Positions 1 to 64,000 of a DNA stretch of 64,000 bases are shown piece by piece (within the stretch, counting starts at the first letter, position 1; each line of letters begins with the position of its first letter). A program made the translations under genes and the position numbers. The DNA comes from Nautilus pompilius. Taxonomy: Eukaryota > Mollusca > Cephalopoda > Nautilida > Nautilidae. The notes below the pieces were generated by a model that was given only the letters and a program-made list of their open reading frames with translations, had not been told where the DNA came from and made no database searches. The stretch covers positions 1-64,000 of the forward strand of contig JACATO010001120.1 of the NCBI GenBank assembly GCA_018389105.1. Direction: 5' to 3'.

Positions 1-324
1 ACGGCTCTCCGACGCCCAAGAGCGCTCGGCGCTACCGCTTCAGAAGCGCGCCCTCGAAGGAGAGAGAGAGAGAGTCTCTCTCGAGCGAAATCTCGCTCTC
101 CAGCGATCGATCTAGTATAGCTCTCGCGGATCTCTCTCTCTATCTCTATCTCTATTCTCTCTCTCTCCTATCCATCTCTCTCTCTCCCTCTCTCCCTCAT
201 CTCTCTCCCTCCCCTTTCTCTCTCTCCCCATCTCTCTCTCTCCATCTCTCTCTCTCCCCCATATCTCTCTCTTCTCCTCTTCATATCTCTCCCTCATTCT
301 CTCTCAGCTCTCTCTTCTCTCTCT

Positions 325-372
<48 letters not shown>
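1..372. repeat. CT/GA-rich simple repeat
   Basis: Imperfect CT dinucleotide repeat interrupted by short words such as CCATCTC and CCCTC from about 61 onward, becoming a pure (CT)n run at about 325-370. The 61-residue Arg/Glu-rich open frame through it is a product of the repeat. Confidence 0.9.
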
Positions 373-1631
373 CCGAAACACTCGATATTCAATCACTCAC
401 AAAAAAAAACCCGAAACATTTTCGGATAATATTAAAGTCGCCCTGTTCTTCGCCGAAAGCTAAAAACCAATTTTCCCCGCCAATAGTTTATCTTGTAAAA
501 ATCATTAATCTCTGGTTAAAATGTAAGCGATTGCGTCATTATTTCGTAATCCATCTAAATAAACAGACGTTTTGTTTGTTCGGTTTACTCTCGGAATCGT
601 TCATGAAGAAAAACCCAAGAATAATTACTCGAAGTCCAGTCTCTCTTTTCTTGCACGTCCGAGATTGCTTGAGTTCTTTGTTGTTGATGGTTGTCTTTTT
701 TTTTTAAACTTAAAATATTAAACTAATTCTACTTTAATTTCCATTCTATCCCGTCCCCATAAAGAATAGACGAAAAAACTATGGCCATTAATGTCAGGCC
801 TGGCTCCCATCTTCAGATAATCTTAGAACTAATTAACTATCTTCAGAAGCTCATTCCTCCCGTACGAGCGATATTACTAGGAAACTGCTTTCTGCGATTG
901 CTCTGTCTGACCTTGGCGTCTGAAAGTCATCGCGTTCCCGTATCTTGATTGATTGGGGGGGGGGAAACAATAATTAAGAGTGTCATAAATCGAAATGTTA
1001 CGATCGCCCGCTTTTATCTTCGAGAAAAACATTACCTCAGAACTGATGTATCCGCCTTGTGTTTGCCTGTCAAACAACCTTTAGTTTATGGGAGGTAACT
1101 CGACTCACCCAATTTTATATCCTAAATACATATATCTACGCTACACTAAGATAGTGAAACTAGTGGTTTCATAAAATTCCGGACTATCCAGAAAAATTCG
1201 CGAAGTCATTTTTTTTCACCCCCGGGGGGAAGTACACCAATAAATCCTACGGCACGGATCCTGTCTACCTAGAGTGTGTAGGAAGGTGCGGCAATTTCTT
1301 TAGAGTTTGCACCTCAGAAACAATCCAGGGTTCCAACAAAAACCTGCACCACATTTTAGCAGACATGATGGCCCTATATATCTTGGTAACTAAAGTAAAT
1401 ATTTCCTAGCTAAAATAATTTGACATTAGGTTGGAAATAATCCTTGCAGATTCTCAGAAAGGCAAACTTTTAAATACCAGACATATACAGAAGAAGAAAA
1501 AAAAGGTGGGGGAGGAGAATCAAGCAAAAACAAAACAAAGTTCTGTTAAGATATTCGGAAATATTCGAGATAAACTAATGGAGAAGTCCCCATTGCATCC
1601 TTATCTGACCGTAAACAAGAAATTAGTGTTC
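373..1631. other. Downstream flank of luqin, no gene seen
   Basis: AT-rich sequence with homopolymer runs (G run near 954-963, A run near 400-410). It should contain the luqin 3' UTR on the minus strand; a TATAAA variant poly(A) hexamer is at 1119-1114. The short open frames here lack family signatures. Confidence 0.6.
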
Positions 1632-1729
1632 TCACCTGTTGCACCTGTAGGCGTTACGAAAACCTAGCGGCAAGCACATGAGGTTGTCCAATCTAACAGG
1701 TAAGGACAGTCTCCCGTGTTCACTACTGT
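1632..1729 (-). CDS. Luqin neuropeptide precursor, last coding exon (two-cysteine C-terminus)
   Basis: The exon follows a good acceptor (CCCTCTGTTTGCAG, AG at 1731-1730) and its first two bases complete the split codon left by the phase-1 donor at 4585, giving Asn48. It then runs open for 31 codons to TGA at 1634-1632. The peptide ends in CLPLGFRNAYRC plus Asn-Arg: two cysteines separated by exactly ten residues (C66 and C77), the hallmark of the C-terminal region of luqin precursors across bilaterians. This match is what ties the exon to luqin rather than the splice signals alone. The joined precursor is 79 residues, at the short end for the family. A TATAAA-type poly(A) hexamer lies at 1119-1114 on this strand; no AATAAA was seen closer. 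A donor-like GGTGAG overlaps the stop codon but is not needed. Remaining doubt: an additional small exon in the 2.9-kb intron cannot be excluded without transcript data. Confidence 0.82.
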
Positions 1730-4584
1730 CTGCAAACAGAGGGACGTCGTCTGCTCCGTCTTGAAGATCTAGAATTAGATACAAACATACGGGTTCTAAA
1801 TGTTCACGGGCGCGTTTTGGCTGGCCGACGAATGAACCGTGACTAGTTTTTATTAGACTATTTTGAATAAGCTCTTTGATGTCCAACACGGACAAACTCG
1901 AGGCGTGTAACAAAAGAAGAGGAAAAGAAATTCTAATGTTGGGAATCGTTTATCGTTTCGCTTCTCATTTGAGAAGTATGCGCTACTCGATCAGGGGGAG
2001 TGAATCGAGACAGTCCTATATATGCAACGTTTTGGCCTGAGACGTTTTCCACAGACGGCGTACATTTTCGGCGAAATATGGACACCGGTGCAGCCAACAA
2101 ACGCTTTCCGCTTTGAATAATATATTCATTCCCATGTCACCCTCTGAGCGGAACCAGTGCTGGCATCGAGGCTGCGCTTGCTTAGATACTAACGCAAAAC
2201 GCCAGACTATCCTCGTGGACGCTGTGTTTTAGGTTCTCTGTCCATTTTTTTTTTTTTTTTAAATATTCCTCGCTAACAAGTGCCTTCAGCCGCGCTTCCG
2301 CTCCGATGCCAGGAAATGAGGCAACCGGTGAGATCAAAGTGCCGTGCCACGTGAAAAAGTCATCAATGGCTCACGGATGCTGACGGCGAGCGAATCCAAA
2401 AGGTATTGGTGCTTTACCATCTAGAACGAGGTAAGGGAGTGACGTCGCGCGACTGCGTCTCGTTCGCGCGCTCCGAGAAGTATCGTCCTCGTTTTCGGAA
2501 AAAAAAAAAAAAAAAAAAAAAAACACTTCCGCCCGCCCCACCCCCGACGATAAAATGGCGGAGATTTAGTACTGATGTTTCGATCTCGGAGGTAAAGAGC
2601 GCCGTTAATTAACGAGACGGAAGAAGTTGTTTTCTTTCATCGATCTTTTCCGAAGATGGGTGAGGTGGGTGAAGGCGGCGTCGGCGACAGGATTGCCGGG
2701 TACCGTAAGGGAAGCACAGTTGCGATGTCCGTAAGCTGTACGTTAAGAAGACATCAGTTTTTTGGAAAATGTCAAAAAAGATATCATTAAGCGATGACAT
2801 CACAGCAGGTCAATAGAGAGACTAGTAAGCAAAACTTCTTAGTTTCGAGACGGAAAGTGAAGATTATGGCATTTTTGCTCCGAAGTCATCAGGTGTCTCG
2901 AGTGAGAGCCTCTGGCACGAATGGCAGCTCGTCACCAGCTCCGGGCCATTCCATCGCTTTGCGAATGCGACTCCTAGTTGCTGCAGTGTTCACCGTAGCA
3001 CAGAATGCTTTTCAATGGCATCTTGTAGATGTAACAAAGGTGTTCAGTTGGATGAAGGTCTGGAGAATGAGCTGGCCATTGATTGTCTCTTGCTTCAGCT
3101 ACTGCTCGATTATCTAGGCACATCGTGTACAAGAGTTTTTCATCCATGAGAATGAATTCATCCCCAACAGCGCCATCGTATGGCCTCGGATCTTAACTCG
3201 AACCTGTTATAACGTTCCAGAGGTCCGTCAGCCCAGCCAGTCACTCTTCGCACCAGCGTCACTCATGTCGTTCAGCAAAGTTGGCATCTTAAATCCTCTC
3301 TCGCGGCCTTCTATGGAGTTTAACACGCCGATCTGTATGTAAAGGGGCAAGCAAAATCCAGTCTTGTCCTCCAAAAATCACGGGGCTTCCAGTCTTTGAC
3401 GATCCACCCTTCATGGTCTACTGCCCACTCCTGCCACGCCCGCCCTCAGGTAGCCCGCAGTGTGCGGATTCAAACTTTTCTTGGCTACAAACCATCATTC
3501 CCAAAGCCAATTTCGGAAACGTTGCGTTGAGACATTGACACCTGTTACGTTTTAAAGGTCATATTTCCACTGAATTGTTCGAAAAACGCTTTATTCTCGC
3601 CCCCCCCTGGCCACGCATTGTTCACTCGAGTACTTCACGCCGAGCCTGGGGTCTAGAAGTCACGATCTGGTTTACGCTGATTCATCTGCCACACGATGTC
3701 GAGATGCTCCCGTCCTTGGCGCAACAATCTCTCTAGAAAGATCTCTTCCGCCGTCGTGCCATTCTGAATGCATCGGCATTTGAAAAAATGACCAATTCGG
3801 TAATGAAGCAGCAATTCTTAAATACCAAAACAGGCAGCGTAAAGGGCACTGGCATCTACGTGGAAAAATTAGGGGATCCCAACTCGCTTGAGGAGATTCG
3901 GTCACTCTATAGGTGAGGATCTCAAAGGGAATGCTAGAGTTGTGGAACGAAAGTAAAATTTGCCAGGATCTGATGTAATAATAACTCGTGGTTTACTTAT
4001 TAATTTTCTACGAGTAAACAGAGCAGAAGGTAAACGGTAAGAAACCTCCGCGATTGCTCGGACTTCAGCAGACTGATTTATCATTTAGCTCACCAGCCTC
4101 TGGAAGACCTTACGAGTTCATCGCCAGTAGCTTCGAGCGCAATGACGTTATGGCTCTACGCATAAGAAACCGGGCATGGGTTGGTCTTAGTAAGTCCGTC
4201 CGTAGGAATACGGCTGAAGTACAGAAGTATTCAATCGGGTCGGAACAGCCGTAATTGTAATTAAGGTAGCTTGCGACGCGAAACTCCAGTCGGCGTGAAC
4301 TGATGATTGAAGTTCAATTACAGAATTTAAATTTCAATGAGAGAAATAAAGCACTCTTCTACTATTACTTTTAAAGAAGTCACCCGTGCCCCTAATTTTG
4401 GGTGAGTCAGGGTTATAAGAGAAAACCCTATATGCCAACATCTCTAAACCGTGTGCCGTGTTTGTTATAAAAACCGAGAGAATTGGGCTGCTAACTGAAA
4501 GTGGAGGTCGCTTCCCGTCGGCTTTATTGCCAGTAACATAAAACTGATTAATGCAGGTATCAGGCGATTCAAACGGATCCTTAC
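1730..4584 (-). other. Intron between the luqin coding exons
   Basis: Phase-1 intron of about 2.9 kb, donor GTAAGG at 4584 and acceptor TTTGCAG at 1730. It holds a poly(T) tract near 2247-2262, a poly(A) tract near 2499-2523 and a decayed Tc1-like transposase (2870-3560). No other exon with a family signature was found. The reading frame of the upstream exon stays open into the intron as far as a TGA at 4334. Confidence 0.75.
2870..3560 (-). mobile_element. Decayed Tc1-like transposase, inside the luqin intron
   Basis: Minus-strand translation, jumping frames and stops, follows the order of a Tc1/mariner transposase: a helix-turn-helix-like stretch (TGVNVSTQRFRNWL near 3550-3500), a segment with AVGDEFILMDEK near 3175-3130 matching the second catalytic Asp block, then NQWPAHSPDLHPTEHL near 3090-3040 matching the conserved WPA-SPDLNPIEHLW block of the third catalytic acid, and a C-terminal IRARGSHSRH near 2950-2890 matching the IRARGGHTRY end of one Tc1 subgroup. 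Several in-frame stops and frameshifts show it is dead. Terminal inverted repeats were not identified. It lies in the same orientation as luqin and is removed with the intron. The family call is secure from the SPDL block; the subfamily is inferred. Confidence 0.8.
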
Positions 4585-4726
4585 TTGTGTGAGATAGAAG
4601 TACCAGAAGGGGGTCGATTCTTTTGCCGAACCGCCCCTGTGGCCGCCATTGTGGTGCGCCATTCCCTAGGGTCGCTGTCACGAGGAAGATCGCTGCCACG
4701 CAGACAATAAGCTCCGTTGCCCTCAT
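4585..4726 (-). CDS. Luqin neuropeptide precursor, first coding exon (signal peptide + luqin)
   Basis: This exon encodes the start of a luqin-type neuropeptide precursor. Reading the minus strand from the ATG at 4726, residues 1-23 form a signal peptide with a hydrophobic core (LIVCVAAIFLV) ending in GNG. The mature peptide APQWRPQGRF follows directly (residues 24-33), then G34 as amide donor and K35-R36 as the dibasic cleavage site. Luqins of molluscs share the C-terminal core WRPQGRF-amide and sit immediately after the signal peptide, exactly as here. A pyrimidine-rich tract ending in TTTCAG places a splice acceptor at 4730, leaving only ATA before the ATG, so most 5' UTR lies in an upstream exon. 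The exon ends at 4585 before GTAAGG, in phase 1. Known biology: luqin is secreted by neurons and acts on a G-protein-coupled receptor related to the arthropod RYamide receptor. The next coding exon is at 1729-1632. Confidence 0.9.
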
Positions 4727-4729
4727 TAT

Positions 4730-5981
4730 CTGAAATCGAACAAAAACACAACGGATCACTGAACACGGCTGGGAGCGGATCCCTGATTCCTTGGGAAAGT
4801 TTCCCGTAGCATCGGCTCATTGCATCGGATTTTAAGGAAGAATCCTGTTTGATTTTCATTATTTAACGTATTTATCAAGAAGACTTTCGAAAACATTTAA
4901 GAAACGAATAGAGACGTTCAGATCTTGTCTCGTCAGGTGCCCGTTTACCAGGCTTCGCTCGTCCGCTCAACTGCTTGGAGTTTTACAACAACAAACAAAG
5001 AGACAAAACCCCCGAGGTGAGCAGTTGCGTGGTTTTACGGGCAAAGTGTCGGCCTTTCCGACGCATCTCGCGAGAGATAGCATCGCTTAATGCGAACCGG
5101 GCCGTCTGATGTTATCGGCAGAGGGCCCCCTCCCCCGGCAGAACGGACACTGTCTTCCTCGGTATTTATCCGAATCCCAAATTTGTCTGCGAGACCCCCG
5201 ATCGACGGCGGAATTGGACCGGTGTGCTTTCGTTCGTTCTGCGTCTCGTCTGAAATGAGTTATGCTGAGATATCTGATAAAATAAACTAGATCTTAGAAA
5301 AAGAAGTTTGATTAAACAGCGAGACAAAAAAAAACAGAGAAGAAATTGTTAAAAGAAACGAAACAGGAAAGAATAGATAAGGGAACTTCTGTTTAATGGA
5401 CAGTTAACTAAATGAACATTAGAAAGTCCAGCGATCGTACTGGGTGGAAGGAACGAGGCAACTTGAAGAAGTCTCTAATCAGATGCGTTAACAGAATGAA
5501 AATGTTTCAAAAGCAAAATAAAATATATATATTTTTGAAAAATATTTCATTTTTTTTTGGTTCTAATAGTTCACGGTAGACGGAGCTTCGTCCAGGAAAG
5601 TTTCCTAAACCACTGAAGAAATCAAAGAATTTCAAGAGAGCTACGTAGATGTCGTAATCTTAAAATTTGCTACAATGTATATATATATCGAAAATGGATA
5701 GTTGGTTAACAAGGTGCTTAGAGATAAAGTAACAAATAGGTATGAAATTTTAAGATCTTGGAGGGGGGGTGGGATTATCCACGAAAGTTCTGGAAATGTG
5801 TTTCCTTTTAAGATTTCGATTCCTACCGTAAAAAAAGTTCTAGGAGCGCAGAAATAGGGAGATTTATAGTAAGACTTACCAAAAAAATACAAACCTCGGG
5901 GATTTTAAAACATGACGACCTAGGGAGTTTATCTTAGTAAATACCACAGTCTAGCACGCAAGACAACCACGAGTTACTTAC
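4730..5981. other. 5' flank or first intron of luqin, no coding exon seen
   Basis: The stretch just above the luqin ATG exon is intron by its TTTCAG acceptor at 4730. A GC-rich patch at about 5040-5240 contains a minus-strand GGATAAATACC, which could be a weak TATA box at about 5167, and a minus-strand CTG-GTAAAC donor near 4950. This is a second, nearer candidate for the luqin 5' exon but neither signal is strong. The remainder is AT-rich with poly(A) and TA runs. Confidence 0.4.
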
Positions 5982-6033
5982 ACCCCATAGAATAACCCGA
6001 GTGAACGGAGTTTTCCGAGCTTCTTTCCGCCAT
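5982..6033 (-). CDS. Candidate first coding exon, unknown gene
   Basis: On the minus strand an ATG at 6033 sits in the word AAGATGGCGG, which is both a good translation start context and the classic YY1-type site found at many transcription starts. It opens the frame MAERSSENSVHSGYSMG, 17 codons plus one base, to a consensus donor GTAAGT at 5981. Finding that start word and that donor so close together in one frame is unlikely by chance, which is why I list it. I do not recognise the protein and found no following exon, so the gene may continue across or beyond the luqin locus or the exon may be spurious. An out-of-frame join to luqin would give a poor protein, so it is not the luqin start. 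Evidence is sequence signals only. Confidence 0.35.
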
Positions 6034-7600
6034 CTTAGGTTTGGAGAAAACTCCACTTCAGCTGCCCACACGATACTCGCCGAGTTCCAATGAAGCTCAG
6101 ACCAACAGCTGATGATGGTACGTCCGTAGATATCATTCTTTACGATACAGATTTCTTTTATATGGGGAGACCGCAATAGTTTTAATCGAAGTTGCTTTTG
6201 GAAAAATAATTTTCTAGGATTTATTACCATCTATGAATACGTGTGTGTGCCAGGGTTAATGAATGAAAGCCAGAGAAATTTCACTTTCGCTATACGTTCT
6301 TGTAGTTTCTTAAACCGTCTTTGCTGTGGCGGCACGAAATCTATATTCATTACTGATACTGCCACTGGAAAACGATAATTATGTTTTTATCGATTACAAT
6401 AGAGATTTGCGAGTAATGTTAGAATGACATTAAAATTAAAGTTCGTAAACGTCGCCGCCTAAACATAATCTGGAGATTTTCTTTCTATGGCAGCCAGTAA
6501 AAGCCAGCTTTTGTCTAAAGGGGAAACATTAGAGTTCGTCGGCGATTCTCTAAATGCCTCGAGATTTTTGTTTAGCATTTAGTAGGACGTTTAAAAATAC
6601 TAGATCTGTTCTGGTATTAAATTTTTATGAGGTTTGGGGGGGGGTACCTGCCAGAGGATTCAAAATAATCAAGCTTTTAGACTATAAACAAATTCTCTAG
6701 GCTACTTGTGATCAGAAATACTACAGGAAACACTTGTGAATTAGCTACGGTATCGTCACGGTTAATTCTTTTATTTTTTTGGTTTGTTTATAACAGAATT
6801 TTAAATAAATATATATATATATTTTTAATGTTAATATTTATAGTTTATACCGGTGTAAAAATTAAATTTATAAATATTTTCCTTTCTCCTGGGGAGCGAG
6901 GTTACGGACTCGCCATCTTGGGTCCCTGTCTCCGGAACTGAATATCGCGTCCGTTTCCAACGCTGTCGCGAAGAGAACTGCAAGGAAGGATACCAAACGC
7001 CAAAGAGAATTTCTTTTACTCAAGCTAGTTATTAAAAAAATATAAATAAATAAAAGCATCGACGAAGTTTTAGTGGGCCTTCGACTTCTGACTTGACCCC
7101 AATATGGGCAGATCACGTTCGATCCCAGCAAGTCTGTTGCTACTTTACCTAGAGGCGATACAATCAAGAAAGCGACGGCTTTTCCATAATACGCATTAAA
7201 GCTATCGGGAAAATTCATAATCACCTATAACAGAAAGAATTTAATTTTAGATTTAAATCGGAGCAATCAGAGAATACAATTTGTTTTATTATAGAAAAAT
7301 AAAGAATTCTACGCTTGTATGAATGTAATATCGCTGTTTGCTGGTGTTTTAAATTACTACCGCAAATAATGTTTTTGATTTAGTTTTCATGGTTAGTCTT
7401 AGCTGGATACCCGACTGTATCACAACTGTAAAATGTGCTTCCATAATTACTTTCTATTTTTTTTCTCTTGTCATCGGGTGAAAAGTTATCTTTGGTTCTT
7501 CGTGACAGTCGGTAGAGATGAAGTCCTAACGAACGTTTTGTTTCAGTATATTTAGTGATCGACTAGAGAATATAATAAGCACTTTTGTGCAATTGATTTC
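6034..7600. other. No gene seen
   Basis: AT-rich sequence with a G run near 6635-6643, TA repeats near 6810-6822 and short frames without domain signatures. A minus-strand open frame at 7224-6868 has no ATG context or family match that I can support. Confidence 0.5.
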
Positions 7601-7810
7601 TGCTTATGGAAAGAGCACTTTTCCTCAGTGGAGGGGTTCAGTCCACGAGCAAAGACCGGGTTCTGATTGACTCACCTGTAAATGAGTTTCTTCTTCTCTC
7701 GTGAAGGATCAAAACCTGTTGGATGGAATACTGATTGCATGCTTCCTCGTCCTTTGGCACTTTTGTCATCTCTAATGACATTCAGTTTAAAATATATACA
7801 TCAATTTTTA
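7590..7810 (+). repeat. SINE-like element with tRNA-type B box (or minus-strand exon)
   Basis: On the plus strand GGGGTTCAGTCCACG at about 7632-7646 resembles a polymerase III B box, preceded about 30 bases upstream by the A-box-like TATGGAAAGAGCAC, so the stretch reads as a tRNA-derived SINE. On the minus strand the same DNA is open from about 7803 to a perfect donor ACAG-GTGAGT at 7676, with the protein-like phrase MQSVFHPTGFDPSREKKKL. A repeat that carries an exon-like reading frame explains both. A genome-wide copy count would decide. Confidence 0.35.
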
Positions 7811-7993
7811 AAATATTCCACTTGTCCATGTTAAAAACTTTTAAGAAAGAATAATAATGCTGACGTTGTTTGTTCGTAACATTTAGCCACCAAATTTCAA
7901 AGAGTCAAGCAGAAGCCAATACGTATTGTCTTTCCAAGACTACATTTCTCGTTACATTGAAACAATAGGCCACGAATTTAGCGTGAAAGTTTA

Positions 7994-8180
7994 CTCTCTC
8001 TCTCTCTCTCTCTCTCTCTGTACTGACGCCATATCTCTCTCTGTACTGACGTCATATCTCTCTCTGTACTGACGTCATCTCTCTCTCTCTGTACTGACGT
8101 CATCTCTCTCTCTCCCCATCTCTCTGTACTGACGTCATATCTCTCTCTCTGTACTGACGTCATCTCTCTCTCTCTCTCTG
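7994..8180. repeat. CT microsatellite with TGACGTCA palindromes (copy 1)
   Basis: CT dinucleotide runs punctuated about every 25 bases by TACTGACGTCAT. Five intact TGACGTCA sites were counted, and one variant TGACGCC. Same word and layout as the arrays at 35.8 kb (opposite strand) and 53.8 kb. Arg/Glu-rich open frames across it are repeat products. Confidence 0.9.
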
Positions 8181-8190
8181 TCGTTTTCAT

Positions 8191-10406
8191 AATGATTCTA
8201 TACTACTACACGATTGTTGTTTGTATTTTTTAACTCTTTGTCGGTCACGGCGTCTAATTTTCCGTACATCGCCTACATTATTTCAGATGTATTTACGCGG
8301 AAGTATTACCGGACGAATGATCTGGTTGTCGTAAAGTTGCCAGTTTATTTCTAGTTTATGATTAAATCAGATTTAGGTCGATACAAAAATCGTTTTTCCT
8401 CCAGAAATTTTCCGATTGACCAGCTCTCGTCTGTTCATCGCATACAAAGAATCAAAGATAAAACGTCAATATTTTTGTCGCCAAATCTCATTTTGACTTC
8501 ATGATGCCGATTGACAAACGATTAAATCATCTCAAAATTCCTGGCTACCATTTTATTTTTCTTTTCGCAGCAAAAATCCAGACAATTGAAACCTAATTAC
8601 GCTGCTATCCACTTATATATATATTTAAATTAAACCGTTCTGCTTTCTCTCGCTATACTCCTCGCGGGGTTTCTTCCAAACCGTCCGGAAAGGTCCTACC
8701 ACGTGCCTTTCCCGAGCCGGGCGGGAGTTTCCCGAATCGGGACGTCACCCGTCCCTCGCGCACGTCCAACCGATGCGCCAATCATCGCAACTCCTCTGAT
8801 CGGATCGGTACCAACGCGAGACGATCGCAAAGGCGGACCCAGAACTCTCACCACCCGTTTTGCGAAGTGTGACGATGAACTCGACTAAAGGCGAAAAATC
8901 TAGTAATTTACCGGGTGGTTTATAAAAAAGGTAAATCCGAAATTGTGTTAGTTCTTTGTCCGAAGATTACGGTTTACACGGTCGGCGCTCCTCTCGCGAG
9001 ATTTATGCATCGGTTTTCCGTCCCTGTACATTCGTGAATCCTGGTCTGCGACTGAGACAGACATTTACACGTCGACCGCAAGCAGAATATCCCGGAGTAT
9101 TTTAAAAAAAGAAAAGCGTCAAAGGCTTCGAGGACCCATTAAATTAGTTTTGCACGCGATCAAACGGTTTCCCTTTTAATAGAATTGTTTTTTGTTCTGA
9201 TTTACTAACTTTTATCCAAACTCCATGGATCCTGTAAGGGGGGAATATTAGCAACGACAGCAAAATAAAATTGCATAATTTAATTTTGGTTTTAAAATAT
9301 ATATATATTAATAAGCAGCGTGGCTGACACTAAAAGGCAACGATTGCGCCGGAAGGTAAATGAAGAACTAGAGAAAAAATCCATCTTTGGAGTTCTTACA
9401 TCATGACATCAGTTAACCTTTTTCCATATTCCATGTCATGTATTTTGTTTCAGTCCTCAATCTAAGCGGTTAAAGACATTTTGGTGGTTTTAGACTTACG
9501 TACCCTCTACAGTACATCTTTCATTTCATAGTTACTCTGCCGAGCAAGTAAAGGCAACACAGGGGTTAGGTACTGGGCAAAAAAACGTGTCCCAAATTTA
9601 GCGATTCACGAGTTGTGGGTTCGATGCCAGTTCAGATCCCTTGTCTGATCCGAAGAATAGAAATGTGCACCAAAACGGTCATCGGGACATTATAATGGCA
9701 GCGAAGACAGATTTCCGAAACGTGCGTTTCATTAATTATTCTGTTACCTCTAATAATTTGGTATGGAAATGCCCAAACCAATCTTCTACTTTCTATCGTT
9801 TTTTTTTTTTTTTTAATTACTTCATCTCTAGTGACTTTCATCAAAAAGTAAAACAACAACAACAAAAAACGCACATTGTGTAGTATTTACATAGTATAAA
9901 AATTTTGTCAGCGTAGTGGCCGCGAACTAGAAGACGGAGTACCGATCACAGGTCTAAACTCGCCGCTGAGAAATGTCCCTGGATTGCAAATCAGTGCAAA
10001 ACAGTCCGATCACTATGATGTTGAGCTTTGGCACGAAAAGCAAGGGGCAAGTAAGAAACGCGAGAATCTCCGATTGGCCGCTTCAGACCCTCGAAAACTT
10101 GTAAACTGCTACAAACATTTGATAGGTTTTACCAGGGGGAAAGCGCACCACTCCGGAACGTTGTAAACGGATAGAAATACACGTCACAGGCCTGTGTGGA
10201 TCTCGATCTATCGTAGAGGACTTGCTATAATATTTCCAGAACTATTCCAGTTTTGTATGAGGCGTTCAAATGCATAATAGGTACAATCTGGTGTCTAAAA
10301 TCACCAATCTGTTTTAATGGTTTTGCCTCAAGGTAGAAGACTAGAGATATCAGCTTTTTTTAAAAAGTTTTTTTTCATAAAGAAGGCAACTTAGAAGAAA
10401 AGACGA
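8191..10406. other. No gene seen; one CpG-rich patch
   Basis: AT-rich apart from a CpG-rich patch at about 8640-8880 whose plus-strand frame (8703-8888) is short and unrecognised. A B-box-like GGTTCGATGCC at 9614-9624 hints at another tRNA-related SINE fragment. TA repeats lie near 9295-9310. Confidence 0.45.
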
Positions 10407-10460
10407 TATAATAATAATATAATAATAATAATAAAAAATAATAATAATAATAATATAATA

Positions 10461-10498
<38 letters not shown>

Positions 10499-10622
10499 TA
10501 ATAATAATAATAATAAAAATAATAACAATAATAATAACAACAACAACAACAACAACAATAATAAAATAATAATAAGAATAATAATAAAATAATAATAATA
10601 ATAATAATAATAATATAATAAA
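10407..10622. repeat. (TAA)n microsatellite with AAC insert
   Basis: Over 200 bases of TAA/TAATA units with a block of AAC units in the middle near 10535-10558. The long Ile/Tyr/Leu frame on the minus strand is a repeat product. Confidence 0.95.
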
Positions 10623-11666
10623 TTGATACTATGTCAAAATGGATAATAACCAGCTGCAAGATCTTCTGACATTTTCCCTTGTTGTTTCGAGAAAGTCCAG
10701 CTTCGATACCAGAAGTTTTAATTCACGTTCTCGAGGTTAATTAGAAATGGAATTTTACGACACCTGTTCTCATGACGTAACAGATTAGTGCCCGCCGTCC
10801 GGAATGAGTTAATTTACTGCGAGTAATAAATATCCATGTCTATAAATATTTCCATAACAAAGTTACCTGTTTTTTGTTTTGATCTTTTAGATCAGGTGGG
10901 TAAAGAATCCCATCGAGCTCCTTGTTGAGTATTAGCTTTACAGACCGGCGGAGGGCTTAATCAGGGAGTTGACTCCCCCACCCAACTTTAATAGAAGGGT
11001 TTGGAGACTTTCGAACTCCTTAGCCGGAAAAATTGCTGATGGTTACCCAGCGCGACGTGAAATTTGTAATTCCGACAGCATTTCGATTTTTTAAAAAAAG
11101 ATTCTTTTCAAAGGAATGAAGTAAAATATCGAATTAGTATTTAATAAATTCCTTGATCGAAAAACAAAAGGAGAGAGAGAGAGAGACGCCAATTCTAGCA
11201 AAGAAGAAAGAAAAATTTAATATCAGAAAGTTATATTTAATCGCAACTGTCTAAAACAAACGCAATTTGAAAGCCTGAAACACTTAGGATGTGATTTTCA
11301 TTTCATACGCTTCAGAAAACTGCTGCTGCGTAGTTTTATGTTAAATAGATTAGCTACACCATAAAGGACATTAAAATAAATAAGTAAATAAATAAGAAGA
11401 TTTTAAATCTCACTTTTGATCGTTTTTACCAAGGATCAACAAATTCGCATGAAGCATCTGAAGCATTCATTTCGTCTCGTCTACACTGCTCAAGTAACTA
11501 TATGACCGATCTACAAATTAAAAGCGCTCAAAACGATACCTCACTAGCAGAATTCATTTTTTCCAAGCTGTTTAATGAGTGTTAATCGGAGGAAGGGTCC
11601 GACGTGCCAGCTTAATTATTGTTCTCCTCATCGCCCATCAAATCACGTTTTGTTTTGTTGTTGTTG
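10623..11666. other. No gene seen
   Basis: AT-rich, with a short GA run near 11171-11188. No open frame with splice support or domain signature. Confidence 0.5.
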
Positions 11667-11667
11667 T

Positions 11668-11704
<37 letters not shown>
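11651..11704. repeat. TTG and TA microsatellites
   Basis: Short TTG run followed by about 17 TA units. Confidence 0.95.
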
Positions 11705-11708
<4 letters not shown>

Positions 11709-11847
11709 TCGGTAGCTTCACGACAAAAAAAATTTCTAAAATAGATCGGCTCTAAATCGCCTGAGGTTTCTTTGTGCACAGCGCGATGTAAGAATCCCGT
11801 GGGGCAGGGGACTTTCAGCGCAAATCAATGACTTTTTTTCCGGCTGC

Positions 11848-11852
11848 GAGAG

Positions 11853-11886
<34 letters not shown>

Positions 11887-11993
11887 TGGAGGAGAGAGAG
11901 AGAGAGAGAGAGAGATGGAGAAGAGAGAAGAGAGATGGGGAGAGATAGAGAGAGAGCGTGGAGAGAGAGAGAGAGAGAGGAAGAGAGAGAGAT
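11848..11993. repeat. GA microsatellite
   Basis: GA runs broken by ATGGAG and GTGGAG words. Open frames on both strands here are low-complexity products of the repeat. Confidence 0.95.
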
Positions 11994-12628
11994 TGGGGAG
12001 AGCGATCGAGCGACGCAGGGTGGGGCGGTCGTGGTAACCTCACGCGCCGTATCGATGGCTATTTTGATTTCTCTTTAGGTGGCCCGTGCGCTGGCCGAGA
12101 GGGGTCCGCGTCCCTAGCTCTTCGCAGCTGCTGGATTAAACCGACCTAACTGTCGTGAGCCTATTACCCTCGGCATGCACAATTCCGCTACTAACCATAC
12201 TTGTTCGGTAATCCATTTTACTCAGCACCAATTCTATTACTAGAAGAATAGCTTGTGCGATTTAACGTCTATGATTAGTGGCTATAGACTGCTGAAACCC
12301 CCTCTCCTTTTTTTTTCCTAATTCATTAGAAAAACAACCCTTTTATTTTTAGGTGTTACCTTAGACGTACGAGGTTCGGAATTTTTCGAATGGCAAAACG
12401 TCCACAAACCCTAACGCTGCTCCCTCGCGGTAGACAGCTGAAGAAGCTGTCACGTGATCCTCGCCAAAAGGAAGCGATCTCGCGAGTTTCGTAGCGAGGA
12501 AACTCTGATTTAAACATTCATTTTTTTTTTAACTTGTTCGTCGCACCGACAGTTTTCCGTGCTATGCACAGCGCGACCTTAATAATCGCGCCAAAGGCTC
12601 GCCGACGAATTATTTGTTGCTGTCGTCG

Positions 12629-12700
12629 TCTTCCTTCTTCTTCTCTTCTTCTTCTTTCTTCTTCTTCTTCTTCTCTTCTTCTTTCTTCTTCTTTTCTTCC
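12629..12700. repeat. TTC microsatellite
   Basis: Imperfect (TTC)n pyrimidine tract. Confidence 0.9.
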
Positions 12701-12784
12701 GCTTAATGTCGCTTTAATTAATAATCAGAAAAAAAGTGTAGGTTTCAATTGAGCCCAGTTACTGACGCACCCTTTAAAGCTTCT

Positions 12785-12850
12785 ATTGTCACGTGATTAA
12801 GGCGTCCGAGTTCTCGCAAGCCAGCGGTTTGAAGCTCACACTACGTTACA
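12785..12850 (+). repeat. tRNA-like SINE head
   Basis: ATTAAGGCGTCCGAG followed 30 bases on by GCGGTTTGAAGCTC resembles A and B boxes of a tRNA-derived SINE. No intact cloverleaf or flanking duplication was seen. Confidence 0.35.
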
Positions 12851-14319
12851 TCTCAGCCACAGCTTCAGTTTCAGAGTGTATTCTTATTTAGCGTTTTCTA
12901 AAGGGGAGAGCTTGATGGAATTAAACCACGCAGCAGTAGTTGTCTTTTTTTTTTAAATAAAAGAGAAAAATTCCAATTCAAAATTGCATATTAAAGAATG
13001 AAGAATTAGATTTTGACCGGGGAAGTCTGTTGAAGATGTAACCTCTCATGTCGAATCAAGGTAACCTTTTAAAAATTGTTTGACGTTAACCAAGGAATTA
13101 AGTTGGCGGGGGGATTTCTTCGCAATCGATGGCACAAGTCGGTAAATCAACTCCGCACAATTTTAGTCGCGAACCGCGGGGTAGATAAACCAGACTGAGC
13201 CGATAAAACCATCCGGAGGGGGGATGTATCGATATTTCGCGCAAAAACATATTAATAACAATAAATCAGCATCAGTACTAACGCAGAAGCAACGGTTCGG
13301 GAGGCCGTGGGGTGATAAAGGAGTCGGCAGTCATCAGACCGTCTGTCGGGTTCTCTTCGTCGGCCAAGGGAAGGAAAAGCGGACAGATCTCGTCCGCCCC
13401 GTTTTCTCACGTTAGACGCCTTGTCGCGGTCTTGACGATGAGCGGCCGTAACAAGGCCTTCAGAATCAGGGTCCACTTTAACCTTCCTTTCTTTGAATGA
13501 CGGGAGAAGGGCAATCACCATCCTTCTCGTCACTACAGACCTCGTGCTACCGGCGCTTGACCGGCAGGTGTCCTCCACTTAATGCGCGTCGCATCCAAAG
13601 ATCTAGTTCTAAACGTTTTGCTAATTTCACCTGAGGAAATTCTTTAGGTATTCAGTTTTCACACAATTATCTAATTTAAAAAAGAAGTACCTTTTCACTC
13701 TAAATTTTTAAAAAAAAGGAAATTTGTATTTGAGATCAGCTATGAAAATATATGAAGAACGAGTTATGAAATCTGTTTTCTTGGACTGGAAGATTTCTGT
13801 CCCGAAAATGGGGTCAGGGTTACTCTAAGGGTGGGCGTCGGCAGAGGAAGGAGACCGGGTGCCAGGAGAAATGGGCCCGCAAGGTTTATCTGAAGTCGGA
13901 AAGATAACGGATCTTATTTAAGTCAAGTAAGAAAAGAACCCTCCCGTCTCGTCACTAAAAGAACGATTTCTGGAATTCTCCGGTCTTCTTTCCACGACCG
14001 TTCTCCGCAATTCGCTTTCGAGCAAGTATAGGCGAAGAACCAACCCTAACCCTGCCTCAGCCCTGGAGAGCTCGGGCTATCAGCCCAAGCGTCTTCGGGT
14101 CTGAACTCCGACCCCCCGGAACCTCACTAGCCTCTGTTTTATTCATCATGTCCACTGTTACCAACGAAAGAGAGACGACTAAAAAGTTTAGATTTAAGCG
14201 GGTTTACTCGAAACTTTGACGAGAGTTGAGAACGTATCGAAGCAAAAAAAAAACCAGAAAGGAGGAGAAGAAACTGCGATACAACGAACTTAGGCAAGCG
14301 GAGTAGGCTTGGGTTTTCG
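12851..14319. other. No gene seen; CpG-rich block
   Basis: Includes a CpG-rich block at about 13270-13570 with open frames on both strands (minus 13578-13252, plus 13312-13500). The minus frame is charged and starts with a non-ATG codon. Neither shows a known domain. Confidence 0.45.
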
Positions 14320-14385
14320 TACTATTCACTACCGACCGGGATTCGAACCCGCTGTCATATGTTCTTCACCCCCTACCACCCTTCT
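14320..14385 (-). repeat. tRNA-derived SINE head
   Basis: On the minus strand GGTGGTAGGGGGTGAAG (about 14378-14362) and GGGTTCGAATCCC (14350-14338) are good A-box and B-box matches at tRNA-like spacing. The acceptor stem is not paired, so this is a SINE rather than a tRNA gene. An A/T tract about 90 bases downstream (14254-14246) may be its tail. Confidence 0.5.
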
Positions 14386-14707
14386 TCGCTAATTTGGAAA
14401 ATCTTTTAATTATAATCTCAAAGGAAGAATGACAGACGCATGCACTTAGAAGTACGAAAGGGGGTTTTAAAAAGGAAAATTATCGCATCGTTTAGGAAAG
14501 AAACAAACTGTAGAAGGAAGATCCAACTTTCTAGAAAAAGATTTAATATAAATAAATAAATAACAGAGAAAAAAAAATAAATTTAGCCGGTCAAAGTCGT
14601 TAAATAAAATATCACCTATCTCTGTGGTCTAGGATCTCGCCTTCTGTACTATGGTTAGACGAGTAGCCAGTAAGAATTCCTCAACAAACAAAGAAAATAC
14701 ACCTTAC

Positions 14708-14765
14708 CAGCTTGGATGATGTTGTTCAGCTCTTGTTCCTTCGAGTTCTGACCCGCGATCGTCAT
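14708..14765 (-). CDS. Candidate first coding exon, unknown gene
   Basis: On the minus strand an ATG at 14765, directly preceded in frame by TAA, opens 19 codons plus one base, MTIAGQNSKEQELNNIIQA, to the donor GTAAGG at 14707. The composition is hydrophilic and helical, like a real N-terminus, but I do not recognise the family. A second minus-strand donor (GTAAGT at about 14849) about 85 bases upstream, below a TATATTTATA stretch near 14930, could end a 5' UTR exon, with CACCCAG near 14790 as acceptor. No following exon was identified. The start context is mediocre (T at -3). Signals only. Confidence 0.25.
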
Positions 14766-16729
14766 TTATGCTGAGTTTATCATGGCTGGGTGCCTCCTAC
14801 ACGGATTTAGTATTCGGTTACCTTCGTTAGTTTCCGTACTTTTCCGTTACTTACTCATTGCCCCTCCCTACCCGCCTCCTCGCTTTCCTCGCCGGACCGA
14901 TCGATACGAGATTAATGAGGCTCATATAAATATAACTACGCCACGGCTGACAAATTAGTGCTTTTTGCGCAGCCCAAAGAGCGATATTTTCAATAAATTC
15001 AGAAATCAGAAGCGCGAACATTGTTCGCAGGCGAAACGCTAACGACCCCCCCCCCAACGAAAGTGGCGGTGATTTGGTCGACCGAGAAAGGCGGGTGACG
15101 TGGCGAACGAAATCAATCCGCAAGAATCGCTTTCCATAATGCGCGGAAGACTTTATTACTCGATTGTTTCCATAAATTAATCTAATGCGATTTATCTGCC
15201 ATATACGTCAATGAACGGGAGAGAAAATCAGTTTATTCGGAGAGCAGTTCTCTCGCTCCGACTTCTATATGGTTCGATCAGTTTTGTGTTTTTTTTTGGC
15301 CAGGTAGAAGCACACCTATAAACTCCATTTGCTGCAAGTTTCTGTCTTATTTAACTTAATCCATGTATTTACCCCTCCCGTCACCATGGAAGTACGGAGG
15401 TGATGTATCTCCCTCCTCTCACCGGCTCAGAAAGGCCGTCAGTTGCTAGGTTTTTCTTTTCCACTTTTCCATATACTTAAAATATGACATCATTAATCCC
15501 AAATCTCTGCAGAATATTTTAGGCATCTTTATTCATAGTAAATTATTACCACATATATATATATTCGCTCAATGATATTGCGATTCATTTCGTTTCGTTT
15601 CGTTTCGTTTCGCATTGCTATCTTTTAAATCGATTGCTTATCAGATTTATGCGTCTTCTATATTAAAGATTTCTTTGAAAAGCTGATAGAAAAATTGGAA
15701 AGTAATTACAATCAGCCAAATCGAACGGTTTGACAATTTTTTTTTTTTTGGAACTTAATTATACCGCAAGGCCAAATAGTTCAGTCTGTAATATAGGTAT
15801 CGGGGGGGGGTCCGTCTACTTCGTTCTCTTCTCTTCGGTCGTCGGTCTCTCCCTGTAATCCGCGAACTTCGGCGGGCACACACCACCTCTCATCTCGTAA
15901 ACAAGATATAGAACCGCAGGGGGCCGCATCTGGGGAAGTGCACGACGACGATAATAAGGTAACAGGTTCTTGACATAAGAAATCAAAGTACTAATTACAA
16001 GTTGAGTCAGTAATTTAAAAGTAAATTGAAGCCATCTCCTCGAAAAGTGGTTATCAGCGTTTGTGAGGGACACCCTCTGTATTGTGTGGACGTGCTGAAT
16101 TTTTTCAGGTTGGAATAGTGATCTGGTCTGGCCAGCGGCATAAGTCTGCAGGTATTTCTTTAACTGCTGCTACTGCGGTTGGCCTGGGTCGTTCATCCCC
16201 CAACTCATCTCTCTCTGTATCACTTTATTGCGATGACGTGATGGTCAGACGCATAAAATGGAGTATACATTTGCCCCTCTTTTTTTGGAGCGGTCTTCAA
16301 ATTATACTGGCAAAGATCCTCGTGTGACGTTTGGTCCAAACATGCCTCGCGTGCTCATCTTCTACTCAACTAAAACCTGTCCCCTTAAATGATTTCAACA
16401 GTATCTGGATCCTTCCATGCGAAAACTGGAAGTTGTTAATGGTCGCGAAGAAAAACGAAAAAAAGCTAGAAGAGTCAACGCAAAAATCTCAGCATCGCGC
16501 GAATCAAGACTTTTAAATCCTGGCGCGTTTAGAAAATTAGCCTCTCTTTTTCCCTCCCTTCTCTCCTTCATACTCCGATGGCCTACAAGGGAAACAACCG
16601 GGGCGAGGGAGCGTAGTGCCGCAGTTATCTGGCCAGGAACCGTTATCAATGCTGTGTCACGTGGTGGGGCCCGGCCACTTCCGACTTCGGAATCACGAGT
16701 TCGGAAGTCCAACTCTCGCTCAGCAACAA
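14766..16729. other. No gene seen
   Basis: Contains a (TTTCG)n repeat at 15588-15612, a TA run near 15553-15563 and short overlapping frames. Frames at 16082-16827 overlap one another in all phases and lack domain signatures. Confidence 0.45.
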
Positions 16730-16813
16730 CAACAACAACAGCGATGACAACAGCAGCAGACCTAATCCGTCGTTATTTGTGTGTGTGTGTGTGGGTGTGG
16801 TGTGTGTGTGTGT
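16730..16813. repeat. AAC and GT microsatellites
   Basis: Short CAA run followed at 16778-16813 by a GT run with one GGG interruption. A similar AAC run is at 16984-17001. Confidence 0.9.
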
Positions 16814-17001
16814 TTTCTGTGATTTAAACTGTTTGCTCGCCTTCTTCTTAAAGTATAAGGCGCACAATCAGTTTGCGCGAGACCTTTCAGGTGTGCGAAT
16901 AAATGTTAGACTTTTCTGTTCTTTTAAAAGTTATAATGGGGTTTGTACAAAAGCTGCAAAAATGGAGCGATGCGGAAGGAAAAACAACAACAACAACAAC
17001 A

Positions 17002-19525
17002 AACTACACGGTAAAAATGTCGGCGTAAGGGAACATTCTAAAAAAAAAACTGTACAGCGGTTACATTTGTAAAACTCTGCATTCGGTGTTTTTAATGCGA
17101 TCCCCGCGACACCGCCAGACAAGCTGCTACGGTTCTGACGACCATTTAGAATACTTAAAAAAATTATATATATATATTATATTTTTTTTAATTTGGGATT
17201 TTTAATTTTAGATATCCTAAGCAAACTTTAATATCGGTTATGAGTCCGAAATTAAAATGGAGATAAAACGACGCCTCTCGAGTTTCTGATACTTTCTTCT
17301 TTTTTTTTCACCTGAAGAGCAAGATGTCTGACGTCTTTAGAAGTTAATCTTCCGTTCAGGTCTCATCGAGATGCGAGATTTGTGTTTGCTCTGCGCGGAG
17401 AGTGTTGGACTATCAAGCTGCTTCTGTTTGTCGTGCACTGCTGAGTGTCTCTGCAAACAGCGATCCGAACCCAGCTTGTAAATAATCTCGCTGTGACTGT
17501 TCTGCGCGGTATGGGAGATAACAACCACTAAAAATAGGAGCAGATACTATCTATAATAGACCGTTCTCAAGCGGGACACCGGCAAAAGTATATGCCTTGA
17601 TGGTGATGGTGATGGCAACGGGAAGAGATCACCGAAGCGTAGGTCCATCGGTTGGTCCGTTTACTGTCAGAAACTTGGAGGGAAATGGCCGAGCTAATCT
17701 TCTACTTTCTGCGATGGCGTATTTAATCTTAATTTTAAGAAGTCGGTCATAATCGTGAGCTCTTGGGATGTTTCACGGCGCAGTGCCGTGGGTCACAGTG
17801 AAACAAACACCTGTCGGGATGAACCCGCGATACACGGAATTCCATCGCTGTCCGATGCAGTCATCCGTGTACTCGAAACAGCAACATCGGAGGAGAAAGT
17901 ATTTAGTTAGACGGGCGTTAATGATTTTCCCGGACGTCGGTCAACATTCCTTCCCTCTCGGCGGCGCGGACCTTGTAATTCTACGGTAAGCGACTTGCAG
18001 CGCGTGCGCTAAGGGGGCAACTTTCCTAGTTCGCCTAGTGGTTGACAGGAGGAAGGAGAATTAGGGTTGGAACAACTGCTGAAGTAGGCCTGGGAGGAGA
18101 GGTCGGATCTGCTCACGACGTAACAAAAAACACACACAGCAATAGAACTCTCTATTCGAGGCGATTTCGCGTGTTGTTAGATATTTCTTCCGCGGGCACC
18201 AAGCGATAAATAGCTCAGATCTGCATAAATTCTAAGGTATAAAACAAACGTATTTCTGAATTATTAGTTGTTTTTTTTTTTTTTTATAAACTCGCTCAAT
18301 GAATCAAGTGGAGAGAAAAAAAAACTAAGCTTCGTTGTGAAAGGGGTAGAGTGGATAAAAGGTGAAAGATCTCGCCGCCAGAAGTGAACGGACCGACCTC
18401 TCCGACCTGACTCCTGGCGGCGTCCTGCGAGTCCATCAAGCGTCTCCATTTCCGGCTTTCTTTGGCGAAACACGCCGCTGCCTGGTTTTAGAACTGGGGA
18501 CGCTGTGAAACCTCGCAACGACTCGGATCCGCGGGGATCCGTTCCTTCCTAAATAAATAGATGCGCATCCAGAGGCTCACTTTCTCGGTCCGTATCGGGC
18601 GCGGAATCTAAGTCAGGAAGTGTACAGAACTCGATGCAAGATTCTAATCGGTCAGCGGCTGAGAGGGCGTTCCCACAATGCAGCAGGACTCGGCCGGAAG
18701 CGCTCGCTAGAGTTTTGTGACGCGACGCCGCAGCCTTAATCGGAGAACTCTAAAACTTGAAGACCCTCACTTTAATTTCTTCGGGGTTTTTTGTTGTTGT
18801 ATTCCCCAACCCTCCCCCCCCCCTCCGCTTAGTAAAATAAACAGACGACGAGCTTAAAGAAAAACACTGTTCGCCATTTGTTTAGAATGATCGGTGTCCG
18901 TTACAGCCTCGCGAAGTCTCGGAGGGCTAAACGTTAATTGTACGATATTTTGGAGGAGTCACAATGGTGCCAACGAAGGCTGACGCGTTTGCTGATTGGA
19001 TCCGTGACCGGTAGCAGACGACAGGCTTGAATTTAAAGAAAAACAAACGGACAATATGAGAAACCCCCCCCTTTTTTTTTTTCGTATCCTTTCCGTTCTT
19101 TCCGGCTCAGAACGGGGTTTTTTTTTTCCGGAAAGTTCGCGGACTGAATCACGTTCAATCCCCCCGACTTTTCTCAACAGTACCGCAGAATATCCACGTG
19201 ACCGCGGCTTTCCCCATGGGGGGACAAAGAAGCGTGTTTCCGGGTGACATTCCGAATCTGGTGATTGATTGAGGTAACCGGAGTTGGGTTGCAAATACAT
19301 GGCTGCCGCACGGAAGAACGATTTACAAACAGAAGTCAAAATCTGTTCGATCTTTTCAAAACAGATCTGACTACTCTCTCCCCCCCCCCAACTCGGAGTA
19401 CGTCCGTAGAATTTAAAGTTTTTCTCCAGTATTCCTCTAATTTAGGTTTCGGTTTCTAAATAATTTCTTCTTTTAAACCGCTGCGGGTAACATATACGAG
19501 AAGAAATATAACATCACGATACAAC
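17002..19525. other. No gene seen
   Basis: Mixed AT-rich and CpG-rich sequence. A TGATGG triplication lies at 17597-17615, a poly(T) tract at 18269-18285 and homopolymer C and T runs at 19068-19082 and 19115-19127. No coding signature found. Confidence 0.45.
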
Positions 19526-19564
19526 GCGCACACACACACAGCACACACACACACACACACACAC
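19526..19564. repeat. CA microsatellite
   Basis: (CA)n with a single G interruption. Confidence 0.95.
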
Positions 19565-19659
19565 CTTTCCTATGTATTCGACTCTCCTTTCTCTCTTTTT
19601 ACACCGATGGTGGCGAAGCGTAGTGCCGCGGGTTTGGTCACTCCCGATCTCGGAAGAGA

Positions 19660-19805
19660 AATCCTCACGAGATGTCGTGCGAGAAAACGACGCGCGGCCG
19701 GCTATGGTAAAGAAGACCGAGAAGAGATGACGCCACGACAAACCGAGCTGCTTCATCGACCTTAACGGTCCAGTAGTTTACCACTGCACTACCGCGCCGC
19801 CCTGA
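19660..19805 (-). repeat. Possible SINE fragment
   Basis: Minus-strand GCGGTAGTGCAGTGGTAAAC (about 19793-19774) fits an A box, and the following AGCTCGGTTTG echoes the sequence after the B box of the SINE at 32.4 kb. The B box itself is poor. Confidence 0.25.
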
Positions 19806-22346
19806 ATCAAAACGGGGCGTGTACAGAAAATTTGGATTGTGGAGAATTAGTCCGAAAGGTAAAGGAGGGTCAGTGGCTGGGTTATCATCAGATATCTTAC
19901 GTGTATTAACCCCCCCCAACCCCCAACCTGGACGCCGGACTTTATTGTGGGCAAACTTCATTATTTTGTAAGCGTCTCCGACCTCTATGAAGGGAGAAGT
20001 AGCGATGACAGGCTATGTCTGTCTACCAGATGCATTAGGTCCACCACCAGGAAAAATAAGTGAATAAAAGATCATGCATTTTTTTAAAAAGAAAAAGAAA
20101 CTGAGTGACATTCGCAGAAAAGTAAGCGACGCATCCCAGCATTTTTATTCATCCTGTAGCAGTAATTAAACTCAATTACGAATACACCTTTTGCTGATCA
20201 TTAAAATTTAGTTTTGATTTATGATTGTAATAGTGTTAATTTCTATACATTTCGCACCAAGCGTTATCTACTTTTTAGATGGTATAAGTACCCGAAGCTG
20301 GTCTCGAGTCCATGATCTGCCTGATTGCTAAGTTTAGGATGTAGTTCTCACATCGGGTATCCTACACAGCAGCAGCCAGCAGTAAATGGTCTACTTGAAA
20401 AGGATCAATTTTGCTCGCACACGTTGTTTCCGGACATGTGTGTCTCGCTCTTCTACATCAGTTCGCTCGGCAAGAGTTTCCTCCCTTCAACAATCCGGGC
20501 TTCCAGTTGGTACCTTCTCCGGGAAATATTCGGCTTCTTGGTGCGCAGGTACGACGCACTCTTCCTCGGCCTTCATGCTCTCACAACTCGTCCACGAGAA
20601 TACCACCTCAATTGGCCAACTTAAAACTCCGTCGATAAATATCTCTCTTCCATGGAGGACTTGAGTAAGCCATAATAGTGTTCCTACTCCCCAGTAACCA
20701 TATTAACTAAACCAAGTAACACGTCGCACCTAGATATAATCCACATTTAATGATATGTTCATAATAAGACGTGAATTCAAATAATACAGTCATTTTAAAT
20801 AAGTATGCAGGGAAAGAAATAAGTAGGCTATTTTTCAAATTAATCAGGTAGTATCATTTTCTAAAACCGATTTGTAATTTTAGCGCAGCACGAGTTATTT
20901 CTATTTAAACGACTTTTTCTACTTTTTTTAAGTTACAGGTAGGAATATCGCATCACGTGACAGTGATCTAATCGGAATTGCTAGATGACAAACTAATATG
21001 GCGTCATTCGCTTTATCTTGTCAGAGAAGAAAGGCAGCGTAAATCGAAGACGATTTTTAATAACGATTCATAGAAACGCGACTCCAAGCTACGAGAGCGT
21101 TGCAATTTCCTGCGTGATAAATGAAGCTGATATTAAATTAGACTTCGGCTTTCTTAATGTTTGTACTGCTAACCCTGGCACTATGAGCCGGCAAGCTTGA
21201 TTCCCTCCCTTAGAGAATTCTCTAATTTACTGTCTCTCTCTCTAGGAATTAACCTCGGGATTGGTGTTCAATTTAAAATTATTTTTATCGATAAGAAACC
21301 AAACAAAGTGTGTCATGCGATAAGAAAGAGCCCTTCAATAAAAGATGAATAATGAGTGCATATATCAAAAACTGTACTTTGCTTCATAGTCTAGTTTGCA
21401 GCATCAGTTCATTCGTCCTCCCTACCTTTGGCGGAGTGTCCTATGCTTCTCATCATATTTCTTTTTTTAAAACTTCTCACCGAAATATGTCAGTACCTTT
21501 CATTTCATCATTTATTCTTTGACACTTTCCTTGATTTCTCTTTTCAAATAATCGTTTTTTTAAAAAAAAAAAAAAAATTAGATTTGCAAGCATACTGACG
21601 AACTTTACCCGTTTTCTGGAAACATCCAACTGATAACTGATGCTGAAATCATCTCATTCTCATTTTTCTCTTTAATTTTTCTTTGCAGCGGCGCAGTTTT
21701 CATACAAGGAAAATAACCGATCAGAGAACATCAATAACAGAGGCAGAATGTCTTCGTAGAAATATCACGCAGAGACCACTGATTCAAATATGAATGATTG
21801 CTCCACAGAAATGAAAATCCTGGGTACACGACAGGAAACACGTGATAGGGATTTCATTGGTCAGTTACTGACGCTAGAATGCAAACAAAACAAGAAATAT
21901 CTTATTATCATAAGTTTCAACTTGAGTTCGTTTTGCTTACTTATTTTAAAGAAAAATATAATTAAAACTCCTAGTTCTTCATTAAGATAATTTTTTTAAA
22001 AAAAAAAACAAAAACTGAGACATTTACAGTTTACACAATAGAATAAAAGTAAATAAAAAAGAGGACAATCTATTATTACAGGCGGCTATTGTGCAATGAA
22101 AGTGAAAGAAGTTCTGGATTTTTAAAGGTGCGCCATCGATTTATTAGGCGCTTCGAAATTTCCACGTGAACGATTTTCCACAAAGAAAATAGCCATTGCA
22201 ATTTCCTTTCAGCGTGACCTAATCAATGTAGGATGTATTAATAATCCTCAGGCACAAAGGCTTCAAAAAGGTAGCCCGTAATAAAATATCCTTTACCTGA
22301 GCTGCAGTGTAGAATGGCTGTTTACAGTTCACTGGAATAATCGGTT
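19806..22346. other. No gene seen
   Basis: AT-rich. Three overlapping plus-strand frames at 20325-20664 are unrelated to known proteins as far as I can tell. Poly(A) tracts lie near 21562-21577 and 21995-22010. Confidence 0.45.
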
Positions 22347-22601
22347 ATGATACGTCTTTGGTTGTGTTTTTATCGAGAAATCTGGTCGTGGCGTTCGCAA
22401 ACAACAGAGCCTGATACGAAGCTAATAACGAAAGCCAATTCATATCTACATGAAATATTAAAGCGCGAATCTTTAGTTGAATGGGCAAATATTAAATGTT
22501 TTTTGGCAGTGCTGTATAAAGACTACGCGAAGACCAGCTTTGTAGAGCGTGATATAAATGCCAGAGTTCAGAAGAAGACAGAATGTGTATCAAATACGTA
22601 A
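22347..22601 (+). pseudogene. Unrecognised 84-codon open frame, possible transposase fragment
   Basis: ATG-started frame in AT-rich surroundings, ending just before a poly(T) tract. The middle, from EILKRESLVEWANIKCFLAVL, has the rhythm of the piggyBac transposase segment in which a Trp is followed by an acidic or polar helix and a hydrophobic FLAVL, but only this short stretch is similar and catalytic residues are not visible. No splice sites support it as an exon. It may be a chance frame. Confidence 0.2.
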
Positions 22602-25600
22602 TTTTTTTTTTTTTTTTACAAAAACGGTTATTTCTAAAAAAAATTTTGTTGGATTTAATATTTACTAAATTTGTAATTTATCTCAATATCTCAAACATTA
22701 AAAGGCACAAAGTTAAAGTAGCATTACGGTGATTTTATGTTAATTGTACATGCAAGAACAAAATTTCACGAAACTATGCGTAACACGATGCAGAAAAAGA
22801 TGGAGCTGGTGATAGAAGAGAGAGAAGTAAATAACGCAGACGACATGCTGCTTCAGAGTATTGCGTGGATTTACAGAGAGCTTCATCTGCGCCTTTTAAT
22901 AAGGAAATATTAAAGTCAGTTGCTCTCCATCATCTGAGCATTCTTTAAATTAAAGATGCACCATTTGATCGGCGCTCGGCCATTTTAACTTCGGTAAATT
23001 TTTGGGGTCATTTTGCCTTTAAAACATTAATTGGAACTTTAACAAAACAAAAAAAAAAAAGATGATTTTTGAAAAGTTGTAAAATCACGTAGTTTAAAGA
23101 AAGACTAACACAATGGAGAGAAGAGACGGGTCGTTTCCGGCCCGCAGCAAACAGAGAGTAAAGAAGACTGGCGGTAAAATGAAAGAACTAATTCCAAATG
23201 TAACCAGCCTGATTTCCAGCTAATTGTCATAAAAAGTCACTCTTCCGTCGAAAAGAAAATTAATAAAAAAAAAAAGTATGGGACGTATAGAAAAAGATTC
23301 TTTTGATTTAATTTTTAAAATCGACTTTAGTCGTAATTTTAATGTCGGAAAAGGGCGTGGTCACATCCATTCTAATACAGCTAATTCTGTAAGATTAAAG
23401 AAAGAGCAAAGGTAGTTCCATTCTTAAATCTCGAATGCCCTTCAATGCGTTTTATTGTGTCGCTCTAACCGCTCTCAATTCTGGGAATTATTTGTTGTTG
23501 TTGTTGTTGTTTTAATTCCTGAACACGGAAGTGTAAATGAAAATTTGTTCTCATTGTAATTAGATTTTATTATGGATGCATTTTTTTATTTTTTTTATTA
23601 TTATTTAAAAAAAAGGGGGGACCAGGGTAAGTTAAAAAAATTTTTAACGTTGTGATTCTAAATATTTACTTCGGTCAGTTTCTACTTTCAATTTATTAAT
23701 CCGTAACATTCGTAACGACGTCAGCACGGCGCCAGCAGCCAAGGTAGTAGTAATAATAACAATGATGGAAGTTTAAAAATCGTAGATTTGCTAAGATGGC
23801 GCCTAATTAGAATTCTGAGGGAAAAGAAAAAAGAAGAAAGAGCGTAATTAGCAGACAGCCAAGTTGCTAACGGGTTAGTAATGACGGTATGACGTTTGGT
23901 TAGCGGTCTCCAGAGAGAGGGAAAAAAACTGTTCATCTCTACGGAAAGAGAAGATGGGAAATGAATTCCACGCGAAGGCCGTGCGAAAAGTCGGAAGTTT
24001 TTGGTCGGCTTACTGAAGAATTTAGCAGTTGTATCGTGATGTTATTTATATATATATATATATTTCTCCTCTCTTATTTTACCCATCGGTGACACCTACT
24101 GGTAAAGGTCACTTCCCTTTCGAGATTCAGAAACAAAACTTTATCAATCAATTATTAAGGTTTTAAAATCTCCTCTTTTTATTTTTCCTGGTTTTTTTTT
24201 TTTTTTTGGAACAAACGGTAAACTCGCACGACTTTATCTAGTACGGTGTAGAAATCCTGGACTTCCGCCTGGCGCGACTCCTCACGGTGGATTCTGGCAT
24301 GCCATCATGCCCTCGATGTTCCTCTACGGAACCTAAAAATACATAAAATGACTGGCACACCCAGACTAGACTTGGATCACAGGTCTTGGCTTATTAGGGT
24401 GTCATGATTGTACAAATTTACTTTGCCTCCTGCCTCAGTACCTATAGCGTAATACACTATAGCTATAACTTTACCTGGTATTTCAGTTGACGCACTGGTT
24501 TTAATAGTTAACTATTTTGTAGCTGCAGCTTAAGCAGCAGAAAGAAATTTAACTTTCGTTGTGCGGAAGCCCGGAAACCACATTTAAAGGTAAAACGGAA
24601 ACAAGTGTTTGCCCAGTTATCTTAGAAGAGGTCGTATCCAGGATGGTTAGAGGAATCTATTTAAATTTTAAAAAAACACACCATCATACAGTTTGACCTG
24701 GTAATAATTTTACAAACAGTCTTATTTGCTTATAATCTTTTCTCTTGTTTTATTCAAAACAAGGCAATAACAAATATTCATTGCCTAAAGTAAATGTCTT
24801 ATATGTAGTGATTATATGAATTATTTCCTAGAATAATTTTAAACATACATGGCAGATAAATTATATGGGAGATAACTCTATGGAAATATTGCAGGTGATG
24901 TTCTTATTAAAATTTTAATCGAGTTTGTTTACTTATTAAATAAATGTTAATTCAGAAGATGTTGTTAATGTTAATATTTTGCTTCTGCATCCCGATATAA
25001 ATTCTGCATATTATTGTCAGGTGAATGGTTAGATTAATTTTGTTAGTCATGGCTTTTAATGCCAGAAAAATTATTGAGATTTTAAATTTAAAATTTAAAA
25101 ATAAGCTACCAACATTTTAATAATTTTATTTAAAAAACGATCAGCACTGTTTAGCTTTTCCAAAAGTTTTTTCTTTAAATATCTTTAAGTTTCATTTTCG
25201 ACAAATCGGTTGTCGTCTGATCTTCATCCATTTCGAAAATTAGGTTGTTTTCGTTTCTTTCTGTCTCTCACAGAACTAAATCTTTTCCAAAGTAAGGATG
25301 ACCCTTCCTGTAATATCCTGTCGCTCAGATATTTGTTGAGCACTAAGGGGAAATTTGATATGCGATTCTTCCCCCCTTTTTCTTCTTCTTCTTCTCCATC
25401 TTCTTTCCCTCTGTTTGGACATCGTCTGCGGAGCTCTCTCGCCCGTTTCGCGCCTGGTCGCTGCCGATGCCAAAGTCAATGCAGAGAGGCTGTCAAGGCA
25501 TATTCGCGAACCCGACGACAAATTGAAATAAATTATTCGCTACATATGTATCCACGTATCCTGTGTTGACAGACGTTGTTACATTATAGATAAAGTATGT

Positions 25601-28600
25601 ACTTAGCTCAAGCAAACATTTATACAAATGGCAGATTTGGCTTTGCAATAAGGAGCCCCCATCTACTTAAAGCGGGCTGACTCAGCGTTAATTTACTTCG
25701 AAATTCGGGTCGGCGCACGAACCGGCCTGCCGCGAAGTAATGGACTACACGATCACCCCTAAGCTGAACAGGAAACGAGGCCTTGCAGGAGCACTCTCAT
25801 CTGCTGCAAAAAAAAAAATTATAAATGGATTTTTATTTTTTAATTGTATTCATTTTGTCGTGCGTCAAAAAATTAATATGTTTTCCCTTTAGATAAAAGT
25901 TTAGGGCAGACCGCATTCTTATGTCACTATTAACTATTTTTTTTCTCTCCCCCTTCTTACAAACCGAGCTGTAATTTTTCTCTTCTGCTTCGAATTGCAT
26001 TAAGTGAAAGCAGGAGAAATCATTTGATTTTTTGACTTTCACAAACGCTTAAGCCACTCAGTTTGTTCGCCGATTTATCCAAAATGTCTGAATTAAACTG
26101 GAGATTTCTCTTTTTCTTGACAACTGATGAAGACCAGATGACAATTGCAAAAACTATTAAATTATAAATACATTTGCCATTTCTCCACAGTTTACTTTGG
26201 AAGATGAACAGTATTTAATTAGGAGAACATTTTAAAAAAAATTATATATATATATTAATAAGAATATATCACGTTTATTTCAAAAATGTTCAATTAAGGT
26301 CCCCATATGTAACTTTAAGTAAGCGTATTATTGGATTTGTCATCCCCCTTATCCCAGTTGCTTTAGGATGTAACATTTTTTTTTTAAATCTGTGATCAAG
26401 CTTCTTTAAGAATCTTATCTTCGATGCATTAAAAAGATCAATCATTCATACAGAAATAACTTTATTTTTCGAAACAGTAGCACTCTACTTTTTTCTACGC
26501 CTTAACTGTTGCTTTTAATCCTACAAATAAGATACTTATTACAAAGTTTATCTATTTACTGTCTTTTTCATGGGCGCGTGTTGCTTTAAGACAATGAATT
26601 ATTCAATTCGTGATGGTGTACAACGGCTGCTTTACTATCTCATGCTGTCGCGGGCTTATGTCTCTAAAGAGAATACCACAGATTTAGGGCACATGGCATG
26701 TAAATGTTTGTAATTAATCATATCTATTCTACTAAATCTGCCATCCCTTTTGATGCATTCTTGGAAAACGTTAATTCTGTTCGTTTAGTGTAATCATTAT
26801 CGAGAGCCTATCGATAAATAATTCATGGTGCTGAAGAATTTTTTTTAAGTATTCGTAGGGCATATTAAAAAGTTACTAAACAGACTATCAGGCAAAAAAA
26901 TTACTGATATATATATAAAGTAATATCTTTTAAATTAATTCAAAGACTAAATAATAGAAGAAATCGAGAATGGATTTTCAGCGAATCTAGTGATGCCGGG
27001 ATTAACGGAGAGTTTGACAAATGCGAAAGCCAGAGTTAATCCGTTTTGATCCTTCCAGCCATTTTGTGTAACAAAAGCAATATTACTGATGACACCGCGT
27101 TTTGAATAGTTTATAGAGACGATAACTTTATGATGGAAAATACTCAACAGTTCCAACTATCTTCCCAGCTGGCCCGAGAGAGTTAATTAGTGACATCGAA
27201 CGCGGTTTAACAATGCCATTAAATTCGGTTCTATGTGTTAATTAAAGAAAGAAATCAAAGTTAAGTGAACAGTTGTCAATATTTCAGATGCGAAGTAACA
27301 ATTTCTCCTGGATTAGTCTGTCTGCTCAGGCTGTAGCTATACGCTGTGTAGGTGATTGCATTCCTCTGCCTGAAGACTTTTTGTGAGAGTCGGAATTACT
27401 TAGCATAAATTTGTGTCTGTTGTTATATAATCTGCCCATTTATCTAACAGTGCATTTACTAATAAAAAAAGTGTTTTATTTCTTTTTTTTTAAATACACT
27501 TAATTTATTGAGGCTATAAGAATAAAATCTGCTTTAAAAAGTTTGCAATTAAAAGCGTTTTAAAGGGTGATATTTCCAACTTATCCCATTGATTACCGAG
27601 TCCAAGTTTTGGAAATCTCTCTTCGCTGCCATTACTTTTGGAGCGCTCGCACTCGACAACCCACGACCAGTGATGAGCGATAGATGGAAGACAGGCTGTC
27701 AACAACCCTGTGCTTCATAAAGTTTTGTCTCAGGACTAAACCGTGATGGTAGCAATGGAAAGATGTACGAGACAGTTATGTTACTACTAAGGTAATAAAG
27801 AGAAAAGCCTGAGCTGAGCCTTCTCGCTTATGTAAATGAGGCACGCTATAAACTGTTCATGTCTACCAGGAAAGGTACCACCAACACCAAAAACCTTGAA
27901 GTTTTTTTGTTCCTCACGGAAATAAATTCAACAAAACTGTAAATCACTGCCTTTTAATTTTTAAGCCTAAAAGCTTATTTCTGAAGCAAGCATGCTTTCG
28001 AGCCTTCATCTATCGTTTATTGCATCTCTATATGCTTTCGTTCCAGCAATAAAAAAAAAGAAAGAGAAAGGGCAATAGAGACTCGCCTGTGGAGTTGTCT
28101 GGAGAGACGGTTCACTTGTGACGCCGTGATTTTGTCCACACACCAAATTGTGACAATTTCCGGAACGAAAGCTTCTCGGTGTCGCTCCGTTTGTCGGCCC
28201 ACAACGGAATTTTCCTGTTGACAGTTCACACGTCCGCCCGACGAGAAGGAGCATTTTCCCCCAACAAACCCCGCAGCTGGATCGCACGCGATTCCGTGAT
28301 CAGAACAAACATTTTTCAATTTAGGGAATAAATAAGAAAAGAAAAATGTTCCCGGAAAGAATCGTGTTTCAGCTGTGGTTATTACGTGGCTATTGTTGGT
28401 TCTCTCAGAGCGCCACGAACGCTGTAATTTTGGCTAAATTTTAAATTAACATTTACAAAAATATTTTTAAACAGTCAGTACAGTTAATACGGTCGATGCG
28501 GCCGTTTTATAGTACAGCAAGAAATATGGAGTCTATCCACTCGTTTCCCTATGCAAACCCATTTACTATAATCTATATTTAATTTCGTGATTATCTGCAG

Positions 28601-28876
28601 CAGTTATCGTTCCTTTCAAATACTTTGCAACATCAGCAGGCGTATTTGGATTTAGATTAGTTATGTGAGTTCAACCGTTAGCTGTTCTGTCCTCGCGCCG
28701 TTTTACAATAACAGCATACTGTTTTACAGACAGAGCTTTTAATGACATTTAGTGGAACACTGCCTAATGTCGTTCTTTTAAATAATCACAAAAGAAATGG
28801 TCATGAATAAATTTTTAGAATTCTGATGAAATACGTTAGTAGTTAACATCATTAAAAAAATTTCTCAGGAAGATGA
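22602..28876. other. Long AT-rich stretch, no gene seen
   Basis: Six kilobases without a convincing exon. Features are a TTG run near 23491-23510, TA runs near 24047-24062 and 26244-26254, a TTC tract near 25380-25395 and homopolymers. Two overlapping minus-strand frames near 28287-28006 are cysteine-containing but have no splice support. Confidence 0.5.
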
Positions 28877-29588
28877 AACCCGCCACTGTTTTAACAGTTT
28901 TCTTAGTAAAATAAAACCAATTATTCTTTTAACAGTTTTCCTAATAATATAAAACACGTCATTGTTTTAACAGTTTTCCAAGTAAGATAAAACACGTCAT
29001 TGTTTTAACAGTTTTACTAGTAAGATAAAAAACGTCATTGTTTTAACAGTTTTCCTAGTAAGATAAAAAACGTCATTGTTTTAGCAGTTTTCCAAGTAAG
29101 ATAAAACACGTCATTGTTTTAACAGTTTTCCAAGTAAGATAAAACACGTCATTGTTTTAACAGTTTTACTAGTAAGATAAAAAACGTCATTGTTTTAACA
29201 GTTTTCCTAGTAAGATAAAAAACGTCATTGTTTTAACAGTTTTCCAAGTAAGATAAAACACGTCATTGTTTTAACAGTTTTACTAGTAAGATAAAAAAAA
29301 ACGTCATTGTTTTAACAGTTTTCCTAGTAAGATAAAACCCGCCACTGTTTTAACAGTTTTCCTAGTAAGATAAAACCCGTTATTCTTTTAACAGTTTTCC
29401 TGGTAATATAAAACACGTCATTGTTTTAGCAGTTTTCCCAGTAAGATAAAAAACGTCATTATTTTAACATTTTTCAAAGTAGGACAATATACGTAATTGT
29501 TTAACAGTTTTTCAAGTAAGATTAAACACGACATTGTTTTAACAGTTTTTTTTCAAGATAAAAGCCATTATTGTTTAACATTTTCCAC
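28877..29588. repeat. 38-bp tandem repeat array, about 19 copies
   Basis: Head-to-tail copies of a 38-bp unit built around CGTCATTGTTTTAACAGTTTT and AAGTAAGATAAAA, with no spacers. Each unit contains TAAAAC and GTTTTA as an 8-base-loop inverted repeat. End copies are more diverged than central ones, as expected from unequal crossing-over. Central copies fall into variants (ending CCAAG, ACTAG or CCTAG) that recur in order, and copies 1-3 resemble copies 13-15, pointing to a duplication of about 12 units. Nothing suggests coding. Confidence 0.95.
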
Positions 29589-31131
29589 TTCATACTGATG
29601 TTCCTGATATTCCAATAGCACCTCATTACAGAGAATCGCATCGACAATTACCTCGAATATACGGCACTTTCTTAACGACGCCTTTTAAATCATTATTTCC
29701 TACACATGTAATTTCCCATCTGCCTATACCTTTCTAAAGCGAGCTGGAGTTCATCAAGGTCTGTCTCATTGCATCATATTTAAGGTATTCTTTTTGTTTG
29801 TTTCATTACGATGGCCGAAGTGGAATAGCCCTCAGCATCAGGAAAGATTGGTTATTCCACCATGATATCTGCCAGACTATTTAGAATTTTTCTTTGTTTG
29901 CCTTCGTGATATAGGATATCGTGGAAAATCTGAAGCATAAACATCTATCGGAAAATAGCAAACAGGGCTGTTACGCGAAGATGGGGAGTGACTTTAACGT
30001 ACGCTGCTGCCTGACAAATGCAAGGTTCATTAAATCCCCGCATTGAAAGCTGACTGTACTAATATCTGAATCAAGTAGACACCCACAACTTGGATTGTTG
30101 TGGACGCGCTGTTTGTCTCGCTAAAAATCATGGCGAGATTTATTCGGTAAAAGACCGGAGGGCTATAGACCAGTCAGTCTTAGACCAGTTTCGCTGTGCT
30201 TAGTGCCAGGTTCACCCTTAATTACGACTACGAGGGCAGTAGATACGTGTAGAACGGAGGTAGCTTTAGTTCTATGGTATCTAGCTGTCTTCATGACGAA
30301 GCCAAGAGGCTAGGAAATAGAAAACGGAAGTGAATAAACCCACGGAATATTTTCGAAAGTAATGAAATAAGATTTTACAGCGTAAAGTAAAAAGAAAATG
30401 AAATAGTAAGCAAAAAAAAAAAAAAAGTTAAAATTTTTTTTTTAAAATAACGAAAGAAAATAAAAATGTGAGGAATTAAAGAAACAGATATAATATAGGA
30501 AATTTCAGCTCTTATATTATTAGATCCCATTAATTGTCAGATTTTTTTTAAAAAATGACAACGACAGCAGCAGAGGGCGCTGTTAAACAGCAGCCACGAA
30601 ATCTGAATTTTATCTGTAATACTAAGAAAAATAAGACTCAAGGTTGGTTACTGTTTATCTTCTGCTACTTTTCTTCCAGTTTAAAATTTATGTAACTTTG
30701 TCTTATTGCCATCCAGTGAACTAGCAACTTTCATATGGCCAGAGACATGGAGTTACCTTTGTGTTAGTAATGGGCTAACGGTTCGCTTCTTACATTAACC
30801 TGACTCCACCATTAAGCCGATATATACGAAAATGCATTTACTTAAGTCAGTCGTTACCTGAAATAGAAACGTCGCACAGTTAGAAAGGGAAATAATCGTG
30901 TAAAGTAACGTCATATTATAGCGGGATCCGCCAGTTGTCGCTGCGTTGGGCGGGATCCAGTTCGAATGGCAGCCTGGTTCTATTGATGGACTTTTCACAA
31001 TGTTAATATTTCATGGAGAACAGGCAGAAGTCGGCGCTGTTGGGGAAAATCGTTTCCGTTTTCAGTTCGTTGCAATTGCGGCTGGCAAGTAAATCGTTTG
31101 CGAAAGATCGGCCAAAGCAGTTTATACTCAC
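29589..31131. other. No firm gene; possible small exon and CTCF-like site
   Basis: On the minus strand TTTCTATTTCAG at about 30870-30859 is a fine acceptor, followed by a short open stretch; it could be the second exon of the transcript whose first exon is at 31208-31132. A CTCF-like site is at 30567-30582. The rest is AT-rich with a poly(A)/poly(T) block near 30410-30445. Confidence 0.4.
30567..30582 (+). promoter_or_regulatory. CTCF-like site
   Basis: GCAGCAGAGGGCGCTG matches the conserved bilaterian CTCF core (CCASYAGRGGGCGC) at all but the first position. Weaker relatives on the minus strand are near 34276-34258, 52873-52856 and 53285-53268. Motif match only. Confidence 0.35.
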
Positions 31132-31208
31132 CTGGCCAGTCATCGGGAGGAAATCGGTTGGTGGTGATTTGGTCGGGTCTTGGAACACGCAGAGCTCCAG
31201 AGAGGAAT
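31132..31208 (-). other. Candidate 77-base first exon
   Basis: Starts at the predicted initiator A and ends at 31132 before the near-perfect donor CCAG-GTGAGTA. It carries one ATG twelve bases before the donor (Met-Thr-Gly-Gln, phase 0). Joined to the luqin ATG exon at 4729 the frame would stay open into the luqin signal peptide, so it is compatible with being the luqin 5' exon across a 26-kb intron, but an acceptor at 30858 is nearer. The parent gene is undetermined. Confidence 0.35.
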
Positions 31209-31240
31209 GGGACCGAGCTGATGCGGCGCCCAGATTTATA
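31208..31240 (-). promoter_or_regulatory. TATA box plus initiator core promoter
   Basis: Minus strand: TATAAAT at 31240-31234, then CCATTCC, a full match to the YYANWYY initiator, with its A at 31208, 32 bases from the first T of the TATA box. That is the expected TATA-to-start distance. It is followed by a short exon with a strong donor, so the three signals support each other. Confidence 0.5.
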
Positions 31241-32419
31241 CCTTTACTCCGCTAATCAGTCGTCGTCGTCGTACCAGGCGATCTTCAAGAACGGTATAAA
31301 CTTTGTTGTTGTTGTTTTAGTTCCCAGGACGGATTCCATTTACGCCAAAGGCTTTATTTGCTAAAGCAAGAGTTTTGATAGCCAGTAATCTAGATACCCG
31401 AAAGCAGCACGTTTCCGCAGGTCCTCCAGCCGGCTGTCACCGGCCAATCAACCCTGAATAAGCGGTCGGAAGAAATCAAAACAAAGGATTTTCACTTCTG
31501 GCGACTCGTCGTCCGACGTCGGAACGGGTCTCGCGTTGTGGCGCGCGAACGGAAACCTTCCTCTATTAGGCTGAAGAACCGGAAACACGAGATTAAGCGA
31601 ATCGCGGAGGTATGGGGAGAGGGCGTGGATCGGTGTGTGTGTGTGACCTCTCCAGTTCTTCCTCGTCCATCGCCATTAACCGCGCATTTGCTATTCGTTT
31701 CGAATCGGCGAGGCGATGGAAACTCTTATCTCGACCGCTTACTTCCTACGCAAGTAGCGGACTTATGAATATTCAGTTAAAACAAGTAAACATCCTCTAA
31801 AGAAAGACCCTGCTTTTTTTGCAGGGGTGTGTGTGGGGGAGGGAGAGTTACGCCAATTGCGATCACAGGAAGTTAAATAATTCGAGTGAACGTCGTCGTC
31901 CCTTGCGTACTTAACGGTGGAGTTCTTCATTTTTTCGGAAAATTAAACTTAAAATGTGAAAAAAATTTTTAAAAACCCATCTGAACTCGCACGCCGAGTA
32001 ATTTGTTTCCGTACAGCAGGTGATGTTTCTACAATAACTTGAACTTTACGGTATTTGAACCGTGACGGGTACGCATTTAGAAGGGGAAGAAACCCACGCA
32101 CAACGAGAGCAATAGCTGTGGGCGTGAACCTTTAGGAAATCTTACGTGATGCTTGTGATCGGAAACACCCCCCTTTTTTAAAAATATATATATATTGGAA
32201 ATTCCAATAAACCACAAAAGGACAATCATAACCTAGGCTTCAGAATGATCCATTTTTTTTCCATCTATGAAGACGTCCGTGACTTTCTGAAGAGCGCAGC
32301 CAGCTAATTACATTTCAGAAGGTTCCTGTCAGAAGGACGGTACTTTATTTTTCCTATTTCTTAAAAAAAAAATAAACAAATTTCTTTGCGACAGTTTTAA
32401 ACTCGTATCCGTAAACCGC
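31241..32419. other. No gene seen; CpG-rich patch
   Basis: A CpG-rich patch at about 31480-31740 has overlapping plus frames without domain signatures. GT run near 31636-31645, TA run near 32184-32194. Confidence 0.45.
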
Positions 32420-32695
32420 TTTACGAGAGCGGCCCGGCGGTGGACTACCGGACAGCCATGTGGGGACGACGACGACGAGGAGTCTGCGTTCGAATCCAAG
32501 GCTCGGTTTGGCCTAACTTCCAAGCTGTTTTTTTCCCTCGCTCTTCTTCATCAGCCAGTACTGTCGGCGGTTTCCTCCCACGTCCAAAGATGAAGAGTTG
32601 TCTCGGAGTTTTCTCGGCACGTGTGGTGAGAGCTCTTTTGATCGGCACGCAGCTCGGCCACGGGGAAGGAGCCTCTCAGGTAACGCGCTTAGATG
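32420..32695 (+). repeat. tRNA-derived SINE
   Basis: A-box-like GGCGGTGGACTACCGG (about 32435-32450) and a perfect B box GTTCGAATCC (32488-32497) form the tRNA-related head. Further on, CGGTTTCCTCCCACGTCC at about 32568-32585 resembles a conserved central motif seen in several animal SINE families (from memory, not verified). No flanking duplication was established. Confidence 0.55.
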
Positions 32696-33754
32696 GAGAC
32701 TACGATACCCCAGAACTCACCGCCACCACACACACCACACCCCCCCCAAATTCACTGCTGTAAAACAGGTCCTTAGACCCCCCGAAAGTCAGAGCAGAGG
32801 TTCGGCAAACTTGAATATTTCATAACAGTTTTCCTATAAATGCAATTATGTCTAAAACAAATTAACCATTTGGAATAATAAATGACTGACGGTATTGGCA
32901 GCACCGTGGTTCTAGGTGATGTTTATTTACCGGGAATAAAGAGAATTGCCGGTTTTCCTGTATGTGCGACTACTGCCATTTTGCTAGTCAACAGAGAATA
33001 TCAAACAGAACGGCTTCCATTAAAAGACTTAACGTTTATTCCATTCCGGCTCAGGCAAGGGGCCCCCAGGAAGGCGAAATGGTCATTAATGGGATTCTTA
33101 AATTAATTAATACTGCTCCCATTAGCTCCGCTTACCGATGATTTATTCCATTCGTTAACAACTCTATTACTAAAGGAATATCTTCCGACATCTCACTGCG
33201 CCAGAACTTCGCCCTGATTTATAATTATGCCCCATAATGTTAGTAACTGTGGACATTTTGTAGGATTATACGAAAACCTGGCTTAAAACAAAACACCCTC
33301 CCCCCACCTACTAGATTCGAGTGAGTCAGTAATTGATGTATGGGTTCAGAAATAATCCGCTTTTACAGCATTCAACAGACCTCTATATTTCTTTCCTCTT
33401 TCTTTCCAACAGGCAAATAATTCTACATATTTTATCAAAAAGTTCAATTTCTGGAAGTCTCGTACGTACGAGATCTTATTGCATGTTTGCAGAGAATGGT
33501 TCGTCTTTGCCATAGGTAAAATGCCCGTTCTGTTCACTTTTCTTTTCTATAAAATAATATAGCGCAAAATTATTTCCGACCTATAGGGCGTGTACAGTTG
33601 GATAACGCCCCGCCCCTCCAGCCGCACCCACCCAGTTCATCAGTACAGCAACCTCCGTAGCAAATTCCCAGCATTATCCTCTGCGGAGCATCCCAAAGCC
33701 GATACAATAGAGCTTTCGTTGGCCCCCCAAAAAAAACAGACTACGCAGGAAAAA

Positions 33755-33835
33755 AGTACTCGTGGACTGGTAGGATGCCGTGATGCGAGAGGGCTCCAAA
33801 CCGGTTCAGATCCAATCGTCCGTCCAAATCATCTA
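33755..33835 (+). repeat. tRNA-like SINE head
   Basis: GGACTGGTAGGATGCC (33764-33779) and GGTTCAGATCC (33803-33813) fit A and B boxes. The 111-codon frame that spans it (33590-33925) is therefore probably not a gene. Confidence 0.4.
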
Positions 33836-34881
33836 TTCGTGGATGCGTTGAACAGCAAACAAAAATCAATCTGCAGAATGTTGCGCGCATTTACTGTCCT
33901 CTCAGTAAAACGAAAACGAAAATAAACCGCGGTATTGGAGTGGATTCGCGGTACTACTTGATGACACCGCCGTGCTTAACACATCGCATGTTTCACGACG
34001 TCTCTCCACGCCATAACTTTTTCTTCGCGAAGACTGAATTCTTTAAGTACTTTCCGGTTGGTATCTCTATTTCCTGGATTCAATTTAAATACCATAAATA
34101 TAAATTTCAGTGTGATGCCGCGATTAAAACTTGGAAAGAAATGAAGAGACTTTTCAGAAAGGATTTTCTAAAAGATTTATAAATCAAAACTCGCTGCTCT
34201 TTTAGAAATATAAGCGCTCTCAGTTTACTTTTTCTACACGGCGCGAGATATCCTCCTTCCGCCCTCTAGCGGGGTTGCAACAATAACCTAATTATTGTTG
34301 TATAGGTGGGTTAAACTTTGGGCTTGGAATACTATATTTCCCAGAAGAATCAATTGAATATTTTCCACTGCAACCAGAGATCCGATTATAGGTTGTATAT
34401 TTGGGTTGAATACAAATTCCGCCGGATTTGTCAGTGAGGGGTCTAGTCAAACGTCCGCCTTGAGGTAGGACCCTAGCAGCAGCACATGTCGGATGTTGGA
34501 GTCGGTTCGAGAGAGCGAGAGAAACACGATGCTGTACCGACCGTGGGCAGATAACCCAAGGAAAACTGGAGCGTGCCTCGTATTCATAGACAAATGGTTG
34601 TGCGCTGCCTCGTCGTTTACTCAGATATCCCTACCTCAGCAGTGGCTTAATTATTCAACTTGTATCAAACGTTAATGAAAGAGTTAACTGGAACTGTTAA
34701 TAGTTTTTCAGATGAATTCTTTACTCCTTTTTTTTAAAAAAAAAATTTCCACTAAGTTTTATATTACTGGAAATTCGGTGGACACGGTCACGGTCACGCG
34801 ACTGAAATCTACCTGAGTCCGAAAACTTACAGGTGTAATGTGAAAAAAGAAGTCTTTATTACCTAAAGGAACAAGAAAAAT
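33836..34881. other. No gene seen
   Basis: AT-rich. The plus frame at 33940-34182 has no recognisable domain. Confidence 0.5.
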
Positions 34882-34901
34882 GTAATAATGATAATAATAA
34901 T

Positions 34902-34933
<32 letters not shown>

Positions 34934-34938
34934 ATAAT

Positions 34939-35027
<89 letters not shown>

Positions 35028-35051
35028 TAATAATAATAATAATAATAATAA
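34882..35051. repeat. (TAA)n microsatellite
   Basis: About 170 bases of TAA units with occasional TA and CTAA slips. Confidence 0.95.
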
Positions 35052-35766
35052 AGGTATGGAATTGTATTATTAGTACAAAATTAATGCTGTTTAGAAATTG
35101 AAATGCGAATACTCTCGGGTTAATCCGTTAGCCTCACATTATTGAACGAGATTTATGCAGACTGGATGGTCACTTTATTTGCACTTACACCGAATAACAG
35201 CCACAAAACGACATGGCATAGAATCCAAAAGATACTGGAAGGAGTTCTGAGAGGTATGTTCTCATTCAGTCGTGAATATTGTAGCCACTGCATGCAGCGA
35301 AGTAGGAATCAAGTTTATCTCACGGATTCTTGAGATCCGGAGATCATGCCGACGACCATCGGAGACTCCTGAACTCTCCGTGATATTCTTCAATCTCTGA
35401 CGCGCATTAAGGGCTTGTTGGATAGATGAATTGTTGTCTGAAAAGTAGCCGTCTCCATCGGTATACACATGAAGCATCAGTGGATGCACTTGGTAAAAAA
35501 AAAATGCAAAGGTAAACTTTGGCATTGTCTTTCAAACTGACCAGGGCGGACGCGGGTACGCGACTCTACCACCAGTTTGGGTCACGCAAGAAAGGTTTCC
35601 AAATTTGTCTTCTTCCAAATATGCAAAAAGAAAGGGGGGAAGACGAAACGTGACTCATCAGGTCGGATCACTTCTGGTGTCAGATGGGCTTGTCCAAGTC
35701 GTACATAGTGCTGCATAGACCATCTGTCACATCATCTAGTCGGATCCAAGTCTGACAGAAAAGATA
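35052..35766. other. No gene seen
   Basis: Overlapping frames on both strands at 35142-35525 have no family match or splice support. Confidence 0.5.
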
Positions 35767-35781
35767 CAGAGAGAGAAGAGA

Positions 35782-35821
<40 letters not shown>

Positions 35822-36131
35822 ACCAGTATACAAAGAGAGATGACGTCATGACGTTAGTACAGAGAGAGAAATGACATTAGTATACAAAGATAGATGACGT
35901 CATGACGTCAGTACAGAGAGAGAGAGAGATGACATCAGTATACAAAGAGAGATGCCGTCATGACGTCAGTACAGAGAGAGAGATGACATCAGTATACAAA
36001 GAGAGATGACGTCATGACGTCAGTACAGAGAGAGAAATGACATCAGTATACAAAGAGAGATGACGTCATGACGTCAGTACAGAGAGAGAAATGACATCGG
36101 TATACAAAGAGAGATGACGTCATGACGTCAG

Positions 36132-36177
<46 letters not shown>
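35767..36177. repeat. GA minisatellite with doubled TGACGTCA sites (copy 2)
   Basis: About six units of roughly 54 bases: a GA run, TGACGTCATGACGTCA, GTACAGAGAG, AAATGACATCAGTATACAAA. Four units keep both palindromes intact, two carry single changes. Flanked by pure GA runs. It is the reverse orientation of the arrays at 8.0 and 53.8 kb and adds a TGACATCAGTATAC half-unit not present there. Confidence 0.92.
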
Positions 36178-36178
<1 letters not shown>

Positions 36179-37892
36179 GAGATTATTTTTATACGCAAGC
36201 TTTGAAAACTTTGCATTGCTAAAGCGTCAGAGTGTATGAATTCTACGTGCCAAACAAAATACCTTTTTCGTTATCACTTGCCTTTCTGGCCACATCTGGA
36301 ACTTCTTACGTTTGGAGTCACATTGTAATTTTACGGTGTAAAATCTCTCTGCGCACATAACTTCCCCGTAATAAGCGGTGCACACCCCATTTATTGCGCG
36401 CCAGAGAACTATCACTTTCACTTAGGCAGATCTAAAGTGAAGAGGGGGCTGCAGAAAGCTGACGTAAATCAAAGGAAATGCTATACCGTCGCAGCAATGG
36501 CGACGTTAAATTCTCTCTGTTTTCCTACAAGAAGCAAGCGGGAAGACAATGGAATCGTTTTCTCATCTCTTAGCACCGTTATTTTCTGACCATTATTTAA
36601 ATTTTCAAAAAAAATAAAAAGAGTAATAAATAAATGTTTTGCTATCTACCGCTTCCCCCCCTTTTCTTCTTTTGAGCGCATCTCTACAAATGACGAAGTC
36701 GTGTTACCTGTCGGTTTTTACCGAGAGCTCCACAAATTTATGGACGTAGTCTTTTATGGTGAAACAGATGCTTCGTCATTTTTCCTTTTCTCTTTCTTTT
36801 AAAAAAAAAATGCACGCCGAATGAGTTTCTTTTAAATACCAGACGGTTCTCTCCGCTAAATAACACTGTAAACGGGGGAAAACAACAATTTACATTATAC
36901 ATAATTAAACGAGAAACTTCCTTCTGAGCGCCCGTTTAATTTCCATCCATAAATCTGTTTTAATGAGACGCCGGGGACAGATAACTCCTCGCTCACGCGA
37001 CTAATTTGTCATCAAATATTTAAACGCTTTCCTTTTTTTCCCTTCTGAGGCCCGGGAGGGGTAAGAAATTAAAGAACAAACACAAAAGGCAAAAGAGCCC
37101 TCATAAGCTGTAGTTTCCCAGAAATAAGGGTCTGCTACAGTTTATCGTGGCGCACCTAAAACAGGCCGCTTCTCAGAGCCCCTAAACCTGACACGGAAGA
37201 GATCTTCGAATCGTGGGTTATTTAGTTAGTTGTATTACCACTGATCAAGGGAACCGAAAACCGCGAACTAACTAGGGCTTACACAGAGATATCGATACAG
37301 ACCTAACCTGGTGAAGATCAGTAAGCGAGAGGATTTCCATTTAAGGAAACTCCGGAGTCCTGAAATTTTGGATAAAGGAGAAGTTTGAAAATCTGTAAGT
37401 TACTGATGTTTTCCACAGACCTTTGTTGTCGGTTAGCTTTGCGGCAAAGTGTACGTCGGGTCTTCCGTGGGAGGAGGGAGGGGGGCCTTCTCTCTGGCTA
37501 CACACAGGGCCGCCAGAAGAGCCGGACCAGATGACATTACTGTCTTTATTAACCGTATCCTACGTACGGAGATATGATGGACACCTGAGTTTGAAAGAAC
37601 GCCCGTTCATTCTGCTGCTATAGAGATCGCCGCCAAATTGTCAGTGGGGAGGATGTGTTGTTGTTTTGTTCGGCAGCCGAAAGTGTCGCGCTCTACCTCA
37701 CAGTCGAAACTCTCCCTTTTCCTTGGCTGCGGGCCTCCTGGCACAGGAACAAGCGTCTTGATTACAGTCATCGACAGCGAAGTATTCAGCGCCTTTGAGA
37801 TTCCCTGCTGCTTGCTGCCAACCGTCCGATTGCCCAACTCGAGCTTTTTCTTTCAAAGCCCATCAATTGGCGTGGCGTGGCTGTTTGTAGAC
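36178..37892. other. No firm gene
   Basis: Contains overlapping frames at 37423-37895. The minus frame 37762-37607 would be the 5' end of a transcript from the promoter at 37.9 kb, starting MTVIKTLVPV, with a mediocre donor GAG-GTAGAG near 37688. No domain recognised. Confidence 0.35.
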
Positions 37893-37955
37893 TGAGGCCT
37901 TTTCTGGCCACCACTGGCTTTTATACCTCGCAGTCATGTGATTATCACGTGGCCA
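37893..37955 (-). promoter_or_regulatory. TATA box promoter with E-boxes
   Basis: Minus strand: CACGTG and CACATG E-boxes at about 37953-37935, TATAAAAG at 37925-37918, and TCAGTCT, a full initiator match, with its A at 37893, again 32 bases from the TATA start. The downstream transcript would run toward lower coordinates; its product is not recognised. Confidence 0.5.
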
Positions 37956-39412
37956 GAGTAGTCTGGATGTGTCTGTTTACCGACGCCGTCTCTTCAAAAT
38001 TTATAGGCTTTTTTTCCCAAATATTTTGTTACCCCGCCCATCATTTATAACTGTCAGAGGAAAACTGTTTATTTGGTTCTCCTCGAGCCTTGGAAATAGG
38101 TTTTGGCTACCGATCTAATGGAATTTGTAATTAGCATTTTCTGCTCTACTTATTCCAGCAGACATGATATAGAATGTTGGTCTAAAATGACAGCCATATT
38201 TTAAATTTTTTTCGATAAATCCTTAAATAGGCTCAGCATCTACCTTTAAGAGGCCACTTCATGATGTCCATGCTTTTTATTTTATCCTTACGCTTAAAAT
38301 AGCTTAGTTCACACTGTGTTCGGTATTGTCCCTGCGCCGAAATTTAAAATCGTAGCCTCTGACCATCGGAATACCTTACATCAATTCGCAGTCTGAGCGA
38401 TTAGGGGTTTTTTTCCTGGCAGCAAGTTGGGGCTCAGGCCCTGTACTGTTTACCCTAAATATTTCTGTTTCAGGTAAATCTTCGTTTGTGCGGCTCAGCG
38501 ATCCATCGCCACGAACCTCTATTGAATGCCAAAAAAGATGTCGGTGTTCCGGTTCGCGTAGCGATACACGAGCACGACGGCACTGGATAAGCGGCCGGAG
38601 ATCTCTGAGCTTGTGTCTGCACTCACTGTAAGAAACGGTAAATAGTCAGCCATCGTACGTCACCTTCGACGTTTTTACCGCCTGAACAGATGTGCGGATA
38701 AACGTATCGAAATCTTAGCGGCGATAATACGAGGCTGTTTCATCGAAGAAGCTAAAACGAACAACAGAGGTCTTAGACGGATGAGATCAAGTTATGTGTG
38801 ATGTTTTCTTTCTTGTCTCCAGGTATGGAAGGACCGTTAATGGCATCGCCGACAATACGATTAATACGACCGGCGTAGACGGCTTTCTTTACAGGAAGTT
38901 TTTACAACGCCATACGTTTACTTCTCCGCCCAAGGCCTTTGGCTTAGAGAACCAATAAGGGATTACTGGACGGGGCCAGTCAACTCGGCCCATTCGGTAA
39001 TTTCACATTATGATCGATTTTATGTTAGACTTGAAGCCTTTACTCTGGATGCACAAAAATTGCCCAACAATAAAAAATTTTTTCTTTCTTCATACAATAA
39101 ACAAAATCAACACCAAATACGTGGGAAAAAAAAATAAAATATTGGCATCAACAAGAACATTCCGGAATTTTTCATTACATTCTAAGCGATTCCTGATCTT
39201 TCTGCCGTTTTCAGAAAACTTTCAGAACTTTTTCTTTTAATCTAGAAAGTTCTAGAGATTTCTAAGAATTTCTCATAACTTTTTTTCCATGCATAAAAAG
39301 GAACTACCCATACACCAACATCCATATCCGGTGTTGAGTTTTCCAGCCAAAAATATCGATCCTGGATTGTGAGAACATGGAACAGAAGGTGCGCGAGTTG
39401 TCGGGGTAAGCA
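37956..39412. other. No gene seen
   Basis: AT-rich with a frame at 39010-39240 rich in Phe and Asn that has no signature. Confidence 0.5.
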
Positions 39413-40200
39413 GTGAATTGCTACAAACGTCGACGTGGGCCGGACAAGTTCAGAAGTTTATGGAAACTTTGTTCTTATAGAAAAATACTATCGGCAGAAT
39501 TATTGGAATGGTTAAGAAAGAGAGAGTGGGGGGGGTTAACAAAAAAAATTGTCGTCAAAAATATAATGGATCTTGGCGAGGTTTCGAGAGACGGTTAGAT
39601 TTGCCCTTACGTGATACATTAGCTAGAGAACTGAAGCAAATATTGCCAAGGAAACGCTGAATAGATCTGCTAGAAGATATTTGTTGAGAGTAGGCTTCTA
39701 AACACATATCTCAGCTAGAATTCAGGGCACGAAATTGGCAAATAAAAGATTGATGCAAAGTGATATTTGCAGATGAAAGTTCACTTAATCTTTTTTGGTC
39801 ATCCTGGCGCTTTGAATGTCAAAAGAAAAATCGGACGAAAGATTTAAATCAAACTACATTTTGCCAAACCAGAAGCATCCAAAAAAAGTTCACATCTGGC
39901 CAGTTTCTCTGGTAATTTCAAAAAGGAACATGAATAAATGTTCTATTTGAATCTTTTAAAAAATATGTTTGTATGATCTGCTACAAAACTTCATCTTGAT
40001 AGCAACTTTTGGTTTCTGCAAGATAAAGCACCATGTCATAGCAAAAAAGTCTTCTTTCTCAGAACAATAAAATTCATTATTTTGAATATTAACCTGGGAA
40101 TTTTCTTGATTTAAATTCAGCTGTAATCCTATGGGCAACGATGGGGTAATACTTTGCAAAAACACATCAAATAATGAAAAAAAAATGGCAATAGTCATTA
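39413..40200 (+). mobile_element. Decayed Tc1/mariner transposase
   Basis: Plus-strand translation with frameshifts gives, in order: VIFADESSLNLFWSSW near 39758-39815 (the first catalytic Asp block, FADES), NFWFLQDKAPCHSKKV near 40003-40055 (second Asp block, QDNAPCH), and LDLNSAVILWATM near 40110-40145 (third acid block, SPDLNPIENLWG). The order, spacing and key residues are those of Tc1/mariner transposases. Stops throughout show it is inactive. The 61-codon basic frame at 39413-39598 is probably part of its N-terminal half. Terminal repeats not found. Confidence 0.8.
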
Positions 40201-42689
40201 AGTTAACTCGGGTATTCCAAGTAGAATGAAGGCAACTGTTGAAAGCAAAGGTGAAAATTTAACAAAAACAGTCTCTAGTTTAAATTCATTCTTGTTGTTA
40301 TAGTTTCAGATTATTTTTTGGTAATTTTTCTTTATCACGTTTGCTGATAAATACTTAATAAAATCAAAGTACCTGGCTTCAAACTTTCTCATTAAAAATG
40401 GTTGGAACATTTAAAACTACTGACTTAGTCGAACTGTCTGGCCTGACTGTAACGAACATGCTTACTTGAATTCAGCAACTAGGTCTGTGTACAGATTTAC
40501 ACAGAAATATGGCTAAAACCCTATCTGCCCCTTATAGCGTCAGATTACGGGAACTTATGTAAGAATCTGGTCCGAACCAACCAAGTAACGAAGCACAATT
40601 TCCACCAAAGGAATTATGCCGTATTTGGCAAGTATCCCGTAAGAACTACGCTCCTGAGTTCTATGCAAACAAAGAGGCCATAAGCAAAAATCTTTGAAAC
40701 AAACAAAGGTTAAAGGTTTTGGCGAGGTGGATGAGGTAATTTACAGTCGTCTTGCTGTGAATAAATTAATTCCTGTCTGTTTTCTCTCGAGAACAGATTA
40801 ATTCTTACAGTTGTGTATCAGTGGACGAAAAGACTTTCTTCTCTTGCTGTTCCATGACTACATTACATTAAGAACAAACCGAGACCATCGCGAGTCATGT
40901 AAACGCCACGTGGTTCTTTACCCCAGTCATTAAAGAGGACGAAATAAAGCTGAATTTCTGTAGTATGTTTGCGTAAACAGTGAACCAAGTCACGTGGCAG
41001 TCGGCTGAAAACCGGAATAAAACGGTGACAAGGTCAAGGTGAACCGCCAGAGAAACGGCAATAGAAACATGAAGAAATGTGAAACAGATACTCGTAAATG
41101 CACGGTGTTGACGTATACTATCGTACAAATACAGACAGCGGGACACATCGCGGTATTAGAGGCGGAAAATAGTGAAAACTGAAATTCTCCTCTTTTTTTT
41201 CTTTTTGTCGTTGTTCTAATACAATTTCTGAAAGAAAAGATATTTAACTCGTTCACATTAGTTCGTAGCGTGTTGTTGTTTGTGTGTGTGTTTTTTAATT
41301 CCCTGAAGTAAAGGCAGTTTTATAATTATTTTATCTGTTTTTAGTTCCGCCATGACTGATGGTCAATGTTCGCCCATCTCACGATGTCCCTTCTCTCGGT
41401 TCTACCATTAACCCGACCCTGCCCACTATTGGTCGCCACACACATCTGTGTCAGACATTCCTGCACAGTACAGAATGCAGTCGTTGCGGAAGAGTATACC
41501 TATTTGTGCGTGCGTAAGAGCTAGGATAAATACATAGTATGACAAAGGCCCATTATTGGGTAGATGGCAGCACGCTATGAGAGGTGGCATCGCTTGTCAT
41601 CTATGCGTTCCTGTTGTTTGTTTTCTTCTCTAGCAGAAATATTGATTACCTAATGAATTAGAAGACGGCTAACCAACATAATCCTCTGTTTCTTTTTAAA
41701 ATTTTAGTCAGCGGAATCTGGAGATTTTGAAGCACGCTAATATATTTAATAACTAATTGGGTTTATCGTCTCTGTCTCTGGGTTTCTGAGATACCGGCTA
41801 TTGTTGTGAGAGGTCGGGTCGGTATATGATGTATTCCAGGTAAACAACCAACAGAAGAAAGTCACGTTAGGCGCACAGTAGTTATGTCTTTATGAAAATA
41901 AAAGGAGCAGATAGAAACCATGGTGATATTTTAAAGTTGCCAATCAATCGTACATCTTGACTATACACAGTTTTGGACACGGAACCTGGTCGTTCGTATG
42001 CCTTACTTGCTAACTCGACAACTTTCAGTGCCGAGCAGCTTCACAAAGACTGAATATAGGAGAGAGAAAAAAACTGTGGATATACAAGGAATACGGGAGT
42101 TTATACAGCAGCAGTTTCGTGCAACAGAACAGCGGAGCACAGAACTCTTTTCCAAGGCATCTGGGAAAACCGATCATAGTGCTTTCTAACGAAAGAATCT
42201 TGTAGATCTTTGAGAACAAATGTCAAGAGACATCACCATCGCTGAGTGAAGAACCGATGGTAACGATATTCACTTCTCTCGACTCTTCTGGTTCCACCAT
42301 CTTTTGTGTTTGGAAAGTAACCTTCAAATACACCTTTTAAAAGTGGTGGTAGCATCGCTGGGTGGGCCAATCGTAAGCAGATTCGAGCACTTTCTCAAAT
42401 TTTCCAATTCTGCCGAAATCAGCGTCGAGTCGGTTAAACCCCTCTAAAATATGAAAATTATTTATTCGAAAGACTGATGAAGTTTAATTATAATTAAACA
42501 TTAACCCTGTGCATGTGGCTGAGCAGTGACTCAATATGAGCGTACGAAGGGAAGCAATCTTTCTTTCTTTGCCGATCGGCTGTACCGCCTTTCGCCAAAC
42601 CTTGCTCGCCATAAAGTACTTTCGACAGACAGTTGTTCCGTGTGTTGTTAAAGTTCATCCACTAGGATTTCCGTCTCTCGATAGACAAA
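40201..42689. other. No gene seen
   Basis: May include more of the 39-40 kb element or another relic: a broken plus-strand translation near 40400-40920 reads like decayed protein but matches nothing I can name. GT run near 41280-41292. Confidence 0.4.
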
Positions 42690-43060
42690 ACCAAAACGAC
42701 GTTCTTGGCCGTGGTGCGCCGGGAATGACGGAGGCTCGCGGAGAGCGGACGGATCCGATGAGGCCGTCCCTCATTGGTGCGCCGGGGCGCCGTGCTGCGA
42801 CCGGTCCAGGAACGAAGGTCGATAATCTCCCCTTCAAACAGAAAACGCGATCGGAACCCCCGTGAGAAGCGCAGCTCGCCGGGGCGAGCATCTGCGAAAA
42901 TTAGCGGCGAAAGTGTGGATGCGGCCAGGCGACAAGAGCCCTTGACGCATGGACGAGATCACTTCATCCGCCGCGCGTGAGACCCCGGCCAGGTGCGAGG
43001 GCCCAAGAAGCGTCGGATGCCCAGTAAACCGTGAAAAGCACTTCCGCATCGGTTGTCGCG
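42690..43060. other. CpG-rich block
   Basis: Dense CpG with open frames on both strands and in several phases, as expected from GC-rich composition rather than coding. It could be a TATA-less promoter or an ancient repeat. No domain recognised. Confidence 0.4.
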
Positions 43061-43547
43061 TCTTACGAACGATATTTCCAAAACTAAAGAATGGAATTCC
43101 TAATATTGTTTAAAGTTTTAATAGACCGAACCCGGTTTTTTTTTTTTTACTCCTCAGCTGTTAGAAGTTCTCTCCGCTCAGTAATCCGTCGCTCTTCTCT
43201 CGTCCTAACTCACGCGAGATTCCACTTACGGCCTCCCAGCAAGCCCCATTCGTCTTCTAACCCGACTTTCCCAGCGCCGACCAACCGCTTCTCCATCAAC
43301 CCAAACTGACCGGTCACCGCATCTCTCGTCGGTATGGTAGCCGAAGTTGTGCTGTGAAGCTGGCAACGCCCTTCACCCCTCGGGACTGTTCTAGTAAGTT
43401 CCACCCTCCCATTATAAAAAATCTGTTGAGGGAAATTGGTAAACTGTTAGTTGAAAACCGAGGATAATGAAGAAGAAGTCTGTGTTAATAAATACTGCAT
43501 TTATTTACTCTTATTTAGGCACAAAAGAACAGAAGCAACCGCGACAA
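43061..43547. other. No firm gene
   Basis: The minus frame near 43301-43225 reads MEKRLVGAGKVGLEDEWGLL to a GTAAGT donor at about 43224, but with a poor start context. Confidence 0.3.
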
Positions 43548-43747
<200 letters not shown>

Positions 43748-44132
43748 GGGATTGATTCTCAAAAGTAGATCCGACGCCACGGCCTCGACCTTATGAAGGC
43801 CGTGTAAAGATTCTTTTATAGCCATTGTCAAAATTGGCTAAATCGTTACTTATCTTTATTTGAAAAACGCAATGCAGCATTTTCAAATTTAAGTACAAAA
43901 AGAAAATAAAAGGGAAAAAATGTCCAAATATGTTTTGATGCTCTATTTTTCTTTTTAAAGTTTTTCTTTTTCAGAATTTTTTTTTTTTAAAAATAAATAA
44001 GTGCAGTCGTCAGCGCCTGGCAGGAAATGGGTTAATAAAATCTTACGTATATATAGAAACATTTTGTTCTGCGAACTTCTATCTGATTTCTTCTATCCGA
44101 ATTTTAATGTTTTAAAGTGTCCAATCGATTCT

Positions 44133-44133
<1 letters not shown>

Positions 44134-44192
<59 letters not shown>
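44134..44192. repeat. (TTA)n microsatellite
   Basis: Nearly pure ATT repeat. Confidence 0.95.
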
Positions 44193-44193
<1 letters not shown>

Positions 44194-47100
44194 AGCATCT
44201 CTGCCCGAGGTGTTTTTCTCTTTCCAGTGGTGATTTATCTTGCAGTCATCGTCACAAAGAGTAAAAGGCCGGCCTTTCAGTTCAGCTGTACCAGCCGGGG
44301 CCCTTCCGGATGCACGGGGACAGCTCAAACGATGAACACTTCCTAAAACCGACCCGAGCATCGGCGTTAAAGGTGCTGAAGATCGAGTTCTGGAGTGACT
44401 TCGCCCTCGCAGGTACTTCGCGGAAATTGAATAGTGGCATTGTGCGGAGTATAATGCGATGTAGCGCCTCGTGCCGGAAGTCCGCACTTTAGGTCCGCCA
44501 ACAGGGGAGGATGGGTGGAGGGGAAACGATTTCGGAAAGTAGCTGCCCGTCAAATCATCGGGTTGATCTTGCTCGCCGATAATTTAAACGAGAACGTTCT
44601 CCTTACAAAATGTCAGCGAAAGCCGACAGTCTCTTGAGTAATAATGGCGGCGTGACGAAGAAAATGGAAATCCACGAGTTGTAGCAGCTTCGCCCACCCA
44701 CCTTTTTTTTTTAAAAAAAAAGAAAAAGTAGTTTGCAAACTATTTAATCGAATGTCAAAACTGCCATTTTAATTACGAGCCATTTAACGTACTGGTAATT
44801 CTCGTAGTCTCAAAAGGAGTTCAGGGTTTTAGCTGGTTCTTCTTCCGCAGCCATCACTGTCTACAAAGGCGGGTACACCTGGTGTGGGGCGGGGGTCGCA
44901 TATGCCCCTCGAATACCGTCGACAAGCGTCGGGTTCTCCAGACTCGTGGAGCCTGTCCCCTCTTCCGTTTGAAGAAAATGGAAATTCCCACTATAACTGA
45001 TGCGGTTTAGTTGTGGGAAGAAATCTGGGTGGAAGCAAGTAAGTAAGGAACCACACTGTGGGAGATCTATCAAACCGAGCCGGTCCCAGACATGGACCGA
45101 ACTCGGGCTCTCGGCTGCGGCAGATCAATTCCACAAAGAGCAATCGAAATATTTTGGGTTATCTCGACACGCATGAATTAATCCTCCTGGTCAGTTGAGC
45201 ATTCATCGGCTCGCATCACTAACTGGATGCGAGGTTTTCCGCTGTTTTATTCGAAGATCAAAGAGTTCAAAGTTACTTCCACGAACCCAAGATGACCCCT
45301 TTGCAAGTTTCAGGTTCTACACGTTTATTTTAAAATTCACATCACCGCTCCAAGTATCTAACTTCATTTGTCCTTATCTTAGATCGCCTGCTTCAGCTCC
45401 ATCCTTTTCTTTAAACAATTTTTTTGTTAGAATTCTAAAAAAAAAAAAACACATGTTTGTCAGAGTTTATATGGGGGACACACGTCATTTGCCAAACCGT
45501 GTAGTATCCGCCTTTACTTTGCAAACGGGATCGGAAGTGACGTCACAAGCGGATACGCCACTATGTTGAAACGGACGTTGTAAAAGAACGTCAGGCCAAA
45601 GCCGAAACAATGGATGAATAAAGAACTCTTTGACAAACGCCGCCAGGAACAAGTTACCGATCACTCCGCGCTACGTGTCCACTGTTTAAATTCAAGGTAA
45701 AATGAAGCGTAAATAAATTTTAATTAACCGTACAGCGGAATCAGTTGTAAACCTTATTACCGACAAAGTTTAACCTAATTTCCAAGAACTCCATAGTTTA
45801 TTGGGTTTGCTCAGGTATCGCTAATAATATACAGTTCTTTTATCCACACCAAGTGAAAACTGAAATATGTAATTTTGAAGAAGAAAAGAAAAAAAAAAAG
45901 AGAAGATTTTAAAGTATTCTCTCCACTACTACTGATTCAATTCTTGATCAAAGAAAAATCCAGCGAAAAACAGCTGCGTAAAGCAGAGAAATTGGTTTAG
46001 ACAAGAAAGGTTTTTCATTTAGCGGTACGGCATGTCTGTTAAAAGTGTCGTAAAACGACATTAGCTGGCCCCGCGGAAGCAATTCTGAAGGCAGTGATAG
46101 ACTCGGCCAAAGAAGATGTGTAAATTTAAATTAACGGTTGATTACTGTAGATAACAAGCGCAATAAACCCGGCTTTCTAACACGGGACTGGTACGACAGT
46201 ATAACCCCATCGTAGATGCGGCGAAATATCGGCACCAAAGAATTCCAGGCACAGATCTATCTATACAAGACGGCTAGGAGTAATGGCGGTACGGACCCAG
46301 GCCCTGTCTTCAGAGGCGTAAAAGTCCAGTTTCGGTGGCCAATAAATGCATTATCTGACAATATTCGTAAAAATACAGAAAAATAAAAAGCAGATCGTCC
46401 ACTTTCATATTTCTGTCCACTAGGCCAGAGCCCTGCAATCTTGCTAAGTTGATCAATAGCTGACAAAAATGGCTTCCACTTCAGAAAAAAGAAAAGAAGT
46501 ACTAGATGAAACGTGTTCCGAATACGAGTTTGAAGGTGTTATTGTCTACTTAGTTCACTAACTTCACTCTTTTCTTAACATTTAATATAATGTTTTATTA
46601 TTACTCTATGCGGTGAGTGTTATGCCAGTTTATCGCAATATATTTGTTTTATATTTGTATTTATTTTAAAAACTTATATAACTTTGCGTTTCTGGTGCTA
46701 AATGCTTTAAAACCATTTATCCTGTCTTCAAAACGCAAAGACCCCCTTTTTTTACCGTGGTAAAAGTCCCGCCTCGACTTCTCAAACGATTTTCTGGCCA
46801 ATTCACCATTCACTGGACCGTGGAATTTGACGTGGTTTCACTCCCTGTAGATACCTGACGAGGAAACCGAAATTCCAGTAAAACTTGGCAAGAAGATTCT
46901 TTTGAGACAAGTGGTCGTTTGGAAAATCGGTGCGCATGACAATAAGTTTGCCAATTTGTACCTTAGTTCAGTGGGAAGGTCTTTACCGCCGTGTAGCGTC
47001 ATCAATTAAAGCTGACACACACACACACACCCCCAATCTGAGTGCCAAAAACTGGTCACGGTTTGGTTTGGGGGGGGAAGAAGAAAAACTGTGCCAATTT

Positions 47101-47247
47101 AACTCTTGGCTATTACAATTATCGCCCTATTCTTTTCCATTAAAAAGGAAAGGAAATAAAAAAAGATGTTTTAGATTTTGAATAGGGCTGCTTTTATGCA
47201 GACATTATAAAGGTGTGAGAAAAGTAGAGATAAAACTATTTAAAAAT
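44193..47247. other. No gene seen; ETS-CRE motif and SINE fragment
   Basis: Holds a composite ETS-CRE site at 45532-45545 and, on the minus strand, a B-box-like GAGTTCGGTCCATG at 45104-45091 that may mark a SINE fragment. Short frames carry no signature. Confidence 0.4.
45532..45545 (+). promoter_or_regulatory. Composite ETS-CRE site
   Basis: CGGAAGTGACGTCA joins an ETS core (CGGAAGT) to a full palindromic CRE (TGACGTCA), an arrangement common at housekeeping promoters. No exon was found beside it. Confidence 0.4.
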
Positions 47248-47294
47248 TCTTCTTCTTCTTCTTCTTATTATTATTATTATTATTATTTTATTAT

Positions 47295-47332
<38 letters not shown>
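47248..47332. repeat. TTC, TTA and TAG microsatellites in series
   Basis: Three different trinucleotide runs abut one another. Confidence 0.95.
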
Positions 47333-47543
47333 TTTATACTCCAAACTTAGGTCGTGAAATCAATATTATTTTATTATTTATGCTGATTTATAAATTACGT
47401 TTTCAAAAATACAAATCCCACACGTCTTCCACACCGAAGCTGTTTATGGCTAATTTTGGAGAATCGCGTAATAACTGAGTTATTCTATTTTGTCTTTAAA
47501 CATTTTTTCCAACTTCAACGTGAAAAGAAAAACAACGAAAACG

Positions 47544-47618
47544 ATGGCTTTATGCGCCGTAAGATTCGCTGATCGAAGGCGGCCCGCCCAAACTGTGACG
47601 TCACTTCTAGACCCGATG
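47544..47618 (+). CDS. Candidate first exon or promoter, unknown gene
   Basis: From ATG 47544 (context AACGATGG) 25 codons run open, beginning MALCAVRFADRRRPAQTV, to a perfect donor GTAAGT at 47619, phase 0. A full CRE (TGACGTCA, about 47596) and a GC-box-like GGGCGGG on the minus strand lie within it, which argues equally for a promoter whose short 5' UTR exon ends at this donor. Either way the spot looks like a transcript start. I do not recognise the product. Confidence 0.25.
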
Positions 47619-50359
47619 GTAAGTGGGCGCTGTTTACCTGTCTTATGGAATTATCTCTAATAACAACATAAAGAAATCGTCGCTTTGGTTTTTCGCATTA
47701 CGTTATTTTGAAAAAAAAAAAACAAGACGGAATTCTACGTTAAATTTTAATTTTTGATTGTTCTGAATAAATTCTTCATGTAACATCTGGAAGGTAGGAA
47801 TAACTAGCAAACTGGTGATGTGTTGTTACTCTGTTGTATCCAGGGGGTGATTTTTAAAGTTTGTAATCGTTCTTCGTGCAACGTTACAGTAAATTAAACC
47901 ATGCGGATCCGTAATCTTACTTTAAGCAAAATCGTGCTGTCACCTGTCGTTCAGGTGGCTATACAAGGACCGACTAGCATATGAATGATGCTGTTCATGC
48001 ACCGCAAGTATCAGCACAGAGAAATTAGCAGTAAAAGAAAAGTCCCTCGGAAAATTGTGCAGAGTTATTTTAAAGACCTTTTTTTTGTTTTCCTTCTCTT
48101 TTTTTTATCTAACAAACTAATGAATTAAAAAGCTTGGCAAGGATATTTCTGTTGCTATTGTGGTTGAAGTAGAAGGTGAAAACGTCTAACTTATAGCAAA
48201 TAGTTAAACAAACATTACCTGTTCTTTTATTTACCTGGTCAACACAATCAATCATCTGAATGCTTTTCTCTCCTGGTCAGTCGAGTAATTAATGTCAGGG
48301 GACACTTGTAGGCCGTCGTTCTGTACACTGGGTAGGGGAAACCCGGCCACTTTACGTACATAGCGAATGCTTGTGTTTTTTTTAAAAATCTATGCAACAA
48401 GTGGTCTGTTTAGTCAGGCGTTTTCAACGATCCGAGGTTTCCAATCATCTAAAGATTAAGCCTTTGTTTGTCGTGGATTGGAACGAGACTAATTGCACCC
48501 CAACCAGCAAAATAACTTCCAGTACTTGATATACAGTGGACAGGGCGAGAGGAGACAGAGATGCTATAAGGAAATTCGGCCTTAAAGGCAAAGCAGAAGC
48601 ACAATTGTTGTATGCGGTTTCCACCGTCAGGATTAGTATCTCCTACTTGCTTGAAACAATGTTAGAGATAAAGTGAGTTCTTGGTCCGACTGCTGGAAAA
48701 CACGTGACCGGTAGTATTTAAAGCAGTTTCTTATTCGTTGTTCTAAACCGTAAAACCACAATCCCAGAGCGAGATTTTGATATCATTGGTATACGACCAT
48801 TTGAATACATTCGCGCCATCATACAAGTACATATAGTTCCTGAGAGCCGTGGTGGATGATGTTGATTCTCTGTTAGGCGAAGTATTTTACTGCTGCTCAT
48901 TAAAAAATTGATCACGTGTCTTTTTAATTTTTAAGTACAGTAGTTAGTTGTACGTTCACCTGAAGACGTCAGGGGAGAGAGGGAGGGGACGGTTTACCCA
49001 ATTGTAAGACTGCTTCACCAATACGCTCTCAAATAAATATTGGTGAGACTTCTAATCGTGCTCCAGTGGATATTAACCATTCAAAAACACACCATTCCAA
49101 TGCGAGTAAATGAAGCGCGACGGATGGACTTCAGTTACGTTTACTAAATGCGTTATTTGGCCCAACGTGACTAAGATAGGGGCCTTTAGGGCCGAGACGG
49201 ACCTAGGCTGACGCGGTAGCACGTCACACACACACACCCCCACCCACCGACGGGATAATATAGGGTTTCGTGTCTACTTGTTTCTCGCTTACGTCATAAC
49301 TAGGTAATCGCCTCTGCTACGAAGTCGATCCACAGACTTCTCTGTGGTAACCCTAGGTCTGACAACGCTTGTAATCGCTATGCAGCCGGCCTTCAGTTTC
49401 CCTTTATTATTTTGTTTAGTTCTTTATAAAGAATGTACCCCGTGAAACCGGCTTCTTTTCTAATTGACGCCTTTCCCATTTCTGCCAAGAAAGACTGCCG
49501 CTGTTTCTGACCGTACAGTACATAAACAGAGGCCGAATACAAAAAAAAAAAAATTCCTCATGCTCCAGTTTATTTCTGTAATTTCCTCCTCGCCTGGACT
49601 TTCAGATTAGTAAACCTGTAGACAAAGCTTTGAAAAAAAAATAAATAAATATTCAAAACAACCTCATCAGGTTAGTATAATTATCTTTTAAATTCGTCAG
49701 AGCAAAGCTGGCTCCAAGTCGAAACACGTATCCAGTCTTTAGAAGCGTTCCAGAGCAGGTGCTGTCTGGATTATCTAAATAAATCTAAATCCGCTTTGTC
49801 TTTTCTTTTTTTTTAAATTAAAATATACCTTAATAACAATCGCCTGACTTCGTTAATTACTCCAAGAGAATATCAGATTGGGAAAAAAAAACAACAACAA
49901 CAGAAAGATCAGTACTCAATTAGCAAAAAATTTCTTTTCCATATTGGTATAAATGGGGTCTGTGATTAGGAACAAAGTTGGAACCTTTGAGGATAGACTG
50001 CATAAAAGGGCCAGTGGGATAATGACACCTGCTCATTGTTGTCCAGATGTTTAGGCTCCGGGTCCCTCTCCCTCCCCGTCCCGCCTATGTAGACGGCAGG
50101 TTCTCGGAAACTGGAGTCTGACACAAGTCTTAGCTTCCCGCTGCTGGTCGAGAACCGGTGGAGTACAGCCCAAACCCGGTCGTCCCGCCATAGGAGCCGC
50201 GAACCGACCGGTTTTATTTCTAGGTGTCGGTTTGTCAGGTCCCTTTACCGGTCCCAGCCGTGTTTCTGGTGATTTGCGAAGAATCTACCAAGGAAAAGAC
50301 CGAAGCGACGTTCACCGGGAAAAAAAAAAACAAAACACGACGTTGCTGCAGTAAACGGC
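47619..50359. other. No gene seen
   Basis: Intron-like AT-rich DNA. CA run near 49227-49237. The GAGTCTGACACAAGTCTTAG word near 50116 recurs with changes near 53470, suggesting a dispersed repeat. Confidence 0.45.
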
Positions 50360-50457
50360 CGATGACGTCAGGGTTGCCAGTGGTTCCCGCTGCGAGACTA
50401 CATTGCAGTGATGGAGGTGATCGTTCGTACAGCTGCTGTCGTTGTCGCCATGGTAAC
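50360..50457 (+). promoter_or_regulatory. CRE and RFX X-box motif
   Basis: GATGACGTCAGG at about 50362-50373 holds a full CRE, and GTCGCCATGGTAAC at 50444-50457 matches the X-box consensus (GTHNYY-AT-RRNAAC) at every position. RFX factors use X-boxes to control cilium genes in animals. The site is about 215 bases upstream of the ATG at 50672. Confidence 0.4.
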
Positions 50458-50601
50458 GCAAAAAAAAAAACAACAAAAAAAACAAACAAACATTTTTTTT
50501 TTCTTTTTGTAGTAAACTTAGAAATACAATACTTTACACGGTCTGTGTTCGTTGTAGTCTTCCTCCTTCCATCAGGTTAACAAATACGGGTACAGGAAGC
50601 T

Positions 50602-50712
50602 ACTTCCGGTTCCGACTCTTGCCTGTACGACAGCTGCCGGTGAGAGTCGGAGTGACTTCCGGCTGAAAGCTATGGCGGTGTGTTGGGATGACGGTAACGG
50701 AGGCGCTTGCTG
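50602..50712 (+). promoter_or_regulatory. TATA-less promoter candidate with ETS sites and ATG exon
   Basis: Two ACTTCCGG ETS sites (50602-50609 and 50655-50662) flank a CpG-rich patch. Just after the second, GCTATGGCGG opens 13 codons plus two bases, MAVCWDDGNGGAC, to a donor-like GTAAAG at 50713. With the X-box upstream this resembles the start of a constitutive or ciliary gene on the plus strand, but no second exon was identified. The minus frame across the same DNA (50897-50670) is Ser/Thr/Pro-rich and unrecognised. Confidence 0.3.
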
Positions 50713-51162
50713 GTAAAGTTAGAGGGTTTGTCAGGGCTTACAGAAAAGGGGATCCCCGGTAAAGAGAAGGAGCCACCACTACGATCCTTTACTTCGCTCG
50801 TTGACAATTCTGTTAGAGGAAATACTGCCTGGTCTCGAGACGTGTTGGAATCCTGGCTATGACTCCACAAGGTCAGTAACTGCGAATGGCCGGTCACAGA
50901 TGTTAATACTTCCCTGTCCAGTGGTCAGGAACTCCTAGTCATTCCGATAGTCTCCTTTAACCCTCCTCTTCCTAAACGTCTAAAATCCAGACTTAGAAGA
51001 TTTAATATCTTTGATCGTCTAACGTATTTTGAATGCTTAGGACATGGAAATATTCCAGGATACTACATTTTTCTAAAAATTATGCGAGTGATCATATTTC
51101 TTTAAAATGCATTGTCTTTACAGACAAAATGTTACAGCACCTTTACTTTCTCACCATATCGA

Positions 51163-51235
51163 ATTATTATTATTATTATTATTATTATTATTTTATTATT
51201 ATTATTATTATTATTTTATTATTATTATTATTATA
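51163..51235. repeat. (TTA)n microsatellite
   Basis: ATT units with two ATTTT slips. Confidence 0.95.
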
Positions 51236-53364
51236 GTTGTCGTTGTTGTTGCTAATTACGTTGTTTTAAATTTTATGCCTTAACCGATAATAAAACTATA
51301 CAATTGGTGTATTTATTTTTGAGCTTCTTATCGTTCTTCGATTGTAAATAGTTTATAGACAGCGCCGGGTAAGTTCTCAGATCAGACAACAGAGGGCGGA
51401 TTAATCAGGTTGGAGTGTTTTTTTTATATTTTTCTTCTATAATTTCCACTTCCTTGTACGCTTAAAGAATTTTTTTTTTTTTTTTTTTTTACAAAGCTCT
51501 CAATACCATAACCGTTCCTTTACCATGCTTCACGATTGGCCCTCGAACACCATTTTCCCGGTCACCGCCCGACCGGTCTTCGAGAGCTGCGGCCCTATTT
51601 CCGCCTGGCTTATCTCTAGAGCTACCGCAAGTTTCCAAGATCTGATTCTTCCGACTCGTCGCTGGTCTGTAGAGGTCTGACTGAGAGAAGTGATGTTCTT
51701 CTAGTCTCCGTCTCTCGAGAAACCTGTCAGTCAGACAAGGGTAAAGCTCAACACACCCAATATACCACTGCTTTTGTATGTACGTTTCTTTCAGATGGTA
51801 AAATTCAATAGCAGATTTGTCGTCTCAGCATGCATGTTCAGTTATTTAAAAAAATGTCTTTCTTTCCAAGTCTAAGGGTTAATTCTTCAATCGAAAACAA
51901 AAACCTGAAGTCATTTGATTTTTTTCAAAATATCTTGGGCCTTTTCCGAAACGATTTCATGGAAGACCCTTTAGCGCTAAAAATAATAGTAATTTTTTAT
52001 ATAAAAAAATTTCCATGAAGAAAGAAGCACTTAAAGATGACTCCATCATTATTTTCGCAATAAGTCTATTAATTAAAAGGCCGGGCAAGACTTTATTAAA
52101 AAAAATCCCGTAGGTCCTGTTCACACGTTAACAGAGGCCATACTGCGGCGCTAATACGTAATTTCTCATCCCATGCGGTCGATTATCTGCACCCATAATG
52201 AGTTCAGCCAGGTCGCTTGTTTTAGATGTGCCGCAATCGTTTGTCAGAGATAAGCCAAATTATCCATTATCATCAGCTAATATTGCAGCGGCACTGATGG
52301 CAACTGCGTGTCGTGCTCTCTAAGCTTCCCTCTGGCCATTAGTACTGAAACATAACACGGAGTTCGCTGTATCGCCCCCCCCAAAAAAACACGTAAATGA
52401 TGACGTAAAACACCCCAGCTAATTTAACGTTTTGAAAAAAAGGGGGGGGGGAAAGAAAATTTTTTTTTTCTTGATAAAATTCTAACCATCTTTACCTTCT
52501 TCTTTCGTGCTGTCACACACACACGAATCAGAATGTCGAAATTGGGCGTCGCCAAATCCGTTTTTGAAGCCTGGTTCTTCTGGATGTTTTTTTCCGGTTC
52601 CTGTCTCGCTCTTTAAAATCGTGGCGCAAGAACCAAGAGCTGGACGCGTAGATTTACGCAGTTTCCAAGGAAAGCAGGTTCATGCTTAATTAGCATTCAG
52701 AGTTAAGTAAATCTACAAGGTAAGCATTTAACGGCGATGGGATGCTGGCTCATTCTGTAGGCTCAGTACCTCGCCATTTTCTAACGTTTTTCTCATCTTC
52801 CGTCCGCCTGCGTGGTCTCCGCCCGGTTTCTGTTACACATTCCCCCGGAGACTGTGTCGCCCCCTAATGGCCTTCATTGTTTTAGGGGTGGGAACGTCGG
52901 TAGGAGGGGAAATGGGCGAGTCCTAGGGTGCAAAAAAAAAAAGAACTCTCATTACAGGGAATGGGCGTCTTGCAGAGCCGCCACTGAACGTAAAGTCATC
53001 TTTAACAAATGTCTTTTAAAAAAGCCCGAAAATTCTCTCTTTACGTGGTATTTACACGACAGTAAACACAAAAGACATTAATTGCGTAAACACTGCTTTA
53101 AAATGGTTTCTTCATCAATCATGCAAAATACTTTCTCTCTCGGTGTATAAAATCTCTTTTAATCTAAAATCGTCAATTCGCCTGTCATTTTTTAAAAATT
53201 TTTTACTCTTTTAAAGTGCAAAGCGATTACTTGTTTGGCTTCTCGAGGTTCTCGTCCTTACCGGCGGAGATCTGAGCGCCCTCTACCCTCTCGCGCTTTC
53301 CAGGGTGTCAGGGGGTTTCGGGCTCTTCTTTAATTATTCAGAGTGATGCACTAGAAAGCAGGAA

Positions 53365-53398
<34 letters not shown>

Positions 53399-53796
53399 CA
53401 GGGAGATCCGTAATTGATTACGATCTCAATGGAAGAACCGTGTTGTCTGACTGGGTTGATCTCCGCCTAGAGTCAGACACAAGTTTCAAATTAGCGGGGG
53501 ATACTTCTGACTTCTGCTCAGAAGAAGGGATCGCGTACAGTGGTATCGATCAGACACTGCAGCCATCGACTCTCCCCCTCTCTCTCTTCCTCTCTGCATT
53601 TTAAAATAATTCATACATTTTGCGAAGGATTTTTTTCCCTTAATTTCCCAAGGGTGATTTTTTTTATTTTAAAGTCTAATTTTCTGCAAACGTTTACACT
53701 TGTTCGCACACAAACCTCTGGCGCAATCTCCGTCTTCTGTCGCGCCGTAGGTCGGGAAAAGAACAATTAAATTTTTCTTTCTTTTTTTAAAAAGAT
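51236..53796. other. No gene seen
   Basis: AT-rich with poly(T) at 51470-51490 and 53380-53398, a TA run before the latter, and CTCF-like words near 52856 and 53268 on the minus strand. Confidence 0.45.
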
Positions 53797-55702
53797 ACTC
53801 TCTCTCTCGTACTGACGTCACCTCTTTCTACTGACGTCATCTCTCTCTTCATCTCTCTCTACTAACGCCATCTCTCTTTCGTACTGACGTCATCTCTCTC
53901 TCTCGTACTGACGTCACCTCTTTTACTGACGTCATCTCTCTCTCTCGTACTGACGTCACCTCTTCTACTGACGTCATCTCTCTCTCTTCATCTCTCTCTA
54001 CTAACGCCATCTCTCTCTCTCGTACTGACGTCATCTCTCTCTCTCTTCATCTGTCTCTACTAACGTCATCTCTCTCGTACTGACGTCATCTCTCTCGTAC
54101 TGACGTCATCTCTCTCTCTCGTACTGACGTCACCTCTTTCTACTGACGTCATCTCTCTTCGTACTGACGTCACCTCTTTCTACTAACGCCATCTCTCTCT
54201 CTCTCCCATCTCTCTCTCGTACTGACGTCACCTCTTTCTACTGACGTCATCTCTCTCTCTTATCTCTCTCTACTAACGCCATCTCTCTCTCTCGTACTGA
54301 CGTCACCTCTTTTACTGACGTCATCTCTCTCTCTCGTACTGACGTCACCTCTTTCTACTGACGTCATCTCTCTCTCGTACTGACGTCACCTCTTTCTACT
54401 AACGCCATCTCTCTCTCTCTCTCATCTTCTCTTACTAACGCCATCTCTCTCTCTCGTACTGACGTCACCTCTTTCTACTGACGTCATCTCTCTCTCTCGT
54501 ACTGACGTCACCTCTTTCTACTGACGTCATCTCTCTCTCTTCATCTCTCTCTACTAACGCCATCTCTCTCTCTCGTACTGACGTCATCTCTCTCTCTCTT
54601 CATCTGTCTCTACTAACGTCATCTCTCTCGTACTGACGTCATCTCTCTCGTACTGACGTCATCTCTCTCTCTCGTACTGACGTCACCTCTTTCTACTGAC
54701 GTCATCTCTCTCTCGTACTGACGTCACCTCTTTCTACTAACGCCATCTCTCTCTCTCTCTCCATCTCTCTCTCGTACTAACGACGTCACTCTTCTACTGA
54801 CGTCATCTCTCTCTCTTCATCTCTCTCTACTAACGCCATCTCTCTCTCTCGTACTGACGTCACCTCTTTCTACTGACGTCATCTCTCTCTCTCGTACTGA
54901 CGTCACCTCTTTCTACTGACGTCATCTCTCTCTCGTACTGACGTCACCTCTTTCTACTAACGCCATCTCTCTCTCTCTCTCCATCTCTCTCTACTAACGC
55001 CATCTCTCTCTCTCGTACTGACGTCACCTCTTTATACTGACGTCATCTCTCTCTCTCGTACTGACGTCACCTCTTTCTACTGACGTCATCTCTCTCTCGT
55101 ACTGACGTCACCTCTTTCTACTAACGCCATCTCTCTCTCTCTCTCCATCTCTCTCTCGTACTGACGTCACCTCTTTCTACTGACGTCATCTCTCTCTCTT
55201 CATCTCTCTCTACTAACGCCATCTCTCTCTCTCGTACTGACGTCACCTCTTTCTACTGACGTCATCTCTCTCTCTCGTACTGACGTCACCTCTTTCTACT
55301 GACGTCATCTCTCTCTCGTACTGACGTCACCTCTTTCTACTAACGCCATCTCTCTCTCTCTCTCGTATTGACGTCATCTCTCTCTCTCTTCATCTGTCTC
55401 TACTAACGTCATCTCTCTCGTACTGACGTCATCTCTCTCGTACTGACGTCATCTCTCTCGTACTGACGTCATCTCTCTCTCTTCATCTGTCTCTACTAAC
55501 GTCATCTCTCTCTCTCTCGTACTGACGTCATCTCTCTCTCTCTTCATCTGTCTCTACTAACGTCATCTCTCTCTGGTACTGACGTCATCTCTCTCTACTA
55601 AGGCCATCTCTCTCTCTTCATCTGTCTCTACTAACGTCATCTCTCTCTCTCGTACTAACGTCATCTCTCTCTCTACTGACGTCATCTCTCTCTCGCTCTC
55701 TG
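53797..55702. repeat. 1.9-kb minisatellite carrying about 55 TGACGTCA palindromes (copy 3)
   Basis: CT runs alternate with CGTACTGACGTCACCTCTTT, CTACTGACGTCATCTCTCTC and CTACTAACGCCATCTC words. By hand count about 55 sites keep the exact palindrome TGACGTCA, while a minority are the regular variants TAACGCCA and TAACGTCA. Words recur in blocks of about 150-190 bases (for example starting near 54270, 54825, 55000 and 55205), a higher-order repeat. The palindrome is the full cAMP-response element bound by CREB/ATF proteins. Glu/Arg/Ser frames across the array are repeat products. Confidence 0.95.
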
Positions 55703-55725
55703 CTTCCACCCACCCAGCTACAGTC

Positions 55726-55790
55726 TATAAAAAACACAGCCCCGTGGGTGTCACAGAACACCGGTGCAGTTAGATGTGTTCCGGAACACA
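55726..55790 (+). promoter_or_regulatory. TATA box and perfect 16-bp palindrome beside the CRE array
   Basis: TATAAAAA at 55726-55733 begins 24 bases after the end of the TGACGTCA array. TGTGTTCCGGAACACA at 55775-55790 is a perfect palindrome. The initiator match near 55753 is partial. The first downstream ATG (about 55815) opens only 12 codons. Confidence 0.35.
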
Positions 55791-56486
55791 GTCGTGCATG
55801 CGTGGCAGATCCGAAATGAATCCCCACTGTGATATACCTGAAGAATTTATTTAAACAAAAAGTTCCCCGAAAAGATAGTAAAAAACAACAAAAAGAAAAT
55901 TTTGAAAAAAATTAAGGTAAAAAGCTTCCATAAGTTGAAAATCTGCCGATCTTTTTGTCTGCTCAGTGGTGGAGATAGTAGGAAGAGGAGTAAAAATTAC
56001 CGAAAACAAAAAACTAATTACAAGGGGAAATAACCCTGAACACCATGTCATATGTTTTTCGTAGCATTTTCATTTTTGGTTGGGTGTCTTCATTAATACC
56101 AATTTTTTCGAGCTGCTAGCATTTTTAATACCCACATTATTAAAATAGTGATATTGTATAAGTATAATATCTCTAGTGAATATGCAAATATCATTATTAC
56201 GCTTTCTAAATAAAACCAATAAGACGCAGAAGCGGCAGAAATATCTGTAGCTGCGAGTCATCGGGATGATGAAGAACCAAAGAGAAAAGGAATTGAAACA
56301 GAACAACTTAATAATTCTGATTCTACATCAGTATGCCAGTACCTCTATTTCAAGACGAAAAGGTTAAATGTTGGACAGATTTTCAGGCTATATGTTTTCA
56401 GAGCGAATACCCATGGCTGGTTTGAAAATATGGCAAAATGGGATGCTCAGCATGCAATTCTGTAGGTAGCTCCACCTTCGTGACGT
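55791..56486. other. No gene seen
   Basis: AT-rich sequence between the minisatellite and the hAT relic; may include the 5' part of the element. Confidence 0.5.
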
Positions 56487-58195
56487 CAAAATGGCAAAAG
56501 AATGGACAGATGTTCTTGCTTCATCTTTAGCCCCTATAAAAGAAAAGCAAAGCAGAGCAGTCGGAAAAAACGATATGGGAGCGTACACGAACGTACTCGA
56601 GCTTGTAAAATTCAACAGAAGTCAGCAGCAGGTGTTCTCGAAAAGGTTTTGGACAAAATAAATGAAAAGCACATTACTAACGCCAGTGATTTATTCCAAA
56701 ATGGTTATTTATACGGGCAGAGTTTTGCGATCTCTGGCGTCAGCATATGTGAGTTTTTACTAGGAACGAAATGGAGGGGTTCCAGAAAATATTGTAAAAA
56801 ATGATCTAAAAATTGGAATCCAGTAGATGAATGCATTGCCATGAGTTATTTGCCCGTTTCAATTGTTCGCAGTAGACCTCGCTTTGGCCATTTTGCAGAT
56901 ACAAGAACAAAAACGTTTCTTTTTTTAGATCCCATCGGACTGGGTGGGACAATTCGACAAGCGGTTTAACAGATGCCATTTTGCAATGGCCACTGAAAGA
57001 TTTTCCAGAGGAATTTCGAAGTCAAACGTTTATATCTTTCACATCAGGTGGCGCTTCAGTTATGACGGGCCGTATTTCCGGTGCAGAAAGGCGACCGGAA
57101 GATAAGACAAAAAACACCCTATTATAGCCAATGAATGTAGTTAGCTGTGGGAGGTACAACAAAGAGAGTATCAGGTGTGAATAACTTTAAAGCCTTTTGT
57201 GATGAGCAGTATTCTCTGTATCATACTTCACCTAAAAATGCATGCAAATTTAGGAAATGTGCAGTTTGGATAGTGGTTAATCATACAACAATTGGACGTG
57301 TACCGGGAACAAGACGGGTTGACTCAAGTGAACGTACAGTGTTAGCAAAATGGAGCCTGTTTCCTGCCTCGGCGGCACATTTCGATTATGTTGCAAAAGA
57401 TGCATCTCGAGAGGGTAAAGAAAAAGCTACTTATTTTATGATGAGCTTCATTTAAGATTGACTATCATTGCAATCGTTAAAATATCTAGTCCTGATGAAA
57501 ACTTCTTTGTCGGAAATAAGTCGGCCGGCTTCTCTTTGCATTTACAAAGTGAATCAATGACTCTGCCAAAAGCTCACAGTTTACTCGAAGTTTTGGTTCT
57601 TCGGCCGGTGGTAATGAAGATGAGCACTACGGGGCTCCACCAACAGCTGAAGTACAGTTATGTTCCAATGGTATATCTCTACATCCAACGGGAAAGAAAA
57701 AGGGCAATGTTGAAATCAACAGGAAGCAGTATTTCCGTAGTCTAAGTAACAACCGAATGTCGGGACTTGTTGGCACTGGTGACGGGGGGGGTAATAAAAT
57801 GTTCAAAGACTGGCCTGACAACATTAATATTCTATATGCCGACTGCAAGGTGTAATATCGCTGAGGAGGAAACTGTACACGCTTCTAGGGGGGTGCAAGG
57901 ATGGAGGAGGAAAGGAAATAGTCAGAGTGACGAAAGATCTCAATATCAGTATCACAGCTGAATGTGAGATTGGGTTTAGTAGTGTGTACGCGATACTTAA
58001 ATCCACTCGAAAATGCCGTCGAATTCTTAGGGTCACTAGTCGACCTTTTGACTAGAAATGGACCAGCTGTGCACGTGATCGACCCCCGACTCGGTGCGAA
58101 GAACAATGGCTGAAACGAAGTCATAGAAGTGCATATCAAACCAGAAAATCCAAACAAACGTCGTTCATGGAAGCTTATACGAGCATTTTCAATTT
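56487..58195 (+). mobile_element. Decayed hAT-family transposase
   Basis: Across shifting frames the plus strand keeps the order of a hAT transposase of the group that also gave rise to vertebrate ZNF862/KIAA1586-like genes. Landmarks are FTSGGASVMTGRISG near 57035-57080 (matching TSDGASVMTGRKSG, with Gly replacing the usual Asp), IGRVPGTRRVDSSER near 57291-57335 (matching the GTRW block, Trp changed to Arg), FSLHLQSESMTLPKAHSLLE near 57530-57590, and a C-terminal dimerisation block ITAECEIGFSSVYAIL near 57952-58000, then NGPAVHVIDP near 58053-58085 and RSHRSAY near 58110-58135. The altered key residues and many stops show it is dead. Terminal repeats and an 8-bp duplication were not located. 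ORFs at 57147-57455 and 57458-57745 are fragments of this element. Confidence 0.82.
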
Positions 58196-59544
58196 AATTT
58201 AAGTTAATCCTTTATCCATACCCACCCCCTCCGACCCAAAGCTCAGTACAGGTAGGCGCTACAGTAAATATACTCACTCCCACCACTACGTCTGATTAAA
58301 GGATGTAACGCCCTCTTTTCTCTCAAGATTTATTTTGCCAAAATGCAGAATATCCTAATACTTAAATAATAATTACACTCGGAAGATGTATTTTCGAAGG
58401 TGGCCTGCCGTCTGTCTAAAAACTATCTGAAAAAAAGACATAAACGATTCAATCCGACCGAAAGTCCTTTGCATTTGGGCAAATTGTCTCCAAATGCGTG
58501 GTATGGCGACGCGAAACCGATCGAAGAATTTTGGCGCGGGCATCCGCTATAAAGGTTGAAAAACTTGTCAAAGTAAACAAAAGCATGTTGTATCTATCTG
58601 CAGGTTCTTCGGGTTTGTAAAGAAGGTTTGCATTATTTTGACATTCCAAAACGTAGAATGACGGACGTTACATCTTTAAGCCATATTAATACTGTACCTA
58701 CTGTATAGAATATTATGGTTTTCTGGTGCGTTAATGACGAAGATAATAGGCGACATTGTAATTTCGCCGTCAGATAATAACGCTTCCAACTCAGCATCTG
58801 AGAAGTAAGGTAAGGTTTCTTCCTGCCATTATACGAGTAAATGAATATACAGAAAACGGCTTTTATAACTTCTTTTTGCTTCGTTTTGTCATAAAAGAAA
58901 GTAATGGGTCTGAAGTGGTTTCTCTCGTAGGGTTAGATAATAAAAAGAAAAGAAGAAGACAGCAAAGTTTCTATGAGTTCCCCAACCGTAAATCAACTAT
59001 AAGTGCTTTAAATGAGAGATAGTTATTTAATGACGAGTAATTGTTAAAGAAAGATGCTGGGGGGAGGGGGAAGTTTCCCTTCATAGCAGAAGGCGATCTG
59101 TTCCTGCTCCGGGTAATGGGGACGATACACTACATTGTGCCACAGGTGGAGCGATAAACACCAGTTAATCTCTCGGGTGGCGGAGCTATCATGAAAAATG
59201 CAACAGAGAAATCGTCAAGCGAATATTGAATTTTCGCTCTCTCTAATTTGATAATACGTAGACTCGCCCCGCCCCCCCGGGCTCGGGTTCTAGCGGCAGA
59301 ACACGAGATTTCTTGGCAGATCTGTATATTATTAACCCGGCTAAGACACCCAGCTAAGCAGTAGTAGTAGTAATTAGCGACAGACGCCCTCTCTTCTCCC
59401 TCTCTATTTTATAGCGTGTTTCGTTCGATCCGCGATCGAGGTTGATGCCGTCATTTGTCAAGATCCGCGGAACGAAAGTCGACCTTTACTCGTCCTTTAA
59501 CGACTGTATTAAGAACCCAAGGGCCATCTATACACGACGTCAAG
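58196..59544. other. No gene seen
   Basis: AT-rich; the last 150 bases before 59545 are CpG-containing with a weak TTTTATAG near 59409 and may be promoter and 5' UTR of the exon candidate that follows. TAG run near 59361-59371. Confidence 0.4.
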
Positions 59545-59654
59545 ATGGTGTCGGGTTCTCCATCGAACGATGCAGAACAAGTAAAAGTGACTTTTCGTTC
59601 TTTACTACAAATGCCACTTTCTTTCTTTCTTGGATTGCAATATTTAATTATAAG
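59545..59654 (+). CDS. Candidate first coding exon, unknown gene
   Basis: ATG at 59545 in the good context GTCAAGATGG opens 36 codons plus two bases to a consensus donor AAG-GTGAGT at 59655, phase 2. The peptide starts MVSGSPSNDAEQVKVTF and ends in a hydrophobic run (LSFFLGLQYLII) that could begin a membrane segment, as in many multi-pass transporters with short N-termini. A second frame from ATG 59442-59447 is also open for about 69 codons to the same donor in phase 0, so the true frame is uncertain. No following exon was confirmed; an acceptor at about 63611 with compatible phase reads open for only 22 codons. Family not recognised. Confidence 0.3.
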
Positions 59655-61180
59655 GTGAGTTCGGTGTAGGGTCAGTCAGAAGGGGGAAGTCAAGCATAGT
59701 TATTTAAAGTAAACTTTAGTTTGTCAGATATTAGATGTCGATTTATACATTTGCTTTGTTAACCAACAGGGTTTACATAACATTTATTAAGAGTGAACGT
59801 TTGTGGTCTTCATATGTCATAAGTACTGTATATAAGAATATAACTTTCGTCTCTCGCAAGATGAGAAGAGTTAAAGATGCGTGATCTTTTAAAAGATCTA
59901 TTTTGACGGAGTAATTACACTTTTCCCTCAAATGTAACAAGCGTTACGAGTGGCTAATACCGACTCGGTGTAAGCCAATCAGAAGTAAGCATCGTCAATA
60001 TTGCTTATATGCGGCGGCCAGTGAGGCATACGACACGTGACAGTCGCGTTAAAGTATAGTTTTGGAAGGAGAGGGAGGCCATTTTAGGCGGAAAAGGGGG
60101 ACAAAAATGGACCCTCTGCTGTGGAAGTCCTTCTTAATACGTTCGAGAAAACCGTTATGGTGAATAATGGAAAGGACCGTGGATTAAGCAAGAGTGATAG
60201 TAACTTCATCAAGGGAGAGACGACATATGAGGAAAATCCGCTAATGGGAGCTGGGCGGGTTTGGAGAAGACTGGAAGGGACTGATCTTCGTGGGCGAGTA
60301 GCCGCTTGAAACTATTCTTATGAAGAATACAAACAGGCTGAGAAATGAGATAAAGATGAAATACTTATGAAAACTGGAAAGCCTTTTATTTTTTTTAAAT
60401 AGATGAATCAGAGTTGGAATTATCTTTAAACCGCCGCCGGCAATGTGTTTGGAAAGCAGACGAATGGTGTGACAATTAATTGGAGCAAAACTGTAAAACA
60501 TGGTGGCGTAGTTTCGAAATGCTAAGGATTTAGAGAGAGACTCGATTACAGCCCAGAGTGACCTCCCTGTTGACAAATACGGATTGACGGATATCCAATG
60601 CATCGAGAAGTATCTTAACCGTGGACAGCGAGTTCATACAGACTAATTACTCTCATGGCCCTTTTGCAAGAGATGCTCATTCAAACTTAATAACTGACCG
60701 TATTGTTGATTTAATATTTTTTGAAAAACATTTCAGTAGTGATGGGAACACGGCTTCCCCAACACATGTTTTTGTAGACATTTTCTGGGATAACGTTCGA
60801 AAGTTTCAGCCACGTTGCAATTAAGTCATGCCGTTAACCACTCTTATCCTTAAGCACGGGGGTTATTAGGGAATGGATGACTAGTATATAGACAGCTAAT
60901 CTGTACCCACAGATCTCTGAATAACTTGTGGAAATCTTCTTGCGCATCTTTCGATTCTAATTTCTTTGAATTAAGATATGTTGTTTTCAGACTTAACTCT
61001 ACACACGTAGCGCGGGGGGGGGTGTTAAAAACGATGGCAGAATAAGCATAAATTGGCACGTAAAATATGTAAAAACAAATTCCACCCTTGGCATTACAAT
61101 GATAGAAAAGCGATTTCTTGTTCTTTCATACATTAGCGTGGTTGATAGTAGATATTCTGCATAGTGTCGCTTTTCTCGCG
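59655..61180. other. No gene seen; possible CpG promoter
   Basis: A patch at about 59990-60120 with TATATG, CACGTG and GCCATTTT (YY1-type) words looks promoter-like, but the ATG after it at about 60109 opens only 18 codons. The minus frame at 60603-60241 has no signature. Confidence 0.35.
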
Positions 61181-62240
61181 TTATGACAGAATTACGTGGC
61201 GACGACGTGTTATGCCGTGAACTGATCCCGAGTTATGCCCCCCTTTTTTTTAAACATTCTACAATGGGTATAAAACAGTTTAAGTCCAACGAAACGCGCT
61301 CGGGTCGTAGAGTTTCACAAAGGGAAACTCATGTTCCGAGATCGCCAAGCGGGGCGAGTGCAGTGCGGATTGATATCTATCCTAGAAGCCGGACAGACAA
61401 AGGGGCGGCTACATAAAACGCCAAAGAAGTGGCAGACTCCGAAAAAGTGAAGCTCGAACCAGTCGGAAAATCAAGCGTTTGTTTTAAAAAGTGGACCAGA
61501 ACAAGACATCGGTTGAAAATTTAAAGGATTTGAAGGATCTAACGATCTCTACGAGAACTTTCCAAAGACATCTTTGTAATTTCAAATTTGTTTGGCGTGT
61601 TGCCAGGAAGAAACTTTTTGTTTCCTTGAAGAATCGAAGAATCCGGCTTCATTTCGCCAAGGATAATTTCCATGAGACTCCTAAAATATGGGCCAAGGTG
61701 CTCTTGTCTGAAGAATCACAGCTTTAGGGGTTTTGATCAGATGGACGGACTTGTATGCAGCGAAGATTTGTTGAAGCATAAGTGTACCAAACCAATGGTT
61801 CAAAAGTAAGGGAAGGTCCATTTTTGGATAGGATTGTTTATTCATCGATTCCAGTGAATAATGGATCAGTTTGTTTACCTGGATATTCTGACCAATATAC
61901 TAGGACCATATTTTGAAGTCTTCTCTCTCAGCTAGTTCTTCCAAAACGATAAAGATCCCAAACATTCAGCCGCAACCATCATAAAGTATCTCACAGATCA
62001 GAAAATTGCAGTTCCAAGGTGGCTGATTCAGAGCTCTATGTTGAATACAATAGAGAAATCATAGATCTATATAAATAAAGTTATTAAGATGATAAAGCCC
62101 AGAAATTTGGGTCAAACATTCCGAATCATTCAGTCGACTTGGGCCGATACTTGCATTGACAATATATTCGTCTTGTGCACTGCATGCAGAAGCACCTGTC
62201 AGGCTGTAATTGATTTTCACGGCTGTGCGACCAAATACTA
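61181..62240 (+). mobile_element. Decayed Tc1-like transposase
   Basis: Plus-strand translation gives the N-terminal linker GNSCSEIAKRG and QRSGRLRKSEARTSRKIKRL (matching the SGRPRKT motif), then an open stretch of about 75 codons at 61500-61725 reading ISTRTFQRHL through RLHFAKDNF to VLLSEES (the first catalytic block, VLFSDES, with Asp changed to Glu). After a stop come a GSDGRTCMQRR-like segment, FFQNDKDPKHSAATI near 61930-61980 (second Asp block) and SMLNTIEKS near 62035-62060 (third block, SPDLNPIEN). Length and order fit a complete element of the D-D34E type. Many stops show it is inactive; terminal inverted repeats not found. Confidence 0.85.
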
Positions 62241-62939
62241 ATAGTTCCTTGATTTGTTTATCTCATGTAATCTCTAGAAGTTTGCGATTTTGTAACAGAG
62301 TTTCGAATATGTTCAATTCGTTCTTAAACTCGTGTCATCATGAAATTCCTTCACAATTGAGGAAAAGTGAGCGTATTGCAGGATATTTACTATTGATCGT
62401 GTTGATGTGTATGTCAGTCAAAAGAACATGATGTTACTTTTCTATCAGTGTTATGACCGTGCTGTAATGTGTATTTTCACATCCTTTCTTTTACGTATCA
62501 TTTTGTGTTTGTTCTTGAACTTTTTTCTTTCACTGTATGTATTTAATTTTTCGGTTGACACATGGTTTCCGTGCTCGAAAAATCAATATTTGCTTGACTC
62601 GAAGATAATTTAGCGGCAGCTTTGGCACTTTGGTCAGCATTTTCATAGCCTGGTAGGCCAACATGTCCAAGTATGTATCTATTATAACATAAATGGGTAA
62701 ACGCTCTCAGATATGTATCTCTGTGAGCATATGGTGTATCTGTTAACCCTGTAACACCATACCAGTTTTTCCTTGATTTTTAGAGGTTACCAAAGACTTT
62801 CTGTTCGTCGCATTAGTCTTGTAGACTGTCTGAAGGCATCTTCTATCAACACCCAAGGAAACGTTTCATCCCGAGTAATTCCAAAACGTTATTGTTGTAT
62901 TCCAAACCTGAGCTGAGTGTCCATTGTTCCTCTGGTTAC
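62241..62939. other. No gene seen
   Basis: AT-rich flank of the Tc1 relic; short hydrophobic frames only. Confidence 0.5.
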
Positions 62940-63044
62940 CTTGTCATAAAAAAATAAGACTGTTGTTAAATATCTAACGCCTGTATCTTGTTCTTGGAAC
63001 GTGATAATAGCCCAAAGATTACTGTCAAAATGGTAGACCGTTAC
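62940..63044 (-). CDS. Candidate internal exon, unknown gene
   Basis: On the minus strand a long pyrimidine tract (TTTCTTTCTTCTAATTTCCACCCAG) makes an excellent acceptor at 63045. The next 105 bases are open for exactly 35 codons, starting VTVYHFDSNLWAIITFQEQD and ending in FFYDK, up to a donor-like AAG-GTAACC at 62939. Phase 0 on both sides. The composition (aromatic, beta-strand-like) is protein-like, but I do not recognise the family. About 50 bases upstream ends a separate 53-codon ATG frame (63249-63088), rich in Thr, that is not obviously joined to it. Possible alternatives are a repeat-borne frame or chance. Confidence 0.3.
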
Positions 63045-64000
63045 CTGGGTGGAAATTAGAAGAAAGAAACAGGTATAGAAAACAAATTTATTCAGGTACA
63101 TTTGTTGTTGCTGTTGTAGAGACATAGCGCCCGAGAGTATCCTTAAAGGTGATTGTCTGACTGGGTGCATTGGTCCCCATTGTCTGGGTTGTCGGGATCG
63201 CCACGTAGAGGCTGCGTCCTTGATCCACAGGTACATTTGATGCTTTCATAAATTAATTCCTTTACTTTTTTATGTCCTTTTCTCTCCCCCCCCCCAAGCA
63301 GGCACTTTTAAGTCGCATATAAATACAAACACGTTTCATGAAAAAGTAACTGGAGTTTCTGTCTACTGAACTTGAATTTCGGATTATCTCCCCTAAACAC
63401 TTGGTCGAAAGTGACCTATCTGGCGCTCTGTTTTGGCGCGGAATCACACACGAGTAATTCGGTCGGATCAGGAAACTAATTTTGTCGAGGAAGCGCTACC
63501 GGAGTCGTCGTCGGTGCTCATGGCAGGAACAAGTAGGCGAACTCGCTGGCCTTTCTCCTTCTTCGATCTGTTTCTCTGCCAGATCCTTTTACCTTTTAAC
63601 ATTTTTCCAGCTTAGCGGGCCTGTCCCTACACGCAACCATAGCAACAGAAGACGTCAGAGGCGTGGAAGTAGCCGAGTAATGTATTATTACTACACTTTG
63701 TTCGGTGCGTGTGACGTGTGCGGCGGGTCACCGGTGAGGGGCTGCACCCCCCCCAACAATCACCATGAAGGCCGACCTCCCCATGGCAGGACAGCTGAGA
63801 AAAGGTACATTTCACTTCTCCAGATCCACGCCTAAGAAATTCTTTAAAGCGAAAGAGATCCTCCATTGTTATTAAACTTAGAATATACACTGCCGGAAGT
63901 TACTATTAGACGGAGGAGCACCGCAGGAACGCCACGAGACAGGTACATGGTTCAGGGGTATTTTGTGTTAAATTTGGCGCAGTTCATAAAGTTCTAATTT
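63045..64000. other. No firm gene
   Basis: Besides the 53-codon minus frame at 63249-63088 (MKASNVPVDQGRSL start, flanked by the direct repeat CAAATGTACCTG), the plus strand has a good acceptor at about 63611 (CATTTTTCCAG) followed by 22 open codons, and an imperfect X-box-like GCAACCATAGCAAC near 63633. A C run at 63286-63296. Confidence 0.35.

Follow-up and report, generated by a model that had tools for sequence, protein, structure and literature searches.

A luqin-type neuropeptide precursor gene of Nautilus pompilius with a probably internal paired-cysteine exon

Introduction

Precursors of the luqin family are processed by removal of the signal peptide, cleavage at a KR site and amidation, and the released peptide acts on a luqin-type receptor. 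A pair of cysteines ten residues apart is described as a hallmark of the family, and the same accounts state that the function of the cysteine-bearing precursor peptide is unknown (PMC7041311, PMC5940834). Among molluscs, luqin has been reported from each of the eight class-level taxa (PMC6425005). The decapeptide APQWRPQGRF is given for the luqins of Lottia, oysters and scallop (PMC4208409, PMC4200219, PMC5996578), with the Lottia peptide being a prediction and the Crassostrea peptide being listed as DGAPQWRPQGRFa (PMC4208409). Brachiopod and nemertean luqins are described as likewise ending in WRPQGRF. In the scallop, luqin directly follows a signal peptide of 23 residues (PMC5996578). For the oyster, a cysteine motif CVESNVPGLFKC with an aromatic-basic-Cys ending is presented, and luqin is described as virtually undetected by mass spectrometry in oyster tissue (PMC4200219). 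One luqin precursor from a starfish carries at least seven residues after a C-terminal cysteine (PMC9974683). Gastropod luqin is described as cardioexcitatory, with suggested roles in reproduction and in water or salt balance (PMC4208409). The exons of the Aplysia luqin gene are labelled E1–E5, and skipping of one of them is described as causing a frame shift and the loss of the cysteines.

Here, we describe a luqin-type gene of Nautilus pompilius. The analysed stretch of DNA (the window) comprises the first 64 kb of its contig, starting at contig base 1, and belongs to an assembly of 727.6 Mb in 2,558 contigs. An initial annotation of this DNA had proposed a complete luqin coding sequence of 79 residues in two exons. 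The peptide, the leader and the cysteine pair of that proposal agree with known luqins, and the gene probably continues beyond the stop codon that was chosen.

Results

Exons and joined reading frame

The first coding exon and the intron that follows it were placed as below; here and in the text, slashes within sequences mark borders.

4585..4729, minus strand: luqin exon with the start codon (donor 8.34 bits, acceptor 8.09 bits, mechanical exon scan)
4628..4657, minus strand: codons of the predicted mature decapeptide APQWRPQGRF (residues 24–33), followed by G34-K35-R36, counted from the ATG at 4726
1730..4584, minus strand: phase 1 intron of 2,855 bases, based on splice-like sites and the joined frame

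The ATG start codon occupies positions 4726–4724 of the minus strand, and the coding part of exon 1 extends from 4726 to 4585 (142 nt). It encodes a signal-like peptide of 23 amino acids, the decapeptide, GKR and a short tail, in the reading order MRATELIVCVAAIFLVTATLGNG-APQWRPQGRF-GKR-IDPLLVLLSHT. The leader is hydrophobic and ends GNG/A at the start of the decapeptide; it was judged to be a signal peptide by eye. The GKR is a predicted cleavage and amidation site. Exon 1 is bordered by an acceptor-like site TTTCAG/ATAATG on its 5′ side and by a donor CAA/GTAAGG after 4585. Splice sites were scored with matrices of general metazoan frequencies, which were not trained on this genome; on this scale, 19 of the 3,399 GTs of the minus strand are equal to or better than the exon 1 donor, itself included, and 76 of 4,047 AGs reach or exceed its acceptor.

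The acceptor of the second exon, TGTTTGCAG/ACA at 1729 (in a longer stretch CCCTCTGTTTGCAG/ACA), scores 8.47 bits, a value equalled or exceeded by 60 of 4,047 AGs. From there, the frame is open through MCLPLGFRNAYRCNR to a TGA at 1634–1632. Joined in phase 1, exon 1 and positions 1729–1632 yield a frame of 240 nt, which encodes 79 residues if the TGA is the stop codon and contains 43 residues after the KR. Provided that the predicted splice is correct, this frame carries two cysteines, C66 and C77, separated by ten residues and followed by NR directly before the TGA. Both the signal-like peptide followed by APQWRPQGRF-GKR and the C-x10-C exon joined to it by phase-1 splice sites at 4585 and 1729 are thus present as initially annotated.

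A six-frame scan of the window for the motifs W.PQG, PQGR[FY] and R[FY]G[KR][KR] gave matches at the luqin locus only. A search of the 727.6-Mb assembly with the joined protein returned two matches among four scored candidates, one per exon and both at this locus; no second or allelic gene copy was found by this search. The 3′ flank (420–1760) matched itself and, over 67 bases at 82%, contig C1276. Since there is no further match beyond these 67 bases, we see no allelic contig that would extend the gene. The joined protein matched no Pfam family at E≤1, and neither it nor nine open frames of the window matched above the curated cut-offs, three frames giving weak sub-threshold matches. For six additional pieces, one of them the transposase-like fragment described below, Pfam gave one weak sub-threshold match and none above cut-off, and there were no hits in Rfam at the gathering threshold or with ARAGORN (bacterial settings).

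The proposed stop codon lies within a candidate splice donor

The 3′ end of the joined frame allows a different reading of exon 2, in which three elements overlap or adjoin:

1636..1729, minus strand: paired-cysteine exon in the preferred model, internal, of 94 nt, beginning in phase 1 and ending in phase 2, with the last bases TGC AAC AG/ (acceptor 8.47 bits, donor 11.31 bits)
1632..1634, minus strand: TGA, the stop codon of the initial annotation, within the candidate 5′ splice site CAG/GTGAGA (sequence and donor scoring)
1630..1635, minus strand: GTGAGA, the candidate donor of an additional intron (donor scoring)

The TGA belongs to the sequence AACAG/GTGAGA, whose donor at 1635 scores 11.31 bits against a possible maximum of 12.83 and against 8.34 for the donor of exon 1. 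It ranks third among the 3,399 GTs of the minus strand, and only 6 of 6,938 on both strands reach its score, itself included. Over the whole window, a donor of such score coincides with 4 of 413 GTGA sites and with 6 of 6,624 stop triplets. We also scanned both strands mechanically for internal exons (acceptor ≥6.5 bits, donor ≥7 bits, 60–700 nt, open frame). With these thresholds, which were fixed after the luqin sites had already been scored, the scan gave 33 rows, several of them overlapping, with the cysteine exon in 8th and exon 1 in 20th place; the cysteine exon thus passes as internal on both sides. Because the stop codon sits within a near-consensus 5′ splice site, exon 2 looks like an internal exon (1729–1636), and the completeness of the coding sequence could not be confirmed. 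It is doubtful that the coding sequence ends at TGA 1634–1632, and the gene probably continues past it. A third exon, which may lie outside the window, would then contribute residue 79 (R or S) and whatever residues come after it. Residues beyond the second cysteine would fit the starfish precursor mentioned above.

The high score has to be read with some caution. A plus-strand donor-like site CAGGTAAGG at 1700, inside the cysteine exon, scores 12.04 bits and thus exceeds the donor at 1635, so a high donor score by itself need not mark a place where the luqin gene is spliced. The plus-strand site itself may reflect chance or an antisense transcript.

Between the TGA and the contig end, no AATAAA was found; this region contains an ATTAAA at 738 and eight matches of rarer polyadenylation signal variants elsewhere. 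Ten acceptors of at least 3 bits precede the contig end, none of which is convincing as the start of a third exon. The best are located at 52 (11.26 bits, beside CT repeats) and at 1268 (7.38 bits), and the true third-exon acceptor may lie beyond contig base 1.

On the 5′ side, the acceptor-like site ending just before ATAATG makes a 5′ untranslated exon likely. Farther upstream lies one stretch with a perfect donor:

7676–7769, minus strand: open stretch with an ATG at 7769, ending in CAG/GTGAGT at 7675 (12.83 bits, donor scoring)

This donor possibly marks the end of a 5′ untranslated luqin exon or of another gene.

Chance level of the paired-cysteine exon

How often a comparable exon arises by chance was determined for AG sites of compatible phase among the 4,584 bases that follow the exon 1 donor, using 300 dinucleotide shuffles and 25 other tiles of the window of equal size. 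C-x10-C after such an AG, with a stop within 40 residues, occurred in 169 of 300 shuffles and 14 of 25 tiles; with the stop at most five residues after the motif, 63 shuffles and six tiles still qualified. When an aromatic-basic-Cys ending was added, one shuffle of 300 and none of 25 tiles remained, and with a pyrimidine tract, applied to the shuffles only, the count fell to 0 of 300. The last two counts overstate the significance, because both conditions were chosen when our sequence and a single motif from oyster, VCVESNVPGLFKCY (PMC4200219), were already known. The intron contains a second frame of this kind, read from the AG at 3728, with C-x10-C two residues before a stop. It lacks the aromatic-basic ending, its acceptor scores –7.11 bits, and we take it to be a chance occurrence. 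Since C-x10-C is frequent by chance and occurs a second time in this intron, the motif alone is weak evidence, while the combination of features is good evidence.

Other features of the intron and the window

If intron 1 is retained, the frame stays open over 4334–4584 (minus strand) and encodes a precursor of 130 residues in which luqin is present and the cysteine exon is replaced by other sequence. Further elements are:

3078–3037, minus strand: frame WPAHSPDLHPTEHL within the luqin intron, without a Pfam match
53798–55694, 35807–36145 and 8011–8175: three tandem arrays of CT- or GA-rich units, all with TGACGTCA-like cores
28870–29549: tandem array of a 38-base unit, 17.8 copies with 86% matches

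The intron frame resembles Tc1/mariner transposases. The three arrays with the common core may belong to a single satellite family present in two orientations.

Discussion

Identity and proposed organization of the gene

Judged from its sequence, the gene is well supported as a luqin-type neuropeptide precursor, because both family hallmarks are present, a signal-like leader immediately precedes the peptide, and Lottia, oysters and scallop have the identical decapeptide. Three features of lophotrochozoan luqins were found: WRPQGRF-G with a basic cleavage site (APQWRPQGRF-GKR, residues 24–36), an N-terminal position directly after the signal peptide, here a leader judged by eye, and a C-terminal cysteine pair ten residues apart (C66/C77, given the predicted splice). 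A chance origin of the decapeptide with its GKR is practically ruled out. The identity proposed in the initial annotation therefore holds. The gene is an ordinary member of the family, and its presence was to be expected, since luqin has already been reported from all molluscan class-level taxa.

We consider it likely that the gene encodes the luqin precursor of a spiralian, most probably a mollusc, that its cysteine exon is internal, and that it has at least one further 3′ exon and at least one 5′ untranslated exon. After removal of the signal peptide, the product of the first coding exon would release APQWRPQGRF-G-KR. Cleavage at the KR would be the task of a prohormone convertase; once a carboxypeptidase had removed the basic residues, conversion of the glycine into the C-terminal amide would give APQWRPQGRF-NH2, the predicted ligand of a luqin-type G-protein-coupled receptor. 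What is left of the precursor would constitute a PRMP-like peptide, with the cysteine pair probably disulphide-bonded. The cysteine exon 1729–1636 is probably internal, with at least one further exon supplying the last residue or residues and the 3′ UTR; upstream of exon 1, one or more 5′ untranslated exons are probable.

Alternative models

The alternatives differ from this model in parts only, so that their odds overlap with its own. The closest is the gene as initially annotated, with just two coding exons, a stop at 1634–1632, a precursor of 79 residues and a 3′ UTR downstream. Its frame is indeed open to the stop, with the cysteine pair two residues before it; the ATTAAA at 738 or the rarer signal variants could serve polyadenylation, and even a third exon joined at the acceptor 1268 would leave the protein unchanged (AGG-TAG). 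We nevertheless regard this model as unlikely, since its stop codon lies within the third best donor of the strand and AATAAA was not found between this stop and the contig end. Of the initial claims, the length of 79 residues thus agrees with the joined frame up to the TGA and becomes doubtful with the stop itself. That two exons make up the complete coding sequence is not supported, considering also the internal appearance of exon 2 and the acceptor-like site before ATAATG.

Two further alternatives concern the connection between the exons. Another small exon could lie between them, or a farther acceptor could be used, for example at 1768, which would give 92 residues. The Aplysia gene with its exons E1–E5 speaks for a missed exon, as does the length of its PRMP, with 76 residues against the 43 that follow the KR here. 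Against this, the only phase 1-1 candidate of up to 400 nt with both sites at ≥5 bits is a weak one (3059–2994) inside the transposase-like frame, and the acceptor at 1768 scores 4.35 bits compared with 8.47 at 1729; we hold either variant to be improbable. Even less credible, to the point of being very improbable, is that 1729–1632 is an open frame by chance and that the true cysteine exon is located elsewhere or past the contig end. The high background of C-x10-C before a stop and the second such frame at 3728 are in line with it. It is opposed by the rarity of correct phase, near stop and aromatic-basic-Cys ending in shuffles and tiles, and of these with a pyrimidine tract in shuffles, albeit for conditions set post hoc, and by the good splice-like sites that flank the cysteine exon, in contrast to the poor acceptor at 3728.

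The Nautilus locus adds one luqin gene together with its genomic anatomy, and it shows how a neuropeptide gene of short exons can be closed too early, probably at an intronic stop.

Comparison with known luqin genes

For Lottia, oysters and scallop, sequences were compared over the decapeptide and, in oyster, over a cysteine motif. According to the published descriptions, Lottia gigantea, Crassostrea gigas, Pinctada fucata and Patinopecten yessoensis have an amidated APQWRPQGRF and a C-terminal cysteine pair, as proposed here. The luqin of Patinopecten yessoensis also resembles that of Nautilus in immediately following a 23-residue leader, a signal peptide in the scallop and signal-like here, and the oyster motif CVESNVPGLFKC and CLPLGFRNAYRC of Nautilus both end in aromatic-basic-Cys. 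The precursors of ecdysozoan RYamides and ambulacrarian RWamides, as described, share the C-terminal cysteine motif of the superfamily with the Nautilus frame, whereas its RFamide end and WRPQG core are of the lophotrochozoan type.

Luqin (L5-67) of Aplysia californica with its PRMP is described as similar to the Nautilus gene in having one luqin copy, a C-terminal C-x10-C and several exons. It differs in the peptide (APSWRPQGRF instead of APQWRPQGRF), in the length of the PRMP (76 residues versus 43 or a few more) and in its exons E1–E5, compared with two coding exons seen here. By analogy, skipping of an internal 94-nt cysteine exon would shift the frame and remove the cysteines, as described for Aplysia. 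One could go further and imagine the donor-embedded stop as a tissue-specific splice-or-stop switch, with skipping of this exon giving a luqin-only isoform without cysteines, a conjecture to which we assign little probability. If both uses occurred in a tissue-specific way, comparable to the exon skipping reported from the Aplysia kidney, this arrangement would represent a regulated feature of long standing in molluscan luqin genes.
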